This document shows positions 1 through 64,000 of a stretch of DNA of 64,000 bases, in pieces. The DNA is from an uncultured Reyranella sp. (GTDB lineage: Bacteria; Pseudomonadota; Alphaproteobacteria; Reyranellales; Reyranellaceae), in contig CALDNT010000300.1 in assembly GCA_937915145.1 (NCBI GenBank), positions 1-64,000 on the forward strand, given 5' to 3'. Both the position numbers and the translations under genes were made by a program. Every line of letters starts with the position of its first letter. The first letter of the stretch is position 1. The notes below the pieces were generated by a model that was not told the origin of the DNA, made no database searches, and saw only the letters and a program-made list of their open reading frames with translations.

Positions 1-236
1 TGTCCTCGAAGGAGTTGACCCGGCGGGCGCGCCGGGCGGGGCATGGCCAAAGATTCAAGCGCCGGCATGCCAGCGCTTCACGAACAAAATTGTTCGGGGT
101 TGGTCCGCGACAAAGCGGACGGAGTTCATGTGACGATAGTGGAAATATAGGACGACTCCGGTTGAACTTGCAACTCTCCTATTTCAATCCTGCCATGCGC
201 ATTCCGCCGGGTTGCTGGCAGTGCCGGCAGGGTCCG
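1..236. other. Unassigned left edge of the window
   Basis: No gene can be supported here. A minus-strand ATG at 44 could begin a gene that runs off the left edge, but only 14 codons are visible, so it is not called. The stretch holds a 16-nt inverted repeat at 81-96, listed separately, which would sit just upstream of that possible start. Confidence 0.4.
81..96. promoter_or_regulatory. Inverted repeat, possible operator
   Basis: CGAACAA and TTGTTCG form a perfect 7-bp inverted repeat around a 2-nt AA centre. It lies between the left edge and the AraC-type gene, in AT-richer sequence than its surroundings. It does not match the alphaproteobacterial LexA box, which is a direct repeat of GTTC with a 7-nt gap. 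The cognate regulator is unknown. Confidence 0.3.
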
Positions 237-962
237 TCAGCACCGAGGCGAAGGCGATCCGGGCGAGGCCTTCGCAAGTCCGGCGGTCGCCTCTGACGGG
301 GTGAGCCCAAACGACAGGCGGAACGTCCGGGTGAGATGGGCCGTGTCGGCAAAACCGCCATCCATGGCGGCCGTGCGGACGAGTTCGCCCGCAGCGATCA
401 GCCGGGCGGCGTGGCGAAGGCCCGACCACTGCTTGAACCGCCGGAAGGTCTGGCCGGTCGCCGCCTTGAACAGACGCAGCGCCCTGGTCCTTTCCATCTG
501 CAATCGGTCGGCGAGTTCGAGTTGGGTCATCCGCGACATGGGATCGGCAGCCAGGTCCTCGATCACGGTCGCCAGGGGCTGCGGAAACGGGGGAAGGCCG
601 CGGGCAAGCCGCCGGCGCAATTCGTCCTGGGCGTCCACGTCCTGGAAAAGCGCATCGCGGGCCAGATCTCCGACATCGCCGGCCAGGCGTTCGGCGAGCC
701 CTGCCCCTTCGGGCCAGGACAGGCCATCGAGGTACATCGCGTTGATGCCGCCATCGCAGACGACGCGGTGTTCGATTCCCGGGCGGATCAGCACGGTGTC
801 GCCGGTCACCTGCTCGCCGCCGCCGCTCGCACCACCACCGATAACCGAGACGGCGCCGCGGATGCCCGAAATCACACAGGTGACGGGATTGCAGTGCAGC
901 GCGACCCGGTCCACATCGACCGAGAATACCGATGTTGCAAAGGCAAGGCGGGCGATCGCCAT
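237..962 (-). CDS. AraC family transcriptional regulator
   Basis: This 241-aa protein has a C-terminal AraC/XylS double helix-turn-helix at about residues 140-235. The recognisable stretch runs from TGQTFRRFKQW through LRHAARLIAAGE to GFADTAHLTRTFRLSFGLTPS, the usual second-helix signature. The N-terminal part looks like the cupin-like sensor domain of the family and probably binds an unknown small molecule. The protein should act as a cytoplasmic activator. It is divergent from the SnoaL-like gene at 1043, with an 80-bp shared promoter region, so that gene is a plausible target; this is inference. Confidence 0.85.
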   Translation of the reverse strand: MAIARLAFATSVFSVDVDRVALHCNPVTCVISGIRGAVSVIGGGASGGGEQVTGDTVLIRPGIEHRVVCDGGINAMYLDGLSWPEGAGLAERLAGDVGDLARDALFQDVDAQDELRRRLARGLPPFPQPLATVIEDLAADPMSRMTQLELADRLQMERTRALRLFKAATGQTFRRFKQWSGLRHAARLIAAGELVRTAAMDGGFADTAHLTRTFRLSFGLTPSEATAGLAKASPGSPSPRC

Positions 963-1042
963 TTCCGTGTATTGCCCGCACGTTTGTTCAACGCAAGGGT
1001 CATCGCGGCCCCTAGGGTATGCGGGAGCTGAAAGGAAAGCCG

Positions 1043-1468
1043 ATGAGCGATCCGACCGCGGCGAGGAACAAGGACAACTATCTGAAGGCCAAGGCAGCCT
1101 TCAACGACAGGGACGTCGACCGGTGCGTGAGCCACTACGCGCCCGATCACCGGATCAGATCGCGCGATATGGGCCCCGGCCGCGAGCACATTCACCAGTT
1201 CCTGGCATCGACGCGCCAAAGCTGGCCCGACATCCAGATCGTCGTCGAGCATGCCGTTGCCGAGGACGACTGGGTCATGGGTCACTGCCTGACGACCGCC
1301 ACTCACTCACAAACTGTCCTGGGCGTTGCGCCGACCAACCGCCGGATCCAGGCAACGTTCTGGGATTTGCACCGCTTCAACGAGCGCGGCCAGATCGTCG
1401 AGACCTGGAACCTGATGGACAGCCTCGCCATCATGCAACAACTGGGGCTCATTCCGTCAGGCCGTTGA
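1043..1468 (+). CDS. SnoaL-like / ester cyclase family protein
   Basis: The 141-aa product resembles the NTF2-like SnoaL fold, a single-domain cone-shaped barrel used by polyketide cyclases and many uncharacterised bacterial proteins. The stretch around the conserved Trp-Pro-Asp (SWPDIQIVVEHAVAEDDWV) and the ending FNERGQIVETWNLMD are typical of this group. The start at 1043 follows an AAAGGAAAG ribosome binding site; an in-frame ATG at 1019 has none. No signal peptide is visible. The gene diverges from the AraC-type regulator. The substrate cannot be inferred. Confidence 0.75.
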   Translation: MSDPTAARNKDNYLKAKAAFNDRDVDRCVSHYAPDHRIRSRDMGPGREHIHQFLASTRQSWPDIQIVVEHAVAEDDWVMGHCLTTATHSQTVLGVAPTNRRIQATFWDLHRFNERGQIVETWNLMDSLAIMQQLGLIPSGR

Positions 1469-1635
1469 GGCGCTACATCGGGCTTCATCCCCTTTAACCT
1501 TCTCCTCCTCCGTAATCGGGGGAGGCGGCCGAAGGCCGGAGAGGGGCGTTCAAAGATGAGCAATACGTTGATGCTTCTGACCCCTTCGCCCGCTACGCGG
1601 AGGCAGAGGATGAACGATATGCGATTGCCCTTCGG
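1469..1635. other. Intergenic region with hairpin-forming repeat
   Basis: No gene is seen between the convergent SnoaL-like and acetyltransferase genes. A compact hairpin (CGGCC-GAA-GGCCG at 1526-1538) sits within CTCCTCC / GGGGGAGG arms. It looks like part of a dispersed intergenic palindromic element rather than a terminator, since no T-tract follows. Confidence 0.4.
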
Positions 1636-2052
1636 TCAGAGGGATTTTCGGAAGACGATCTCGCCATTGTCCTGGCGGCCGGTCTCTTCCCATCCATTCT
1701 GCCGATAGAAGCGTTCGGCGCGGGTGCCCGGGTCGGTCGTCAGCATCGCTTCGGCAAAGCCCGCGGCGCGCAGATCCTCGCAGGCCCGGGGCAGCAATGC
1801 GCGGGCGATGCCGCGGCCCTCGTAGTCGGGATGGATGAACAGGCCGAAGATCGTGCCGTCGCGCGGATCGGCGACGGCGAAGCCTTGTATGGCACCGTCT
1901 TCTTCCCAGACCCAGAAGGCCGCATTCCCGAAGATCCAGTCCGCGGTCTCATCGACCTTGGCCACCGACGCCTGGCTCAGGCGGTTCTCCCGGACGGCAA
2001 GGCGTACTTCCGAAATGCGGGGACGGTCGTCGATTGTCGCCTTGCGGATCAT
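1636..2052 (-). CDS. GNAT family N-acetyltransferase
   Basis: The 138-aa protein has the GNAT fold. It starts with MIRKATIDDRP, has the acetyl-CoA pyrophosphate-binding loop in HPDYEGRGIARALL (the Q/RxxGxG/A motif as EGRGIA), and ends with the typical AERFYRQNGWEETG strand. It should transfer an acetyl group from acetyl-CoA to a small amine or protein N-terminus; the acceptor is unknown. Its length is normal for a single-domain member. The next gene on the same strand, at 2069, starts 211 bp upstream of it and may be cotranscribed. Confidence 0.88.
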   Translation of the reverse strand: MIRKATIDDRPRISEVRLAVRENRLSQASVAKVDETADWIFGNAAFWVWEEDGAIQGFAVADPRDGTIFGLFIHPDYEGRGIARALLPRACEDLRAAGFAEAMLTTDPGTRAERFYRQNGWEETGRQDNGEIVFRKSL

Positions 2053-2068
2053 GGAACGGAGTCGGCTT

Positions 2069-2263
2069 TCAGTCGCGGGGGGCGGACGTGTTCTTCGGCG
2101 GCCTATAAACGATCATTTCGACGGCCCGGAACTTCGCCTGCCTGAGCTGGGCCATCTTGGCGTAGGCGGCCTCGACCGAGGAGAAGACAAAACTGTGCCG
2201 CTTGCCGGTGTCGGGGTTTTCCGCCCACACCGTGAACTTCGCGGTGGCGCCCTCCTCGCTCAT
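2069..2263 (-). CDS. Small conserved hypothetical protein (paralogue of 34587-34769)
   Basis: I do not recognise this 64-aa protein. The start at 2263 (MSEEGATAKF) is preferred over a longer reading frame beginning at 2296. The core, KFTVWAENPDTGKR then SSVEAAYAKMAQLRQ then a beta strand AVEMIVYRPPK, aligns with the 60-aa product at 34587-34769 (KHMVWVEKPKGGRR, STLKEAQLQAISLER, VIEILP). The predicted layout is strand-turn-strand-helix-strand, which suggests a tiny alpha/beta domain. There are no Cys motifs, signal peptide or membrane segment. The function is unknown. Confidence 0.6.
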   Translation of the reverse strand: MSEEGATAKFTVWAENPDTGKRHSFVFSSVEAAYAKMAQLRQAKFRAVEMIVYRPPKNTSAPRD

Positions 2264-2469
2264 GCCACCACTGTAACACGCGCGCGTATAGAGCAAAGAT
2301 GGAGGTCATCCATCGGACCATGCAACCGCATCGTGAGACCGGACATGACGCACGCGGGCGCCGCCGTTAGTGTCGTCATGCTGCGGTGCGATCTCCGCTG
2401 TTCGGGGCGCAGGCCGGCAATGGTGCGCGGGAAGAAGCCCATCGTGACAGTTTCACGGCATTCCATCCG

Positions 2470-3438
2470 ATGATGTACGCGACACGCCGGTGGCAGCAGG
2501 CTTTGCGGCTTGCGGTGGCCTGTGCGGTGCTTGCCGCCCTCCAGTCGCCATCGATACCGGCGCGCGCCGATCCACAGGGTGCCGACACCACCGCCGCAAG
2601 CGAAGAGACTGCGACGGACGCAACGACCAAGTCGGACGCAAAGGATCCATCTCCCTTCGTTGCCAAGATCTGCCGCACGCTGGCCGAGGCGGCGGCCGAC
2701 AACGAGCTCCCGGAAGAGTTCTTCACCCGTCTGATCTGGCAGGAAAGCCGCTTCGACCCATCGGCGGTGAGCCCGGCGGGCGCGCAGGGCATCGCCCAGT
2801 TCATGCCCGGAACCGCCGCAATGCGGGGGCTCATCGACGCATTCGAGCCGCTGCAGGCGCTGCGCGAGTCGGCGAGCTACTTGCGCGAACTGCGCACGAC
2901 ATTCCGTGGCAACCTGGGCCTGGCCGCGGCGGCCTACAATGCCGGCCCCGCCCAGGTCGAGGCATGGCTCGCCGGCCGTCGCCGCCTGCCGTGGGAGACG
3001 CAGGCCTATGTCCGCATCATCACCGGCCACAGCGCGGAGGCCTGGGTGGCTCAGCCGCCGCCGCAGGTGCAGGCCCCGAACACACCGGCCTCGAGCGCGG
3101 CGAAAGGCGAGCGGTGCGTCGAGCTCGCCAGGCTGATGACGGCCAGTCCGCGCCGCCGTGTCGACCTCACGACCAACCCGGCGTGGGGACCGTGGGGGGT
3201 GCAGCTGGCCGGCCATTGGTCGGAAGGACATGTCCTCGCCACCTACGAGCGGCTGCGCCGCAAGTACGGCGCCGTTCTGGGCGAGCGGCTGCCGCTGGTC
3301 CTGCCGGCGCGCCGGCGCGACCTCCCGACATATTCCGTCCGAGTCTCGGAAAAGAGCCGGGCGGAAGCGAATGCGCTGTGTGCAAAGCTGCGGGCCGCGG
3401 GCGGCGCCTGTGTGGTTTACCGCAACCCGCGCTACTGA
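2470..3438 (+). CDS. Lytic transglycosylase, SLT domain, exported
   Basis: The protein is about 322 aa and starts at the ATG pair at 2470/2473, with a Sec signal (MMYATRRWQQALRLAVACAV then ...SIPARA). The SLT domain covers about residues 60-170. The catalytic Glu lies in LIWQESRFDP (about residue 92), followed by SAVSPAGAQGIAQFMPGTA and AAAYNAGPAQVEAWL, the goose-lysozyme-like signature. It should cleave peptidoglycan glycan strands in the periplasm, leaving 1,6-anhydro ends. The C-terminal 150 residues contain Cys residues and an SPOR-like stretch (YSVRVSEKSRAEANALCAKL) that may bind denuded glycan; that part is tentative. Confidence 0.88.
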   Translation: MMYATRRWQQALRLAVACAVLAALQSPSIPARADPQGADTTAASEETATDATTKSDAKDPSPFVAKICRTLAEAAADNELPEEFFTRLIWQESRFDPSAVSPAGAQGIAQFMPGTAAMRGLIDAFEPLQALRESASYLRELRTTFRGNLGLAAAAYNAGPAQVEAWLAGRRRLPWETQAYVRIITGHSAEAWVAQPPPQVQAPNTPASSAAKGERCVELARLMTASPRRRVDLTTNPAWGPWGVQLAGHWSEGHVLATYERLRRKYGAVLGERLPLVLPARRRDLPTYSVRVSEKSRAEANALCAKLRAAGGACVVYRNPRY

Positions 3439-3473
3439 ACCGCCTGATAGACGACGTGCAGCGCCCCGCCCGT

Positions 3474-3959
3474 TCAGGGCTCGCATTTAACCAACCGCAA
3501 CCCGAGGCCCGGCGTGCCCGCGGGAAACAGCGAGATGCCATCGCCCAGCACGAGCGGCAGCACTGCCATCTCGAGCACGTCGAGCTTGCCCGCGGCCATC
3601 ATGCCGCGGATCACCTGCCCACCGCCCTCGATCCAGACGCGGCGGCACGCCCTGCCCTCGAGCTCGGCGGCGATCGCGGCGAAGTCTGCCGGCCGCGCCT
3701 CGACGCCTTCGGGCGGATCGGCGAGCGGCCGGCTGGTCACCACCAGCGCCGACTTGCCGGGATGCGGCCACGCGCCGAAGCCGCGCGTGATCTCGTAGGT
3801 GGCGCGACCCATCACGATGGCATCGACCTCGGTCAGAAAGGCTTCGATGCCGAACTCCTGCGGTGGATAACCTTCCAGCCAGTCGAACGAACCGTCGGGC
3901 CGCGCGATCTTGCCGTCGAGCGACACGGCGATGTGGCAGTGCCAGATCGTCCTGGCCAT
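3474..3959 (-). CDS. Dihydrofolate reductase family protein (RibD C-terminal-like)
   Basis: The 161-aa product belongs to the RibD_C/dihydrofolate-reductase-like fold. Seen are the SLDGKIA strand near the N-terminus, VDAIVMGRATYE (the family's GRxTYE motif), the nucleotide-binding WIEGGGQVIRGMM, and a final EMAVLPLVLGDGISLF. It probably is an NADPH-dependent reductase of unknown substrate. These small stand-alone members are not folA or ribD. The gene starts at 3959 just beyond repeat copy A of the 61-bp duplication (3983-4043). Confidence 0.8.
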   Translation of the reverse strand: MARTIWHCHIAVSLDGKIARPDGSFDWLEGYPPQEFGIEAFLTEVDAIVMGRATYEITRGFGAWPHPGKSALVVTSRPLADPPEGVEARPADFAAIAAELEGRACRRVWIEGGGQVIRGMMAAGKLDVLEMAVLPLVLGDGISLFPAGTPGLGLRLVKCEP

Positions 3960-3982
3960 CGGTCCTGTTTCCCCGAACTAGG

Positions 3983-4043
3983 GCGCCGTAGTGCGCGCCG
4001 CAGCAGCCGCCGGGCTTGCGGCGGTTGCCGACGCCGTCGAGAT
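3983..4043. repeat. 61-bp direct repeat, copy A (outside any gene)
   Basis: This copy matches 4697-4757 at 59 of 61 positions by my alignment (differences at 4020 and 4037). Copy B lies inside the hydrolase gene, while this copy is not in a gene and its end touches the antitoxin stop codon. Reverse translation gives the same peptide as the hydrolase (GVGNR-KPGGCCGAHYGA). It looks like a piece of the hydrolase gene left on the far side of the toxin-antitoxin pair. Confidence 0.85.
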
Positions 4044-4318
4044 CAATCGATCTTGAGAGCTTCCAGCCGAACGCTCCGCCCGCCCCGAATGCTGGCGCGC
4101 GCCCGACGAACCCGCTGGAGGAAACGCGGATCTTTCTCCAGGCGATAGTCGAACCAGTCGTCCTCCGAGGCGAACCCAATCAGCACACCGGCCGGCTTGC
4201 CGTGCCGCGTGATGACAATATCGCCCTTCTCCGCTTCCCGAAGATAGCGCGACAGGTCGTTCTTGACTTCGGAAAGGGCCGCTTCCTTCACGAGCGTTCT
4301 GCGAACTGACTTAGCCAT
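4043..4318 (-). CDS. Type II antitoxin, Phd/YefM family
   Basis: The 91-aa protein has the Phd/YefM DNA-binding N-terminus: EAALSEVKNDLSRYLREAEKG then DIVITRHGKPAGVLIGF, the typical beta-strand pair after the helix. The charged C-terminal tail (RFLQRVRRARASIRGGRS) would be the toxin-binding region. It should neutralise the RelE/ParE-type toxin encoded just upstream and repress the shared promoter. The start codon at 4318 lies inside the toxin gene, giving a 31-bp overlap and tight translational coupling. The toxin-first order is less usual for this antitoxin family. Confidence 0.88.
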   Translation of the reverse strand: MAKSVRRTLVKEAALSEVKNDLSRYLREAEKGDIVITRHGKPAGVLIGFASEDDWFDYRLEKDPRFLQRVRRARASIRGGRSVRLEALKID

Positions 4319-4581
4319 CTGTCGGCCTCCTTCTTGGCGACGATTGCGAGAATTTCCACGGTCGAACCGCTCACATCGTAGAATATGCGAATCTCATCGA
4401 CGCGAAGCCGGTATTGCGGCCTCTCGAGGCCCCGCAAACGTTTGATACGGCTGCGACTGAGCTTGGCCGGTTGATGTCGCAAATGCGCCTCGATCGCGTC
4501 GCGTAACGACGATCTCACCGAAGCTCGTAGTCGCCGCAGGTCGTCAACCGCCTCAGGCGCGAGCACGATCTCGTAGCGCAT
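4288..4581 (-). CDS. Type II toxin, RelE/ParE superfamily
   Basis: The 97-aa product starts at 4581 (MRYEIVLAPEAVDDLRRL); an in-frame ATG at 4608 gives a 9-residue extension unlike the family. The core RELE fold is seen in AIEAHLRHQPAKLSRSRIKRLRGL, then PQYRLRVDEIRIFYDVSGSTVEIL and AIVAKKEADRWL. RelE-type members cleave ribosome-bound mRNA and ParE-type members poison gyrase; the sequence does not decide between them. It is the first gene of the pair with the Phd-like antitoxin, and the pair is bracketed by a 61-bp duplication. Confidence 0.85.
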   Translation of the reverse strand: MRYEIVLAPEAVDDLRRLRASVRSSLRDAIEAHLRHQPAKLSRSRIKRLRGLERPQYRLRVDEIRIFYDVSGSTVEILAIVAKKEADRWLSQFAERS

Positions 4582-4626
4582 TCTGGCTAGAGGATAGCCA
4601 GAATTCACGGCACTGGAAATGGCAAT

Positions 4627-5493
4627 CTAGCGACCGAGTGTCTTCGCCAGAAACGCCTTCACGTCGACCACGAACTGCTTCCATGCCGGCTCGTGCGCGC
4701 CGTAGTGCGCGCCGCAGCAGCCGCCGGGCTTGCTGCGGTTGCCGACGCCGGCGAGATAGCGCACCGGCAGGCCGAGCGCGTCGAAACTGTGATGCGCGCC
4801 CTCGTAGATCCGTGTCTCGACGAGGTCGCGGCCTGAGACGGCGCGGTCGACCACCGCCTGGCACTGCGACACCGGCGTCCAGTCATCGAGCGCGCCCATG
4901 GCGAACAGGGTCGGCTGGCGCACGGCGAGCTTCGGCCCCATCGCCTCGGCCAGCCCGCAGTCGGGATAGACCAGGATGGCCGCGCGGAAAGCCGGCGGCG
5001 TCGCGGCGGCGTCGGGCTGGCCCGCCAGGGCACGCAACAGCGCCACGCCACCGCCGTAGGAATAACCCATGACGGCAAGCCGCGCCGGATCGACGAAGCT
5101 TTGCCCGCCCAGCCAGTCCAGCGTCGCGTCGATATCGTGCGCGCGCGTCTCGGCGTCGGCTTGCGACGGCCAGTTGCGGCCGCACACGTCCTTGAGGCCG
5201 CGCGCCGAGAAACTGTCGACGACGAGCGCCGCGTAACCCCATGACGCCAGCAGCCCGGCCATGCGCGCGGTGTTCTGACCGGGCCCGCCGCAGCCGTGGA
5301 AGATCGCGACCGCGGGCACGCGGCCGGTCGTCGCTGCGGGCTTGTAAAGCTGGGCGGCGAGCTGGATCGTGCGGCTGTCCTGCTCCAATGGCACGCGGAC
5401 GTTCTGCTGCGCCGAGGCAGGTACGACCCAACTGGGCACGACCCATGTAGGCACGGCCCAGAACATCACCAGAAGAAGCCAGCGCACGCTCAT
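4627..5493 (-). CDS. Dienelactone hydrolase family protein, exported
   Basis: The 288-aa alpha/beta hydrolase has a signal peptide (MSVRWLLLVMFWAVPTW then ...VVPASAQ). The start at 5493 gives a normal signal; 5520 (MDGYEQSCR) is possible. The nucleophile is Ser in the elbow GYSYGG, not the Cys of classical dienelactone hydrolase; the acid is likely Asp in GALDDWTP and the base His in YEGAHHSFD. HGCGGPGQ holds the oxyanion-hole region. It should be a periplasmic esterase or hydrolase of unknown substrate. Its 3' part contains repeat copy B, so the nearby toxin-antitoxin insertion shares sequence with it. Confidence 0.82.
   Translation of the reverse strand: MSVRWLLLVMFWAVPTWVVPSWVVPASAQQNVRVPLEQDSRTIQLAAQLYKPAATTGRVPAVAIFHGCGGPGQNTARMAGLLASWGYAALVVDSFSARGLKDVCGRNWPSQADAETRAHDIDATLDWLGGQSFVDPARLAVMGYSYGGGVALLRALAGQPDAAATPPAFRAAILVYPDCGLAEAMGPKLAVRQPTLFAMGALDDWTPVSQCQAVVDRAVSGRDLVETRIYEGAHHSFDALGLPVRYLAGVGNRSKPGGCCGAHYGAHEPAWKQFVVDVKAFLAKTLGR
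4697..4757. repeat. 61-bp direct repeat, copy B (inside the hydrolase gene)
   Basis: This is the in-gene copy of the repeat at 3983-4043. It codes for the hydrolase peptide around GVGNRSKPGGCCGAHYGAH. The two copies are 714 bp apart and enclose the toxin-antitoxin pair plus the last 70 bp of the hydrolase gene. Confidence 0.85.
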
Positions 5494-5722
5494 GCGGCAA
5501 CTTTGCTCATAACCGTCCATGGAAACAGTCACCAATTTGACCTCGAATGGACCGAACATTGCATCATTCGAATACGGGAATTGGTGTAAGGTGAAGGATC
5601 GAAGCTGGCCGCAGGCCATCGTCGCGCCGCGACCAAAGCTTCCAGTCCACGCTATTGCCCGATCCCGTTCCGGCCCCGGCTATCGTCCGGTTCGGCCGCG
5701 ATTCAGTCCCGAGGAGAGTACC

Positions 5723-5869
5723 ATGGAAACGCCCGCCATCCCGGCCGTCGATCTCAGCGTCCATCACCCGGCCGCCGGCGCATCCGACTGGATCGCGCTG
5801 GGCTTCACCGAGACCCTGCGCGGCGTCATCCCGGTGGTCCGCACCGATGACATCCGGCAGGCCGCCTGA
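5723..5869 (+). CDS. Small ORF, 48 aa, unknown
   Basis: The reading frame METPAIPAVDLSVHHPAAGA... ends one base before the ATG of the DUF1971 gene (TGA-C-ATG). It has a strong GAGGAG ribosome binding site at 5711-5716, so the downstream gene may be translated by coupling. I do not recognise the sequence. It has no signal peptide or membrane segment and could be a leader peptide, a real small protein, or the remnant of a longer gene. The good site and tight junction are the only support. Confidence 0.5.
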   Translation: METPAIPAVDLSVHHPAAGASDWIALGFTETLRGVIPVVRTDDIRQAA

Positions 5870-5870
5870 C

Positions 5871-6194
5871 ATGGCCGTTCCCTATCGCTCTACTCCGGTT
5901 TTCACCGAGACGACCCTGCCCGCCGCCCTGCTTGGCGAACACAAGACGAAGGCCGGCGTCTGGGGCGTGATCCAGGTGATCGAAGGCGAGCTCGGCTTCA
6001 GTCTGGTCAATGGCGACGGCGAAACGGTCCTGACCCCCGACAATCCGGCCCTGATCCTGCCCGAGCAGCTGCATTGGGTGGAGCTGATGGGACCGGTGCG
6101 GGTCCAGGTCCATTTCTACGACGAGGCTCCCGACCTCCGCGACCACCACAGACAGACCGGCCCGAGCGCCGCGCCGGCCGACATCACGGCATAG
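5871..6194 (+). CDS. DUF1971 (TehB/YeaR-like) domain protein
   Basis: The 107-aa product resembles the DUF1971 cupin-like domain found in YeaR and at the end of some TehB proteins. The diagnostic run is PVFTETTLPAALLGEHKTKAGVWGVIQVIEG, then a beta-rich segment ending PALILPEQLHWVELMGPVRVQVHFY. In Escherichia coli YeaR responds to nitrate and nitric oxide; the biochemical role is unknown. Its last 79 bp overlap, on the opposite strand, the end of the MFS transporter gene, so the two convergent mRNAs share complementary 3' ends. Confidence 0.78.
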   Translation: MAVPYRSTPVFTETTLPAALLGEHKTKAGVWGVIQVIEGELGFSLVNGDGETVLTPDNPALILPEQLHWVELMGPVRVQVHFYDEAPDLRDHHRQTGPSAAPADITA

Positions 6195-7312
6195 GCCAAA
6201 GTCCAGGCGCCGGGCTGGGTGACGCCGCCCGCCATGTCGAGCGCCACGCCGATCACCCAGCCACCGGCGGCGGTGAAGGCGAAGCCGACCGTGGAATGCA
6301 CCGCCATGCTGGCGCCGCGGTAGTGCGGATCGGCGGCGGCGGCCATGCCCGAGGTAAGCGCGCCGGAGTCGCCGGGTACGGTGAAGGCGTAGACCACCAT
6401 CAGCATCAGCGTCAGCCAGGGCGAGAGCCCGGCGGTGAAGCCGATGGCGAGGCCGACCGCGGCGGAGAGCAGCATCACCAGGGTGATGGCACGATGGCGG
6501 CCAAGCTTCAGCGCCAGTTCGTTGCCGAGGATGCTGGCCGGCATGGCGAGCGCGGTGAAGAGCGCGCTCACCACCACGGTGCCGAGCGGCGCGCCGCCGC
6601 TCGCGGCGACAAAGCCCCAGAAGGCGACCAGCCAGGTGCGCACGCCGTACAGTTCAAAGCAGTGCCAGCCATAGGCGAAGGAGTAGCCCAGGGCGGCGCG
6701 GTTGCGCAGCGCCGGAGCGAGATCGAGCAGCGGGCCGCCGCGCGGTGCCGGTCTCACCGGCTTCAACGACCAGGCGACGAAGGTCATGATCAGCGGCGGC
6801 AGGCCGGTCAGGATGAAGGCCCAGCGCCAGCCGAAGGCCTCGGCGATGAGCTGGCAGGCGAGGAAGGAAAGACCGACGCCGAACGAGAAGGCCGAGGTGT
6901 AGATCGTGAGGCTGCGCGAACTCTCGCCGGGATCGAGCCGGTCGGTAAGCACCTTCAGCCCCGGCATGTAGGAGCCGGCAAAGCCGATACCGGTCAGCGC
7001 CCACAGAAGCATGGCCGAGACCATGCCGTCGGCCAGCAGGCCGAAGCCAACCGCGCCGGCGGCGTTCAACAGCGAGCCCAGGATCAGGATGCGCCGCCCG
7101 TCGAACCTGTCGGTGAGCGTGGTGAGGACGGGCGCGGCCAGCATGTAGCCCAGCGCGTAGGCACTCGCCATCAGCCCGGCCTCGGCGTAGCTCAGGCCCC
7201 ATTCAGGAATGAGGAAGGCCGGCATGGTCGACGGCACGGCGACATGCGGCAGCAGGCCACCCACCTGCCCCACGGCCATGGCGGCCACGAGAGTCTTCCC
7301 CCGGAGATTCAT
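6116..7312 (-). CDS. MFS transporter
   Basis: The 398-aa protein is a 12-helix major facilitator. Signature motif A-like DRFDGRRILILGSLL follows helix 2, and a long hydrophilic loop sits near the middle. The start at 7312 (MNLRGKTLVAAMAVG) fits a first membrane helix better than 7330. It is the last gene of the hpaB-like operon, 56 bp after hpaH, so it may import the aromatic substrate; it is not obviously HpaX by sequence. The 3' end overlaps the convergent DUF1971 gene by 79 bp. Confidence 0.85.
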   Translation of the reverse strand: MNLRGKTLVAAMAVGQVGGLLPHVAVPSTMPAFLIPEWGLSYAEAGLMASAYALGYMLAAPVLTTLTDRFDGRRILILGSLLNAAGAVGFGLLADGMVSAMLLWALTGIGFAGSYMPGLKVLTDRLDPGESSRSLTIYTSAFSFGVGLSFLACQLIAEAFGWRWAFILTGLPPLIMTFVAWSLKPVRPAPRGGPLLDLAPALRNRAALGYSFAYGWHCFELYGVRTWLVAFWGFVAASGGAPLGTVVVSALFTALAMPASILGNELALKLGRHRAITLVMLLSAAVGLAIGFTAGLSPWLTLMLMVVYAFTVPGDSGALTSGMAAAADPHYRGASMAVHSTVGFAFTAAGGWVIGVALDMAGGVTQPGAWTLAYAVMSAGAALGPVCLWWSRRSGASS

Positions 7313-7368
7313 TGGCGAGGAGTGTAGCACCGGCCGGAAGCGGGCGGCTCAGGCCGCGGGCGGCAAAC

Positions 7369-8172
7369 TCAAACGAACCGGCTGGAGATCGATCCGAGAG
7401 GGCCATAGTCGACATGAAACACGTCGCCGGCACGCGCTTCCACCATCGCCGTGAACGAGCCGCCGAGCACGAACTGGCCCGGCTCGAGCGCAATGTCGAA
7501 CGGCGCCAGCTTGTTGGCCAACCACGCAACGCCATTCGCCGGATGGTTGAGCACCGCGGCGGCGACCCCCGATTCCTCGATGACATTGTTGCGGTGGCAC
7601 AGCACCGACACCCACCGCAGATCGACATCCATGGGTTTCACCGGCCGGCCGCCGACGACGAGAGCGGCATTCCCGGCGTTGTCGGCGATACTGTCGAGCA
7701 CGCTGCGCGGCTTGCCGGTTTCCGGATCGATCCGGTGGGTACGTCCATCGACGATCTCGGCGGCGGGAATGACGTAGTCCGTGGCATTCAGCACATCGAA
7801 GATCGTGCAGCCCGGTCCCTTCAGCCGCCGGCCCATGACAAACCCCAGCTCGCATTCCAGACGCGGCTGGATGAACCGGTCGACGGGTATTTCGGCGCCA
7901 TCGGCATAGAACATGTCGGCCATCAGCGCGCCGTAGTCGGGCTCGGTGATATTGGCCTGCCGCTGCATGGCTCGCGAGGTGAGGCCGATCTTGTGGCCCC
8001 TGACTGGATTGCCTGCGGCGACCTTGATCTCGACCCATCGGCGCTGGACCGCATAGGCATCCTCGACCCGGAAACCCTCGTACTGCACGGAAGGCGGCCG
8101 GATCCGGTGACGGCCCTTCTCGGCCGCATCATAGGCGCGGGCGATCGTATCGATCGTCGAGGGATCGAGCAT
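7369..8172 (-). CDS. hpaH: 2-oxo-hept-4-ene-1,7-dioate hydratase (HpaH-like)
   Basis: The 267-aa enzyme of the fumarylacetoacetate-hydrolase fold matches HpaH closely as I remember it: GHKIGLTSRAMQ, EPDYGALMADMFY, FDVLNATDYVIPA, NHPANGVAWLANKLAP and the end HVDYGPLGSISSRFV. HpaH adds water to a 2-oxo-heptenedioate in the homoprotocatechuate meta-cleavage pathway. Metal ligands are the acidic residues in ELGFVMG and the ...EIVDG region. The start at 8172 (MLDPSTID) is preferred to an upstream 43-codon extension. It sits 14 bp after the RidA gene in one operon. A 2-oxopent-4-enoate hydratase is the alternative. Confidence 0.87.
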   Translation of the reverse strand: MLDPSTIDTIARAYDAAEKGRHRIRPPSVQYEGFRVEDAYAVQRRWVEIKVAAGNPVRGHKIGLTSRAMQRQANITEPDYGALMADMFYADGAEIPVDRFIQPRLECELGFVMGRRLKGPGCTIFDVLNATDYVIPAAEIVDGRTHRIDPETGKPRSVLDSIADNAGNAALVVGGRPVKPMDVDLRWVSVLCHRNNVIEESGVAAAVLNHPANGVAWLANKLAPFDIALEPGQFVLGGSFTAMVEARAGDVFHVDYGPLGSISSRFV

Positions 8173-8186
8173 GCCGGGCCCCGCCC

Positions 8187-8573
8187 TCAGGCGATGACGG
8201 CGACGAAGTCGGCCTGCACCTGGGCCCGGCTGCCAGGCGGCAGGGTGAGCGTATGCCGCGCCGGCCGCGACGCGGCATCCGGGAACATCTTCACCCATTC
8301 GCCGTTCAGCGCGGCGCGGCCGGTCGTAGGGTCCTTCACCCAGAAGGTGATCTTGATGATGTCGTCGACCGACGCTCCGGCCGCCTCGACATCGTGACGG
8401 ATGTGGGCGAACACGTTGGCGATCTGCTGCTCCAGCGTGTCCGGCAGGTCCCGCGTGCCGGGATTGGCCCCGCCGATCACGCTCGACATCACGATATTGC
8501 CGATGCGGCTGGCATTGGGAATGGGATTCTCATGACGCGGCAGCTTGCCGTCGACGCTCTTGCGCTTGGCCAT
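8187..8573 (-). CDS. RidA family protein
   Basis: The 128-aa product belongs to the RidA/YjgF/Rid superfamily, which hydrolyses reactive enamines and imines or, in some catabolic operons, acts as 2-aminomuconate deaminase. Recognisable are NVFAHIRHDVEAAGASVDDI, IKITFWVKDP and the C-terminal ASRPARHTLTLPPGSRAQVQADFVAV; the Arg in the ASRPAR segment takes the place of the usual substrate-carboxylate-binding Arg. It lies between a VOC dioxygenase-like gene (8-bp gap) and hpaH (14-bp gap), so a catabolic role is plausible. Whether the pathway handles an amino-aromatic cannot be told. Confidence 0.85.
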   Translation of the reverse strand: MAKRKSVDGKLPRHENPIPNASRIGNIVMSSVIGGANPGTRDLPDTLEQQIANVFAHIRHDVEAAGASVDDIIKITFWVKDPTTGRAALNGEWVKMFPDAASRPARHTLTLPPGSRAQVQADFVAVIA

Positions 8574-8581
8574 GATGCCGC

Positions 8582-9151
8582 TCACTCCGCCGCGCGGCCG
8601 AAGCTCGGGATACCCTGCGTGCGGTCCTCGAGCGCCTCGGCGCCTTCGGTCGGCAGCGGCTTCACCCAGTTGAGTGCGGCGTCGATGTCGCCCTCCCAGA
8701 CCTCCTTCGGCAGATCGTAGACGAATTCGACGCCGTAGCCGTTGGGGTCGTGGATATAGAGGCTGTGGGTCATGCCGTGCTCGACCCGGCGGTCGAACTT
8801 CACGCCCTTGTTCTGCAGGTAGGTGAGATGCGCCAGCCAAGCCTCGCGGCTCGGCATCGAGATGGCAATGTGGTTGACCGCCACCGGCATGCCGAACATC
8901 GACCATTCCTTGGGCGGCGCCGGCAGGTCGCGGTTCTCGACCAGGGCGATGTCATGGTGATGGCTGGTGCCATCCTCGCGCACGCCCGAGTAGAAGCGCA
9001 TCTTGGGCGGGTTGGGACGGTCGGGCCGGGGCTTCAACTCGCCGACCTGCTTGAAGCCCGCGATCTCCGTCCAGAACTTGTGCGATTCCTCGAGGTCGCG
9101 AACATTGAGTACGAGGTGGTTGATGCCGCGTGGCGTGACCGGCTTGTCCAT
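8582..9151 (-). CDS. VOC family protein, extradiol dioxygenase-like
   Basis: The 189-aa protein has two betaalphabetabetabeta modules of the vicinal oxygen chelate fold. The first starts at GINHLVLNVRDLEESHKFW, the second at AVNHIAISMPSREAWLAHL, ending with SLYIHDPNGYGVEFVYDLP. Possible metal ligands are His in INHLVL, His in NHIAI and Glu in YGVEFVY, the 2-His-1-Glu pattern of the family. In this operon, next to HpaB- and HpaH-like genes, a ring-cleaving dioxygenase role is the natural guess, but glyoxalase-type members look alike. The gap to the RidA gene is 8 bp. Confidence 0.78.
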   Translation of the reverse strand: MDKPVTPRGINHLVLNVRDLEESHKFWTEIAGFKQVGELKPRPDRPNPPKMRFYSGVREDGTSHHHDIALVENRDLPAPPKEWSMFGMPVAVNHIAISMPSREAWLAHLTYLQNKGVKFDRRVEHGMTHSLYIHDPNGYGVEFVYDLPKEVWEGDIDAALNWVKPLPTEGAEALEDRTQGIPSFGRAAE

Positions 9152-9225
9152 GACTGATTCTCCCGGAATGGATCGATCCTTGTTGTCGAAAACTCTAGCA
9201 CCAAACGGCCCGGAACGCCCGCCCC

Positions 9226-10701
9226 TCAGGAAGCCGCCGCCGCGGCCCGCCCGGTGGCGGCCTCGTCGAGGTCCTCCAGCAGGAAACGGTCGACCAGCCG
9301 GTTGGCGCGGGTGCGGTCGGCCGCGGTGTGCGCCACCGTGAGGTTGCGGCCGACCGAGCCGAGATAGAAGCGTTCGTACTGCTCGTTGCGGCTGCCCAGC
9401 GCCGTGCCGGCAAAATCCCAGGCCAGGCGGAATAGCCGGCTGCGCTGCTCGGCATCGACGCCGACGCCGAGCAGGTACTTGTCGATCAGGGGCCGCAGTT
9501 TCTTGTCAGCCAGCGCCGCACGGGCCGGCGTGGTCAGCAGGTTGTGCGACCCGACCAGGCGGATGATCTCGTTGACCCGCGGAAACCAGGTCGGCAGCGC
9601 GGCGCGCAGCGCCACCAGCGGCCGCTGATCGCAAGTCCACAGGCCATTGCCGATTTCCCGGGCGGCCTGCTCGGCGGCATAGACCGTGGCGCGGGCGAAT
9701 TCGGCGTACATCGCGATCTCGCCCAGCATCTGCTGGGTCTGCGGCTGGCCGAGGTTGATCGCCTCGGCCATGCGGGTGGCCAGGCCGTAGGCGAATTCCA
9801 GCTTGGTCTGCGCCCGGATCATGGTCTGCTGCATGATGTTGGGCCACCAGCTCGTCTTCATCACAGAATTGTAGGCCGCGAGATTGGCGTCGATGAACAG
9901 CCGCTCGCGCGGCACCTCGACGTCGTCGAAGATCACGAAGGCGTCCTGCTCGTCGAACCGGCTCGACAGCGGATGCTCGAACCGGTTGGTGCCGACCGAC
10001 ACGCTGTCGCGGCAGATGAAGGTGAGGCCGGGCGTGTCCATCGGAATGCAGAAGCTGAGCGCATGGCGGGCGTCGGCATCGGGCATCGGCGCGCCGGGAT
10101 AGACCGCCAGTTCGTCGGCGAAGGGCGCGAGCGTCGCCAGCACGCGGCTGCCGCGGACCACGATGCCGCTCGAAGTCTCCTCGACCTTGTGGAGCTGCAC
10201 CGGATCGAAGCCCACCGGGTACTTGCCCTTGGCCATGTCGACCGTGGAATGCACGATGGTGTGGGTGAGCGAGATGTCGTCGCGCCGCAGCTTCTTCTGG
10301 TAGCGCACCAGGTTCTCGGCGCCCGCCTCGTTGCCGGCGATCGCCCATTCGTCGTGGCGGCCGGCAAAGCCCGCGAAGGTGACGTTCATGTAATCCGGCG
10401 TGCGGCCCATCAGGCCGACCGAATATTCGGCGATGCGCTCCAGCCCGCGATGGCGTTTCTGCAGATCCTCGTGCGACCGCGGGATCATGTGGCTCGCGTT
10501 GATCGGCTCGCCGGTCTCCGGGTCGGGTATCAGACAGACATCGGCGGCCTGGTGCTGCAGGTCGAAGACCTCGGCCATGGCCTGGGCGGCGCCGGCCAGC
10601 GCCGGATGACCGGCGATCGAGCTCACCTTGTCGCCGCCGACCCATAGCGCGCGCCCGTCGCGCAAGCCCTGCAGGAATTGCTTTCCCGTGCGTGCCGCCA
10701 T
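9226..10701 (-). CDS. 4-hydroxyphenylacetate 3-monooxygenase family oxygenase (HpaB-like)
   Basis: The 491-aa protein belongs to the HpaB/PvcC/acyl-CoA-dehydrogenase-like flavin monooxygenase group. Seen are the N-terminal KQFLQGLRDGRALWVGG, the middle PMDTPGLTFICRDSVSVG substrate-flavin region, and the C-terminal IRLVGSHNLLTTPA helix. It should hydroxylate a phenol ortho to the hydroxyl with FADH2 from a separate reductase (HpaC), which is not in the window. The start at 10701 (MAARTGKQ) removes a 29-residue run unlike the family. It is the first gene of the operon and diverges from the LysR gene. Confidence 0.85.
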   Translation of the reverse strand: MAARTGKQFLQGLRDGRALWVGGDKVSSIAGHPALAGAAQAMAEVFDLQHQAADVCLIPDPETGEPINASHMIPRSHEDLQKRHRGLERIAEYSVGLMGRTPDYMNVTFAGFAGRHDEWAIAGNEAGAENLVRYQKKLRRDDISLTHTIVHSTVDMAKGKYPVGFDPVQLHKVEETSSGIVVRGSRVLATLAPFADELAVYPGAPMPDADARHALSFCIPMDTPGLTFICRDSVSVGTNRFEHPLSSRFDEQDAFVIFDDVEVPRERLFIDANLAAYNSVMKTSWWPNIMQQTMIRAQTKLEFAYGLATRMAEAINLGQPQTQQMLGEIAMYAEFARATVYAAEQAAREIGNGLWTCDQRPLVALRAALPTWFPRVNEIIRLVGSHNLLTTPARAALADKKLRPLIDKYLLGVGVDAEQRSRLFRLAWDFAGTALGSRNEQYERFYLGSVGRNLTVAHTAADRTRANRLVDRFLLEDLDEAATGRAAAAAS

Positions 10702-10808
10702 CTGCCGCTTCTCCCGGTGGTCGTTCTTAATCTTGGGCGCCGGATTGGCCAACTTGACCCTAGCCAAGCGTCCAGTATGCCGAAACAATGAAAACAGTCA
10801 TGTCACGC

Positions 10809-10823
10809 ATAACAATTGGTTAT
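10809..10823. promoter_or_regulatory. LysR-type operator dyad (T-N11-A)
   Basis: ATAAC and GTTAT form a perfect 5-bp inverted repeat around a 5-nt centre, giving the T-N11-A pattern (T at 10810, A at 10822) that LysR-type regulators bind. It lies between the divergent hpaB-like operon and the LysR gene, so it may control both. Its position argues that the LysR start is the GTG at 10830 or later rather than the ATG at 10788 or 10800. Confidence 0.6.
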
Positions 10824-10829
10824 AGAAGG

Positions 10830-11765
10830 GTGGCCGGCGAACGCGACCTGGTGGGTCGGTTGCACAAGGTCAATCTCGACCTGCTGCCGGTGCTGCATGA
10901 ACTGCTGCACAGCCGCAGCGTGACGCGAACCGCGCAGTCCCTGGGCATCACCCAGCCGGCGGTCAGCCGGGCGCTGCGGCAGTTGCGCGGCGCCTTCGAC
11001 GACCAGCTGCTGATCTCGCCCGGCCGCAACACCCGACTCACCGAACGCGCGGAAGCCCTGGTCGAGCCGCTCGGCCGGGCGCTGAGCGAGCTCGACCTGC
11101 TGCTGAAGCCGGCCGGTCCGTTCGATCCATCGACCGAGGCGGTGCATCTGGTGATCAACACCGCCGATTACGTCACCCAGCTGCTGGCGCCGGTCCTGAC
11201 CGAAATCTGCGCCCGCGAGGCACCGCACGTGGTGCTGGAATTCACCTGGGCCGGCACCCGCACCGCCGAGGACCTGGCGCGCGTCGACTTCATGATCGGC
11301 CCCCGCGCCTTCGGCGAGACGCTGGGCAAGAGGGTCGGCCGCCTGCCGCTGTGGCGCGACGAGATGGTATGCATCGCCGCCGCCGCGAACTTGGCCGTCC
11401 CGGCACGCCTGACGCCGGCGCAGTTCCAGGCCCTGCGCTACGTCGCCTTCCAGCGCGGTCCGCACACACCGCAGGAGGTCCGCGTCCTGTTGCAGCCGAC
11501 GTCGCCGCTCGAGGTGGCGCCGGTCTGCACGACTTCGAGCTTCCTGGTGCTGGGGGCGATCGTCGGCCGGTCGGACTGCGTCGCGCTGGTGCCGCGCAAG
11601 GTGGCGCACGAACTGGCACGCGCCGAGAAACTGCGAATCGTCGAGATCGCCTACCCGCGCAAGGCATTGCCGATCGACGCCTACTGGAGCCTGGCGACCA
11701 CCGGCCGGCGCGGCCGCGCCTGGTTCCGCGACCTGCTGGTCTGCGCCGCCGCGCGGCTGGGATAG
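10830..11765 (+). CDS. LysR family transcriptional regulator
   Basis: The product is about 311 aa. The winged helix-turn-helix at the N-terminus reads VNLDLLPVLHELLHSRSVTR, then TAQSLGITQPAVSRALRQLR, the classic LysR motif. The remainder is the two-lobed effector domain. No start has a strong ribosome binding site; ATGs at 10788 and 10800, GTGs at 10830 and 10851 and a TTG at 10860 are possible. I chose 10830 because the operator-like dyad at 10809-10823 should lie outside the gene. It diverges from the aromatic-degradation operon, so it probably regulates that operon. Confidence 0.87.
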   Translation: MAGERDLVGRLHKVNLDLLPVLHELLHSRSVTRTAQSLGITQPAVSRALRQLRGAFDDQLLISPGRNTRLTERAEALVEPLGRALSELDLLLKPAGPFDPSTEAVHLVINTADYVTQLLAPVLTEICAREAPHVVLEFTWAGTRTAEDLARVDFMIGPRAFGETLGKRVGRLPLWRDEMVCIAAAANLAVPARLTPAQFQALRYVAFQRGPHTPQEVRVLLQPTSPLEVAPVCTTSSFLVLGAIVGRSDCVALVPRKVAHELARAEKLRIVEIAYPRKALPIDAYWSLATTGRRGRAWFRDLLVCAAARLG

Positions 11766-11770
11766 CACGG

Positions 11771-12037
11771 CTACTTCGTCGGATCCGTCAGATCCTCGAA
11801 CTCCCTGAGGTGGGACGGTGCCCACTTGTGGTCGCGTGCGCGCACGATCCAGCGGCTGAGGAACGGCCAGCGCCGACGGCCGGCCTTCACCCAGACGCGG
11901 CCGGTTTCGAATTCGGTGGCGAAAAGGTAGAGGCCGAGCACGAAGAAAATCCAGCCCTGCAGGATCGGCAGCAGGCCGCCGATCACCGACATGACGAAGC
12001 AGCCCGCGACCGCCAGCGCCATCAGCGGCTTGCGCAC
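11771..12037 (-). CDS. PGPGW-type small membrane protein
   Basis: The 88-aa protein has two hydrophobic stretches near the N-terminus: LMALAVAGCFVMSVIGG and LPILQGWIFFVLGLYLF. The second resembles the PGPGW motif of putative transmembrane proteins, though the Pro-Gly-Pro is degenerate. A basic segment (KAGRRRWPFLSRW) follows, then a hydrophilic tail. I set the start at the GTG 12037; ATG 12022 is also possible. It begins 8 bp after the lpd stop, so it is probably the last gene of the TCA operon transcript. The function is unknown. Confidence 0.6.
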   Translation of the reverse strand: MRKPLMALAVAGCFVMSVIGGLLPILQGWIFFVLGLYLFATEFETGRVWVKAGRRRWPFLSRWIVRARDHKWAPSHLREFEDLTDPTK

Positions 12038-12044
12038 CGTGGGC

Positions 12045-13472
12045 CTACAGGTGAATGGGCTTTTCCCACGCCGCCAGCGCCGCTTCCTTGAGCGCTTCGT
12101 TGACCGTGGGATGAGCATGGCAGACGCGGCCGATATCCTCGGCCGAGGCCGAGAATTCCATCGCAACCGCGGCCTCGCCGATCATCGTGCCGGCTTCGGC
12201 GCCGAAGATGTGGACACCCAGAACGCGGTCGGTGGTCTTGTCGGCCAGCACCTTCACGAAACCCTCCGTCGCGGCGTTCGCGCGGCTGCGCGGGTCGGCG
12301 GTGAACGGGTACTTGCCGACCTTGTAGACAACGCCCGCGGCCTTGAGTTGTTCCTCGGTCTTGCCGACCCAGGCGACCTCCGGCTGGGTATAGATCACCG
12401 ACGGCACCAGATCCCAGTTCACATGGCCTTTCTGGCCCGCGATGGTCTCGACGCAGGCGATGCCGTCCTCGCTCGCCTTGTGCGCCAGCATCGGGCCGTC
12501 GATCACGTCGCCGATGGCATAGATGCCCGGCACCGAGGTCTGGAAGTGGGCGTCGACGGCGATGCGGCCGCGCTCCGTCAGTTTGACACCGGCTTTGTCG
12601 AGCCCGAGGCCGGCGACGTAGGGCCGGCGGCCGATCGCCACCAGAACGACATCGGCTTCGAGCGTCTCGGCGGCACCACCCTTCGACGGCTCGACGGTGA
12701 GGGTGACGCCGGCCCCGGTTGCCTCGGCTTTGGTGACCTTCGAGCCCAGCTTGAACTTCAGCCCCTGCTTGGCCAGCGCCCGCTGGAGAAACTTGGTGAT
12801 TTCGTCATCGACGCCCGGCGTGATGCGATCGAGGAATTCGACCACCGTCACGTCGCTGCCGAGCCGGCGCCACACCGAGCCGAGCTCGAGGCCGATGATG
12901 CCGGCGCCGACCACGACCAGGCGCTTGGGCACTTCGGCGAGATCGAGCGCGCCGGTCGAGGACACGATCTTCTTCTCGTCGATGGCAACGCCGGGCAGAG
13001 GCATCACTTCCGAGCCCGCGGCGATCAGGATGTTCCTGGCTGCCACCGTGTCCTTCACCGCGCCGTCGGGACCGAGGACGGCGACCTTGCCGGCGGTTTC
13101 GATGCGGCCAGCCTCGATCCGACCATGGCCCTGCAGCCAGGTGATCTTGTTCTTCTTGAACAGGAACTCGATGCCCTTGGTGGTGGCGCCCACCACCTCG
13201 CCCTTGCGCTTCATCATCTGCGCGAAGTCGAGCGTGGGCGCTGCGACCACGATGCCGTGCTGGGCGAGACCGTGTCCGGCCTCCTCGAACAGGTGCGACG
13301 ACTGCAGCAGCGCCTTGGAGGGGATGCAACCGACATTGAGGCAGGTGCCACCCAACGTGGCGTTCTTCTCGACGACCGCCACCTTCATGCCGAGCTGGGC
13401 GGCGCGGATCGCCGCCACATATCCGCCGGGGCCGGCGCCGATCACCACGAGGTCGAAGGTTTCGTTGGCCAT
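12045..13472 (-). CDS. lpdA: Dihydrolipoyl dehydrogenase (E3)
   Basis: The 475-aa flavoprotein reoxidises dihydrolipoyl groups of the 2-oxoglutarate dehydrogenase complex, passing electrons to NAD+. The N-terminal FAD site is VIGAGPGGYVAAIRAAQLG. The redox-active disulfide is in GGTCLNVGCIPSKALL. The NAD site is VVVGAGIIGLELG, and the second FAD motif is YAIGDVIDGPMLAHKASEDG. The interface His-Glu pair is in CHAHPTVNEALKEA. The gene starts 10 bp after sucB, in the order E1, E2, E3. It is the only lpd in the window and could also serve the glycine cleavage system. Confidence 0.96.
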   Translation of the reverse strand: MANETFDLVVIGAGPGGYVAAIRAAQLGMKVAVVEKNATLGGTCLNVGCIPSKALLQSSHLFEEAGHGLAQHGIVVAAPTLDFAQMMKRKGEVVGATTKGIEFLFKKNKITWLQGHGRIEAGRIETAGKVAVLGPDGAVKDTVAARNILIAAGSEVMPLPGVAIDEKKIVSSTGALDLAEVPKRLVVVGAGIIGLELGSVWRRLGSDVTVVEFLDRITPGVDDEITKFLQRALAKQGLKFKLGSKVTKAEATGAGVTLTVEPSKGGAAETLEADVVLVAIGRRPYVAGLGLDKAGVKLTERGRIAVDAHFQTSVPGIYAIGDVIDGPMLAHKASEDGIACVETIAGQKGHVNWDLVPSVIYTQPEVAWVGKTEEQLKAAGVVYKVGKYPFTADPRSRANAATEGFVKVLADKTTDRVLGVHIFGAEAGTMIGEAAVAMEFSASAEDIGRVCHAHPTVNEALKEAALAAWEKPIHL

Positions 13473-13482
13473 GATGCCGTCC

Positions 13483-14730
<1,248 letters not shown>

Positions 14731-14756
14731 GACTAAAACCCCTCCTTTGCCCGCAC

Positions 14757-17654
14757 CTAGGCGATCGTGAGCGCGCGATCGACCAGATCGGCCTGTTCCT
14801 TGAGATGCGTGCGTGCCGAGCCGGTCGCGGGCGACGCGGCCTCAGGCCGGCCGATATAGACCGGGCGCGTGGACTTCACGTCGGCACCCGACAGCGCGCG
14901 CTCGATGCGGCGATCGACGAAATGCCAGGCGCCCATGTTCTCGGGCTCCTCCTGGCACCACACCACTTCGGCATTGGGATACTGCGCGAGACGCAGCCCA
15001 AGCCGGCTGAACGGGAACGGATAGAGCTGCTCTATGCGCAGGATGGCGATGTCGTCGATCTTGCGCTTGCGGCGCTCGGCCACGAGATCGAAATAGACCT
15101 TGCCCGAGCACAGCACGACGCGGCGGACCTTTGCCGGCTCGGCAAGTCGGTCGGTCTCGGCCAGGATGCGCCGGAACGACGAGCCCGGCCCGAAGTCGGC
15201 CAGCGCCGACACGCACTCCTTGTGGCGCAGCAGCGACTTCGGCGTCATGACGATCAGCGGCTTGCGGAACGGACGACGCATCTGACGGCGCAGGGCGTGG
15301 AAGTAGTTGGCTGGCGTGGTGGGATTGATCACCTGCCAGTTGTCCTCGGCCGAGAGCTGCAGATAGCGCTCGAGCCGGGCCGAGCTGTGCTCCGGCCCCT
15401 GGCCCTCGTAGCCGTGCGGCAGCAGCAGCACCAGGCCGTCCATACGCAGCCACTTGCTCTCGCCCGAGCAGATGAACTGGTCGATGATGACCTGCGCGCC
15501 GTTGGCGAAATCGCCGAACTGGGCCTCCCACAGCACCAGGGCATTGGGCTCGGCCGACGAGTAGCCGTACTCGAAGCCCAGCACGCCGGCCTCGTTCAAC
15601 GGGCTGTCGATGATCTCGATGCGGGCCTGGTCCGGCGCGACGTTGTTGAGCGGGACGTACTTCTCCTCGGTGGTCTGGTCGACCAGTACCGAGTGGCGCT
15701 GCGAAAAGGTGCCGCGACCGGAATCCTGGCCGCTCAACCGCACCGGCGTGCCCTCGGCCAGCAGGGTGCCCCAGGCGAGCGCTTCGCCGGTCGCCCAGTC
15801 GATGCCTTGGCCGCTGTCGATGGTCTTGCGTTTCTCGTGGAGCTGGCGCGTGATCTTGCGGTTGAGGTCGAAATTCTTCGGCGTATCGGAGAGCGCGCGG
15901 CCGACCGCCACAAGCTCGTCGAGCCCGACGGCGGTCACGCCCTTGCGATCTTCCTCGCCGGGCGCGACGGTGAAACCCGTCCACTTGCCTTCGAGCCAGT
16001 CTGCCTTGTTGGGCTTGTAGTTGGCCGACGCCTCCAGGGCCTTGTCGAGTTTTTCGCGCAGCGCACCGTCCATCGCCGCCACGTCGGCGGCGTCCACCAC
16101 GCCTTCGGCCTCGAGGCGGCCGGCATAGACCTCCTTCACCGTCTGGTGGCCGCCGATCTGCTTGTACATCAGGGGCTGGGTGAACATCGGCTCGTCGGCC
16201 TCGTTGTGGCCATGCCGGCGATAGCAAAACATGTCGATGACGATGTCGCGCTTGAAATGCTGGCGGAATTCGGTGGCGATACGCGCGCAGTGGACGACCG
16301 ATTCGGGATCGTCGCCATTCACATGCAGGATCGGCGCCTGCACGATCTTGGCGACCTCGGTGCAATACGGTCCGGAGCGCGAATAGGTCGGCAGCGTCGT
16401 GAAGCCGATCTGGTTGTTGACCACGAAGTGGATGGTGCCGCCGATGCGGTAGCCGCCGAGGTCGCTGAGGTCTAGGCTTTCGGCCACTAGGCCCTGACCG
16501 GCGAACGCGGCATCGCCATGCATCAGGATCGCCATCACCTGGCTACGGTCCTTGTCGGCGCGCTGATCCTGCTTGGCCCGCGCCTTGCCCAGCACCACCG
16601 GGTTCACCGCCTCGAGATGCGAGGGATTGGGCACCAGAGAAAGATGGATGACATTGCCGTCGAACTCGCGATCGGCCGACGCACCCAAATGGTATTTCAC
16701 GTCACCCGAGCCACGCATTTCCTCGGGCTGCGAGGAGCGACCCTGGAATTCGGAGAACAGCGCGGTGTAGCTCTTGTGCAAGACGTGCACGAGGGTGTTG
16801 AGACGCCCGCGGTGCGGCATGCCGATCACGACGTCGCGCACGCCGAGCTGGCCGCCGCGCTTGAGGATCTGCTCGATGCCGGGGATCAGCGATTCGCCGC
16901 CGTCGAGTCCAAAGCGCTTGGTGCCGACAAATTTTACGCCAAGGTAGCGCTCCATCCCCTCGGCCTCGACCACCCGCTGCAGGATCGCCCTGCGGCCTTC
17001 GACCGTGAATTCGGTATGGTTCTCGATATGCTCGATGCGCTCCTGGATCCACGCCTTCTGGTCGGGATCACTGATATGCATGAACTCGACCCCGATGCGC
17101 CCGCAATAGGTCTTGCGCAGTCGGGCCATGATCTGGCGCAGCGTTGCGGCCTCGCCCAGCGCCAACGCGCCGAAGAGCAGGATCGGGCGATCCCAGTCGC
17201 TCTCGCCGAAGCCGTAGGTCGCCGGATCGAGTTCGCGGTGCGGCGCCTGCCGGACCAGCCCGAGCGGATCGAGGTCGGCCTCGAGATGACCGCGGATGCG
17301 GTAGGCGCGGATCAGCATCAGCGCGCGCGCCGTGTCCTGGGCGGAGGCGCGGATTTCACCCTCGCTCTTGCCGGCCAACGGCATGGCGGCGGCGCCATTG
17401 GCACCCTTCACGTTTCTGTTTGCGGCCGGCCGCGGCGCCTCCGCATCGGCGGCACCGATCACACGCACGCCATTGGGCGCCCAGCTCGCGCCCCGGGTTT
17501 CCGCCAGCACGTCGGCCTTGTTCTCGGCCAGCGCTTCGAAGAAGGTCCGCCAATCCCGGTCCACGGAATCCGGATCGCCCTGAAAGCGCACGTAAAGCTC
17601 TTCGATGAATGGCGCGTTGGCGCCGAACAGGAACGATGTCTGTTCCGCTCTCAT
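14757..17654 (-). CDS. sucA: 2-oxoglutarate dehydrogenase E1 component
   Basis: The 965-aa thiamine-diphosphate enzyme decarboxylates 2-oxoglutarate and transfers the succinyl group to the E2 lipoyl arm. The N-terminal [21 protein letters not shown] motif recruits the E1 into the complex. [20 protein letters not shown] and the thiamine-binding [19 protein letters not shown] region are seen, and the C-terminal part contains [20 protein letters not shown]. The length is typical. It follows sucD by 57 bp on the same strand; no terminator is visible in the gap. Confidence 0.96.
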
Positions 17655-17711
17655 GACTCTATCCTCCTTGAGCGGACCTCCCGGCAGTCGCTCGGCGGAG
17701 CGTGCGGCCGA

Positions 17712-18587
17712 TCAGCCCTTCATCGCCTTCAACATTTCATCGCCCAAGGCGGCCGGCGAATCCGCCACCTTGATGCCGACCGAACGCATGAAGTCGACCT
17801 TGAATTCAGCGGTATCCTGGCCACCGGAAATCACCGCGCCGGCATGGCCCATGCGCCGGCCCGGCGGGGCGGTGCGGCCGGCAATGAAGCCGACGACCGG
17901 CTTCTTGGTCTTCGAGGCCTTGATGAATTCCGCACCCTTGACCTCGGCGTCGCCGCCGATCTCGCCGATCATGACGATGCCCTGGGTCTCGGGGTCGGCA
18001 AGAAACATCTCCAGGCACTCGACGAAGTTGGTGCCGTTCACCGGATCGCCACCGATCCCGATGCAGGTGGTCTGGCCGAGGCCCACCGCCGTGGTCTGCG
18101 CCACCGCCTCGTAGGTGAGCGTTCCTGATCGCGAGATGATACCGATCTTGCCCCGCTTGTGGATGTGGCCCGGCATGATGCCAATCTTGCATTCGCCGGG
18201 CGTGATGACGCCGGGGCAGTTGGGGCCGATCAGGCGCGATTTCGAGCCCGTGAGCGCGCGTTTGACCTTCACTATGTCGAGCACTGGAATACCCTCGGTG
18301 ATGCAAACCACCAACGGGATCTCAGCGTCGACCGCTTCCAGGATCGAGTCGGCGGCGTAAGGCGCCGGCACGTAGATCACCGTCGCATTGGCACCCGTCT
18401 GCGCCACCGCCTCGGCCACGGTGTTGAACACCGGCAGGTCGAGATGCTGCGTACCGCCCTTACCCGGCGTCACCCCGCCCACCATACGGGTGCCGTAGGC
18501 GATCGCCTGCTCGGAATGAAAGGTGCCCTGCGAGCCGGTGAAGCCCTGGCAGATGACCTTGGTGTTCTTGTCGACCAGCACGGCCAT
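17712..18587 (-). CDS. sucD: Succinate-CoA ligase (ADP-forming) alpha subunit
   Basis: The 291-aa subunit has the CoA-binding Rossmann start [21 protein letters not shown]. It also has [18 protein letters not shown] and the phosphohistidine in [10 protein letters not shown] (His-Ala-Gly). It converts succinyl-CoA to succinate with ATP/GTP formation, working with sucC. The start at 18587 shares one base with the sucC stop codon (TGATG), so translation is coupled. An apparent longer reading frame to 18977 only reads through sucC and is not real. Confidence 0.97.
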
Positions 18588-19783
18588 CAGTTGGACTCCT
18601 TGACGGCCGTGACGATCTTCTCGGCGGCGTCGCCGAGATTCTCCGCCGAAGTAATCTTGAGGCCCGATTCCTTCAGGATCTTCTTGCCGAGATCGACGTT
18701 GGTGCCTTCCAGCCGCACAACCAGCGGCACATGCAGGTTCACTTCGCGCGCCGCGGCCACCACGCCCTCGGCGATCACGTCGCAGCGCATGATGCCACCG
18801 AAGATATTGACCAGGATGCCTTCGACATTGGCATCCTTGAGGATGATCTTGAACGCTGCTGTGACGCGTTCCTTGGTGGCACCGCCACCGACGTCGAGGA
18901 AGTTGGCAGGCGCCGAACCATAGAGCTTGATGATATCCATGGTCGCCATGGCAAGGCCGGCGCCATTCACCATGCACCCGATCTGGCCATCGAGCTTGAC
19001 GTAGTTCAGCGCGTACTTGGCGGCTTCGGTCTCGGCCGGATCCTCCTCGTCGAGGTCGCGCAGGGCCTCGAGTTCGGCATGCCGATAGAGCGCGTTGTCG
19101 TCGAAGGTCATCTTGGCGTCGAGCGCAACCACGTCGCCGGCCGCCGTGACGACCAGCGGATTGATCTCGATCAGCGAGCAGTCGAGTTCAGTCATGGCGC
19201 GATAGAGGCCGCCCAGCAAGGCAGCGAAGGCGCCAACCTGCTTGCCGGAGAGGCCGAGCGCGAAGGCGATCTTGCGGCCCTGGTAGCCCTGGTAGCCGGC
19301 CGCCGGGTCGATCGCCTGCTTGACGATCTTCTCCGGCGTCTCGTGCGCCACGGTCTCGATGTCCATGCCGCCTTCGGTCGAGGCGATCACGGCGATGCGA
19401 CCGACCGCGCGATCAACCAGCAGCGAGACGTAGAGTTCGCGTTTGATGTCGCAGCCTTGCTCGATGTAGAGGCGTTTGACCATCTTGCCGGCGGGTCCGG
19501 TCTGCTTGGTCACCAACTCGTGCCCAAGCATGGCGGCAGCGTTGGCACCGACCTCTTCGACGGTTTTGGCGATACGCACCCCGCCCTTGCCGTCGGGGTC
19601 GTTCTTGAAGCGGCCCTTGCCACGCCCACCGGCATGGATTTGCGACTTCACGACAGTGACCGGACCGCCCAGCTTGCGGGCGACGTCCATGGCCTCGTCC
19701 TTGGTATAGGCAACACCGCCCTTAAGCAGGGGGACGGCAAATTTGGCCAGCAGGACCTTGGCCTGATATTCGTGGATGTTCAT
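18587..19783 (-). CDS. sucC: Succinate-CoA ligase (ADP-forming) beta subunit
   Basis: The 398-aa subunit carries the ATP-grasp nucleotide site: the start [32 protein letters not shown], the succinate-binding [20 protein letters not shown] and [16 protein letters not shown]. It forms the beta half of succinyl-CoA synthetase with sucD, which it overlaps by one base. It is preceded by a 168-bp gap after mdh that contains an 8-bp stem hairpin, so the operon may be processed or have an internal promoter here. Confidence 0.97.
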
Positions 19784-19860
19784 GAAGTCCTAATTGCTGG
19801 GGTCTGAGGTGCAAGAAGCGTGCACAATCCATTAGTTGTGAAACGCAACTGACCGGTAAG

Positions 19861-19883
19861 TGTGGCATGTTATGGATGCCACA
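19861..19883. other. Hairpin in the mdh-sucC gap
   Basis: TGTGGCAT and ATGCCACA form a perfect 8-bp stem around a 7-nt loop (GTTATGG). No T-tract follows on either side, so it does not look like a factor-independent terminator. It may mark mRNA processing or stabilisation between the malate dehydrogenase and succinyl-CoA synthetase parts of the operon. Confidence 0.5.
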
Positions 19884-19951
19884 GCCCATTGGCAACGACG
19901 GACTGATGACTGCTTCGGGTCATTCGACCAAAGTCTAGGGCCGCTCCCGGA

Positions 19952-20989
<1,038 letters not shown>

Positions 20990-21850
20990 TCAGACCGGGT
21001 GCCTCTCGAGATGGGCCAGCAACAGTTCCGTAGCGCGGGCCGGCGCCTGGTCCATGATGAAATGGCCAATGCCGGGCAACACTTCCATGGCATAGACAGC
21101 ACCGACGAAATCGCCGGTGTCATGCGCGGCATCAGGTCCAACCGTCGCGTCGGCATCACCCCAGATATAGAGCGTCGGGACCTGGATCGTACCGATGTCG
21201 GCGGCCAGGCCCTTGTTGGATCGATACCACGCGAGTGCCGCCTCCAGCGCCTCGGGATTGCCCAGCACGCCGAGATGCTCCTCAAGGGCGGCCGCGGGCA
21301 CACCCTGCCCGAACAGGCCGTCGCGCAGGCGCTTGGCATTGTCGGCCAGCAGCAGCTTGCCTGTCTCAGGCTCGAGGAAGGCGCGGTGATGCCGCGAACG
21401 ATGCTTCTGATCGCCATCCTCTTTCAAAAGTGCGCGGCGAAACGACTTCGGATGTGGCCGCGACAGAATGGCGAGCGAGGCGAGCCGTTTGGGATACTTA
21501 TCCGCGACACCCCACGACACCTGCCCACCCCAGTCGTGACCGACGAGGTGGAACCGCTTGCCATCGAAGCCAGCGGCCGCGACGATCTCGACCGCATCGT
21601 TGACCAGTTTGTCGAAGGTGTAATTGGACAGGTCGGCGGGGTCGGGCCGCGCCCCGGCGGAATAGCCGCGCTGGTCCGGCGCGACGGCCCGATATCCGTG
21701 TGAGGCCAACGCCGGCAACGCCTCACGCCAGCTATGCCTCGATTCGGGGAACCCGTGCAGCAACAGCACGAGCGATCCATCGGTCGGGCCCGCGACATCG
21801 GCGGTAAAAGTCAGGCCCGACCGCGTTTTCAGACCGATGGTTTCGACCAT
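20990..21850 (-). CDS. Alpha/beta hydrolase (epoxide hydrolase-like)
   Basis: The 286-aa protein has the oxyanion motif LLHGFPESRHSWRE and the nucleophile elbow VGHDWGGQVSW, where the nucleophile is Asp, as in epoxide hydrolases and haloalkane dehalogenases. The acid is probably Asp in YIWGDADATVG and the base is His in LPGIGHFIMDQAP. The start at 21850 (MVETIGLKTRSG) follows from similarity; a 15-codon upstream extension looks spurious. It lies 7 bp after the dienelactone hydrolase gene, so the two are probably cotranscribed. The substrate is not inferable. Confidence 0.86.
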   Translation of the reverse strand: MVETIGLKTRSGLTFTADVAGPTDGSLVLLLHGFPESRHSWREALPALASHGYRAVAPDQRGYSAGARPDPADLSNYTFDKLVNDAVEIVAAAGFDGKRFHLVGHDWGGQVSWGVADKYPKRLASLAILSRPHPKSFRRALLKEDGDQKHRSRHHRAFLEPETGKLLLADNAKRLRDGLFGQGVPAAALEEHLGVLGNPEALEAALAWYRSNKGLAADIGTIQVPTLYIWGDADATVGPDAAHDTGDFVGAVYAMEVLPGIGHFIMDQAPARATELLLAHLERHPV

Positions 21851-21857
21851 TCGTCGA

Positions 21858-22748
21858 TCAGCCGACACCGTTGGCCTTGAACCAGGCAAGCGCACGCTTC
21901 CAGCCGTCCTCGGCCGGTCCCTTGCGATAGCTTGGACGATAGTCCGCGTTGAAGGCGTGCGGCGTATCGGGATAGGTGATGATTTCCGACTTCATCGCGG
22001 CAGGCGTACCGGCGGCCTTCAGCGCTGCGCGCATCTTGTCGACCGACTCGTTCGGGATGCCGGTGTCGGCACCGCCGTAGAGACCGAGCACCGGCCCGTG
22101 CAGGCTCTTGACGAGATCGATCGGATGCTTGGGCGTGAGCGCCGTCGCAGCACCCTCGACCCGACCGTACCAGGCCACGCCGGCTTTCACTGCCGGGTTG
22201 TGGGCATCGTACAACCAGACGATGCGGCCCCCCCAGCAGAAGCCCATGATGCCCAGCTTGGTGGTATCGGCCTTGCCCTCGCCCTTGACGAAGGCCACCG
22301 AAGAGTCGAGGTCGGCGATGACCTGCTCATCAGGCACCTTGGATACGAGTTCGCTGAGCAGTTTGGGGATGTCCGTGTAGCTCTTGGCATCGCCCTGGCG
22401 GAAATAGACCTCGGGAGCGATGGCACAGTAGCCGGCTTTGGCGAAGCGTCGGCACATGTCGGCAATGTGCGCGTGCACACCGAATATCTCCTGCACGACG
22501 AGAATCGTACCGAAACCCGTTCCGGACGCCGGCATGGCGCGATAGGCGTCCATCTCCTTGCCGTCCTTGGTCTTGACCTTCACCGCTCCGGCCGTAAGCC
22601 CGTCGGCAGGCGTTGTGATCATGGTCTGCGCCTGCACCGGCTGGACCGACAGCGCGAAGGTCGAACCCAGCGCCGCGCCGCCCACCACCATCGCGCCACG
22701 CCGCGACATCGCCACATCGTTCAACGAATTCACGCGATCACCGTCCAT
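21858..22748 (-). CDS. Dienelactone hydrolase family protein, Tat/Sec-exported
   Basis: The 296-aa protein has a twin-arginine-type signal (SRRGAMVVGGAALGSTFALS), so it is probably periplasmic. The nucleophile is Cys in MGFCWGGR, the acid is in YGGADTGIP and the base is His in TPHAFNADYRPS, the true carboxymethylenebutenolidase triad Cys-Asp-His. It should open dienelactones or similar lactones. The start is fixed by GGAGG 7 nt before the ATG at 22748. That site lies inside a hairpin (22753-22783), which suggests translational control. It is followed by an epoxide-hydrolase-like gene. Confidence 0.88.
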   Translation of the reverse strand: MDGDRVNSLNDVAMSRRGAMVVGGAALGSTFALSVQPVQAQTMITTPADGLTAGAVKVKTKDGKEMDAYRAMPASGTGFGTILVVQEIFGVHAHIADMCRRFAKAGYCAIAPEVYFRQGDAKSYTDIPKLLSELVSKVPDEQVIADLDSSVAFVKGEGKADTTKLGIMGFCWGGRIVWLYDAHNPAVKAGVAWYGRVEGAATALTPKHPIDLVKSLHGPVLGLYGGADTGIPNESVDKMRAALKAAGTPAAMKSEIITYPDTPHAFNADYRPSYRKGPAEDGWKRALAWFKANGVG

Positions 22749-22752
22749 CTAT

Positions 22753-22783
22753 CTTCCTCCCGGGAATGCACTTGTGGAGGAAG
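22753..22783 (-). promoter_or_regulatory. Hairpin sequestering the ribosome binding site
   Basis: On the minus strand CTTCCTCC, a 15-nt loop, and GGAGGAAG form a perfect 8-bp stem directly before the dienelactone hydrolase start codon. The right half is the gene's ribosome binding site, which is 4 nt from the ATG. In the mRNA the site would be base-paired, which is the layout of a translation-controlling hairpin or simple RNA thermometer. Confidence 0.5.
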
Positions 22784-22828
22784 CCTAGGCCGACGCCAGT
22801 CCGCCCCACAATCACAATGCGGAGAGCC

Positions 22829-24004
22829 TCAGACCATGTGCTCCAGAGTCTGATATTCCGGACTCTGCATCTCCATCAGCCGCGACACCGTGCGTTGAAA
22901 CTCGAAGGCGCCATCGCCGTCGACGTAAAGCCCCGCCGGCGCCGTGGCGGCCGAACAGATGAACTTCACCTTCTTCTCGTAGAATTCATCGATCATGGTG
23001 ACGAACCGCGCCGCCTTGTCCTGGCTGTCGGGCCCCATCCGGGGGATCTCGGCCATAATGACCGTGTGGAAATTGCTGGCGATGCAGAGGAAGTCCGCCG
23101 CGCCCATCGGCTTGGCGCACCAGTCGAGATAGTGCGCCATAGCAACACCGGGGGCGGCGCGCGGGACATCGACATCGCGACCCTGTGCGCGCAGCACGCG
23201 TGGCTCGCCGTCGGCGCCGGCGGCAAGCGCGCGGAATGCCTCGTCGAGCTTGGCGTTGGCCCAGGCACCGAGCGGCGTGAGGTAGACGTCGAAGTTGCGC
23301 AGCCGGTCCATGCGGTAGTCGTGGTCACCGCCCAGTTCGAGGATCTCGAGGCGTTGCTTGACCAGATCGATGAAAGGCAGGAAGCGATCGCGCTGCAGGC
23401 CGCCTTTGTAGAGGTCATCGGGCGCGCGGTTGGAGGTGGCGATCACCGTGATGCCCTGGTCGAACAGGGTCTCGAACAGGCGGCCAAGGATCATCGCATC
23501 TGCGATGTTGGTCACCTGGAATTCGTCGAAGCAGAGCAGCCGCGTCGCTTCCGCAATCTCCCGCGCGATCGGCGGAATGGTGTCGGCCTCGGGCGGCGCG
23601 CCCTCTCCGGCAAGCTTCTCGCGGCGGCGATGCAGGCGTTCGTGGACTTCGAGCATGAATTCATGGAAATGCACACGGCGTTTCTTGGCCACCGGCGCGT
23701 CGGCGAAGAACAGATCCATCAGCATCGACTTGCCGCGGCCGACCGGCCCCCAGATATAGAGGCCGTGCGGGCCGGACGGCGGCTTGGCCGTGTGCCCCAG
23801 GCCCAACCGCGCCAGCAGGCCAGGGCGGGCCGGATGGGCAGCCATCGCCACGAGCTGGTCGTGCACAGCCTGAAGCCGCTGAACGATACGCTCCTGCACC
23901 GGATCGGCGTGGATTTCGCCCGCCGCGCGGCGGGCGGCAAGGTTGGCGAGTGGTCCCTTGTTCATGCTTTGAGGGGCGCTGGTCGAGGGTGAACTTGAGT
24001 CCAT
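22829..24004 (-). CDS. zapE: Cell division protein ZapE (AFG1-like ATPase)
   Basis: The 391-aa P-loop ATPase matches the ZapE/AFG1 family: Walker A in YIWGPVGRGKSMLMD, then VHFHEFMLEVHERLH, Walker B RLLCFDEFQVTNIADAMIL, sensor ATSNRAPDDLYKGGLQR. ZapE destabilises FtsZ polymers and is conserved next to mdh in many alphaproteobacteria, as here two genes away. The start at 24004 gives a Ser-rich lead; 23965 (MNKGPLANLAARR) is an alternative. It diverges from fmt with a 51-bp gap. Confidence 0.92.
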   Translation of the reverse strand: MDSSSPSTSAPQSMNKGPLANLAARRAAGEIHADPVQERIVQRLQAVHDQLVAMAAHPARPGLLARLGLGHTAKPPSGPHGLYIWGPVGRGKSMLMDLFFADAPVAKKRRVHFHEFMLEVHERLHRRREKLAGEGAPPEADTIPPIAREIAEATRLLCFDEFQVTNIADAMILGRLFETLFDQGITVIATSNRAPDDLYKGGLQRDRFLPFIDLVKQRLEILELGGDHDYRMDRLRNFDVYLTPLGAWANAKLDEAFRALAAGADGEPRVLRAQGRDVDVPRAAPGVAMAHYLDWCAKPMGAADFLCIASNFHTVIMAEIPRMGPDSQDKAARFVTMIDEFYEKKVKFICSAATAPAGLYVDGDGAFEFQRTVSRLMEMQSPEYQTLEHMV

Positions 24005-24055
24005 TCTGCCGCCATAACTAGCTCACTGCCGTGCGGCTGCCTATAAGGTGCGTCG

Positions 24056-25018
24056 ATGAAGCTCGCGTTTCTCGGCACGTCCGCATTCGCCGTACCGGCA
24101 CTCCAGGCGCTGGTGGAGGCCGGCCATGATGTAGTGGCCGTCTATACCCGCGCGCCCAAGCCCGCCGGCCGCGGCCAGCAGGAGCGCCGCACGCCGGTGC
24201 ACGATCTCGCCTTGTCGCTCGATCTCGCCGTCCTTACGCCCAAGACTCTCAAGAGTGAGGACGAAGCGGAGACTTTTCGGAAATTCGATCTCGATGCAGC
24301 GGTAGTCGTGTCCTACGGCCATATTCTGCCCAAGGCCTTCCTCGATGCACCGGTGCTGGGGTGCATCAACATCCACGGCTCGCTGCTGCCGCGCTGGCGT
24401 GGCGCAGCACCGATCCATCGCGCCATCCTGGCCGGCGATGCGGAGACCGGCGTCACAACGATGCGCATGGACGAAGGCCTCGACACCGGCCCAATGCTGC
24501 TGGCCGAGCACATCCCGATCTCGTCGGCCGACACCGCCGAAACAGTGCACGATCGCCTGGCCGAACTCGGCGCCCGCCTCATCGTGTCGACGCTCGATGG
24601 GTTGATGCGCAAGACCATCGAGGCGGTGCCGCAGCCGGAGAGCGGCGTCACCTATGCCCACAAGCTCGGCAAGCAGGAAGGCACGCTCGATTGGCGGCGG
24701 CCGGCGGCCGAACTCGAACGCAAGGTCCGCGCTTTCCATCCCTGGCCGGGCACCAGCTTCGAGGCGAACGGAGAACGTATCAAGGTGCTGGCGGCGGGGC
24801 TGACGCTGGCGGGCGGCACGCCGGGCACAACAAGCGTTGCCCCTGACGGCTTTCCAGTGGTCGCCTGCGGCATCGGCGGACTGAAGCTTCTGAAGTTGCA
24901 GCGGCCAGGCAAGTCGGCGCAGCCGGCCGATGCTTTCCTGCGCGGCTTCGCGCTGGCTGCCGGCGCGGTGCTGCCGCTGCCCAACGTCGCCTCTCTGCCG
25001 CCAACCCGACCCGCCTGA
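24056..25018 (+). CDS. fmt: Methionyl-tRNA formyltransferase
   Basis: The 320-aa enzyme formylates initiator methionyl-tRNA with 10-formyltetrahydrofolate. It has MKLAFLGTSAFAVPALQAL, the catalytic signature CINIHGSLLPRWRGAAPIHR (with the active-site Asn-His-Gly and the Ser-Leu-Leu-Pro-Arg loop), and the C-terminal RNA-binding domain (LERKVRAFHPWPGTSFEA). It lies immediately before truA on the same strand (4-bp gap), so the two form an operon. The usual peptide deformylase partner is not in the window. Confidence 0.96.
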   Translation: MKLAFLGTSAFAVPALQALVEAGHDVVAVYTRAPKPAGRGQQERRTPVHDLALSLDLAVLTPKTLKSEDEAETFRKFDLDAAVVVSYGHILPKAFLDAPVLGCINIHGSLLPRWRGAAPIHRAILAGDAETGVTTMRMDEGLDTGPMLLAEHIPISSADTAETVHDRLAELGARLIVSTLDGLMRKTIEAVPQPESGVTYAHKLGKQEGTLDWRRPAAELERKVRAFHPWPGTSFEANGERIKVLAAGLTLAGGTPGTTSVAPDGFPVVACGIGGLKLLKLQRPGKSAQPADAFLRGFALAAGAVLPLPNVASLPPTRPA

Positions 25019-25022
25019 CGCC

Positions 25023-25811
25023 GTGCCGCGCTACAAGCTCACGGTCGAGTACGACGGTGGCCCGTTCGTCGGCTGGCAACGCCAGCCCAACGGTCCGACG
25101 ATCCAGGCCACGCTCGAGGACGCGATATTCGCCATGAGCGGCGAGCGCGTGGGCGTGCAGGGCGCGGGCCGCACCGACTCGGGCGTCCATGCGCTGGGTC
25201 AGGTCGCGCATTTCGATCTCACCAGCGAAATGCCTGCCGACAAGGTGCAGGCGGCGCTCAATTTTCATCTCAAGCCCAACCCGATCGCCCTGCCCGCGGT
25301 CGAGATCGTACCGGCTGATTTCCATGCCCGCTTCTCCGCGACCTGGCGGCGTTACCGCTACCGCATCCTCAATCGCCGGGCGCCGCCCACCCTCGATCGC
25401 GGTCACGTCTGGCATGTGCCGGCGCGGCTCGATCTGCAGGCGATGGCCGAGGCGGCAGGCGTGCTGCAGGGTCATCACGACTTCAACAGTTTCCGGTCGA
25501 CCGCCTGCCAGGCGCCTTCGTCGATCAGGACGCTCGACCTGTTCCGCGTGCGGCGCGATGGCGCGGAAATCCAGATCGACGTTGGCGCGCGTTCGTTCCT
25601 GCACAACCAGGTCCGCGTCCTGGTCGGCACGCTGCGACTGGTCGGCCGCGGTCAATGGTCGAAGCGCGACGTCGAGGAAGCCCTGGCGGCCCGCGACCGC
25701 ACGCGCGGCGGTCCGACGGCTCCGCCGGAGGGATTGTGCCTGATGGACGTCCGCTACGATCTAGGCGCCGACCATGGCGGTGATGCCGAGATAGCGAGCG
25801 ACGAGGAATGA
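25023..25811 (+). CDS. truA: tRNA pseudouridine synthase A
   Basis: The 262-aa enzyme modifies U38-40 of the anticodon arm. The catalytic Asp is in GAGRTDSGVHALGQVAHFD, and the N-terminal LTVEYDGGPFVGWQRQ and C-terminal RSFLHNQVRVLVGTL are typical. The start is GTG at 25023, 4 bp after the fmt stop; an ATG at 24930 would overlap fmt and is not credible. The last 51 bp overlap the convergent membrane-protein gene on the other strand. Confidence 0.94.
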   Translation: MPRYKLTVEYDGGPFVGWQRQPNGPTIQATLEDAIFAMSGERVGVQGAGRTDSGVHALGQVAHFDLTSEMPADKVQAALNFHLKPNPIALPAVEIVPADFHARFSATWRRYRYRILNRRAPPTLDRGHVWHVPARLDLQAMAEAAGVLQGHHDFNSFRSTACQAPSSIRTLDLFRVRRDGAEIQIDVGARSFLHNQVRVLVGTLRLVGRGQWSKRDVEEALAARDRTRGGPTAPPEGLCLMDVRYDLGADHGGDAEIASDEE

Positions 25812-26345
25812 GACGAAGGTAAGCGGAACCCAGCTCACGATCAGCAACATTGCCGAAATCAGCCAATCGGTCTCGAGAATCTGCCGCGTCACCATCAGGA
25901 ACCAGTAGAAGAACAAACCCTGCAGGCCGATCGTGACCAGACTGCCGATCGCCGGCGGCGCCAGATGCGCGAGCGGCACGAAGACCACGGCGAGGAGCAT
26001 GCCCGGCAGGCTGATCCAGTTCAGCGCCCCGATGTAGCGCGGGTAACGGTCGATCCAGCCCCGGCGGCGGGCAATCTCGTAAAAAACCACCGGGAACAGC
26101 AGCCATTCGACGACGTAGCTCAGCGTCTCCGCGACGAAAATTTCCATGCCATCGGCGGCCACCGACACATCGGAGTATCGGACCATCAGCAGGATCGCCT
26201 GGAGCGGCGCCACCAGCACCATGACCCGGAACGAACGCAGGCAGGCTTCCGCCGTATTGTCGAACTGGAACAGTGCCCTCGGATCACGCCGCAGGAACCC
26301 CAGTGCACCCTGTACGCCTCGGGCGATTTCGCCGGCGCTGAGCAT
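25761..26345 (-). CDS. Yip1-like conserved membrane protein
   Basis: The 194-aa protein has about five hydrophobic helices: RVMVLVAPLQAILLMV, AETLSYVVEWLLFPVVFYE, WISLPGMLLAVVFVPLAHL, IGLQGLFFYWFLMVTRQ and SAMLLIVSWVPLTFVSFL. The pattern is Yip1-like, as in alphaproteobacterial inner-membrane proteins of unknown role. It starts 9 bp after dapE on the same strand and may be cotranscribed with it. Its 3' end overlaps truA by 51 bp in the opposite direction. Confidence 0.62.
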   Translation of the reverse strand: MLSAGEIARGVQGALGFLRRDPRALFQFDNTAEACLRSFRVMVLVAPLQAILLMVRYSDVSVAADGMEIFVAETLSYVVEWLLFPVVFYEIARRRGWIDRYPRYIGALNWISLPGMLLAVVFVPLAHLAPPAIGSLVTIGLQGLFFYWFLMVTRQILETDWLISAMLLIVSWVPLTFVSFLVARYLGITAMVGA

Positions 26346-26354
26346 GGCCGGCCT

Positions 26355-27542
26355 TCAGGCCGGGAAGAAACGGTCGAGTACCGTCTCGTAGACGCCGGCG
26401 AGGGTCCGGAGGTCGGCGACCGCGCTCTTTTCGTCGACCTTGTGCATGCTTTCGCCAACCAGCCCGAACTCCAGCACCGGGCAATAGGCGCGAATGAAGC
26501 GCGCGTCGGAAGTGCCGCCCGTCGTCGAGAGTTCGGCCTCGACGCCGGCAACGTCGCGAACGGCACCGGCCACCAGGTCACTCAACGGGCCGGGCGGCGT
26601 GTAGAACGACTCTCCCGAGACTTCGGCGGTGAGTTCGAACAGGCCGTTGCCTCCCAACGCGGCATTGGTGCGCTCCAGCCGCTCCGCCAGATGCGCGAGC
26701 AGGGTCTTCGAGGTCCAAAGATCGTTGAAGCGCGTGTTGAAGCGCGCCTTGGCCACGCCCGGCGCGATATTCGTCGCCTTGTTGCCGACATCGACGGTGG
26801 TGAACTGCAGCGAACTCGGCTGGAAGTGCGTGCTGCCCTTGTCGAGCGGCTCGCGCACTAACGCCTCGATCAGCGCCGACAGCCGGTGAATGGCGTTGTC
26901 CAACCGCTCGGGATAGGCGACGTGGCCCTGCACGCCGCGCACCACCATGTCGACGGTCATGCTGCCGCGCCGACCGATCTTCATCATGTCGCCAAAGCGC
27001 CTGGAACTGGTCGGTTCGCCGACCACGCAGGCATCGATCGTCTCGCCGCGCTCGGCGAGGCGCTTCAGCATCTTGACCGTGCCGTTGACTGCGGGCCCCT
27101 CTTCGTCGCCGGTGATCAGGAGGCTGATCGAGCCGCCGAAGTCACGGCCACGCCGGGCCAGGAACCGCGCCGCGGCTTCGGTAAAGGCGGCGATCGCACC
27201 CTTCATGTCGGCAGCGCCACGGCCGAACAGATAGCCGTCCGACAGCTCGGCCGAGAACGGACCGATGGTCCATGACGAAAGATCGCCCACCGGCACGACG
27301 TCGGAATGGCCCGCGAAGCAGAAATGCCGGCCGCCGTGGCCGATGCGGGCATAAAGGTTGGCAACGTCATCGGTGCCAGCCTGAGTGAAATCCATCCGCT
27401 CGCACCGGAAGCCGAGGGGCGTCAGCGTGCGTTCGAGCAGGTCCAGCGCTCCAGCCTCGCGCGGCGTCACACTCTCGCAGCGCACCAGTGCGCGCGTCAG
27501 TTCGATCACGTCCGTGACGTGAGGAGCAAGGGCATCGGGCAT
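26355..27542 (-). CDS. dapE: Succinyl-diaminopimelate desuccinylase
   Basis: The 395-aa zinc peptidase of the M20 family removes succinate from N-succinyl-LL-diaminopimelate in lysine and cell-wall synthesis. Metal ligands are visible: His in FAGHSDVVPVGD, the bridging Asp in RGAADMKGAIAAF, Glu in LLITGDEEGPAVNG. The dimerisation domain and the C-terminal MHKVDEKSAVADL (His ligand) follow. It starts 103 bp after smc, past a terminator-like hairpin, and continues into the membrane-protein gene. Confidence 0.95.
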   Translation of the reverse strand: MPDALAPHVTDVIELTRALVRCESVTPREAGALDLLERTLTPLGFRCERMDFTQAGTDDVANLYARIGHGGRHFCFAGHSDVVPVGDLSSWTIGPFSAELSDGYLFGRGAADMKGAIAAFTEAAARFLARRGRDFGGSISLLITGDEEGPAVNGTVKMLKRLAERGETIDACVVGEPTSSRRFGDMMKIGRRGSMTVDMVVRGVQGHVAYPERLDNAIHRLSALIEALVREPLDKGSTHFQPSSLQFTTVDVGNKATNIAPGVAKARFNTRFNDLWTSKTLLAHLAERLERTNAALGGNGLFELTAEVSGESFYTPPGPLSDLVAGAVRDVAGVEAELSTTGGTSDARFIRAYCPVLEFGLVGESMHKVDEKSAVADLRTLAGVYETVLDRFFPA

Positions 27543-27577
27543 GACGGGACCCTACATCCCGGCTTGGCCAAAGAGAA

Positions 27578-27605
27578 GGGCGCCGGCTCGACCCAGCCGG
27601 CGCCC
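27578..27605 (-). terminator. Factor-independent terminator after smc
   Basis: Reading on the minus strand, an 11-bp perfect stem (GGGCGCCGGCT and its complement) encloses a 6-nt loop. The T-rich run TTCTCTTT follows it. It lies 41 bp beyond the smc stop codon and before dapE, so smc and dapE are probably separate transcription units. Confidence 0.75.
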
Positions 27606-27645
27606 AGTCGATGAGAGAGGAAGATAGTCTTGTTGCTTATTAACC

Positions 27646-30600
27646 TCAGGCGACCATCCGGTCGGCTTCCTTAAGGTTGACCGAGACAAGCTGCGAAACA
27701 CCCTGCTCCGACATCGTGACGCCGTAGAGCCGGTCCATGCGCGCCATGGTGACACGATGGTGGGTGATGATCAGGAATCGCGTGTCGGTGCGACCGGCGA
27801 TGTCCTGCACCAGGGCACAGAAGCGCTCCACGTTGAGATCGTCGAGCGGCGCGTCCACCTCGTCCAGCACGCAGATCGGCGCCGGGTTGGTCATGAATAC
27901 CGCGAACAACAAGGACAGCGCCGTCAGGGCCTGCTCGCCGCCCGACAGCAGCGACATCACCTGTAGCTTCTTGCCCGGCGGGCTGGCGTGGATCTCCAGG
28001 CCAGCCTCGAGCGGATCCTCCGACTCGGTCAGCCTGAGTTCAGCCTTGCCGCCGCCGAACAGCTTGGTGAACAGCTGCTGGAAGTGGCCGCTCACCTGCT
28101 CGAAGGCGACGACGAAACGCTCGCGGCCTTCGCGGTTGAGGCTCTGGATGCCTTGACGCAACCGGCCGATGGCGGCGACCAGGTCGTCGCGCTCGGAAGT
28201 CATGCCGGTGATCTGCTGTTCCAGTTCGTCGGCTTCCTCCTCGGCCCGCAGATTGACCGCGCCCATGGTCTCGCGCTCGTGGACCAGGCGCTCGAGCCGG
28301 TGTTCGGCCTTGTCGATCTCCGGCAGCTCGTCGAGCGACTGGACTTCGGCCAGCGCCAGCACGCCGTCGGGCTCGCACCGCAACCGTTCGGCGATGCGCT
28401 CGACAATGGCCTCGCGGTCCTTGGTCGCCTGCTCGACCTGACCCTCGCGCCGCACCCGGCTTTCGCGGGCACCCGCCAGTTCACCTTCGGCCTGGCGCAA
28501 CGCCTTGTCGGCCTCGCCGAGCCGGGTTTCACCCACGGCCAGCCGGTCGGCCGCTTGCTGACGGTTGACCTCGGCCTTGGCGATCTCCTCACCAAGGGTC
28601 AGCCGGTTGGCCTCGATCTCGGCGGGCTTGGCTTCCAGTTCGGCGATTGCCGCCGCGATCTGCTCGCGACGGGCATCGAGCTCGACGATCTGTCCGTCGG
28701 CATCGCTGAGACGCGTGCTCCAGCCGGCGTGATCCTGGGCGATCTGGCCGAGGCGCTCGACCCGCATCGCTGCTTCACGGGCAAGTCGGTCGCAGGTTCC
28801 CTCGGCATCGACCAGCGCGGCGCGCAGTTCGGCGATGGAAACGCGCAGGGTGCCGGCGGCAACCCGGTCGGCCTGGGTGTCGGAGATCGCCGACAGTCGG
28901 GCCTCGCGGAAGGTCCGGCGCATCTCGGCGTCGGCGATGTCGCCCGCGATCTCGACCCGCGTCCGTTCAATGCCGGCAAGCCGTGTACGAAGCTGGTCGG
29001 TGCGGCGCGCCACCTCGCTATGACGGTCTCGCGCGGCGGTCGCGGCACGCTCGGCGCCAGCTATGGCGGTCTGGGCGGCCCGCTCGGCCGCCCGGGTCGC
29101 CTCGCCGGCGTCTTCGGTCTTGCGCCGCGCGGTCGCGGCCACGCCGCGTTCGTGCTGGCGGGCCTGTTCGACACAAGCCCGTTCGGCGTTGCGGGCGGCC
29201 GTCAGCCAACCGGCTTCAGCGTCGACCCGAGCCTGCTCGGCGGTCTGTTCGACCGCGACCGCATCGATCTGCAGACGGATTTCAGCGAGACGGTTGCGCT
29301 GGCTGAGCCGCACGGCGGCGGTTGACGGCGCGCCTGCCCGCATCGTGTAGCCGTCCCAGCGCCACACCGCGCCCTCGCGCGTGACAAGTTGCTGGCCTGG
29401 TTCGAGCGCGGCCTGCAACGCCTCGCCCGTGGCGTCGTCGGCAACGATGCCGATGAAGGCGATGCGGCGCGCCAGTTCGGGCAGGGCCTCGACATGAGCA
29501 CCAAGCGGGGTGGCCCCAGACGGCAACGCGGGCGCCACGACGAACGGCGCGAGCTGCAGCCAGTGGGCCGGCGCGCCCCGGTCGGACGAGGCTTCAAGGT
29601 CGTCACCGAACGCCGCGCCCAAGGCCTTCTCGAAGCCCGGCTCGACGGTCAATGCATCGAGCAACGGCGGCCACAACGAACCGGCCGCCGACTTCAGCGC
29701 CGCGGCGACGCCGGCCTCCTCGGCACGCAGCTTGGTCAGTCGCGCATTGGTCTTCTGCACGATTTCAACCGCTGCGGCATGGCTCGCCTCGGCGGCCTGG
29801 CGCTCGGCGGCGCGGGCGCGCTCCATGTCGATGCGCTCGGCCTCGGCCTTGGCCACCGCCAGACGCGCCGCGTCGGACTCGTAGCGCGCGGCCTCGCGCG
29901 CAGCCTCGATCGTCTCCTGGCCGTGGCGGCGCGCGCCGTCGAGGGACGCGCGGGCGGCCTCGAGGGCGGCCTCGACCTCCGGCAGTGCCGGCAGGCCCGC
30001 CAGCTCGGTTTCGATCTGGTTCTGCTGGACGACCACCTCGTCACGCCGGACCACGAGCCGGCGCAGGCGCTCCTGCAGTTCGGCGATCTCGCGGCCGACG
30101 CTCTGGCGCAGCGCCTCGTCGTCGGCAATCTGCCGGGTCAGGCGGTCGTGTTCGGTCTCGGCCGCGACAGTGTCGGCCTGGGCGACATCGCGCGCCTGCT
30201 GGGCAGCGGCGGCACGATCCTCTTCGCCCACCTGCTCCTGCTCGAGCCGGCTGCGCTGGCTGCCGAGATCGGCGGTCGCGGCTTCGGCGTCGCCCTTGCG
30301 GCCGCGCTCGCGGGCAAGGTCCGCATCAGCCTGCCGCAGGCGGGTCTCCGCGTCCTGCTGGGCCTGGGCGACCCGTTCGGCTTCGGCGGTCAGCGCATCG
30401 TGCGCCACGCGCAGGCGCTGGAGCGCCGCGGCCGCGGCGGCCTCGTCGTTGCGCAGCGGCGGCAGTGCGGTCGCGGCTTCGGCCTGGGCCGTCGTTGAAA
30501 GCCCGACCAGGCGCGTCAGATCGGTCACCTGGGCCTCGGCCTCGCGCAGGCGCTCGCCCGACTCTGCAAGTTCGCGCTCCGCCGTCGCGAGCTTCAGCGC

Positions 30601-31302
30601 CAGCACGGCGGCTTCGGCACGGCGGATATGGTCGGAAAGATTGCGGTAACGGCTGGCCTGGCGAGCCTGGCGCTTCAGTCCCTTGTGCTGCTCCTCCAGG
30701 GCCACCAGCACGTCCTGCACGCGCGCCAAATTCTGTTCGGCGGCCCGCAGACGCAGTTCGGCCTCGTGGCGGCGGGCATAGAGGCCGGTGATGCCGGCGG
30801 CCTCGTCAATGATGGAACGGCGATCAGCCGGCTTGGCATTGATGATCGTGCCGATACGGCCCTGACTCACCATAGCGGTCGAACGCGATCCGGTCGCGGC
30901 ATCGGCAAAGAGCGTCTGGACGTCGCGGGCACGGATCTCGCGACCGTTGACCGAATAGGCCGAGCCATGGCCGCGTTCGATGCGGCGCATGACGTCGAGC
31001 TGGTCGGTGTCGTTCACCATTGCCGGCGCGGTTCGGGTCTTGTTGTCGAGCGTCAGCATCACCTCGGCGATGTTGCGCGCCGGGCGCGTACCGGCACCGG
31101 CAAAGATGACATCCTCCATTTCGCTGCCGCGCATCTGCTTGGCCGACGTCTCCCCCATCACCCACTTCAGCGCCTCGACGAGGTTCGACTTGCCGCAGCC
31201 GTTGGGGCCGACGATGCCGGTCATGCCGGACTCGATGGCGAGCTCCGTCGGATCGACGAAGGACTTGAAGCCGGAGAGCCGGAGCTTGTCGAACTGGACC
31301 AT
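27646..31302 (-). CDS. smc: Chromosome segregation protein SMC
   Basis: The 1218-aa protein has Walker A at residues 32-39 (GPNGCGKS), two long coiled coils separated by a hinge near residues 520-650, and the C-terminal head with signature LLSGGEQALT (from residue 1118) and Walker B ICVLDEVDAPLDD. It should fold back into a V-shaped dimer and, with ScpA and ScpB (not in the window), extrude chromosome loops. The coil is rich in Ala, Glu, Arg and Gln. It starts 23 bp after a DsbA-like gene. Length and domain order are normal. Confidence 0.97.
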   Translation of the reverse strand: MVQFDKLRLSGFKSFVDPTELAIESGMTGIVGPNGCGKSNLVEALKWVMGETSAKQMRGSEMEDVIFAGAGTRPARNIAEVMLTLDNKTRTAPAMVNDTDQLDVMRRIERGHGSAYSVNGREIRARDVQTLFADAATGSRSTAMVSQGRIGTIINAKPADRRSIIDEAAGITGLYARRHEAELRLRAAEQNLARVQDVLVALEEQHKGLKRQARQASRYRNLSDHIRRAEAAVLALKLATAERELAESGERLREAEAQVTDLTRLVGLSTTAQAEAATALPPLRNDEAAAAAALQRLRVAHDALTAEAERVAQAQQDAETRLRQADADLARERGRKGDAEAATADLGSQRSRLEQEQVGEEDRAAAAQQARDVAQADTVAAETEHDRLTRQIADDEALRQSVGREIAELQERLRRLVVRRDEVVVQQNQIETELAGLPALPEVEAALEAARASLDGARRHGQETIEAAREAARYESDAARLAVAKAEAERIDMERARAAERQAAEASHAAAVEIVQKTNARLTKLRAEEAGVAAALKSAAGSLWPPLLDALTVEPGFEKALGAAFGDDLEASSDRGAPAHWLQLAPFVVAPALPSGATPLGAHVEALPELARRIAFIGIVADDATGEALQAALEPGQQLVTREGAVWRWDGYTMRAGAPSTAAVRLSQRNRLAEIRLQIDAVAVEQTAEQARVDAEAGWLTAARNAERACVEQARQHERGVAATARRKTEDAGEATRAAERAAQTAIAGAERAATAARDRHSEVARRTDQLRTRLAGIERTRVEIAGDIADAEMRRTFREARLSAISDTQADRVAAGTLRVSIAELRAALVDAEGTCDRLAREAAMRVERLGQIAQDHAGWSTRLSDADGQIVELDARREQIAAAIAELEAKPAEIEANRLTLGEEIAKAEVNRQQAADRLAVGETRLGEADKALRQAEGELAGARESRVRREGQVEQATKDREAIVERIAERLRCEPDGVLALAEVQSLDELPEIDKAEHRLERLVHERETMGAVNLRAEEEADELEQQITGMTSERDDLVAAIGRLRQGIQSLNREGRERFVVAFEQVSGHFQQLFTKLFGGGKAELRLTESEDPLEAGLEIHASPPGKKLQVMSLLSGGEQALTALSLLFAVFMTNPAPICVLDEVDAPLDDLNVERFCALVQDIAGRTDTRFLIITHHRVTMARMDRLYGVTMSEQGVSQLVSVNLKEADRMVA

Positions 31303-31324
31303 CTACACCACGCTTGCTGTTTGC

Positions 31325-31984
31325 TTACTTGACGAGTTTGCTGATTGCGCCGTCGAGGTCCTCGACCGAACGCGACCCGCGATAGAGCTGACCGCCGATG
31401 AACAGGGTGGGCGTCGCACTGACGCCGAGCGTCTCGCCGCTGCGATAGTCGGACAGTACGGCGTTGAGCATGGCGTCGTTGGCGAGGCAGGCCTTGATTT
31501 CGTTTTCACCGAGCCCGGCGATGCGCAGCGGCTTGCCCAGTTCGGCGATCGGATCGGCCGCCGTGGCCCAGGTCGGCTGGCCGCGGAAAATGATGTCGAG
31601 GACGGGAAAGAACCGGTCGTTGCCGGCGCACTCCGCGATCTGGGCCGCCTTGACCGCCACCTGGTCGAGCGGAAAATCGCGGTAGACGAGCTTCACCTTG
31701 CCGGTGTCGATCCACTTCTTCTTGATCTCGGGCAGGATCTGGATGTGGAAGTGCGCGCAGTGCGAACAGGTGAGCGAGGCATATTCGACGATCGTGACCG
31801 GCGCCTTGGGATCGCCCAGGACGTGATCCGTCGGCAGGACGGCCAAGAGGGCAGCCTTGTCCGGCGTTGCCGCCACGGCTACCGGCGCCGGGCCTGCCGC
31901 GGGCGGGCGGGTGCCGAAATAGACGCCAGCCACAATCGCGGCCACCGCCACGGTCCCGCCGGCGACGATCAAGATATTCCTCAT
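31325..31984 (-). CDS. DsbA family thiol-disulfide oxidoreductase
   Basis: The 219-aa protein has a membrane anchor or signal (RNILIVAGGTVAVAAIVAGVY), then the thioredoxin fold with a CSHC active site (Cys73 and Cys76 in YASLTCSHCAHFH). A cis-Pro region is seen in SATPTLFIGGQLYRG. It should introduce or shuffle disulfides in the periplasm. The start at 31984 (MRNILIV) is better than the upstream one at 32020. It is a paralogue of the C-terminal domain of the adjacent DciA-DsbA fusion, and both sit just upstream of smc. Confidence 0.88.
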   Translation of the reverse strand: MRNILIVAGGTVAVAAIVAGVYFGTRPPAAGPAPVAVAATPDKAALLAVLPTDHVLGDPKAPVTIVEYASLTCSHCAHFHIQILPEIKKKWIDTGKVKLVYRDFPLDQVAVKAAQIAECAGNDRFFPVLDIIFRGQPTWATAADPIAELGKPLRIAGLGENEIKACLANDAMLNAVLSDYRSGETLGVSATPTLFIGGQLYRGSRSVEDLDGAISKLVK

Positions 31985-32038
31985 TCCGTCTTCCTCTCCA
32001 CTACATCTTGGGAATTTCACCTGTGGGGAGTCAAACGA

Positions 32039-33154
32039 TTACCGTCCCACCTGGCGTAAAATTGCGGCGATCGCGTCGATCCCCCCCGGATTCCCGTAAA
32101 ATTCCTCGTTGATGAACAAGGTGGGCGTGAAAGTGACGCGGAGCGCCTGGCCGGACTGCACATCGGCCACGACTTTGTCCAAAGCGCGGTCGTCGGCGAA
32201 GCAGGTCTGGGCCGACGCCGGCGTCACGCCCTGGGGCGCCAGGACCTTGACCATCTCAACTTCCGGATCGCCCGCGGTCAGCCATTCGACCTGGCCGCGA
32301 AACAGCGCCTCGGTCGTGGCATAGAACCTATCCGGGGGGACACATTCGGACAGAAGTGCGGCGCGGGTGGCCACCTGATCCGAAGGAAAGTGACGGTGGA
32401 TCAGGCGCAGGCGGCCGGTGTCGATCCATTCCTTTCGCAGTGTCGGCAGGACGGCGATGTAGAAATTGGCGCAGTGCGGACAGGTGAACGAGGCGTAGTC
32501 GATCAAGGTGTTGGGGGCGTCGACCTTGCCCAGGATGTGATCGCCGGGAAGCGCGGTGAGCAGCTTGCTGCGTGACGGATCCTGGGCCCGGACGTCGTCG
32601 GCGACGAACAGCGCGCCCAGCGCCGCCACGAGAACGCCGCGCCGCTTCAGCGATACGCGAGCCCCCAGCCGCGCCAGGGCCGCCCTGAGTTCAGGATCCT
32701 TCACCGCGGCAGCACGGGTCGCGACCTCGGCCACTACCCGAGGATCCGGCTTGGCAATCGGCGGCGGGCCGGGCGGCGGGCGGACGATGGCGCCCTGCAC
32801 CAGGCGAATGTCGTCGATCATCCGGTGTCCGAAATAGGCGTTCACGCGTTCCACGAGTTGGCCGCTCCTGTGCTGGATTTCCAGAGCGGCAGCACCCGAG
32901 ACGCGCAGCCGAAGCGCCTGTCCGGCGCCATGGCCGCCGGCCTGGACGCTACGCGCACCCCGGCTGGCCAGCAGGGCGTCGGGGTGGGTCGTGCGGGCAA
33001 GCTCGGGGCCGACGATGGCCGACCACTCGGCGCGCAGACGCGCGATCGACGCGCCCTTGCCCGCTCCTTTGCCCGCCTTGGCGCGCCCCTGGACGATGCC
33101 GGACGTGAGCCGCTGGGCAAGACCGCCGATGGCACGGAAGCCGTTTTCCCGCAT
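32039..33154 (-). CDS. DciA (DUF721) - DsbA fusion protein
   Basis: One continuous 371-aa reading frame joins two normally separate genes. Residues 1-160 resemble DciA/DUF721 (NGFRAIGGLAQRLTSG, RAEWSAIVGPELARTTHP, RLRVSGAAALEIQHRSGQL), which in many bacteria loads the replicative helicase. Residues from about 195 form a DsbA thioredoxin fold with a CPHC active site (Cys225 and Cys228). Between them, residues 168-191 read like a signal peptide (SLKRRGVLVAALGALFVADD). The codon where a DsbA start would be expected is GTA (32654-32656), not ATG or GTG. The start at 33154 has AAAGGG upstream. See the finding on this fusion. Confidence 0.8.
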   Translation of the reverse strand: MRENGFRAIGGLAQRLTSGIVQGRAKAGKGAGKGASIARLRAEWSAIVGPELARTTHPDALLASRGARSVQAGGHGAGQALRLRVSGAAALEIQHRSGQLVERVNAYFGHRMIDDIRLVQGAIVRPPPGPPPIAKPDPRVVAEVATRAAAVKDPELRAALARLGARVSLKRRGVLVAALGALFVADDVRAQDPSRSKLLTALPGDHILGKVDAPNTLIDYASFTCPHCANFYIAVLPTLRKEWIDTGRLRLIHRHFPSDQVATRAALLSECVPPDRFYATTEALFRGQVEWLTAGDPEVEMVKVLAPQGVTPASAQTCFADDRALDKVVADVQSGQALRVTFTPTLFINEEFYGNPGGIDAIAAILRQVGR

Positions 33155-33212
33155 GGACCCTTTCAAACCCTGTGCCTGATGGCAGGCCCAATGGTACGTG
33201 AGGGGCCCTTAC

Positions 33213-34280
33213 ATGACCATGACCCACGCCCCCGATCACGCCGGCCGCCTGCTCGCCTGGTACGACAGGCATCGTCGCGCCCTGCCGTGGCGCGCACCTG
33301 CCGGAGCGCGCACCGAACCCTATCGCGTCTGGCTGTCGGAGATCATGCTGCAGCAGACGACGGTGGCCACGGTCGGCGACTATTACCGACGTTTCGTCGA
33401 ACGCTGGCCCACCGTCGAGGCGCTGGCCACCGCCCCGCTCGACGATGTGCTCTCGGCCTGGGCGGGCCTCGGCTACTACGCCCGCGCCCGCAATCTCCAT
33501 GCCTGTGCCCAAGCCGTGGCCGACCGGCACGGCGGACGCTTTCCCGAGGACGAGGTGGGCTTGCGCGCCCTGCCCGGCATCGGGCCCTACACCGCCGCCG
33601 CCATCCGGGCCATCGCCTTCGACCACAAGGCCTCGGCGGTCGACGGTAACGTCGAGCGCGTGATCGCCCGCCTGCAGGCGATCGAAACGCCGCTGCCCGA
33701 TGCCAAGATCGAGCTTCACCTGCGCGCCGCCGAGTTGGTGCCGGCCCGGCGTGCCGGCGACTACGCCCAGGCGATGATGGATCTCGGCGCCACCGTGTGC
33801 ACACCGCGCAGCCCGCGGTGCGTGATCTGCCCACTGGTCAACCGCTGCCGCGGCCGCAAGCGCGGCATCGCCGAGAGCCTGCCGCGTCGCCGGCCCAAGG
33901 CCGCGAAGCCGACCCGCCGCGGCCTCGCCTTCGTGCTGGCGCGCAAGGACGGCGCCATCCTGCTGCGCAAGCGACCGCCCAGGGGCCTGCTGGGCGGCAT
34001 GGACGAGGTGCCGTCGAGCCCCTGGCGCGAGGGCAAGTTCACCGCCGCCGATGCACTCGACTTGGCACCAGTGCCGGCCCGCTGGACGCTCCTCGACGGG
34101 CTGGTGCGCCACACTTTTACGCACTTCCACCTCGAACTCGCCGTGGCCCGGGCGACCGCCACCACCGGCCGGCTGGCCCAACTGGCACCGGGGACGGTGT
34201 GGTGCACCCTCGACCGCCTCACCGAGCGCGCCCTGCCCACCGTGATGCGCAAAGTCATCGCCAAGGCCACCCTTTCCTGA
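33213..34280 (+). CDS. mutY: A/G-specific adenine glycosylase MutY
   Basis: The 355-aa enzyme removes adenine mispaired with 8-oxoguanine. Seen are LSEIMLQQTTVATVGDYYRR, the helix-hairpin-helix ALPGIGPYTAAAIRAIAFD, the catalytic Asp in SAVDGNVERV and the [4Fe-4S] cysteines in CTPRSPRCVICPLVNRC (C-X6-C-X2-C-X5-C). The C-terminal half, from about residue 235, is the NUDIX-like 8-oxoG recognition domain (GAILLRKRPPRGLLGGMDEV). The start at 33213 has GAGGGG 8 nt upstream; a GTG at 33198 would be longer. It diverges from the DciA-DsbA gene. Confidence 0.95.
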   Translation: MTMTHAPDHAGRLLAWYDRHRRALPWRAPAGARTEPYRVWLSEIMLQQTTVATVGDYYRRFVERWPTVEALATAPLDDVLSAWAGLGYYARARNLHACAQAVADRHGGRFPEDEVGLRALPGIGPYTAAAIRAIAFDHKASAVDGNVERVIARLQAIETPLPDAKIELHLRAAELVPARRAGDYAQAMMDLGATVCTPRSPRCVICPLVNRCRGRKRGIAESLPRRRPKAAKPTRRGLAFVLARKDGAILLRKRPPRGLLGGMDEVPSSPWREGKFTAADALDLAPVPARWTLLDGLVRHTFTHFHLELAVARATATTGRLAQLAPGTVWCTLDRLTERALPTVMRKVIAKATLS

Positions 34281-34476
34281 GTCAAAAAGGGTCATATTCT
34301 GGCACACCTCGTTGTGCCACGCGTTGTCCAGCCGCCTGTGCCACGAACCCGGGTCAAGCCCTTGATCCGGCTGCTCAATCGCCCCCTGATTAACTGCGCC
34401 ACCAAGCCCGGCCCGGCGCCGTCATGAGTGTCTGATAACTTCCCTCGAGCGTGGACCATTTCGTGGACCATAAAAA

Positions 34477-34502
34477 ACGCCCGGAAGCAGAGCCCCGGGC
34501 GT
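34477..34502 (+). terminator. Factor-independent terminator, mutY side
   Basis: ACGCCCGG and CCGGGCGT form an 8-bp perfect stem with a 10-nt loop. It is preceded by AAAAAA and followed by the weak T-run CTTT, so it may work in both directions. It is 196 bp downstream of the mutY stop. Confidence 0.6.
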
Positions 34503-34511
34503 CTTTGGGAC

Positions 34512-34546
34512 GGCGTCGGACGCCGCCCATCTTAGGAAAAATCCTA
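34512..34546. other. Two further hairpins in the row
   Basis: GGCGT-CGG-ACGCC (34512-34524) and TAGGA-AAAA-TCCTA (34533-34546) each form a short perfect stem. With the hairpins on either side they make four stem-loops in about 105 bp. Confidence 0.5.
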
Positions 34547-34557
34547 GCCGAAACCTG

Positions 34558-34582
34558 CGGATTCTGCAAATTGCAGAATCCG
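34558..34582 (-). terminator. Perfect 12-bp hairpin after the small gene
   Basis: CGGATTCTGCAA and TTGCAGAATCCG are exact complements around a single A. It lies 4 bp beyond the stop codon of the small minus-strand gene at 34587. No T-run follows directly, but a second hairpin with a TTTTT loop lies just past it. This could be a terminator pair or a protein-binding palindrome. Confidence 0.55.
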
Positions 34583-34586
34583 CCAT

Positions 34587-34769
34587 CTAGATCAGATTGG
34601 GCTTCGGCAGACTCGTGGGAAGGATCTCGATCACCGAGTAGCCGTCCCGCTCGAGCGAGATCGCCTGAAGCTGGGCTTCCTTGAGGGTCGAATAGGCGAT
34701 GCCGATACGTCGGCCACCCTTGGGCTTCTCCACCCAGACCATGTGCTTGCCGTTTGTGCTGTTTGTCAT
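34587..34769 (-). CDS. Small conserved hypothetical protein (paralogue of 2069-2263)
   Basis: I do not recognise this 60-aa protein. Its core (KHMVWVEKPKGGRRIGIAYS, TLKEAQLQAISLERDGYSV, IEILP) aligns with the 64-aa protein at 2069-2263, including the VW-E-P-G-R pattern, the EA-containing helix and the final beta strand. The predicted fold is a small strand-turn-strand-helix-strand domain without signal peptide. It stands alone, with a hairpin terminator just downstream. Confidence 0.65.
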   Translation of the reverse strand: MTNSTNGKHMVWVEKPKGGRRIGIAYSTLKEAQLQAISLERDGYSVIEILPTSLPKPNLI

Positions 34770-34856
34770 GGCGGACCCTATACAGACATTCGCCGCCTTA
34801 GGCGAATGATGCCTGAAGGCCCGCCCCAGCCACGACGGTAACGTCTGGGATCAAGG

Positions 34857-35294
34857 TTATAGGACGAGCGGCTTGTACTGCGCCACCGCGGCCGGATCGC
34901 GCTTCCAGGCGTCGGACTGGTCGACATACAGCTCGACCCGGTTGCCGTCGGGATCGGCCATGTAGAGCGACTTGCTGACGCCATGATCGGCGGCGCCACA
35001 GGCGATGCCGGCGCGATCGAGTTCGGCCTTGGCCTGCTTCAGGGCCTCGAGCGCGTCGCCGATCTTGAACGCGACATGCGAAAGGCCGACGCCGTTGCGA
35101 TCCGCATCAGGTGCATCCTTGCCAACTTCGAGCACCGCGAAATCGTGATGGGTGCCGCCCAAGGCGAAGAACGTCATCTTCAGACTGTCGGAGCGGGTGG
35201 CTACCGGCAGACCCAGCACACCGGCATAAAAGGCCTCCGCTCTGGCCCGGTCGCGTACCTTGATGACAACATGACCCAGGGACTGAATTTTCAT
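34857..35294 (-). CDS. VOC family protein (glyoxalase/dioxygenase superfamily)
   Basis: The 145-aa protein has two VOC modules, the first at SLGHVVIKVRDRARAEAFYA with VLGLPVATR, the second at NGVGLSHVAFKIGDALEALK, ending in YMADPDGNRVELYVD. Metal ligands are likely His in LGHVVIKV, His in LSHVAF and Glu in NRVELYV. It could be a glyoxalase, a fosfomycin-resistance-type protein or a dioxygenase. It shares a 235-bp upstream region with the divergent GMC oxidoreductase; that region contains a perfect palindrome (35374-35394). Confidence 0.8.
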   Translation of the reverse strand: MKIQSLGHVVIKVRDRARAEAFYAGVLGLPVATRSDSLKMTFFALGGTHHDFAVLEVGKDAPDADRNGVGLSHVAFKIGDALEALKQAKAELDRAGIACGAADHGVSKSLYMADPDGNRVELYVDQSDAWKRDPAAVAQYKPLVL

Positions 35295-35373
35295 CGCCTC
35301 GCCCTCCGTCTCCGGACTTCGACCTGATGGCCGGGTCGCTCCGCCTGCATCTTTGTAGCAGCCTACTCATCAT

Positions 35374-35394
35374 AGTTGCGAATAATTCGCAACT
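35374..35394. promoter_or_regulatory. Perfect palindrome, likely operator
   Basis: AGTTGCGAA and TTCGCAACT form a perfect 9-bp inverted repeat around TAA. It lies in the divergent promoter region between the VOC gene (start 35294) and the GMC oxidoreductase (start 35530), which is AT-richer than the surroundings. The form resembles operators of small dimeric repressors such as MarR or TetR types, but no regulator gene is adjacent. Confidence 0.6.
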
Positions 35395-35529
35395 GTGCGG
35401 CGTCGGTGGCGGGAGTCCCAACGAGCGCGCCTGGCTTCGCGGATCGGGAGTGAAGACGGGCCCGGGTTCGGGTCCGCCGCCGCGTGGCATCCTCCGTCTC
35501 CACGCCTACAATGAGTCCATCGGGGAAGC

Positions 35530-37188
35530 ATGAGCAGGATGCGATCATTCGGCGACGACCGCGGAACGGGCGAATTCAAGCGACGCAAGGCGCTCGGGAC
35601 TGCTGTGGCAGGTGGGCTTGTATTGTCGGGTCTCGGCCAGACCACTCGGGCGGCCTCCGGCGTTCGCACCCTCGTGTCGCCCGAGCAACTCCTCGCGACG
35701 TATGATTACGTCATCGTCGGCGCGGGATCGGCGGGCTGCGTGCTGGCGCACCGGCTCGGTCGCGCCGGGCGGCGGGTGCTTGTCATCGAAGCTGGAGGGC
35801 CGGCAGATCTGGCGGCCGTCGCGAACCCGCCGGAATGGCCCAAGCTTCAGGGCAGCGAGCTGGATTGGCGATATTCGACGACGCCTCAGCCGGGCCTGGG
35901 GGGCCGCTCGATTACCTGTCCGCGCGGAAAGGCGGTGGGCGGTTCGAGCGTCATCAATGCTCTCGCCTACCAGCGCGGACATCCGGCCGCCTACGATCGG
36001 TGGCCGCCGGGATGGCGCCACGCCGACCTCCTGCCCTATTTCAAGCGCGCCGAAACCTTTTCCGGCGGCGCCAATGCCTGGCGTGGCGGCAGCGGGCCCC
36101 TGCATGTCCTGTCGCTGGCGGACGTCACGGATCGCACCCCGGTTGCCGAGGCTTTCATAGCCGCCGCGCAGCAATCGGGATTCTCGATGACGGCCGACCT
36201 GGGCGGAGAAAACACGACAGGCGTCGGCTGGAACCAGCTCAGCATCAAGGGACACAGCCGAGACGATGCCGCGTCGGCCTACCTGGCCGGTCTTGAAGAC
36301 GGGCAGGTCGATTTGCTCGTCGATTTGCTCATCGGGACGGAAGTCCTCGGTCTGGAGATCGAACGTGGCCGGTGCCTGGGCGTCCGGCTGCCCGGGCGGG
36401 TCGTGCGGCCCGAGATAGAAGTCCTGCTCTGTGCCGGGGCGATCGATTCGCCGCGCCTGCTGATGCTGTCGGGCATCGGGCCTGCCGACGAGCTTCGGGC
36501 GCTCGACATCGGCGTCGCCGCGGACCTGCCCGACGTCGGCCGCCATCTCGAAGATCATCTGCTGCTGGCCGGCGTGGCCTACCAGGCGCGCCGCGACGTT
36601 CCGGGCTCCCGCTACAATCATGCCGATGCCCTGCTTTACGTGCCGCAGGCGAATGCCGAGGAGAGTCCCGACCTTCTCATCATGTGTCTGTCGTTGCCCT
36701 TCGTCCGGCCGACGGTCGGACCGCTGGCGTCTCCGGCCTATGTGCTGGTGCCCTGCCACCTGCGGCCACGCAGCCGGGGCAGCGTGAAACTCGCCTCCAG
36801 CAACCCGCTCGCGCCCGCCCTCATCGATCCCAACTACCTGTCGGCGCCCGACGACCTCGAGGTTCTGGCGAGGGGCATCGACATCGCGCGCGACATCGGT
36901 GCCGCCGCTGCCTTCGACGACTGGCGGGCGCAGGAGATTTATCCGGGCCCGGGCTGGGCCAATGCCACCGACCGGCACGGCTTCATTCGCCGGGCGACGG
37001 ACTCGTTCCACCATCCCATCGGTACCTGCCGGATCGGCACCGTCGTCGACGAGGCCTTGTACGTCAAAGGCATTGCCGGGTTGCGCGTCATCGACGCTTC
37101 GGTCCTGCCGGGCCTTCCGGCCGCGATGATCAACGCCGCCGTGACCGCGGTCGCCGAAAAGGCGAGCGATCTGCTGCTTCGCGGTTAA
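35530..37188 (+). CDS. GMC family oxidoreductase
   Basis: The 552-aa FAD enzyme has the dinucleotide fold YVIVGAGSAGCVLAHRLG, GMC signature 1 around GKAVGGSSVINALAYQRG, signature 2 near LCAGAIDSPRLLMLSGIGP, and the catalytic His in SFHHPIGTCRIG followed by DASVLPGLPAAMINAAVTAV. It oxidises an alcohol such as choline, glucose or an aryl alcohol; the substrate is not defined. A KRRKALGTAVAGGLVLSG stretch at residues 17-35 resembles a Tat signal with an imperfect twin arginine, so it may be exported. The start has GGGGA upstream. Confidence 0.88.
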   Translation: MSRMRSFGDDRGTGEFKRRKALGTAVAGGLVLSGLGQTTRAASGVRTLVSPEQLLATYDYVIVGAGSAGCVLAHRLGRAGRRVLVIEAGGPADLAAVANPPEWPKLQGSELDWRYSTTPQPGLGGRSITCPRGKAVGGSSVINALAYQRGHPAAYDRWPPGWRHADLLPYFKRAETFSGGANAWRGGSGPLHVLSLADVTDRTPVAEAFIAAAQQSGFSMTADLGGENTTGVGWNQLSIKGHSRDDAASAYLAGLEDGQVDLLVDLLIGTEVLGLEIERGRCLGVRLPGRVVRPEIEVLLCAGAIDSPRLLMLSGIGPADELRALDIGVAADLPDVGRHLEDHLLLAGVAYQARRDVPGSRYNHADALLYVPQANAEESPDLLIMCLSLPFVRPTVGPLASPAYVLVPCHLRPRSRGSVKLASSNPLAPALIDPNYLSAPDDLEVLARGIDIARDIGAAAAFDDWRAQEIYPGPGWANATDRHGFIRRATDSFHHPIGTCRIGTVVDEALYVKGIAGLRVIDASVLPGLPAAMINAAVTAVAEKASDLLLRG

Positions 37189-37224
37189 AGACCGTCCGAC
37201 TCAACGGAACTGGCAAACATCGAA

Positions 37225-37360
37225 CACCTCATCCTGAGGAGCGCCGTCTTCGGCGCGTCTCGAAGGATGGGAGCCAGTCATGTCGTTGCCCACCACAGGG
37301 CGAAGGTTACTTCGCCCGATTCGAGACGCGGTCCTACGGACCGCTCCTCACGGTGAGGCC
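37225..37360. repeat. Dispersed palindromic intergenic repeat, copy 1
   Basis: A large imperfect inverted repeat has outer arms CCTCATCCTGAGGAGC (37227-37242) and GCTCCTCACGGTGAGG (37343-37358). The next arms in are GCGTCTCGAAGGATGGG and ATTCGAGACGCG. Inner hairpins include an 8-bp stem with loop GTTA (37298-37317) and a 7-bp stem with loop TAC (37328-37344). A second copy is at 59604-59739. It resembles the CCTCATCCTGAGGAG family of intergenic palindromes common in alphaproteobacteria and holds no gene. Confidence 0.8.
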
Positions 37361-37407
37361 TGTGTGCTTGCCAGAAAAAGTTCCTTACCGCTTGAATAGA
37401 GATGCCT

Positions 37408-38583
<1,176 letters not shown>

Positions 38584-38650
38584 GCGCTATCGTGGCGACC
38601 CACCAGACCTAGAGACCTTCAGGTAGAGCCGGATTCGCCTCGCCGAAAGC

Positions 38651-39493
38651 TCAGCCGCCGACGACGTCGAGCAGCGCCGGCGTCACCCCGAGCTGATCCA
38701 CGAGCTGCTCGAGCTTGCGCCGGGCGAGCGGATTGCTCTTCTGGTGGCGCGTCGCGAGGATCAGTTCGTTCTTGAGCGAATGCTCGAGGCCGGTGAATTC
38801 CGTCACGCGCACCTTGTAGCCATGAGCCTCCAGGACCAGAGAGCGGATGACGTTGGTGACGTGGGCGCCGAATTCCCGCCGATGGATGTTATGACGCCAC
38901 AGCTGGTCCAGGGGACCATTGCGGGCGCCCAGCAGTGTCGCGACCTCGGCCTGGCAGCACGGGATGAGCGCGATGACCTTCGCCTCGTGATGCAGGGCGA
39001 ACCGAATGGCATCGTCCGTCGCGGTGTCGCAGGCATGAAGGGCGGTGACCATGTCGGCGTGGCCATCGGGCAGCATCGTGTCGGCGATCCCGCCGGATAC
39101 GAACTTCATGCGCGTGAAGTGGCTTTCCGCCGCCAGTTTCCGCGAGTGTTCCACGAGTTCGGCGCGGACGTCGACGCCGACGATGCTGCCGCGGCCCAGC
39201 GGGCCGATCACCAGATCGTAGAGGATGAATCCCAGATAGGACTTCCCGGTGCCGAGGTCGGCGATCACCGCGTCCGGATTTTCGGCGAGCAGGGCGTCGA
39301 GCGACGGGCGCAGAAGCTGCACCAGATGGAGGACCTGCTTGAGCTTGCGCCGGGCGTCGTGGTTCAGCGCGCCGTCGCGGGTGAGAATATGCAGCGCCTT
39401 CAGGAGGGCGACGGAATTCTCCTGCGCCTGGCCCGGCCAGACATCGGCCAGAACCTTCTTCGCATTCAGAATATCGGCGCGCTCACGCGACAT
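38651..39493 (-). CDS. SAM-dependent methyltransferase
   Basis: The 280-aa protein has a Rossmann methyltransferase core: motif I in AVIADLGTGKSYLGFILYDL, an acidic residue after motif II in SIVGVDVRAELVEHSRKLAAE, then MVTALHACDTATDDAIRFA, with IPCCQAEVATLLG further on. The HACD and PCC stretches are those of the Methyltransf_32/TRM13-like group, probably acting on tRNA or another RNA, although the bacterial members are uncharacterised. The start at 39493 (MSRERAD) is preferred over 39565. It lies on the same strand as ccrM, 136 bp downstream of that gene's promoter region. Confidence 0.75.
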   Translation of the reverse strand: MSRERADILNAKKVLADVWPGQAQENSVALLKALHILTRDGALNHDARRKLKQVLHLVQLLRPSLDALLAENPDAVIADLGTGKSYLGFILYDLVIGPLGRGSIVGVDVRAELVEHSRKLAAESHFTRMKFVSGGIADTMLPDGHADMVTALHACDTATDDAIRFALHHEAKVIALIPCCQAEVATLLGARNGPLDQLWRHNIHRREFGAHVTNVIRSLVLEAHGYKVRVTEFTGLEHSLKNELILATRHQKSNPLARRKLEQLVDQLGVTPALLDVVGG

Positions 39494-39572
39494 GGTCGAC
39501 CGGCCTCCACCTGGCATCTGCTGCATCGTTGGCCGTGGATATCGTATCGATGCCCGTGAGTACAACGCCCGT

Positions 39573-40214
39573 TTACGGGCTCGCAGCCCTGGCGACTTCC
39601 TCGGCGATCGCCTTCCGCACGCCCGGTCGCTCGGCCATGCGGCGGCGGTGATCTATCACCCGCGGGATGCGTTTGGGATCGACGCCGTCGGCCTCCAGCC
39701 ATTGGGCGAGGGTAAAAAGATAGGGATCGCAGATCGTATAGTGCTCGCCCATCACCCACGGGCCCTTCAGCATCTCGCGCTCGACCATGTCGAAGGCAGC
39801 GCCGACCGATTCGGGCACCTTGCGCTGCATGGCGGCGATCGACGCCTTGTCGTCGGCATCGACCCAGCGATGGCCCCGCATGCGATGGGCGTGCGCCACA
39901 TGCAAGTGCGAGCAGAGATAGGAGTTGAAGGCCTGGACCTGGGCGAAGGCGAAGGGATCGTCGATCAAGGCGAGCCGCGACGCCGGAAAACTCTGTGCGA
40001 GGTAGACCAGCATCGCCGGCGTCTCGGTGAGGATGCCCTTGTCGGTAACCAGCGCCGGCACGCGGGCCTTGGGATTGACCTTCAGATAGTCCGAGGACTT
40101 CTGCTGCTCCTGGGCGAAATCGACCCGCACGGTCGAATAGTCGGCACCGACTTCCTCCAGCACGATGTGGGTGGCGAGCGAACAGGTGTTGGCGGCGTAG
40201 TAGAGCTTGAGCAT
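39573..40214 (-). CDS. Glutathione S-transferase family protein
   Basis: The 213-aa protein has an N-terminal thioredoxin fold (MLKLYYAANTCSLATHIVLEEVG with KVNPKARVPALVTDKGILTETPAMLVYLAQ, the cis-Pro VPAL and the glutathione-binding E-T motif) and an all-helical C-terminal domain. A Tyr or Cys near the N-terminus could be the catalytic residue. The sequence fits the bacterial beta-class/GstA-like group. It follows a VOC gene by 30 bp on the same strand, suggesting joint detoxification. Confidence 0.9.
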   Translation of the reverse strand: MLKLYYAANTCSLATHIVLEEVGADYSTVRVDFAQEQQKSSDYLKVNPKARVPALVTDKGILTETPAMLVYLAQSFPASRLALIDDPFAFAQVQAFNSYLCSHLHVAHAHRMRGHRWVDADDKASIAAMQRKVPESVGAAFDMVEREMLKGPWVMGEHYTICDPYLFTLAQWLEADGVDPKRIPRVIDHRRRMAERPGVRKAIAEEVARAASP

Positions 40215-40244
40215 GGATGGTCTCTCCCCTTCGGAAGCGTATCT

Positions 40245-40637
40245 TCAGACTTCGGCGTAGATCTCGATGACGTTGCCTTCGGGATCGCGGAAGAACAGCG
40301 CGCGATGCCGCCACGCCGCGATGTCGCGCGGCGGGCCCAGCATCTCGACCCCACCCGCGACCAGTTCGGCATGGCATGCGTCGATCTCGGGCGGCGGCAC
40401 GCGAAAGGCCAGTTGCACCGCCGCCGAGCCGGCGATCGCCGGCCCATCCTGCAGGGCGCCATCTGGGCGCCGCGGACGCAGGCAGAGCAACCCCGAGCCG
40501 ACATGGAAACTCACCCAGTCCGGCGTGTCTCTTTCGAGCGGGAACTTCATCACCTCGAGATAGAACCGCCGCGCGCGGACCATGTCCTCGCAGAGGAGAA
40601 TCACGTAGTCGATATTGCGGATCGAAGCGATGCCCAT
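40245..40637 (-). CDS. VOC family protein
   Basis: The 130-aa protein has the betaalphabetabetabeta fold: NIDYVILLCEDMVRARRFYL, the middle AVQLAFRVPPPEIDACHAELVAGG, and the end HRALFFRDPEGNVIEIYAEV, with Glu in the final strand as the expected metal ligand. The first expected His is replaced (NIDYVIL), so metal binding is uncertain. It lies 5 bp before rnhB's stop and 30 bp before the GST gene in one minus-strand cluster. Confidence 0.8.
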   Translation of the reverse strand: MGIASIRNIDYVILLCEDMVRARRFYLEVMKFPLERDTPDWVSFHVGSGLLCLRPRRPDGALQDGPAIAGSAAVQLAFRVPPPEIDACHAELVAGGVEMLGPPRDIAAWRHRALFFRDPEGNVIEIYAEV

Positions 40638-40641
40638 GCCT

Positions 40642-41271
40642 TCAGACTAGCCGGTTCAACGGCGCGAAGCTCATACGGTGATGGGGGGTCGGCCCGAGAA
40701 GTTTCAGGGCTGCGAGGTGCTGCGCGCTGCCGTAGCCGCGATTGCTCTCCCAGCCGTAGCCGGGAAAGGCTTCTGCAAGTTTTGTCATGCATCGGTCGCG
40801 TGCCACCTTGGCGAAGATCGAGGCAGCGGCGATCGAGTAGGAGTGCGCGTCGCCGCCGACGATCGTCTCGGCGCGGCAACCTAGATCCGGCGGTGCGTGA
40901 TTGCCGTCGACCAGCGCGACGGCCGGCAGCTCGGGCAGGGCCTGCAGAGCGCGGCACATGGCGAGGAAGGTCGCCTGCAGGATATTGACGCGGTCGATCT
41001 CCTCGACGCTGGCCTCGGCGACGGCGAATTGCACCGCGCCCGAAGCGAGCATGGCTTCGTAGGCTTGTTCACGCCGCTCATGTGTCAGCTTCTTCGAATC
41101 GTCGATCATGCGCAAAAGCTTCCGCGTCGCGCGCGCGCGGTCGATGACGGCGGCAGCGGCATAGACCGGGCCGGCCAGCGGTCCGCGTCCGGCCTCGTCG
41201 ATGCCGGCAACCCTGGCCATCCCCTGGCCTTCGCACCGCAGTTCAAATCGAAAGCTCGGCATTATCCCCAT
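40642..41271 (-). CDS. rnhB: Ribonuclease HII
   Basis: The 209-aa enzyme cleaves the RNA strand of RNA-DNA hybrids, including single ribonucleotides. The conserved catalytic DEAGRGPLAGPVYAAAAV, the second acid in PAVALVDGNHAP and the third in AAASIFAKVARDRCM are present. The C-terminal YGWESNRGYGSAQHLAALK is family-typical. The start could also be 41262 (MPSFRFELRC). It is divergent from the nucleotidyltransferase gene at 41293. Confidence 0.94.
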   Translation of the reverse strand: MGIMPSFRFELRCEGQGMARVAGIDEAGRGPLAGPVYAAAAVIDRARATRKLLRMIDDSKKLTHERREQAYEAMLASGAVQFAVAEASVEEIDRVNILQATFLAMCRALQALPELPAVALVDGNHAPPDLGCRAETIVGGDAHSYSIAAASIFAKVARDRCMTKLAEAFPGYGWESNRGYGSAQHLAALKLLGPTPHHRMSFAPLNRLV

Positions 41272-41292
41272 CGAGGGCAGCTAGACTGAGCC

Positions 41293-41835
41293 ATGTCCCT
41301 CATCGCCCGCATCATCGCAGAAGACGCCATCGCCATGGAACAGCTTCGCGCGGTGCGGACGCTCGGCCTGCCGGACTGGTGCATCGCCGCGGGATTCGTG
41401 CGCAATCGCGTCTGGGACCACCTGCACGGCATCGTGCCGGCGCGGCTGCCTGTGGATATCGACGTCATCTACTACAATGCCGGCGATCCCTCGAAGGAAC
41501 GCGAAGGAGAACACGAAGCGGCACTCGACCGGCTGCTGCCCGGTCTGCCGTGGCAGGTGCGCAACCAGGCACGCATGCACGTCTGGAAGAGCCTGCCGCA
41601 GCATCGCGACACCGCCGATGCGATGATCCATTGGCTGGAGAGCGTGACGGGGATCGGCGTGCGCCTCGAAGCCGACGACGGCTTGAGCGTAATCGCCCCG
41701 CTCGGCACCGACGATCTCCTCAATTTGCGCTGCCGGCCCACGCCCTACGGCCGCACGCGGCGTTCCGAGTACGACGAACGCGTCGCCGCCAAGCGCTGGC
41801 GCGAGCTGTGGCCGAAGGTGCAGTTCCTGGACTGA
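41293..41835 (+). CDS. Nucleotidyltransferase family protein (COG3575-like)
   Basis: The 180-aa protein resembles the COG3575/DUF925 group of predicted nucleotidyltransferases. The fingerprint is LPDWCIAAGFVRNRVWDHLHG, then PVDIDVIYYNAG, with acids in the DID pattern that could bind metal, and a C-terminal APLGTDDLLNLRCRPTPYGRT. The activity is predicted, not shown, for the family. It diverges from rnhB with a 21-bp gap. The C-terminus ends at 41835; the next gene is on the other strand. Confidence 0.8.
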   Translation: MSLIARIIAEDAIAMEQLRAVRTLGLPDWCIAAGFVRNRVWDHLHGIVPARLPVDIDVIYYNAGDPSKEREGEHEAALDRLLPGLPWQVRNQARMHVWKSLPQHRDTADAMIHWLESVTGIGVRLEADDGLSVIAPLGTDDLLNLRCRPTPYGRTRRSEYDERVAAKRWRELWPKVQFLD

Positions 41836-41913
41836 CCCATCGAGCTTGCAGGTTGAAGCAAGGTCTCTCCGCTATGCCTCGCGGCGCTCGGCTCCGGCCG
41901 AGACGACGGGGGG

Positions 41914-43068
41914 TTAGAAAAGCCTCATCTGTCTTCCGTCGCCCTTGGCATCGGCCAGCGCGGTGCGCGCCTGCTCGGGCACGTGGAAAGCCCCCGTGTC
42001 GAGCCGGTAGCGCGTGCGATTGAGGCCGAGCCGCTTGGCAGCGGCAGCGAAGCGCGCACTGAGCAGCTGCGCGATCGGACCCTCACCCTTCATGCGGGTG
42101 CCGAATTCGGCTTGGTAGAGTTCGCCGCCGCGGATCTGGCGGATCAGCGACAGCACGCGCTCGGCACGGTCGGGCCGGTTCGCACGCAACCATTCCTCGA
42201 ACAGTTCCTTGATCTCGAGCGGCAGGCGCAGAACGATGTAGCCGGCGCGCGTGGCGCCGCAATCCATCGCGGCCTCCAGGATCTGTTCCATCTCATGGTC
42301 GTTGAGGCCGGGGATCATCGGCGAGGTCATGACGCCCACCGGAATGCCGGCCTCCGCCAGCGCCCGGATGGCGTCGAGCCGGCGTTTCGGTGTCGAGGCG
42401 CGCGGTTCCATAACGCGGGCGAGATCGCGGTCGAGCGTCGTCACCGAGACGAAGACTTCGGCCAGGTTGCGCCGCGCCATGTCGCCCAGGATGTCGATGT
42501 CGCGCGTCACCATGTGGTTCTTGGTGACGATGCCCACCGGATTGTTGAAGTCGCTCAACACTCGCAGGATCTGGCGCGTCACCTTCAACTCGCGCTCGAC
42601 CGGCTGGTAGGGATCAGTGTTGGTGCCCATGGCGATCACGTCGCAGCGGTACTTGGGCGACGCCAGTTCGGCCGCCAGCAGTTTCGCCGCCTCGGGCTTG
42701 AAGAGAATCCTGGTCTCGAAATCGAGACCGGGCGACAGGCCGAGATAGGCGTGTGTCGGCCGGGCAAAGCAGTAGACACAGCCATGCTCGCAGCCACGAT
42801 AGGGATTGATCGACCGGTCGAAGGGAATGTCGGGCGAAGTGTTGCGCGCCAGGATCGTGCGCGTGGCGTCGCGGGTCAGCGTGGTGCGCAGCGGCGGCAG
42901 CTCATCTTCCTCGGCGGCGGCCGCGACCTCGGCTTCCCAGCCGTCGGTGGTGCGGACCCGCTTCTCGCGGTCGAAGCGGCTGGTCTCGTTCGACAAGGCG
43001 CCACGGCCCTTGTGCGCGGGCTCGGCGATCGGATCGTCGGGATAGTCGGGCGGAGCGGTCGGCCTCAT
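41914..43068 (-). CDS. PA0069 family radical SAM protein
   Basis: The 384-aa protein carries the radical SAM cluster motif CEHGCVYC (C-X3-C-X2-C) in NPYRGCEHGCVYCFARPTH, and the GTNTDPYQP strand, FVSVTTLDRDLARVMEPRA and MTSPMIPGLNDHEMEQIL motifs of the PA0069 family. It should form a 5'-deoxyadenosyl radical with a [4Fe-4S] cluster; the reaction is unknown. The length is normal for the family. It is a single gene between convergent and divergent neighbours. Confidence 0.86.
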   Translation of the reverse strand: MRPTAPPDYPDDPIAEPAHKGRGALSNETSRFDREKRVRTTDGWEAEVAAAAEEDELPPLRTTLTRDATRTILARNTSPDIPFDRSINPYRGCEHGCVYCFARPTHAYLGLSPGLDFETRILFKPEAAKLLAAELASPKYRCDVIAMGTNTDPYQPVERELKVTRQILRVLSDFNNPVGIVTKNHMVTRDIDILGDMARRNLAEVFVSVTTLDRDLARVMEPRASTPKRRLDAIRALAEAGIPVGVMTSPMIPGLNDHEMEQILEAAMDCGATRAGYIVLRLPLEIKELFEEWLRANRPDRAERVLSLIRQIRGGELYQAEFGTRMKGEGPIAQLLSARFAAAAKRLGLNRTRYRLDTGAFHVPEQARTALADAKGDGRQMRLF

Positions 43069-43158
43069 GCACCGACTATCAGAACAAAAAGAGAACGAGT
43101 CAAGCTACCGCGTATAGCGGTCGTTGTTTGCCGGCGCCGCCACCCCTAGAGAGAGGCC

Positions 43159-43626
43159 ATGACCGAGATCGAGTTACGCACCGCCCGGCCCGAAGACAGG
43201 GATTTCCTCCACACCCTGTCGCCGCGCCTGTCCGGCGTTCCCGGTCCGCCCTGGCACGACCTTGCCGCGATGGAAGGTTTCCAGTCCCGCTACATGGCCG
43301 CGACCTTTGCCGCAGCCGATGACGGCGCACAGACTCTCATCGCCTGGTCGAACGACGGGTGCCGGCTGGGTTACGTCCATATGCGCCCCGGCAAGGACGG
43401 CGTGACCGAGGAGCCGTGCGGCTACGTTTCGCTGCTCGCCGTCGACAAGGATGCGGAAGGATCGGGTGTCGCGACAAGACTCATGGCGGCCGCCGAGGAG
43501 TGGGCGCGATCACGAGGTTACCGGTTCCTGTGCCTCGACGTGTTCGCGGACAACCGCCGGGCGGTCGACTTCTACAAGCGCAGCGGCTTCGGGTCCGAGA
43601 CGATCCGCATGGTGAAGCCGCTATAA
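43159..43626 (+). CDS. GNAT family N-acetyltransferase
   Basis: The 155-aa protein has the GNAT fold: IELRTARPEDRDFLHTL, GYVSLLAVDKDAEGSGVATRL (with the acetyl-CoA loop EGSGVA) and the C-terminal FADNRRAVDFYKRSGFGSE. This is probably a Rim-like or ribosomal-protein acetyltransferase, but the target is unknown. Its stop codon at 43626 overlaps the 3' end of the convergent phosphotransferase gene by 6 bp. Confidence 0.9.
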   Translation: MTEIELRTARPEDRDFLHTLSPRLSGVPGPPWHDLAAMEGFQSRYMAATFAAADDGAQTLIAWSNDGCRLGYVHMRPGKDGVTEEPCGYVSLLAVDKDAEGSGVATRLMAAAEEWARSRGYRFLCLDVFADNRRAVDFYKRSGFGSETIRMVKPL

Positions 43627-44643
43627 CCATTCGGCACGAAAGGCGCGGATGGAATCGCGGGCGAGGCACTGGTCGATCCGGGCTTTCAGATGGACCCTCA
43701 TCGCGGGCTCCAGGCCGGCGTCGCTCCATTGACCGGGATCGTCCGGGTCGCGGGCCTGGCTGGTCTGCACCCGCCAGCGCGCCATGAACATGGTGGTCCG
43801 GAGCCAGGTCAACCGTCGCATCGGCATCAGCCAGGGTTCGAGCTTGGCCGCCCGCGCCTTGCCGATCCGCGCGAGATATTGAGCGTAGAAGCCGGCCACC
43901 TGCCCCGGCGTCAGGATCATTCCGACCTCGGGATGCCACAGCGTCGAGGTCGGCAGCGTGGCGTGCGCGAGATCGATCGCCGGCGAGCCCACGTGGACCT
44001 TCTCCAGATCGATGAACCAGGCCGTGCCGTCGGCGGACATGATGAAGTTGCCGGGATGGGTGTCGGCCAGCGCAACGGTGAGCGGCTGCGGCCGCTTGGC
44101 GAAGGCCAGCGCCACGCCACGCGTCAGGCGCAGTTCCTCGGCGATCTCGGCGCGCGCCCTCGAATCGGCCACCGCCTTGTCGAGGAACAGCGTGGCGTTC
44201 TGCTCGACCACCGCCAGCGTCTCGAGAAAGGGATTCTTCTGGCGCGGGATCGGTGACGATGCCGGCGGCTTCTTCAATGAATGAATCGCCGCCAGCGTGG
44301 CGGCAATCGCGCCGAGGTCGCGCGGCAATATCGGAACCTGACCGACGATGCGATCGACGATCAGCGCGCCGCCCGGAAGTCCTTCGCGCGGCGGCAGCAC
44401 GTCATGCAGGGCCGGCGTGCGTCCGCTGGGCGCAAGGAACCGAAACGCCGCCGCCTGGGTTTCGAGCCGGGCTGCCGCGCCGGCATCGCCCTCGTAGGCG
44501 TAGGCCACACGCGCGATCAGGCCATCGGGCAGGCGCACGTGGCCGTGTGCCGTGCCGGTGGCGGGCAGCGGCTCGAGATCGTCTGAGGTCAGAGCGGCGA
44601 AGCGCGGCCGCTGCCTCAGCGCCGCCAGAAGGGCATCAACCAC
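43621..44643 (-). CDS. Phosphotransferase (aminoglycoside/homoserine kinase-like)
   Basis: The 340-aa protein has the kinase-like APH fold. The catalytic loop is VALADTHPGNFIMSADG (Asp and Asn conserved) and the metal-binding DLEK stretch is in WFIDLEKVHVGSPAIDLAHA. The nucleotide-binding N-lobe is weak. It should phosphorylate a small molecule; its target is unknown. The start is GTG at 44643. It begins 6 bp after the moaB stop codon, so it is probably cotranscribed. Confidence 0.82.
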   Translation of the reverse strand: MVDALLAALRQRPRFAALTSDDLEPLPATGTAHGHVRLPDGLIARVAYAYEGDAGAAARLETQAAAFRFLAPSGRTPALHDVLPPREGLPGGALIVDRIVGQVPILPRDLGAIAATLAAIHSLKKPPASSPIPRQKNPFLETLAVVEQNATLFLDKAVADSRARAEIAEELRLTRGVALAFAKRPQPLTVALADTHPGNFIMSADGTAWFIDLEKVHVGSPAIDLAHATLPTSTLWHPEVGMILTPGQVAGFYAQYLARIGKARAAKLEPWLMPMRRLTWLRTTMFMARWRVQTSQARDPDDPGQWSDAGLEPAMRVHLKARIDQCLARDSIRAFRAEWL

Positions 44644-44649
44644 AGCCCC

Positions 44650-45198
44650 TCACCCGCTCCTGGGTGCTTTACCTTCGTTCAGCCGCGGCATCAGTTCGGC
44701 GAAGTTGCAGGGCCGGAAGCGGATGTCGAGCTGCTGGCGCAGGATGTCGTCCCAGCCGTCCTTGCAGGCCCCCGTCGATCCCGGCAGCGCGAAGATATAG
44801 GTGGCGTTGGCGACGCCGGCGGTGGCGCGGCTCTGCATGGTCGAAGTGCCGATCTTCTGGAAGGAGATCCAGCGGAAGGTCTCGCCGAAGCCTTCGATCT
44901 TCTTTTCGAACAACGCCTCAAGTGCCTCGGGCGTGACGTCGCGGCCGGTGACGCCGGTACCGCCGGTGGTGACGACGACCTCGACCTTGGGATCGTCGAT
45001 CCATTTCTTCACCTGGGCGCGGATCAGCGCGACATCGTCGGTGACGATGGCGCGATCGACCAGCACATGGCCATCGCGCGCGATGCGCTCGACCAGGGTA
45101 TCGCCCGACCTGTCGGTCTCGAGCGTGCGGGTGTCGGAAACCGTCAGAACCGCGATGTTCACCGGCTTGAACGGGTGGCTCTCATCAATTTTGTTCAT
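44650..45198 (-). CDS. moaB: Molybdenum cofactor biosynthesis protein MoaB
   Basis: The 182-aa protein belongs to the MoaB/Mog molybdopterin-adenylyltransferase-like family. The signature is NIAVLTVSDTRTLETDRSGD, VVVTTGGTGVTGRDVTPEAL, GVANATYIFALPGSTGACKDGW, with the TTGGTG molybdopterin-binding loop. The start at 45198 (MNKIDESH) removes a 14-residue lead. It precedes the APH-like gene by 6 bp, and the rest of the cofactor pathway is not in the window. Confidence 0.93.
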   Translation of the reverse strand: MNKIDESHPFKPVNIAVLTVSDTRTLETDRSGDTLVERIARDGHVLVDRAIVTDDVALIRAQVKKWIDDPKVEVVVTTGGTGVTGRDVTPEALEALFEKKIEGFGETFRWISFQKIGTSTMQSRATAGVANATYIFALPGSTGACKDGWDDILRQQLDIRFRPCNFAELMPRLNEGKAPRSG

Positions 45199-45256
45199 GC
45201 GATCATCATAACGTTCCTCGCTTGTAGTGGCGAGGCGCACGCCCTAGATCATTGCC

Positions 45257-45721
45257 ATGACCGACTGGAAAAACGATGGCGTGCGCGTGATCCCCGCCAA
45301 CTCGCTGGACACCAACACCGCCCAGACCCCGGGCATGAATCGCGCTGCGGCGATCAATTTCGCCCGAGTCGGCGCGCAGAAACTGTGGGCCGGCACCGTC
45401 ACCATCCATGCCCATGCCAAGACCGGCGCCCACCACCACGGCCACCTCGAAAGCGTGATCTATGTCGTAAAGGGCCGTGCCCGCATGCGCTGGGGCGATC
45501 AGCTCCAGTTCACCGCCGAAGCCGGACCCGGCGACTTCATCTATGTGCCGCCGTACGTCCCGCACCAGGAGATCAACGCCTCGGAGACCGAGCCGCTGGA
45601 ATGCGTGCTGGTCCGCTCCGACAACGAGGCGGTGGCGATCAACATCGACATCACGCCGGCCGAGAAGGTCGAAGAAGTTTATTGGGTCGATCCGACCCAT
45701 CCCCATCCGCACAAGCACTAA
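45257..45721 (+). CDS. Cupin domain protein
   Basis: The 154-aa protein is one cupin barrel. Metal-ligand motif 1 is TGAHHHGHLESVIYVVKGRARM (HxHX4E-like, His-rich), and motif 2 is GDFIYVPPYVPHQEINA. The tail ends in a His-rich DPTHPHPHKH, which could bind another metal. The reaction cannot be called from the sequence. Its 3' end faces the thiol dioxygenase gene, 13 bp away. Confidence 0.83.
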   Translation: MTDWKNDGVRVIPANSLDTNTAQTPGMNRAAAINFARVGAQKLWAGTVTIHAHAKTGAHHHGHLESVIYVVKGRARMRWGDQLQFTAEAGPGDFIYVPPYVPHQEINASETEPLECVLVRSDNEAVAINIDITPAEKVEEVYWVDPTHPHPHKH

Positions 45722-45734
45722 CGCGCGTTCGAAG

Positions 45735-46349
45735 CTAAGGGCCGGATGCCCTGGTCTCCGCCGAACGATCCCAGATGTTCGGTTGCTCGCGGTTGGTGTA
45801 GCCCGACACGAAGAGCTTGGGCTCGCCTGTCTTCACATCGAACGTGTGGCGGCGTACCGCGCCGATGTTGCCGCCATAGACGTGGATACTGATCGAACTT
45901 CGGTCGGCCAGCGTGTTCGTCACCTGATGGATATCGCCTTCGGACGGCCGCAACACCTCGACGTTGCCCGGTGCCAGCTTTGTCAGCCCGCCCGGTGCCA
46001 GCGCACCCGTCGCCGGATCGCGCACGAAACGCAGTGACGTTTCCGAGCCGCGCAGCATGCCGACCAGCCCCCACATTTCGTGATCGTGCACCGGCGTCAC
46101 GGCACCGGGCGCCCACACGAAGCTCACCACGCAGAAGCGCTCGAACGGATCGCACCACAGCAGGTTCTGTGCGTAGCCGTGCGGTGGCCCCTTGGCGGCC
46201 GGTTCGGGCAGCCAGTCGTCGTGCTTCACCAACTCGCCCAGCAGCCTGGCGCCGACGTCGACGGTGGCCACCTCGTCCTTGTCCTGCCATGCGCCGCCCA
46301 CCAGCGAGGTCATGTCGCCGATGAAACGGCGCAGTCGGTCGATGCTCAT
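45735..46349 (-). CDS. Thiol dioxygenase, cysteine dioxygenase family (3-mercaptopropionate dioxygenase-like)
   Basis: The 204-aa cupin has the iron ligands in APGAVTPVHDHEMWG (His88, His90) and His141, and the second-sphere His-Tyr pair in SISIHVYGG. The substrate-region residue in YAQNLLWCD is Gln (residue 61), not the Arg of cysteine dioxygenase, so it fits the Gln-type branch that oxidises 3-mercaptopropionate to the sulfinate. It overlaps the CaiB gene by 4 bp (ATGA), is the last gene of an operon starting at the lytic transglycosylase, and lies 13 bp from the convergent cupin gene. Confidence 0.85.
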   Translation of the reverse strand: MSIDRLRRFIGDMTSLVGGAWQDKDEVATVDVGARLLGELVKHDDWLPEPAAKGPPHGYAQNLLWCDPFERFCVVSFVWAPGAVTPVHDHEMWGLVGMLRGSETSLRFVRDPATGALAPGGLTKLAPGNVEVLRPSEGDIHQVTNTLADRSSISIHVYGGNIGAVRRHTFDVKTGEPKLFVSGYTNREQPNIWDRSAETRASGP

Positions 46350-47497
46350 TGCGTTGCCTTTCGCAATGCCGCGCTGCCCAGCACGGCTTCGGTATCGGCG
46401 CCGAGCGCCGGCGGCTCGCGCCGCTTGCCAAGGTCGGTGCCGGAAATCTTCACCGGCATGCCGAAGGTCTTCGTCCTGGTGCCCGACGGCAACTCCATTT
46501 CCTCGACCCAGCCCATGTGTCGGACTTGGGGGTCAGCCAGGATCTGGCTGTAGCTGTTGATGCGGCCCTGCGGGACGCCGGCTTTCTCGAAGGCGGCCAG
46601 CCAGTGGTCGACGCCCTGCCGGGCGAACTCGACCTCGAGCAGATCTCTTAGCGCCACCTGATGCTCGGCCCGCGACTGCGTCGTCTTGAAGCGCGGATCG
46701 TCCAGCAGGTCGGGTCGGCCGACGACCTGGGTCACCGCCTCCCAGAGCTTGTTGTTGCCGGCGGCGATGACGAAATGGCCGTCGTTTGCCTTGAAAGCCT
46801 GATAGGGCGCATTGCGCGGATGCGCCGAGCCGAGCTTTTTGGGGTTGCGCCCGGTGCCGAAATACTCGCTGGTCTGAAGGGCGGCCATGCCGAGGCTGCA
46901 GCCCAGCATCGAGGCATCGATATGCGCGCCCGGGCCGCCACCGGCGACCCGGCGCAGCAGAGAAGCAATGGAGAAAGCCGCGTAAAGGCCGGTGCCGACA
47001 TCGGAGACCGGCACGCCACACTTCACCGGGGCGCCGTCGGGCTCGCCGGTGACACTCATGATGCCGCTCATCGCCTGCACCGTGACGTCGAAGCCGCCCT
47101 CAGCCGACCGCGGCCCACTCTGGCCGAAGGCCGAGATCGAGCAATAGACTAGGCCGGGCTTTTCGGCGCGGAACGATTCGTAGCCGAGGCCGAGACGCTC
47201 CATCACGCCCGGCCGGTTGTTCTCAAGCACGACGTCGGCCGACAGGACGAGCCTTCGCGCCGCCGCCTTGTGCACCGGATCCTTGAGATCGAGCACGACC
47301 GAACGCTTGTTGCGGTTGATCGACGCGAAGTTCTCGCTGAAGCCGTCATTGATCGGCGGCCACTGGCGCATCATGTCGCCATCCGGCGGCTCGACCTTGA
47401 TCACCTCGGCGCCCATGTCGGCCAACAGCATGCCGCAATACGGCCCGGCCAGGACCTGGCAGAATTCGACGACCTTCACACCCGACAACGGCAGCAT
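46346..47497 (-). CDS. CaiB/BaiF family III CoA transferase
   Basis: The 383-aa enzyme has the family start LSGVKVVEFCQVLAGPYCGM, LADMGAEVIKVEPPDGD, then ENFASINRNKRSVVLDLK and the catalytic Asp in GVPVSDVGTGLYAAFS (Asp166). It forms an acyl-glutamyl or acyl-aspartyl CoA intermediate to move CoA between carboxylates. Family III members activate carnitine, oxalate and, in organosulfur-degrading bacteria, 3-sulfinopropionate. It overlaps the thiol dioxygenase gene by 4 bp and is 2 bp after the lytic transglycosylase gene, supporting that link. Confidence 0.9.
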   Translation of the reverse strand: MLPLSGVKVVEFCQVLAGPYCGMLLADMGAEVIKVEPPDGDMMRQWPPINDGFSENFASINRNKRSVVLDLKDPVHKAAARRLVLSADVVLENNRPGVMERLGLGYESFRAEKPGLVYCSISAFGQSGPRSAEGGFDVTVQAMSGIMSVTGEPDGAPVKCGVPVSDVGTGLYAAFSIASLLRRVAGGGPGAHIDASMLGCSLGMAALQTSEYFGTGRNPKKLGSAHPRNAPYQAFKANDGHFVIAAGNNKLWEAVTQVVGRPDLLDDPRFKTTQSRAEHQVALRDLLEVEFARQGVDHWLAAFEKAGVPQGRINSYSQILADPQVRHMGWVEEMELPSGTRTKTFGMPVKISGTDLGKRREPPALGADTEAVLGSAALRKATQ

Positions 47498-47499
47498 GG

Positions 47500-49344
47500 C
47501 TAGCGTCGCCCGCTCTGCGGGGCGTAGCGTGGCCATTCATGGGCCGCGATCTGGTCGAGCGACGGCGTCGGCTCGCCGAGGCGTATCTGGTAAATCCAGT
47601 AGTTCGCCAGTACCCGCTGCACGAAGTCGCGCGTCTCGTGGAGCGGGATCGAGGCAATGTAGAGCAGCGGATCCTGGTCGGCATTCAGTGTGCCGTCCCA
47701 TTTGATCACGTTGCCCGGACCGCCGTTATAGCCGGCCGCAGTACGCACGAGGTTGTTGTCGACGGAGTCCAGGAGCTGGCCGATGTAGGCTTGGCCGAGC
47801 GCGATGTTGGTGGCGGGCTCCCAGGCATTGGCACCGGCCTGGTCGGGTACGTATTTGGTGGCCACGAGCCGGGCCGTGCTCGGCATGAGCTGCATCAAGC
47901 CCATGGCACCGACGCGCGAACGTGCCCCGGGGCTGAATGCCGATTCCTGGCGCATGAAGCCGTAGACCAGCGCGCGGTCGATGGTGAAGCCACCGGAGGG
48001 CTGCCACGGCGGCAGCGGATACATTGCCGCGTCGTAGCCCGCGATGTTGTGGCGCTGGTCCCAGTTCGCGTTGCCGACGCGTACCGAAAGTCCGGGCAGT
48101 TCTGCCTTGCCGGCGAGCGCCAGTACCGCCGAGATGTACTTCGGATCGGCGTCGATCGCAGAGGCGAACAATTCGCGCTCGGCGGCCGTGGTGGCGCCCA
48201 GTTGCAACAGGGCGAGGGCGCGATGGCCCGCACGATTGCCGCGCAGCAAGTCCACCGTCGTGCGGTCGAGCGGCGGTAATTTCCAGTCCGGCTCGATCCG
48301 CATGCCGAGCGCCTTCTGGGCGATCAGGCCATGAAAGGTGCGGCCATGCAGCGCCGCGCGCTTGAGGTAGGGCGTGAATTTCTGCGGATTTCCCGCCAGC
48401 AGATTTGCCCGCGCTGCCCAGAACGAACCGGCGGCGAGCGTCCACGACGAAGCCTGGTCTGGCGCCGCATCGGCGACGAGTTCGAAGCGGCGCGCCGCCT
48501 CTGCCATATCGCCTTTGGTGAAGGCCGCCATCGCGGCGGTCCAGTTGGCGTCGGGCAACAGGCTGACCTCGACCGGCACCTCCAGAGCTCTTTGCGAATC
48601 GGCTTGCAGCGCGCGGGTGCGGATACGGCCGCGCCACAGTTCGACCTCCTGGGGGCCCAGGACGTCGGCGGTCGATTTGCGATCGAGTAGAACGAACGCC
48701 GCGTTGTAGCCGCCGTCATCGGCCATGCCCTGCAGGCGAGCCCTGAGTTCGGCCGCCTGCGAGGCGTCGGCGCCCCTTACAGTGCGGGCAGCGGCAAAGC
48801 TCGGTGAGCCCGGCGTGTTATCGACGAAGCTCGCCGGCGTCAGTTCGGTCGAACCTGGCGTGCGCCGGGCCAGCGCCAGTCTGTAGACCGCCGGCGCGTC
48901 GGGATGGTCGTTGTACTCCTGCAGCCAGGCCGCGAGTTCGTCGTAACGCGCTGGGTAGCCTTTGCCCAAAAGCCGCTGGGCGCCGACGTACCCCAGCAGG
49001 GTCTTGTCCTGCAGCCTGGCGATCTCGCCGTCCGCTTGGGCCCATTGACCACTGGCCTGGGCCTGGAAGATGCGCCGGTAGCGGTCACGACTGTCGCCGT
49101 CGAGAACTGTCGGCAGATCGGCGATCACCGGCGCTTCGTCGAGTTCGACGACGGGCGGCGGCGGTACGTAAACCGCGCGAGCCGGCCGGGGCGCGGGCCG
49201 CGCCGCCGGACGAGCAGCCACCGGCTTCTTGACGGCAGGCTTCTGCACCTGCACCCGCGGCGGCTTCTTCGCGGTCTGGGCCAACGCCGGCCACGCCAGC
49301 GACGCCGCCGCACCAAGCAGGATGCCCGAAAGAATCTTTCTCAT
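47500..49344 (-). CDS. Soluble lytic murein transglycosylase
   Basis: The 614-aa protein has a signal peptide (MRKILSGILLGAAASLAWPA), a Pro/Lys/Ala-rich linker (ARPAARPAPRPARAVYVPPP), a long helical superhelix and a C-terminal SLT domain. The catalytic Glu is in YGFMRQESAFSPGARSRVGAM, followed by GLMQLMPSTARLVA and TAAGYNGGPGNVIKWDG. This is the Slt70 type, which cuts peptidoglycan in the periplasm. The start at 49344 fits the signal peptide better than the upstream 25-codon extension. It leads the operon with CaiB and the thiol dioxygenase, an odd pairing. Confidence 0.93.
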   Translation of the reverse strand: MRKILSGILLGAAASLAWPALAQTAKKPPRVQVQKPAVKKPVAARPAARPAPRPARAVYVPPPPVVELDEAPVIADLPTVLDGDSRDRYRRIFQAQASGQWAQADGEIARLQDKTLLGYVGAQRLLGKGYPARYDELAAWLQEYNDHPDAPAVYRLALARRTPGSTELTPASFVDNTPGSPSFAAARTVRGADASQAAELRARLQGMADDGGYNAAFVLLDRKSTADVLGPQEVELWRGRIRTRALQADSQRALEVPVEVSLLPDANWTAAMAAFTKGDMAEAARRFELVADAAPDQASSWTLAAGSFWAARANLLAGNPQKFTPYLKRAALHGRTFHGLIAQKALGMRIEPDWKLPPLDRTTVDLLRGNRAGHRALALLQLGATTAAERELFASAIDADPKYISAVLALAGKAELPGLSVRVGNANWDQRHNIAGYDAAMYPLPPWQPSGGFTIDRALVYGFMRQESAFSPGARSRVGAMGLMQLMPSTARLVATKYVPDQAGANAWEPATNIALGQAYIGQLLDSVDNNLVRTAAGYNGGPGNVIKWDGTLNADQDPLLYIASIPLHETRDFVQRVLANYWIYQIRLGEPTPSLDQIAAHEWPRYAPQSGRR

Positions 49345-49417
49345 GAGCCCACCGTAGAGGGACTTGCCATGTGGCGACAAGCGCCGGGTGGGTATACTGC
49401 CCCCAACGGAGGACCCC

Positions 49418-51631
49418 ATGAATCTGCATCAAGAACGCGCTGCCGCTGTGCGGCGCCTGGTCGACGAGGCGCGACAGGTCGAAAAAGCCGGTGTAACGGC
49501 GGCCAATCTCGAGAAGATCGGGGCGCTCCTGTCCACGCTGGCGGGCCGCGCCGAACTCTTTCCCCAGGACGAATTCCCGCTCGGGCCCGACGGCGGCATC
49601 TATCGGCTGAGCGAGGATCCCGACCATCGCTTCGCGCTCTATGCCTCGGCCGGCGGGCCGGGCAAGAAAGTACCGCCGCATAATCACACGACCTGGGCGA
49701 TCATCGCCGGCGTCCATGGCGCCGAGCGTAATGTCGTCTACGATCGCCTCGACAACGGCGCCCGCGCCGACGTGGTGCAGCTGCGCGAAGCGCCGGCCAA
49801 GGAAAAGACGCTGCGGCGCGGCGATGTCATCTGCTACCTGCCCGACGACTTCCATCACATCGAGACGCCGGCGGGATCGGGCAATGCCCTGCATCTCCAC
49901 TTCTACGGCCTCAGCCTCGAGTGCCTGCCCGACCGCGTCAGCGTCGACATGGCCACGGGTGCCGCCAAGCGCTTCATGGCGAAGGCCAGGATTCTGACGC
50001 CGCTGCTTTCGGTGCAGCAGGCGAAGGCGATGCTGAAGTCCGGCGAGGTCTTCGCGTTCTTCGACGTGCGCGAGGAAGGCGAGTTCTCGACCCAGGGACA
50101 TCCGCTGTTCGCCACGCCCCTGCCGCTCTCGCGGCTCGAACCGAGAGCACTCGCCTTGCTGCCCGATCCGCACACGCGGATCGTGTTGATGGACAGCGGC
50201 GAGGACGACCGGGACCCGCAATGGAGTGGTCGCGCCAACCGCGCCGCCGCCCGCCTCTCCGCCTTGGGCTACACCAACGTCGCCGTCGTGAAGGGCGGGC
50301 TGAAAGCCTGGCGCGACGCCGGCTACGAGGTCTTCACCGGCGTCAATGTGCCCAGCAAGGCGTTCGGCGAGGTGGTCGAGCACGGCAATGACACGCCGCG
50401 CATCGACGCCGCTGACGTGCAGAAGCTTCTGGATTCCAAGGCCGACATGGTGATCCTCGATTCACGGCCGCTGCCGGAATTCACCAACATGTCGATCCCC
50501 GGCGGCGTCGACTGTCCCGGCGCCGAGCTGGTCTATCGCGTGAAGGACTTCGTGACGCGCCCCGAGACGCTGGTGGTCGTCAATTGCGCCGGCCGCACGC
50601 GCTCGATCATCGGCGCCCAGTCGCTGATCAACGCCGGCCTGCCCAACAAGGTGATGGCGCTGAAGAACGGCACCATGGGCTGGCATCTCGCCGGACTGAA
50701 GGTGGCCCGCGGCGAGACCAAGAGTTTCGGTCCGCAGGGGCCGGAGGCCGCCAGTTTCGCTCAGGCGGCGGCGGCGAACATCGCCAGGAAAATGAACATC
50801 AAGAAGATCGACAAAGCAGGCCTTGTTAGGCTCGAAGCCAAGGCCGGCCCGCTCTATCGCCTCGATGTGCGAGACCCTGCCGAATATGCCCAGGGCCACC
50901 TGAAAGGCTTCCGCCATGCCGCCGGCGGCCAGCTCGTGCAGGCGACCGATCAATATGTCGGCGCGCGCAACGCCACCATCGTGCTGCACGACAACGATGG
51001 CGTGCGTGCCACCATGACGGCGCACTGGCTGCTACAGATGGGCTGGAACGACGTCCATGTGCTCGACCACAAGCCCGCCGCGGCAGAACTCACGACCGCG
51101 GCGGAACCGCGCTATCCGCGAGGTTTCGTGGCGCCGGCGCCGGCGTCGGTGTCGGCCGCCGAACTGCACGGCGCGCTGGCGACCACGCTGGTGATCGATC
51201 TCGATACCAGCCTGCGCTATCGCGACGGCCATGTTCCGGGTGCGTGGTTCGCCGTGCGCGCCAATCTCAGCAGGACCATCCCGACGATGCTGGCGCAGCA
51301 GAAGGGGGTGACACGCATCGTGCTGGTCTCGCCCGACGGCGAGATCGCGGCCCTGGCCGCCCCGGAGGCCGAAGCGGCGGCCGGCGGACTGCCGGTGGCG
51401 ATCTTGGCTGGCGGCATGAAGGCCTGGCGCGACGCCAAGCTGGCACTGGAGCCCGGCCATTTGAAGATGGCCGATCCGCCGACCGACGTCTGGTACCGCC
51501 CCTACGACTTCAAGGAGGATGTCGAGGCCGCCATGCGGCAGTATCTCGACTGGGAGGTCGATCTGGTGCCGCAGGTGGCACGCGACGGCGATGCGACCTT
51601 CTCGGTTCTGAAGTCTGCCGGAGGCCACTAA
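49418..51631 (+). CDS. Cysteine dioxygenase-like cupin fused to four rhodanese domains
   Basis: The 737-aa protein has an N-terminal cupin (about residues 50-185): ligands His88 and His90 in PPHNHTTWAIIAG, Glu103 and His146/147 in YLPDDFHHIE. Four rhodanese-like domains follow, at about 197-305, 330-432, 465-552 and 577-680. Only the second has the catalytic Cys (Cys390, VVVNCAGRTRS). The first (LMDSGEDD), third (LHDNDGVR) and fourth (VSPDGEIA) lack it and are probably structural or regulatory. The start has GGAGGA upstream. It is divergent from the transglycosylase-CaiB-thiol dioxygenase operon. Confidence 0.88.
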   Translation: MNLHQERAAAVRRLVDEARQVEKAGVTAANLEKIGALLSTLAGRAELFPQDEFPLGPDGGIYRLSEDPDHRFALYASAGGPGKKVPPHNHTTWAIIAGVHGAERNVVYDRLDNGARADVVQLREAPAKEKTLRRGDVICYLPDDFHHIETPAGSGNALHLHFYGLSLECLPDRVSVDMATGAAKRFMAKARILTPLLSVQQAKAMLKSGEVFAFFDVREEGEFSTQGHPLFATPLPLSRLEPRALALLPDPHTRIVLMDSGEDDRDPQWSGRANRAAARLSALGYTNVAVVKGGLKAWRDAGYEVFTGVNVPSKAFGEVVEHGNDTPRIDAADVQKLLDSKADMVILDSRPLPEFTNMSIPGGVDCPGAELVYRVKDFVTRPETLVVVNCAGRTRSIIGAQSLINAGLPNKVMALKNGTMGWHLAGLKVARGETKSFGPQGPEAASFAQAAAANIARKMNIKKIDKAGLVRLEAKAGPLYRLDVRDPAEYAQGHLKGFRHAAGGQLVQATDQYVGARNATIVLHDNDGVRATMTAHWLLQMGWNDVHVLDHKPAAAELTTAAEPRYPRGFVAPAPASVSAAELHGALATTLVIDLDTSLRYRDGHVPGAWFAVRANLSRTIPTMLAQQKGVTRIVLVSPDGEIAALAAPEAEAAAGGLPVAILAGGMKAWRDAKLALEPGHLKMADPPTDVWYRPYDFKEDVEAAMRQYLDWEVDLVPQVARDGDATFSVLKSAGGH

Positions 51632-51660
51632 CTGCTTGGCAAACAACGGGAATCGGTTTC

Positions 51661-51689
51661 TTGACAGGGCTTGACCCACCCCCTAGACA
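51661..51689 (+). promoter_or_regulatory. Predicted sigma-70 promoter of the atp operon
   Basis: TTGACA at 51661-51666 and TAGACA at 51684-51689 are separated by 17 bp, and the spacing and -35 fit are good; the -10 is a partial fit. It lies 60 bp before the atpI start. A second TTGACC at 51671 could be an alternative -35. Confidence 0.5.
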
Positions 51690-51748
51690 TCCGCGCGCAA
51701 GCGGACGGCGGGGGTAGTCTCTGTCGACGTCGTCCGAGGGCAGAAGCG

Positions 51749-52114
51749 ATGGAAACACCCGATCCCGAAGGCGACCGCCGGCGAGTCGACGATCTGGATG
51801 CCCGCCTCAAGGCGGCCCGCGGAAAGGTCGAAAAGCCGCGGCAGAACAGCGACCAGAGCGGAATGTCGCACCGGCAGACGGGCGTTGCCTATCGCGTCTT
51901 GGCGGATATGATCGCGGGCCTTTTGGTCGGGGGGGTCCTCGGTTACTGGGTCGGCCGCTGGCTGGACTGGGCACCGTACGCGTTGGTGACCGGACTGGTG
52001 CTGGGATTTGCTGCAGGCGCCAACAATGCGTGGCGTGCCATCCGGGCCTATTCGGATGAGGCGGCCAAAGAGGTTGCGAAGGCGGGCGACGACGAGGGTC
52101 GGCGTCAGCCCTGA
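51749..52114 (+). CDS. atpI: ATP synthase protein I (AtpI)
   Basis: The 121-aa protein has a long charged N-terminus (RLKAARGKVEKPRQNSDQSG) then two membrane helices: VLADMIAGLLVGGVLGYWVG and YALVTGLVLGFAAGANNAW. AtpI helps assemble the c-ring in several bacteria. The start at 51749 (METPDPE) is after a CAGAAG site and is preferred to 51671. It opens the F0 operon and precedes atpB by 40 bp. The order atpI-atpB-atpE-atpF'-atpF without F1 genes is typical of alphaproteobacteria. Confidence 0.88.
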   Translation: METPDPEGDRRRVDDLDARLKAARGKVEKPRQNSDQSGMSHRQTGVAYRVLADMIAGLLVGGVLGYWVGRWLDWAPYALVTGLVLGFAAGANNAWRAIRAYSDEAAKEVAKAGDDEGRRQP

Positions 52115-52154
52115 CGGCGGGTTATTGGGTGTTGTTTGAGTGGGGAAGTCCTAA

Positions 52155-52883
52155 ATGCATAGCCCGATGGAGCAGTTTGAGATCAAGCGACTGCTCGATT
52201 TGAAGATCGGCGGCCTCGACGTCTCCTTCACCAATTCCTCCCTCTGGATGATCATCGCCGTCATTCTGGCGACGGGCGTGTTCGTGGTCGGCATGCGCCA
52301 GCGGGCGCTGGTGCCAGGCCGCCTGCAGTCGGTCGCCGAACTGGGCTATGAGTTCATCGCCGGCATGGTGCGCGACAATGTCGGCGACCAGGGCAAGAAG
52401 TACTTCCCGTTCATCCTGACGCTTTTCATCTTCATCCTGTTCGCCAACGTGCTGGGCATGGTGCCCTACTCGTTCACGCCGACCAGCCACATCGTCGTCA
52501 CCTTCGCGATGGCGCTGTTCGTGTTCGTGGGCGTCACCCTCATCGGATTCGCCCGCCACGGGCTGCACTTCCTGTCGCTGTTCGTACCCAAGGGCGTGCC
52601 CTTCGTGCTGCTGCTGCTGCTGGTGCCGATCGAGATCATCTCCTACTTCATCCGCCCCTTCAGCCTGTCGATCCGCCTGTTCGCCAACATGCTGGCCGGC
52701 CACACCATGCTGAAGGTGTTCGGCGGCTTCGTCGTCATGCTGGGCATCATCGGTGGCTGGGCGCCGCTCGCCTTCATCGTGGTGTTCACCGGCCTGGAAC
52801 TGCTGATCGCCTTCCTGCAAGCCTATGTGTTCGCCATCCTGACCTGCCTCTATCTCAACGACTCCATCCATCTCCATCACTGA
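52155..52883 (+). CDS. atpB: ATP synthase F0 subunit a
   Basis: The 242-aa membrane subunit has five or six helices and conserved proton-channel residues: the Arg in [16 protein letters not shown], which is the essential Arg facing the c-ring, and the last helices [20 protein letters not shown]. It forms the two half-channels. The start could also be the ATG at 52167, which removes four residues. Confidence 0.95.
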
Positions 52884-52915
52884 CCATCTCCATCACTGAA
52901 CGAAAGGAACTTCCC

Positions 52916-53143
52916 ATGGACGCTTCTGCAGCCAAGCTCATCGGTGCCGGCCTCGCCACCATCGCCCTCGCCGGCGTCGGCGTCGGCATCGGCAACATCT
53001 TCGGCAGCTTCGTCTCGGGCGCGCTGCGCAACCCGGAAGCCGCTCCCCGCGTGTTCGGCAACGTGCTCCTGGGCTTCGCGCTCACCGAGGCCGTCGCCCT
53101 GTTCGCGCTGGTCATCGCCTTCATGATCCTGTTCGTGTTCTAG
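52916..53143 (+). CDS. atpE: ATP synthase F0 subunit c
   Basis: The 75-aa proteolipid has two helices joined by the RNPEAAP loop. The essential ion-binding carboxylate is Glu in [19 protein letters not shown]. The glycine-rich helix 1 is [20 protein letters not shown]. The gene begins with an AAAGGAA site and is 33 bp after atpB. c-ring size cannot be read from the gene. Confidence 0.96.
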
Positions 53144-53183
53144 GCCACTCGGGCTTAGTCCCTCAGGCTTGGGGCCAACGATC

Positions 53184-53762
53184 ATGCGTATACCGGTCTA
53201 CAGCGCACTCGCGGGCGGTCTCGTCGCGTTCGCGGTGTGCGGCACGGCGGCGGCAAAGCCCGCCGGCATGCCGCAGCTCGACTACCATAGCTTCGCGCCG
53301 CAGCTCGTCTGGCTGGTGATCGCGTTCGTGGCGCTGTACCTGGTGATGTCGAAGCTCGCGGTCCCCGCGATCTCCGACACGCTGGACAAGCGCCAAGCCA
53401 AGATCCAGTACGACCTCGACGCGGCCGAGAAGGCCAACGAGGCCACGCGGGCACAGGTCGCGGCCTACCAGAAGCAGCTGGCGGACGCGCGCGAAGAAGC
53501 CCGCGGCCTGCTGCGCGGGCAGGCCGAGGCCGACAGCGGCCTGGCCGCGGCGCGCTTCACCGAACTCGCAGATCGGCTGAACGGCCGCATCGCCGAGGCC
53601 GAGAAGCGCATCGCCGGTCAGCGCGATGTCGTCATGGCCGGGCTGGAGCAGATGGCGAGCGAGATCGCCCAAAGCGCCTATGCCAAGCTCGCCGGTCAGC
53701 CGGCGGATGCAAGCGTGCTCGGCACCAAGGTTGCCGCGGCCGCGAAGGAGACCAGCCGATGA
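53184..53762 (+). CDS. atpG: ATP synthase F0 subunit b' (AtpF')
   Basis: The 192-aa subunit has an N-terminal membrane helix (MPQLDYHSFAPQLVWLVIAF then VALYLVMSKLAVP) and a long coiled coil (DLDAAEKANEATRAQVAAYQ). Alphaproteobacteria use a b/b' heterodimer as peripheral stalk. The start at 53184 is chosen; a TTG at 53169 gives five more residues. It overlaps the next gene by ATGA. Naming of b' varies between databases. Confidence 0.88.
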   Translation: MRIPVYSALAGGLVAFAVCGTAAAKPAGMPQLDYHSFAPQLVWLVIAFVALYLVMSKLAVPAISDTLDKRQAKIQYDLDAAEKANEATRAQVAAYQKQLADAREEARGLLRGQAEADSGLAAARFTELADRLNGRIAEAEKRIAGQRDVVMAGLEQMASEIAQSAYAKLAGQPADASVLGTKVAAAAKETSR

Positions 53763-54292
53763 TCGGGACTGCCTGGGCCGCTGGCGGCGCCGATGCCGAC
53801 CATGGCGGCCTGTTTTCCGAACCGGGCTTCTGGGTTGCCGTCGCCTTCTTCCTGTTCTTCGCCCTGGCCGGCAAAATCCTGTGGAAGAAGATCACCGAAC
53901 TGCTCGACGGCCGCGCCGCGGCCATCGCCAAGGCGCTTGCCGATGCCCAGCAGCTGCGCGACGACGCCCTGAAAGCCAAGACCGATGCCGATCGCACGCT
54001 GGCCCAGGCCGCGGCGGAAGGCGGCGCCATCCTCCAGCAGGCCCGCGAGGAAGCGGCCCGCATGCAGGCCAAAGCAGCGGCCAACCTGGAAACCGCGGTC
54101 GCGCTGCGCGAACAGCAGGCGCTCGACCGCATTGCCCAGTCGGAAGCCCAGGCGACCAAGCAGGTCCGCGACACCGCTGTCGACGTGGCGCTCGCCGCCA
54201 CCCGCGCGTTGTTGCGCGAGCAGGTCGGCGCCGGCCGCACCCAGGCGATGATCGACGAGGCCATCGGCGAGCTGCCGAAACGCCTGCACTGA
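53759..54292 (+). CDS. atpF: ATP synthase F0 subunit b
   Basis: The 177-aa subunit has the N-terminal membrane helix (LFSEPGFWVAVAFFLFFAL then AGKILWKKI) and a coiled coil (LADAQQLRDDALKAKTDADR and on). It is the second stalk subunit, with the b' encoded just before; the two genes overlap by ATGA. A strong terminator follows at 54343, ending the F0 operon. Confidence 0.94.
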   Translation: MIGTAWAAGGADADHGGLFSEPGFWVAVAFFLFFALAGKILWKKITELLDGRAAAIAKALADAQQLRDDALKAKTDADRTLAQAAAEGGAILQQAREEAARMQAKAAANLETAVALREQQALDRIAQSEAQATKQVRDTAVDVALAATRALLREQVGAGRTQAMIDEAIGELPKRLH

Positions 54293-54342
54293 TCCTTTGA
54301 AATTCGCATCGCCCGCATAAAATCAATCGCGGGCTACCTGGT

Positions 54343-54369
54343 GCCCCCGCCGCAAGGCGGGGGCTTTTT
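54343..54369 (+). terminator. Factor-independent terminator of the atp F0 operon
   Basis: GCCCCCGCC and GGCGGGGGC form a 9-bp stem with a GCAA tetraloop, followed directly by TTTTT. It is 51 bp after the atpF stop codon. Confidence 0.92.
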
Positions 54370-54370
54370 C

Positions 54371-54560
54371 TTGGCCCAACAATTGAGCCCAGCGATTGGG
54401 CCCAACTTCGCAAATTTGGCCCAACCCGCCGCCTCGAAATGAGGCCCTCCGCGCGCCGAAAGGCCAATGAATTCGCGATTTTTCCAGGCTCGGCGAGCCC
54501 ACCTGAAACGCCGGTGTGTTGGGCCCCGAAGTGGGCCCACGGTGGGGCCCCGGCATGCCT
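54371..54560. repeat. Cluster of GGCCC-centred motifs
   Basis: Related motifs appear six times: TTGGCCCAAC at 54371 and 54416, TTGGGCCCAA at 54396, GTTGGGCCCC at 54519, GTGGGCCCAC at 54531 and GTGGGGCCCC at 54542. They are not evenly spaced and vary around a palindromic core. Confidence 0.5.
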
Positions 54561-54784
54561 CAGCCTTCCCCTCATTGGCCGTCGATCGCCGGTCGTCGAT
54601 CATCTTGGCGTGCCCCGTCGCGCCGGCGTGTCGCGGCGTCGTTCGATGCCTCTGCCGACGGCCGACGGCCGTCGGCAAGGCGGGGGCTGTTGTTGTCTCG
54701 CCCACGGGTCAGGACCCGCGGTGGCTGCACCAGGCGCTTTTAGCGCAAGCCCGCGGGCGGCCGCGGGCAGGTCTTGCCGGAAAG

Positions 54785-54813
54785 AAAAAGGCCGGCGTGA
54801 GAAGCGCCAGCCT
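54785..54813 (-). terminator. Factor-independent terminator of the LLM gene
   Basis: On the minus strand, AGGCTGGCG and CGCCGGCCT form a 9-bp stem with one mismatch around a 7-nt loop, followed by TTTTTC. It is 78 bp beyond the stop codon of the LLM monooxygenase gene. Confidence 0.8.
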
Positions 54814-54890
54814 GACAGAAAAGTAATCTAAAACCTGCTGAAACGTCAAGTTGGGCTGGCTGTCCTTTTCTGACTGTCCCCAGGCAGCCT

Positions 54891-55928
54891 CTAGTTGCGC
54901 GGCTGGTAGCGCGTCGGAATCCGGCCGAGGTCCTGCAGCAGGCCGGCCGGCAGGTCGGCCGGCTTGGACGAATTGGCGCTGGCGCTGACCCCATCGACCA
55001 GCCCGCCAAAGCGCGCCTCGATCGCCTTGGCGATCTGGTCGTGGCGGCCGACGGCGGCGAACAGGTGCACGACGTCATCCGAGACTTCCGCCGCGATCTG
55101 GTCCCACTGACCGGCCTTGGTCATGGCATTGAGCTTGCGGCCGAGATCGCCCAGCCCGTGTTCCTCGAACACCGGCCAGTAGGCCGGCGTCGAACCGTAG
55201 AAGGCCACGCGATAGCGCACCCAGTCGAACAGCTTGGCGACGGCTTCGTCATCCTTGCCGGTGACGACGAAGCCGCCGCCCGAGATCTCGAACTTCTCCC
55301 GCGCCCGGCCTGTCTTGGCCAGCCCCTCCGAGAGGATCGGCATCACCTTGTTCTCGAGATACTTGCGCGTGCAGAAGACGTGGAGCTTGGCGCCGTCGCT
55401 TTCCTCCGCCGCCACCTTCAGCATGTAGGGCCCGACCGCGGCGAGGCCGATGCGCGGCGTCGGTCCGTCATAGGCCTCGGGCACGAAGTTGGGCGTCATC
55501 AGGGTGAAGCGATAGTGCTTGCCCTCGTAGCTGAGCTTGCCGTCGCCCTTCCATGCCGCCCAGATCGCCCGCACCGCCTGGATATACTCGCGCATGCGCG
55601 GCGCCGGCGCCGTCCACGGCACCGAGAAGCGCTTCTCGTTGTGGGCACGGATCTGCGAACCCAGACCCAGCGTGAACCGCCCGCCGGTGCTGGCCGCGAG
55701 ATCCCAGCCGATGTTGGCCGCCACCATCGGCGAACGCGGGAAGGAAATGGCGACACCGGTGTGCAGCTCGATCCGGTTCGTCGCAACGCCTGCCACCGCC
55801 AGCGCCAGGAACGGGTCGTGCTTGTTCTCCTGGGTGCTGACGCCGGTATAGCCGGTCGCCTCGATCGCCTGGGCGGCGGGACCTACTTTCCGCAGATCCT
55901 CCTGCGGGAGGGTGGTGAAGACTCGCAT
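54891..55928 (-). CDS. LLM class flavin-dependent oxidoreductase (TIGR03617-like)
   Basis: The 345-aa protein is a TIM-barrel luciferase-like monooxygenase. Typical segments are GVSTQENKHDPFLALAVAG, IELHTGVAISFPRSPMVAA, GGRFTLGLGSQIRAHNEKRF and PRIGLAAVGPYMLKVAAEE. It probably uses reduced FMN or coenzyme F420; the TIGR03617 branch is mostly annotated as F420-dependent, but the organism may not make F420. No reductase partner is adjacent. A terminator follows on the minus strand. Confidence 0.82.
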   Translation of the reverse strand: MRVFTTLPQEDLRKVGPAAQAIEATGYTGVSTQENKHDPFLALAVAGVATNRIELHTGVAISFPRSPMVAANIGWDLAASTGGRFTLGLGSQIRAHNEKRFSVPWTAPAPRMREYIQAVRAIWAAWKGDGKLSYEGKHYRFTLMTPNFVPEAYDGPTPRIGLAAVGPYMLKVAAEESDGAKLHVFCTRKYLENKVMPILSEGLAKTGRAREKFEISGGGFVVTGKDDEAVAKLFDWVRYRVAFYGSTPAYWPVFEEHGLGDLGRKLNAMTKAGQWDQIAAEVSDDVVHLFAAVGRHDQIAKAIEARFGGLVDGVSASANSSKPADLPAGLLQDLGRIPTRYQPRN

Positions 55929-55939
55929 CTATTCCGTCC

Positions 55940-56239
55940 TCAATTCGAGACCGCTTCGGCATGCAGCCGAAGCCCAAGCGCGCGGACGACTTTTAATATC
56001 GTTGAGAATTCGGGGTTTCCGTCGGGAGACAAGGCCTTGTACAGGCTCTCGCGGCCAAGCCCGGCCTCGCGTGCCAGAGCACTCATGCCTTTGGCGCGCG
56101 CGATGTTGCCGAGCGCGGCGGCGATGACGCGAGGTTCACCATCTTCCATGGCCGCTTCCAAATAGGCGGCGATATCCTTCGGCGTCTTGAGCAACGCCGC
56201 GCTGTCGTAGCGAGTGGTCCGGACTTTCCTGCGTGCCAT
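55940..56239 (-). CDS. Antitoxin, HigA-like addiction module antidote
   Basis: The 99-aa protein has a helix-turn-helix in IARAKGMSALAREAGLGRES, then LYKALSPDGNPEFSTILKVV, the signature of the putative addiction-module antidote group (TIGR02684). It should bind the toxin and repress the pair's promoter, where a 16-bp palindrome is seen (56547-56562). It begins 9 bp after the toxin frame's stop at 56249, as in HigBA order. Confidence 0.87.
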   Translation of the reverse strand: MARRKVRTTRYDSAALLKTPKDIAAYLEAAMEDGEPRVIAAALGNIARAKGMSALAREAGLGRESLYKALSPDGNPEFSTILKVVRALGLRLHAEAVSN

Positions 56240-56248
56240 GAAGCTTTC

Positions 56249-56539
56249 CTAGAGGTCGCGAGCCATGGCCACGGCTCGCTCGATATCCCGGCCCTGTGTT
56301 CGCTTGTCGCCACCGATCAACAGCATCACCAATTCACGACCTTGCTGTTTGAAGTACACCCGGTAGCCCGGGCCGTGGTCGACACGCAGTTCGCTCACGC
56401 CGCCCCCTACCGGCTTCACGTCGCCGGCAAGGCCAAGAGCCAAACGGTCCAACCGCACCTGAATGCGCGCACGTGCGTTTCGGTCCTTCAACTTTTCGAG
56501 CCACGCGGCAAAGACCAGCGTCTAGCGTATCTCAATCAC
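56249..56539 (-). pseudogene. HigB-like toxin with an in-frame amber codon
   Basis: A 96-residue RelE/HigB-type toxin frame begins with GTG at 56539 as V/M-I-E-I-R, then TAG (56522-56524), then TLVFAAWLEKLKDRNARARI and GYRVYFKQQGRELVMLLIGG. The conserved N-terminus (usually MIEIR-TxxFxxWL) is all present, so only codon 6 differs, most simply CAG to TAG. Toxins of this group cut mRNA at the ribosome. Reinitiation at CTG 56518 or TTG 56491 would give a shortened protein. It is upstream of the antitoxin and follows a palindromic promoter. Sequencing error is possible. Confidence 0.75.
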
Positions 56540-56546
56540 GCGCCTT

Positions 56547-56562
56547 GTATCCTATAGAATAC
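56547..56562. promoter_or_regulatory. Operator palindrome of the HigBA-like pair
   Basis: GTATCCTATAGAATAC is a 16-bp palindrome with one mismatched pair, 8 bp before the toxin's GTG and overlapping a likely -10 region. The antitoxin's helix-turn-helix would be the expected ligand. Confidence 0.6.
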
Positions 56563-56611
56563 TGACGATCAAGACACACCCCGACTAAATGAAGTCAGAT
56601 ACGTTACATAC

Positions 56612-58234
56612 TCACTCCGCCGCCTGCTTCATCGGATCGTCCGGCGGGTTGTTACTCGGCTTCCAGCGCAGGATCGGCTTGCGGGCCGCCAGCGTCTCGT
56701 CGAGGCGGCGGCGCGGCGAGTAGAGAGGCGCCGCCTTGAAGGCTTCGGCCGCAGTCCCTGTCTTGGCACGGGCCGTAAGGGAACGCAGCGCCCCGATGAA
56801 CTGGTCGAGATCCTCTTTGGCCACGCTCTCGGTCGGCTCGATCAGCATCGCGCCATGCACCACCAGCGGGAAGTACATGGTCATCGGGTGATAGCCCTCG
56901 TCGATCATCGCCTTGGCGAAGTCGAGCGTGCTGACACCGGTGCCCTTGAGGAACCTGTCGTCGAACAGCGCCTCGTGCATGCACGGGCCCTCGAAGGCCG
57001 GGCTCATGGTGTCCCCGAGCGCCGCCATCACGTAGTTGGCGCTCAGCACCGCGTCTTCGGCCACCTGCTTCAGCCCGTCGGCGCCGTGGCTCATGATGTA
57101 GGCCAGCGCCCGGGTGAACATGCCCATCTGGCCGTGGAAGGCTTTCAGGCGGCCGAGCGGCGTGCCCTCGACCCCCAGAGACTTGAGGGCGCCGCCGTCT
57201 TCGGCGACCGTCCATTTATCGCCTTGCTTCACGATCCACGGATAGGGCGCGTAAGGCGCCAACGCCGCCGACAGCACCACCGGCCCTGCCCCCGGTCCGC
57301 CGCCGCCGTGCGGCGTCGAGAAAGTCTTGTGCAGGTTGATATGCATGCAATCGACGCCGAGGTCGCCCGGCCGGACGCGTCCGACGATGGCGTTGAAATT
57401 GGCGCCATCGCAGTAGAAGTAGGCACCGACCGCATGCACCGCCTTGGAAATCTCGACGATCTCGCTCTCGAACAGGCCGCAGGTGTTGGGATTGGTCAAC
57501 ATGATCGCGGCCACGTCCGGACCGAGGGCGGCCTTCAGCGCCGCGAGATCGACCCGCCCGCGGTCATTGGCCGGGATCGGTTTTACCGTGAAGCCCAGCG
57601 CCGCGGCGGTCGCGGGATTGGTGCCGTGCGCCGACTCCGGCGCCAGCACGATCCGGCGCTGGGCGCGCTCGCCCTTCGCTTCGAGGGCCGCGGCGATCGC
57701 CATCATGCCGCACATCTCGCCGTGCGCGCCGGCGGCCGGCGACATCGCCACGGCCGGCATGCCGGTCAAGGTCTTCAGCCAGTGCGCCAAACGATCGATC
57801 AGTTCCAGCGCGCCCTGCACGGTCGAGACCGGCTGCAGCGGATGGAGATCGCCGATGCCGGGCAGCCGCGCCACTTTCTCGTTGATGCGCGGGTTGTGCT
57901 TCATGGTGCACGAGCCCAGCGGATAGACGCCCATGTCGATGGCGTAGTTCTTCTGGCTCAATCGCGTGTAGTGCTGCACCACCTGCGGTTCGCTGAGGCC
58001 CGGCAGGCCGACCTCGCCGCTGCGACGCAGGCCGTTGAAGCGATCCTTTACTTTGGGCGGTTCCGGCAGGTCGACGCCGCAGCGTCCCGGCTGGCCCATC
58101 TCGAAGATCAGGGGTTCCTCGATCTGCAGGGCGCGGTTGCCGGTGAAGGTGCCGTGGGTGTCGGTTGGGCCGGCGGCGACGCCACCGGCGCTACCGCCTT
58201 CGCGGCCCTGGGAGCGGTCGAGCGACTGGACCAT
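56612..58234 (-). CDS. gcvPB: Glycine dehydrogenase (decarboxylating) subunit 2
   Basis: The 540-aa half of P-protein carries the pyridoxal-phosphate Lys in CMHINLHKTFSTPHGGGGPG. The diagnostic SPAAGAHGEMCGMMAIAAAL and APESAHGTNPATAAALGF regions are seen. It decarboxylates glycine and passes the aminomethyl group to lipoyl-GcvH. The start is at 58234, sharing one base with the gcvPA stop codon (TGATG), so the halves are translationally coupled. A longer frame reading to 59053 runs into gcvPA and is not real. Confidence 0.94.
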   Translation of the reverse strand: MVQSLDRSQGREGGSAGGVAAGPTDTHGTFTGNRALQIEEPLIFEMGQPGRCGVDLPEPPKVKDRFNGLRRSGEVGLPGLSEPQVVQHYTRLSQKNYAIDMGVYPLGSCTMKHNPRINEKVARLPGIGDLHPLQPVSTVQGALELIDRLAHWLKTLTGMPAVAMSPAAGAHGEMCGMMAIAAALEAKGERAQRRIVLAPESAHGTNPATAAALGFTVKPIPANDRGRVDLAALKAALGPDVAAIMLTNPNTCGLFESEIVEISKAVHAVGAYFYCDGANFNAIVGRVRPGDLGVDCMHINLHKTFSTPHGGGGPGAGPVVLSAALAPYAPYPWIVKQGDKWTVAEDGGALKSLGVEGTPLGRLKAFHGQMGMFTRALAYIMSHGADGLKQVAEDAVLSANYVMAALGDTMSPAFEGPCMHEALFDDRFLKGTGVSTLDFAKAMIDEGYHPMTMYFPLVVHGAMLIEPTESVAKEDLDQFIGALRSLTARAKTGTAAEAFKAAPLYSPRRRLDETLAARKPILRWKPSNNPPDDPMKQAAE

Positions 58235-59580
58235 CACAGCACCTCCTTCAGTGCCGCGACCAGCGGGCCCATGCCCTCTTCCGTCGCCGTCTCGGTCGCC
58301 GCCAGCAGCAGGAGGTTCTCGACCGAGGGATCGTCCGGGAGCAGGCGCGACACCGGCAACCCGCCCAGAATACGTTTGGCCGCCAGCGCCTCGACGACCG
58401 GCGCGGCGGGCTTGGGCAGCCGCACCGTGAACTCGTTGAAGAAGCTGTCGTTCAGCAGTTTCACGCCGGGGATCGCACTCACGCGATCGGCGAGTTCCGA
58501 CGCCTTGGCATGGTTGATCTCGGCCAGGCGGCGGAAACCCGCCTCGCCCAGCAGGGTAAGATGTACCGTGAAGGCCAGCGCACAGAGGCCGGCATTGGTG
58601 CAGATGTTCGACGTCGCCTTCTCGCGGCGGATGTGCTGCTCGCGCGTGGAAAGCGTCAGCACGAAGCCGCGCTTGCCGTCGGCATCGACGGTCTCGCCGA
58701 CAAGGCGGCCCGGCATCTGGCGCATGTATTTGTCGCGGGTGGCGAACAGGCCGACGTAGGGCCCGCCGAAGCCGAGACCGTTGCCGATCGACTGGCCCTC
58801 GCAGACCACGATGTCGGCACCCATCTCGCCTGGCGGCTTCAGGAGCCCCAGCGACACGACCTCGGTCACAACGACGATCAGCAGCGCGCCGGCGGCATGG
58901 CAGGCCTCGGCCAGTTTGGTGAAGTCGCGGACATGGCCGAAGAAGCTGGGGTTCTGGACGACGACGCAGGACGTCTCCTTGTCGACCTGGGCGATCAGGT
59001 CCTCGAGCCCCCCGGCATCGACCGCGGTGACGGCGGCCTTGAAGCCTTCCCACTTGGCCGTGGTCTCGATGATGCTGCGGTACTGCGGATGCAGTCCGCC
59101 CGAGATCAGCGCCTTGTGGCGTCGCGTCACGCGGTTGGCCATCAGCACGGCCTCGGACGTGCCAGTCGAGCCGTCGTACATCGAGGCGTTGGCCACCTCC
59201 ATGCCGGTGAGCAAGGTGATCTGAGTCTGGAACTCGAACAGATACTGCAGAGTGCCCTGGGTGATCTCGGGCTGGTAGGGCGTGTAGGAGGTCAAAAACT
59301 CGCCGCGCTGGATCATGTAGTCGACGGTCGCGGGCACATGATGGCGGTAGGCGCCACCGCCGATGAAGAACGGCACCGAGCCGGGCGACAGGTTCTTCGC
59401 CGCATAGGCCTGGAAGGCGCGTTCGACTTCGAGTTCGCCCTGATGATCGGGCAGGCCGGCGATCTTGCCGCCGAGCACGGCCGACGCCGGCACGTCGCGG
59501 AACAGCTCATCGATCGACTTGGCGCCGATCACGCCCAGCATCTCGCGACGGTCGACCTCGGTGAGGGGAAGGTAACGCAT
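58234..59580 (-). CDS. gcvPA: Glycine dehydrogenase (decarboxylating) subunit 1
   Basis: The 448-aa N-terminal half of P-protein lacks the cofactor Lys. It has [44 protein letters not shown]-like [20 protein letters not shown] and [19 protein letters not shown]. It pairs with gcvPB to form the dimer. Many alphaproteobacteria have a single-chain GcvP; the split form is the other known arrangement. A dispersed palindromic repeat separates it from gcvH. The start at 59580 is chosen over an upstream extension that runs into that repeat. Confidence 0.93.
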
Positions 59581-59603
59581 GAAAGCTCCTGCTCTAGACA
59601 AAA

Positions 59604-59739
59604 ACCTCACCCTGAGGAGCATCACGAAGTGATGCGTCTCGAAGGGTGGGAACGAGCACCATGTCTGTTGCCCATCCTTCGAGACGCGCCAAAGCGCGGG
59701 GGTTACCCCGCGCGAATCGGGCACTCCTCAGGATGAGGT
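59604..59739. repeat. Dispersed palindromic intergenic repeat, copy 2
   Basis: Outer arms CCTCACCCTGAGGAGC (59605-59620) and ACTCCTCAGGATGAGG (59723-59738), then GCGTCTCGAAGGGTGGG and CCCATCCTTCGAGACGCG, plus an inner ATCAC-GAA-GTGAT hairpin. It matches copy 1 at 37225-37360 in arm order. It sits inside the gcv operon between gcvH and gcvPA. Confidence 0.82.
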
Positions 59740-59751
59740 GGTGTTGTCTCT

Positions 59752-60129
59752 TCACCCCAGGCTCTTCAGGAAGGTGGCGTAGCCGGCCTCGTCCATCAGC
59801 TCGTCGAGCTCGCTCTTGTCGGCGATCGTGAGCTTGAAGAACCAGCCCTTGCCCATCGGCTCCAGATTGACGTCGCCCGGCGATTCGGCGAGCGCGGCAT
59901 TGGCCTCGACCACTTCGCCCGACACCGGCGAATAGATGTCCGAGGCAGCTTTCACCGACTCGACCACGGCCACCGATTCGCCCTTGGCGACCTTGCGGCC
60001 GGCGGCCGGTACGTCGACGAAGACCACGTCGCCGAGCTGTTCCTGCGCATACTGCGTGATGCCGATCGTGCCGGTATCGCCCTCGACGCGGATCCATTCG
60101 TGTTCTTCGCTGTATTTGACGACGGCCAT
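59752..60129 (-). CDS. gcvH: Glycine cleavage system H protein
   Basis: The 125-aa lipoyl carrier has the lipoylated Lys in VAVVESVKAASDIYSPVSGE (ESVKA), and the typical YSEEHEWIRVEGDTGTIGIT start. It shuttles the aminomethyl group between P, T and L proteins. It follows gcvT by 11 bp and is separated from gcvPA by the palindromic repeat. Confidence 0.95.
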   Translation of the reverse strand: MAVVKYSEEHEWIRVEGDTGTIGITQYAQEQLGDVVFVDVPAAGRKVAKGESVAVVESVKAASDIYSPVSGEVVEANAALAESPGDVNLEPMGKGWFFKLTIADKSELDELMDEAGYATFLKSLG

Positions 60130-60140
60130 ATGACGAACTC

Positions 60141-61295
60141 CTATCCGCGGTAGTAGGCGTGTTTGACGAAAGGCATGGGCACGATCTCGGCCGGCACCGG
60201 CTTGCCGCGCACGATCAATTCAACCTGGGTACCGTTGGCCGACTGGCTGCGCTCGACGTAGCCCATGGCGATGGCGCGCCCGAGCGTCGGCGCAAAACCG
60301 CCCGACGTGACGGTGCCCACGATCTTGCCGGCAATCGCGATCTCGGCGCCCTCGCGCGCGATCGCCTTGCCCTCGGGCAGCAGGCCGACACGGCGGCGCG
60401 GCGCGCTTTCGGCGATCTGTTTCTGGATGACGGCGGCGCCGGGAAAGCCGCCCGCCCGGCTTCCCTGGGCGCGGCGTTCCTTGCCGATGCTCCACAGCAG
60501 GCCCGCCTCGACCGGTGTCGTGGCGGTGTCGATGTCGTGGCCATAGAGGCAGAGGCCGGCCTCGAGGCGGAGCGAATCGCGGGCGCCGAGCCCGATCGAC
60601 TTGACCTCGGGGTACGACAGCAGCTTGCGCGCGATCGGGTCGGCGGCATCGGCGGGAGTGGAAATCTCGTAGCCGTCGCAGCCGGTATAGCCCGAGCGCG
60701 TGACGTAGCAGCGCGCGCCGTCGATCACGACGAAGGCGCCGGTCATGAATTTCATCGCCGCGACCGAGGGCGCGAGGCGCGACAGCACGGTCACGGCCTG
60801 CGGACCCTGCAAGGCCAGAAGCCCGCGCGCGAACATCGGTTCGATCTCGCAGGCGTCCGAGAGCCTGGTCTGGATATGCGCCAGATCGGCGTCCTTGCAG
60901 GCGGCGTTGACGACCAGCTGCAGGTGATCGCCGGTGCTGGTCACCATCAGATCGTCAAGGATACCGCCATTCTCGTTGGTGAACTGGGTGTAGCGCTGCT
61001 GGCCAGGCTGCAAGCCGGCGATGTCGCCCGGCACTAGCGTCTCCAGTGCGGCGGCGGTGCTATGGCCGGGCCTGGCGGTCAGCCGCACCTGGCCCATGTG
61101 CGAGACGTCGAACAGGCCGCAGGCGTTCCGCGTCTGGGCATGCTCGACCAGGATGCCGGTGGGGAACTGCACCGGCATTTCGTAGCCGGCGAAGGGCACG
61201 ATGCGCGCACCGAGTTCGCGATGCAGCTCGTAGAGCGGCGTGCGCTTGAGGGGGCCGTCGGAAGGTGCGGTCAACAAGATCTCCACAGGTCGCAT
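60141..61295 (-). CDS. gcvT: Aminomethyltransferase (T protein)
   Basis: The 384-aa enzyme releases ammonia and makes 5,10-methylenetetrahydrofolate. It has PLYELHRELGARIVPFAGYE and the folate-binding GLFDVSHMGQVRL, then YTGCDGYEI with the conserved region. The ATG at 61295 lacks a clear ribosome binding site. TTG at 61274 follows GGAG by 6 nt and is a real alternative. A tandem glycine riboswitch lies 51 bp upstream. gcvT leads gcvH-gcvPA-gcvPB. Confidence 0.93.
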   Translation of the reverse strand: MRPVEILLTAPSDGPLKRTPLYELHRELGARIVPFAGYEMPVQFPTGILVEHAQTRNACGLFDVSHMGQVRLTARPGHSTAAALETLVPGDIAGLQPGQQRYTQFTNENGGILDDLMVTSTGDHLQLVVNAACKDADLAHIQTRLSDACEIEPMFARGLLALQGPQAVTVLSRLAPSVAAMKFMTGAFVVIDGARCYVTRSGYTGCDGYEISTPADAADPIARKLLSYPEVKSIGLGARDSLRLEAGLCLYGHDIDTATTPVEAGLLWSIGKERRAQGSRAGGFPGAAVIQKQIAESAPRRRVGLLPEGKAIAREGAEIAIAGKIVGTVTSGGFAPTLGRAIAMGYVERSQSANGTQVELIVRGKPVPAEIVPMPFVKHAYYRG

Positions 61296-61345
61296 CACGC
61301 GACCGGAGTCGCGCTGTCCCGACGCAAGGACTGCGCCGTTCGCGA

Positions 61346-61535
61346 CCCCCTCTGTCCGGAGACCTGAAAGATTCGCCGGCAAAAAACTGCCGGCTTACTT
61401 CGTCGGTGGGCACGCGCCAGATGAGGCGCCCGCCACTTTCCAGAGACCCATCCTCCTGCGGTCCGTTTGCCTGAGAGTTTCCGGGGCCGGTTGCTCCTTC
61501 GGCGCCGCCAAAAGCAAGGCGGGCTCTCCCACAGG
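61346..61535 (-). promoter_or_regulatory. Tandem glycine riboswitch
   Basis: On the minus strand two glycine aptamers are seen. The first has GGAGAG, GCCGAAGGAGCAA, ACTCTCAGGCAAA and GGACCGCA. The second has TCTCTGGAAAG, CCGACGAAGTAAGC, TCTTTCAGG and GGACAGAGGGG. Both match the conserved glycine-riboswitch elements, with the linker between them. It is 51 nt upstream of gcvT and should turn on the gcv operon when glycine is high. The expression platform is not obvious to me. Confidence 0.95.
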
Positions 61536-61683
61536 TATCGTCTGGGTGAGCGGACCTTAGGGGGGCACCTGTGGGCCGTCCACGGACAATGCCTCGTGGC
61601 GGAGCCGAATCCCGGGGAAAAGCCGCCCGAAAGACAGCTCCTGTCTCGTCCGGTGGCCGGTGCCGACAAATACTTCTTGAAAT

Positions 61684-61720
61684 TGAGCGAATACTCACTT
61701 AATTAATGAGCGACTGCTCA
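61684..61720. promoter_or_regulatory. Twin TGAGCGA...CTCA operator sites
   Basis: TGAGCGAATACTCA (61684-61697) and TGAGCGACTGCTCA (61707-61720) start 23 bp apart and share the same left half. The second is a perfect 5-bp inverted repeat with a 4-nt centre, the first a 4-bp repeat with a 6-nt centre. They lie in the AT-rich region upstream of the TetR gene and of the gcv riboswitch. A TetR-family dimer is the natural ligand. Confidence 0.55.
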
Positions 61721-61735
61721 TATCAGGAGTTTCGC

Positions 61736-61927
61736 ATGTATATTCGGCGGACTTTCAACACGTTCCTTCAGCTTCAAAGCGATGCCACGCCCGCCGTCAG
61801 CGGCCGCGACTGGGTGATCGACTGGCGTTGGCTCGCGACGGCAGAAATCGATACCGCTTCCGAAAGTGAGCGCCCCCTCATAGACTGGCCGACATGGGCA
61901 AGGCCGAAGACACCAAGGCACGGGTAG
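61736..61927 (+). CDS. Small ORF upstream of tetR, 63 aa
   Basis: The frame starts MYIRRTFNTFLQLQSDATPA and has a good CAGGAG ribosome binding site 7 nt before the ATG, directly after the twin operators. Its last 34 bp overlap the TetR start in a different frame, so it could act as a coupled leader. I do not recognise the sequence. It is short and could be spurious. Confidence 0.35.
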   Translation: MYIRRTFNTFLQLQSDATPAVSGRDWVIDWRWLATAEIDTASESERPLIDWPTWARPKTPRHG

Positions 61928-62469
61928 AGCGCGCGGCACTGACGCTGTTCGTGGCGCGCAGCGTGGCGGAAACCACCACCCGGGAAATCGCCATGGCGGC
62001 ATCGATCGCCGAGGGCACGATCTACCGCTACTTCCCGAGCAAGGAGCAACTCGCCTTCGACATGTTCCTGCGCCATCACCGCGCGCTGGCCGAGGCGCTG
62101 GACGAAGCCCAGCGGCCGCACGAAGGGCTGCGCGCCAGGATCGACGCCATCGTGCTCTGCTACTGCACGTGGGCCGACCGCGACTGGACGCTGTTCGCCT
62201 ATCACCTGCTCAACCAGCATACGTTCCTGGCGAAGGTGCCCGATGACGCCCCCAATCCGGTGAACGTCGTGCGCGAGGTGATCGGCCACGCCATGGCCGC
62301 CGGCGAAATCCCCTGGCGCGACCCCGACCTTGCCGCCGCGGCGGCGATCGGCGTCGTGATGCAGGCCGCAACCTACAAAGTCTACGGACGCTTCGAGGGT
62401 CCCCTCTCCGACCATGTCCGCTTCTTCGCCGACGCGGCCTGGGCGGTGCTGGCGGTAACGGCGAGATGA
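61894..62469 (+). CDS. TetR family transcriptional regulator
   Basis: The 191-aa protein has the N-terminal helix-turn-helix AARSVAETTTREIAMAASIAEGTIYRYFPSKEQLAFD-type region; the exact core is TTREIAMAASIAEGTIYRYF. The rest is the helical ligand domain. It ends 10 bp before the convergent acyl-CoA dehydrogenase gene. The twin operator sites lie about 175 bp upstream, so self-repression is likely. The ligand may be an acyl-CoA, by neighbourhood only. Confidence 0.9.
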   Translation: MGKAEDTKARVERAALTLFVARSVAETTTREIAMAASIAEGTIYRYFPSKEQLAFDMFLRHHRALAEALDEAQRPHEGLRARIDAIVLCYCTWADRDWTLFAYHLLNQHTFLAKVPDDAPNPVNVVREVIGHAMAAGEIPWRDPDLAAAAAIGVVMQAATYKVYGRFEGPLSDHVRFFADAAWAVLAVTAR

Positions 62470-62479
62470 GGCTACCGCT

Positions 62480-63679
62480 TCAGTTGTACCTGGCGAGTTC
62501 GAGCTTGCCGATCTGGTTGCGATGGACCTCATCGGGACCATCGACCAGGCGGAGCGTGCGCGCCGAGGCGTAGGTCGCGGCCAGGCCGAAATCGTCCGAC
62601 ACGCCCGCTCCGCCATAAGCCTGGATCGCCATGTCGACCACCTGCTGCAGCATCTTGGGCACTGCCACCTTGATCATGGCGATCTCGGCCTTGGCGACCT
62701 TGTTGCCGACGGTGTCCATCATGTAGGCGGCCTTCAGCACCAGGAGCCTGGCCTGCTCGATCATGATGCGGGCCTCGGCGATGCGTTCCAACGTCACACC
62801 CTGCTGGGCGATCGGCCGGCCGAAGGCGACGCGCGACTTCACCCGCTTGCACATCTTCTCCAAGGTGCGTTCGGCCGAACCGATGGCGCGCATGCAGTGA
62901 TGGATGCGGCCGGGACCGAGCCGACCCTGTGCGATCTCGAAGCCGCGACCCTCGCCCAGCAGGATGTTGGCCAGCGGCACGCGCACGTTGTCGAACAGGA
63001 CCTCGCCGTGGCCGTGCGGGGCATGGTCGTAGCCGAACACCGGCAGCGCGCGCACCACCGTCACCCCAGGCGTCTCGCGCGGCACCAGGACCATCGACTG
63101 CTGACGGTGCCGGTCGGCGGTCTTGTCGGTCTTGCCCATGAAAATGAAGATCTTGCAGCGCGGATCGGGGGCGCCCGTCGTCCACCACTTGCGGCCATTC
63201 AGCACGTAGTGGTCGCCGTCGCGCACGATCGAGCTTTCGATGTTGGTGGCGTCCGACGAGGCGACCGCGGGCTCGGTCATGGCGAAGGCCGAGCGGATCC
63301 GCCCCTCCAGCAGCGGCACCAGCCACTGCTTCTTCTGCGCCTCGGTGCCGTAGAGTTCGAGCGTCTCCATGTTGCCGGTGTCAGGTGCGGAGCAGTTGAA
63401 CGCCTCAGGCGCGATCGGCGAACGGCCCATGATCTCGCACAACGGTGCATATTCGAGATTGGTGAGTCCCGCGCCGTGCCCACCCGGCAGGAACAGGTTC
63501 CAGAGGCCGGCGGCCTTCGCCTCGACCTTCAGCTCCTCCATGAGGGCGACCGGCTGCCAGCGGTCGCCGCTCTCGACCTCGCGCTCGTAGCGCTCCTCGT
63601 TGGGATAAATATGCTGGTCCATGAAAGCGCCGAGCTTGTCCTCCAGCGCCTTTACCTTGTCGGAATAGGTGAATTCCAT
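62480..63679 (-). CDS. Acyl-CoA dehydrogenase
   Basis: The 399-aa flavoprotein has the N-terminal helical domain, [19 protein letters not shown] (FAD-binding), [16 protein letters not shown] and the C-terminal [15 protein letters not shown] followed by [17 protein letters not shown]. The pattern fits the ACAD10/11-like acyl-CoA dehydrogenases. It introduces a trans-2,3 double bond into an acyl-CoA. A 7-bp inverted repeat lies just before the start (63692-63711). It is convergent with the TetR gene and divergent from a LysR gene. Confidence 0.92.
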
Positions 63680-63691
63680 GCCGCGTACTCC

Positions 63692-63711
63692 TTCGGTCCG
63701 GGTTGACCGAA
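63692..63711. promoter_or_regulatory. Inverted repeat upstream of the acyl-CoA dehydrogenase
   Basis: TTCGGTCCGGGTTGACCGAA has 7-bp perfect arms around a 6-nt centre. It is 12 bp before the ATG of the acyl-CoA dehydrogenase gene and within the region shared with the LysR gene. It does not fit the T-N11-A rule of LysR-type sites, so a TetR-type ligand is as likely. Confidence 0.5.
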
Positions 63712-63767
63712 CCTAGGGAGCCGCCAAGAATGAATGAAATGATTGTTTAGAATGGATATGCATCGAT

Positions 63768-64000
63768 ATGGTTCATGATCGGCGTGTCGATCTCAACCTC
63801 CTCCAGGTGCTGGAAGCCATCCACGACGAGGGCGGCGTGACGCGGGCCGCGGAGCGGCTCAATCTCAGCCAGTCGGCGATCAGCCACTCGCTCGCCCGCC
63901 TGCGGCTTCTGTTCGGCGATCCGCTGTTCACGCGCGACGGACGCCGGCTCGCCGCCACGCCGTTCACGCGCGGCCTGATCGTCCCGCTGCGGCAGGGCCT
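63768..64000 (+). CDS. LysR family transcriptional regulator, 5' part
   Basis: The first 77 codons are in the window and the gene runs off the right edge. The helix-turn-helix is seen in VDLNLLQVLEAIHDEGGVTR then AAERLNLSQSAISHSLARLR, typical of LysR. The start is ATG 63768 (MVHDRRV). It diverges from the acyl-CoA dehydrogenase with 88 bp between, so it may regulate it. Confidence 0.88.
   Translation, partial: MVHDRRVDLNLLQVLEAIHDEGGVTRAAERLNLSQSAISHSLARLRLLFGDPLFTRDGRRLAATPFTRGLIVPLRQG

Follow-up and report, generated by a model that had tools for sequence, protein, structure and literature searches.

A DciA-DsbA fusion gene fixed in Reyranella and its sister genus, with a probable Tat-like signal segment between the two domains

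The gene order mutY-dciA-trx-smc has been described for Alphaproteobacteria (PMC5109545), and in Caulobacter crescentus dciA lies beside mutY and encodes a DUF721 domain with a C-terminal extension that holds a three-leucine DnaB-binding helix (PMC9825169, PMC12547741). L163, L167 and L170 are the residues by which this extension binds DnaB, and the extension is required in vivo; a tag added to the C terminus of Caulobacter DciA has served to degrade the protein under control in living cells (PMC9825169), indicating that a C-terminal extension need not kill function. Alphaproteobacterial DsbA proteins normally start with a signal of their own. An export signal inside a protein is known from the Streptomyces Rieske protein, where an internal Tat signal serves the C-terminal domain and the N-terminal part is a membrane protein (PMC13186574). 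In hepatitis C virus, at the core-E1 junction, the signal peptide of the next protein forms the end of a cytoplasmic protein and is cut by signal peptidase and then trimmed (PMC5402940); the likeness of that viral system of the eukaryotic endoplasmic reticulum to the locus described here is one of working only, with no relation between the two.

The window, by which we mean the whole 64,000-nucleotide stretch analysed, comes from an uncultured Reyranella sp. and has the alphaproteobacterial order with identical neighbour partners, including the divergent mutY beside dciA (33213-34280, plus strand; Pfam HhH-GPD and NUDIX_4) and smc (27646-31302, minus strand; assigned from frame and sequence). 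The described genes are separate, whereas here dciA and an extra dsbA form one gene, and a second dsbA precedes smc. This second copy, dsbA2 (31325-31984, minus strand), is a separate paralogue with its own ATG and an N-terminal hydrophobic anchor, and is the positional orthologue of the dsbA of unfused genera. Near mutY, a probable CcrM-type adenine DNA methyltransferase is predicted, from its sequence alone, at 37408-38532 on the minus strand.

The fusion gene, dciA-dsbA1 (32039-33154, minus strand), is an open frame of 371 codons from the ATG at 33154 to the last sense codon at 32042, with the stop TAA at 32041-32039; an alternative start, TTG at 33166, would give a 375-aa version. Residues 27-118 (32801-33076, minus strand) form the DciA (DUF721) domain, which scored 43.2 bits against Pfam PF05258 (cut-off 24; 45.8 bits in the genome search) and gave a weak match to the solved DciA domain 7ykm in a sequence profile search (E 0.012). 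The DsbA domain, residues 203-366 (32057-32548, minus strand), falls in Thioredoxin_4 with 108.3 bits against a cut-off of 23.2, Pfam DSBA (PF01323) remaining below its curated cut-off (20.3 versus 25.6 bits), and carries CPHC at residues 225-228 (32471-32482, minus strand). In an AlphaFold model made with 49 relatives the DciA domain is compact over most of residues 34-120, residues 154-167 form a helix, residues 170-192 are disordered, and the DsbA part is mostly above 90 in confidence. The matches listed in a fold search with the whole model were DsbA proteins and bear on that half of the model only; the DsbA part shares both its fold and a CxxC with Wolbachia alpha-DsbA1 (PDB 3f4t; Z 23.7, rmsd 1.8 over 179 residues, 28% identity), although it is preceded by DciA in Reyranella.

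A family search with the whole fusion protein, in which each genome was the representative of its own species, found the fusion in 59 of 65 Reyranella genomes, and all 59 run through the join without a stop, four of the matches being cut by contig ends. The sole genome of the sister genus (G458; named record L077) also carries it, which brings the total to 60 genomes with an unbroken gene, well beyond what chance would give, among them the cultured Reyranella massiliensis 521, R. soli, R. aquatilis and Enhydrobacter aerosaccus, as well as single-contig genomes. The fusion is thus fixed in Reyranella and its sister genus. Six Reyranella drafts, 60-95% complete and of uneven quality, gave no match to the fusion, nor to DciA in an order-wide search, and we presume that these assemblies lack the locus. 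The two genes are separate in seven other genomes of the family (G196, G459 and G461; G427; G428, G430 and G431) and in G037, the sole genome sampled from the other family of the order. Convergent fusions elsewhere in Alphaproteobacteria were sought in a non-exhaustive class-wide sample; among the matches listed, the regions fetched from other families had no frame with both domains. Since the genome that holds the window is a 317-contig draft, one might suspect an error of sequencing or assembly, or an accident that befell a single genome recently, but with 60 genomes sharing the fusion, including cultured strains and single-contig genomes, such an origin is practically impossible and was rejected. 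Genomes of the order that gave a match encode a single DciA each, which makes the fusion the cell's helicase loader; that the fused DciA loads DnaB on DNA as an essential loader is likely, given its single copy in this genome and in all matched relatives.

Statistics at the join refer to 55 distinct full-length fusions. The C-terminal DnaB-binding helix of DciA occupies residues 154-167 (32654-32695, minus strand), and its leucines L156, L160 and L163 (i, i+4, i+7) are invariant in all 55, with the spacing of Caulobacter L163, L167 and L170. Unfused DciA proteins of the family end ...DDALRQALERLGRAILTRR* or similar and fused members read ...KDPELRAALARLGARI-xxRRGxLLGxLGALxxxxxxRAQ, which identifies the helix as DciA's own C terminus. 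Caulobacter DciA stops about 10 residues past the helix, whereas in Reyranella the signal-like segment and the DsbA domain follow. The DsbA half has a CxxC in 55/55 fusions (as CPHC in 45) and the Thr-Pro of the cis-Pro loop in all of them; the functional residues of both halves are intact. Values of pN/pS were 0.17 for DciA, 0.55 for the free linker, 0.14 for the DnaB helix, 0.36 for the signal-like segment and 0.29 for DsbA, as fits translation and selection right across the join, which is itself under selection. Neither a start codon nor a ribosome site at the join is conserved among the fused relatives, and a programmed frameshift was rejected, there being no conserved alternative-frame stop at the join.

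The codon GTA at 32656-32654, which the first-pass annotation had taken for the lost start of a DsbA gene, was correctly placed by it, but the codon encodes V167, the final residue of the helix in the model, and aligns with the helix of unfused DciA. Codons in this column were ATC in 30 fusions, GTG in 10, GTC in 9, ATT in 3, and GTA, ATA and CTT in one each, so that isoleucine is encoded in 34 of 55, and no fusion has a stop ahead of it. We therefore rejected GTA as a lost start.

The way in which the fusion arose can be read from the unfused members of the family (n = 7), where the gap from the dciA stop to the dsbA ATG measures 134-168 nt, occurs in all three phases, and holds a promoter-like element, a ribosome site and the ATG. 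The element, TTGACTCYCCACAGG-N-CCCAAGATGT, lies shortly upstream of the dsbA ATG and precedes dsbA in 7/7. Its counterpart in the window, TTGACTCCCCACAGG-N7-CCCAAGATGT (32003-32034, minus strand), stands before dsbA2 and is conserved by comparison; the element matched once in the window and never in 100 shuffles. In 55/55 fused loci it lies after the stop of the fused gene and before the second dsbA, and it never occurs inside the fused gene. A sigma-70 consensus scan of 31900-33300 returned no promoter, the element having come from comparison. It is highly conserved across Reyranellaceae and weakly so in the sister family. In a tree of DsbA domains the fused copies form one clade (100/100) inside the family, beside the downstream copies, and are a derived, faster-evolving paralogue with a stem branch of 0.72. 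The fusion has a single origin, and together the tree and the position of the element suggest that dsbA2 descends, by position, from the ancestral dsbA and that the fused dsbA is a tandem duplicate inserted between dciA and the promoter. An origin by a point change plus loss of a stop, as had been proposed, is contradicted by a duplicate that has no promoter, ribosome site or start next to a dsbA2 that keeps all three. A comparison with close relatives had also been proposed, and in it the fusion proved to be shared by 59/59 Reyranella genomes with the gene and by the sister genus; an ATG or GTG with a stop before it, named beforehand as refuting if seen in relatives with the same surroundings, occurs in other genera only. 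Lacking its own promoter, ribosome site and start, dsbA1 would be translated only as an extension of the single helicase loader.

Between the two domains lies the segment SLKRRGVLVAALGALFVADDVRA, residues 168-190 (32585-32653, minus strand), with a twin arginine at R171 and R172 (32639-32644, minus strand), an h-region of 12 residues and a closing Ala-Gln. The arginine pair is invariant in 55/55 fusions, with five arginine codons in use among them, as are A190 and Q191; of the 24 well-filled columns of the segment, these two pairs are the only invariant ones. The arginines are followed by any residue, then V/F/A/L/I, then L/V/M/F/I, a Tat-type pattern. The N-terminal position expected of such a signal is absent, the pair standing at residues 171-172 with no conserved start nearby. 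Among the fusions the h-region spans 12-16 residues, and its best 19-residue mean hydropathy is 1.26 (median) versus 2.32 for the anchor of dsbA2; a short, weak h-region behind a twin arginine is more in keeping with a cleavable signal of the Tat type than with an anchor. The candidate signal peptidase I cut, A190|Q191, has alanine at -1 in 55/55. The first-pass annotation had reported a single 371-aa frame with a DciA domain, a signal-like segment and a DsbA domain with CPHC; frame and Pfam results agree with it, and the fusion with a signal-like segment between its halves stands. The genome encodes TatC and DsbB, and the separate dsbA of G037 opens with a twin-arginine signal (NRRRVLRLAGG...AVAQ).

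These features lead us to an account that we consider moderately probable, in which one precursor carries an internal Tat-like signal, the DsbA domain is exported, cleavage takes place at A190|Q191, and DciA keeps a tail. The complete DciA, DnaB-binding helix included, would stay in the cytoplasm, and the Tat-like signal directly behind the helix would send the DsbA domain to the periplasm. Signal peptidase would most likely cut at A190|Q191 and release a soluble DsbA, leaving DciA with a short hydrophobic tail of about 23 residues that could be removed or loosely membrane-bound. Signal remnants can be substrates of intramembrane proteases, RseP among them. We infer that DsbA is exported, that Tat and not Sec is used, that the signal is cut, and what becomes of the DciA tail: the Tat-like signal, TatC, the signal of G037 and the Streptomyces precedent, which shares the internal twin-arginine signal for a C-terminal domain (predicted here), together favour export with cleavage at A190|Q191; the N-terminal part is a membrane protein in Streptomyces and a soluble DNA-replication protein in Reyranella.

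Several observations count against this account. It is rare for an internal signal to follow a soluble cytoplasmic domain of some 170 residues. Signal peptidase I is expected to prefer a small residue at -3, but the residues found there (L in 21, P in 11, V in 9, A in 9, S in 3 and T in 2 of the 55 fusions) are often Leu or Pro, which is not ideal, and in many members the h-region is followed by acidic residues (DD). The invariance of the twin arginine might in part reflect DciA's own basic tail: DciA of the nearest unfused genus ends in basic tails (SRRKG, LTRR, LGRR), although such a tail is missing from G037 and from the family's other unfused genera.

Cleavage at a signal site and a membrane-tethered loader were the two outcomes named at the outset, and they are the two that matter. 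For a tether, the signal would remain uncut as an anchor, and one permanent protein would hold DciA and DnaB at the inner membrane face and DsbA at the outer face. The DnaB-binding helix lies just 3-9 residues ahead of the twin arginine, and the genus shows no reversal of the fusion, as if the link itself mattered. The hydrophobic core, at 12-16 residues and a median hydropathy of 1.26, is nevertheless on the short and weak side for stable anchoring, the invariant Ala-Gln past the core is not something that an anchor would require, and dsbA2 offers a real anchor in the same locus (2.32); we think a permanent tether unlikely.

An internal start within dciA, which would yield, besides the fusion, a DsbA precursor of its own bearing an ordinary N-terminal signal, seems to us quite unlikely. 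Some relatives do offer a candidate: in about 10 of them an ATG accompanied by a ribosome-site-like sequence stands about 27 codons ahead of the twin arginine, in four an ATG stands two codons ahead of it, and in ten the GTA column reads GTG. None of these is conserved, however; in the window the sole candidates are GTGs at 30 and 20 codons, both lacking a ribosome site, and in L031 and L077 the last 35 codons before the arginines contain neither ATG nor GTG nor TTG. GTG is not clearly enriched among valine codons near the join (89/169 versus 694/1365 in the rest of the gene), and the fusion product would be made anyway. We regard as very unlikely a DsbA half that stays cytoplasmic as a redox switch on DciA or DnaB, with the signal as a relic: the derived, fast-evolving nature of the fused copy and the presence of dsbA2, which could do the periplasmic work, would suit it, but a relic would decay across the genus, and here the key residues of the signal are invariant while their neighbours vary.

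Both halves of the protein belong to known families, and what is new is a two-compartment combination fixed in a genus; a literature search for a DciA-DsbA fusion found no paper, which is not proof that it is undescribed. One would expect harm from tying a replication protein that is essential and cytoplasmic to an enzyme that is exported, but the fusion is retained throughout a genus that includes cultured strains. With a loader and an exported enzyme in one chain, the two must be either separated after translation or tied at the membrane, and if exported and cut the product would be a natural bacterial polyprotein across two compartments. It is doubtful, though conceivable, that the link is functional, the essential loader being born on or held at the membrane through its exported partner so that loading depends on export or cleavage. 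The fusion offers a test case for internal export signals, for helicase loading in contact with the membrane, and for a loader with an attachment right behind the helix that binds DnaB.

Two variations within the fused clade are worth recording. The nearest relative, L032:159, apparently the same genome as G452, encodes a 94% identical protein and has ATT in place of the window's dciA ATG; its start may be this ATT or an in-frame TTG four codons upstream, the same TTG that the window has at 33166. In the two deepest fused members, L107 and L077, the DsbA active site reads CWSC and CAGC rather than CPHC, suggesting that redox properties may differ early in the fused clade.
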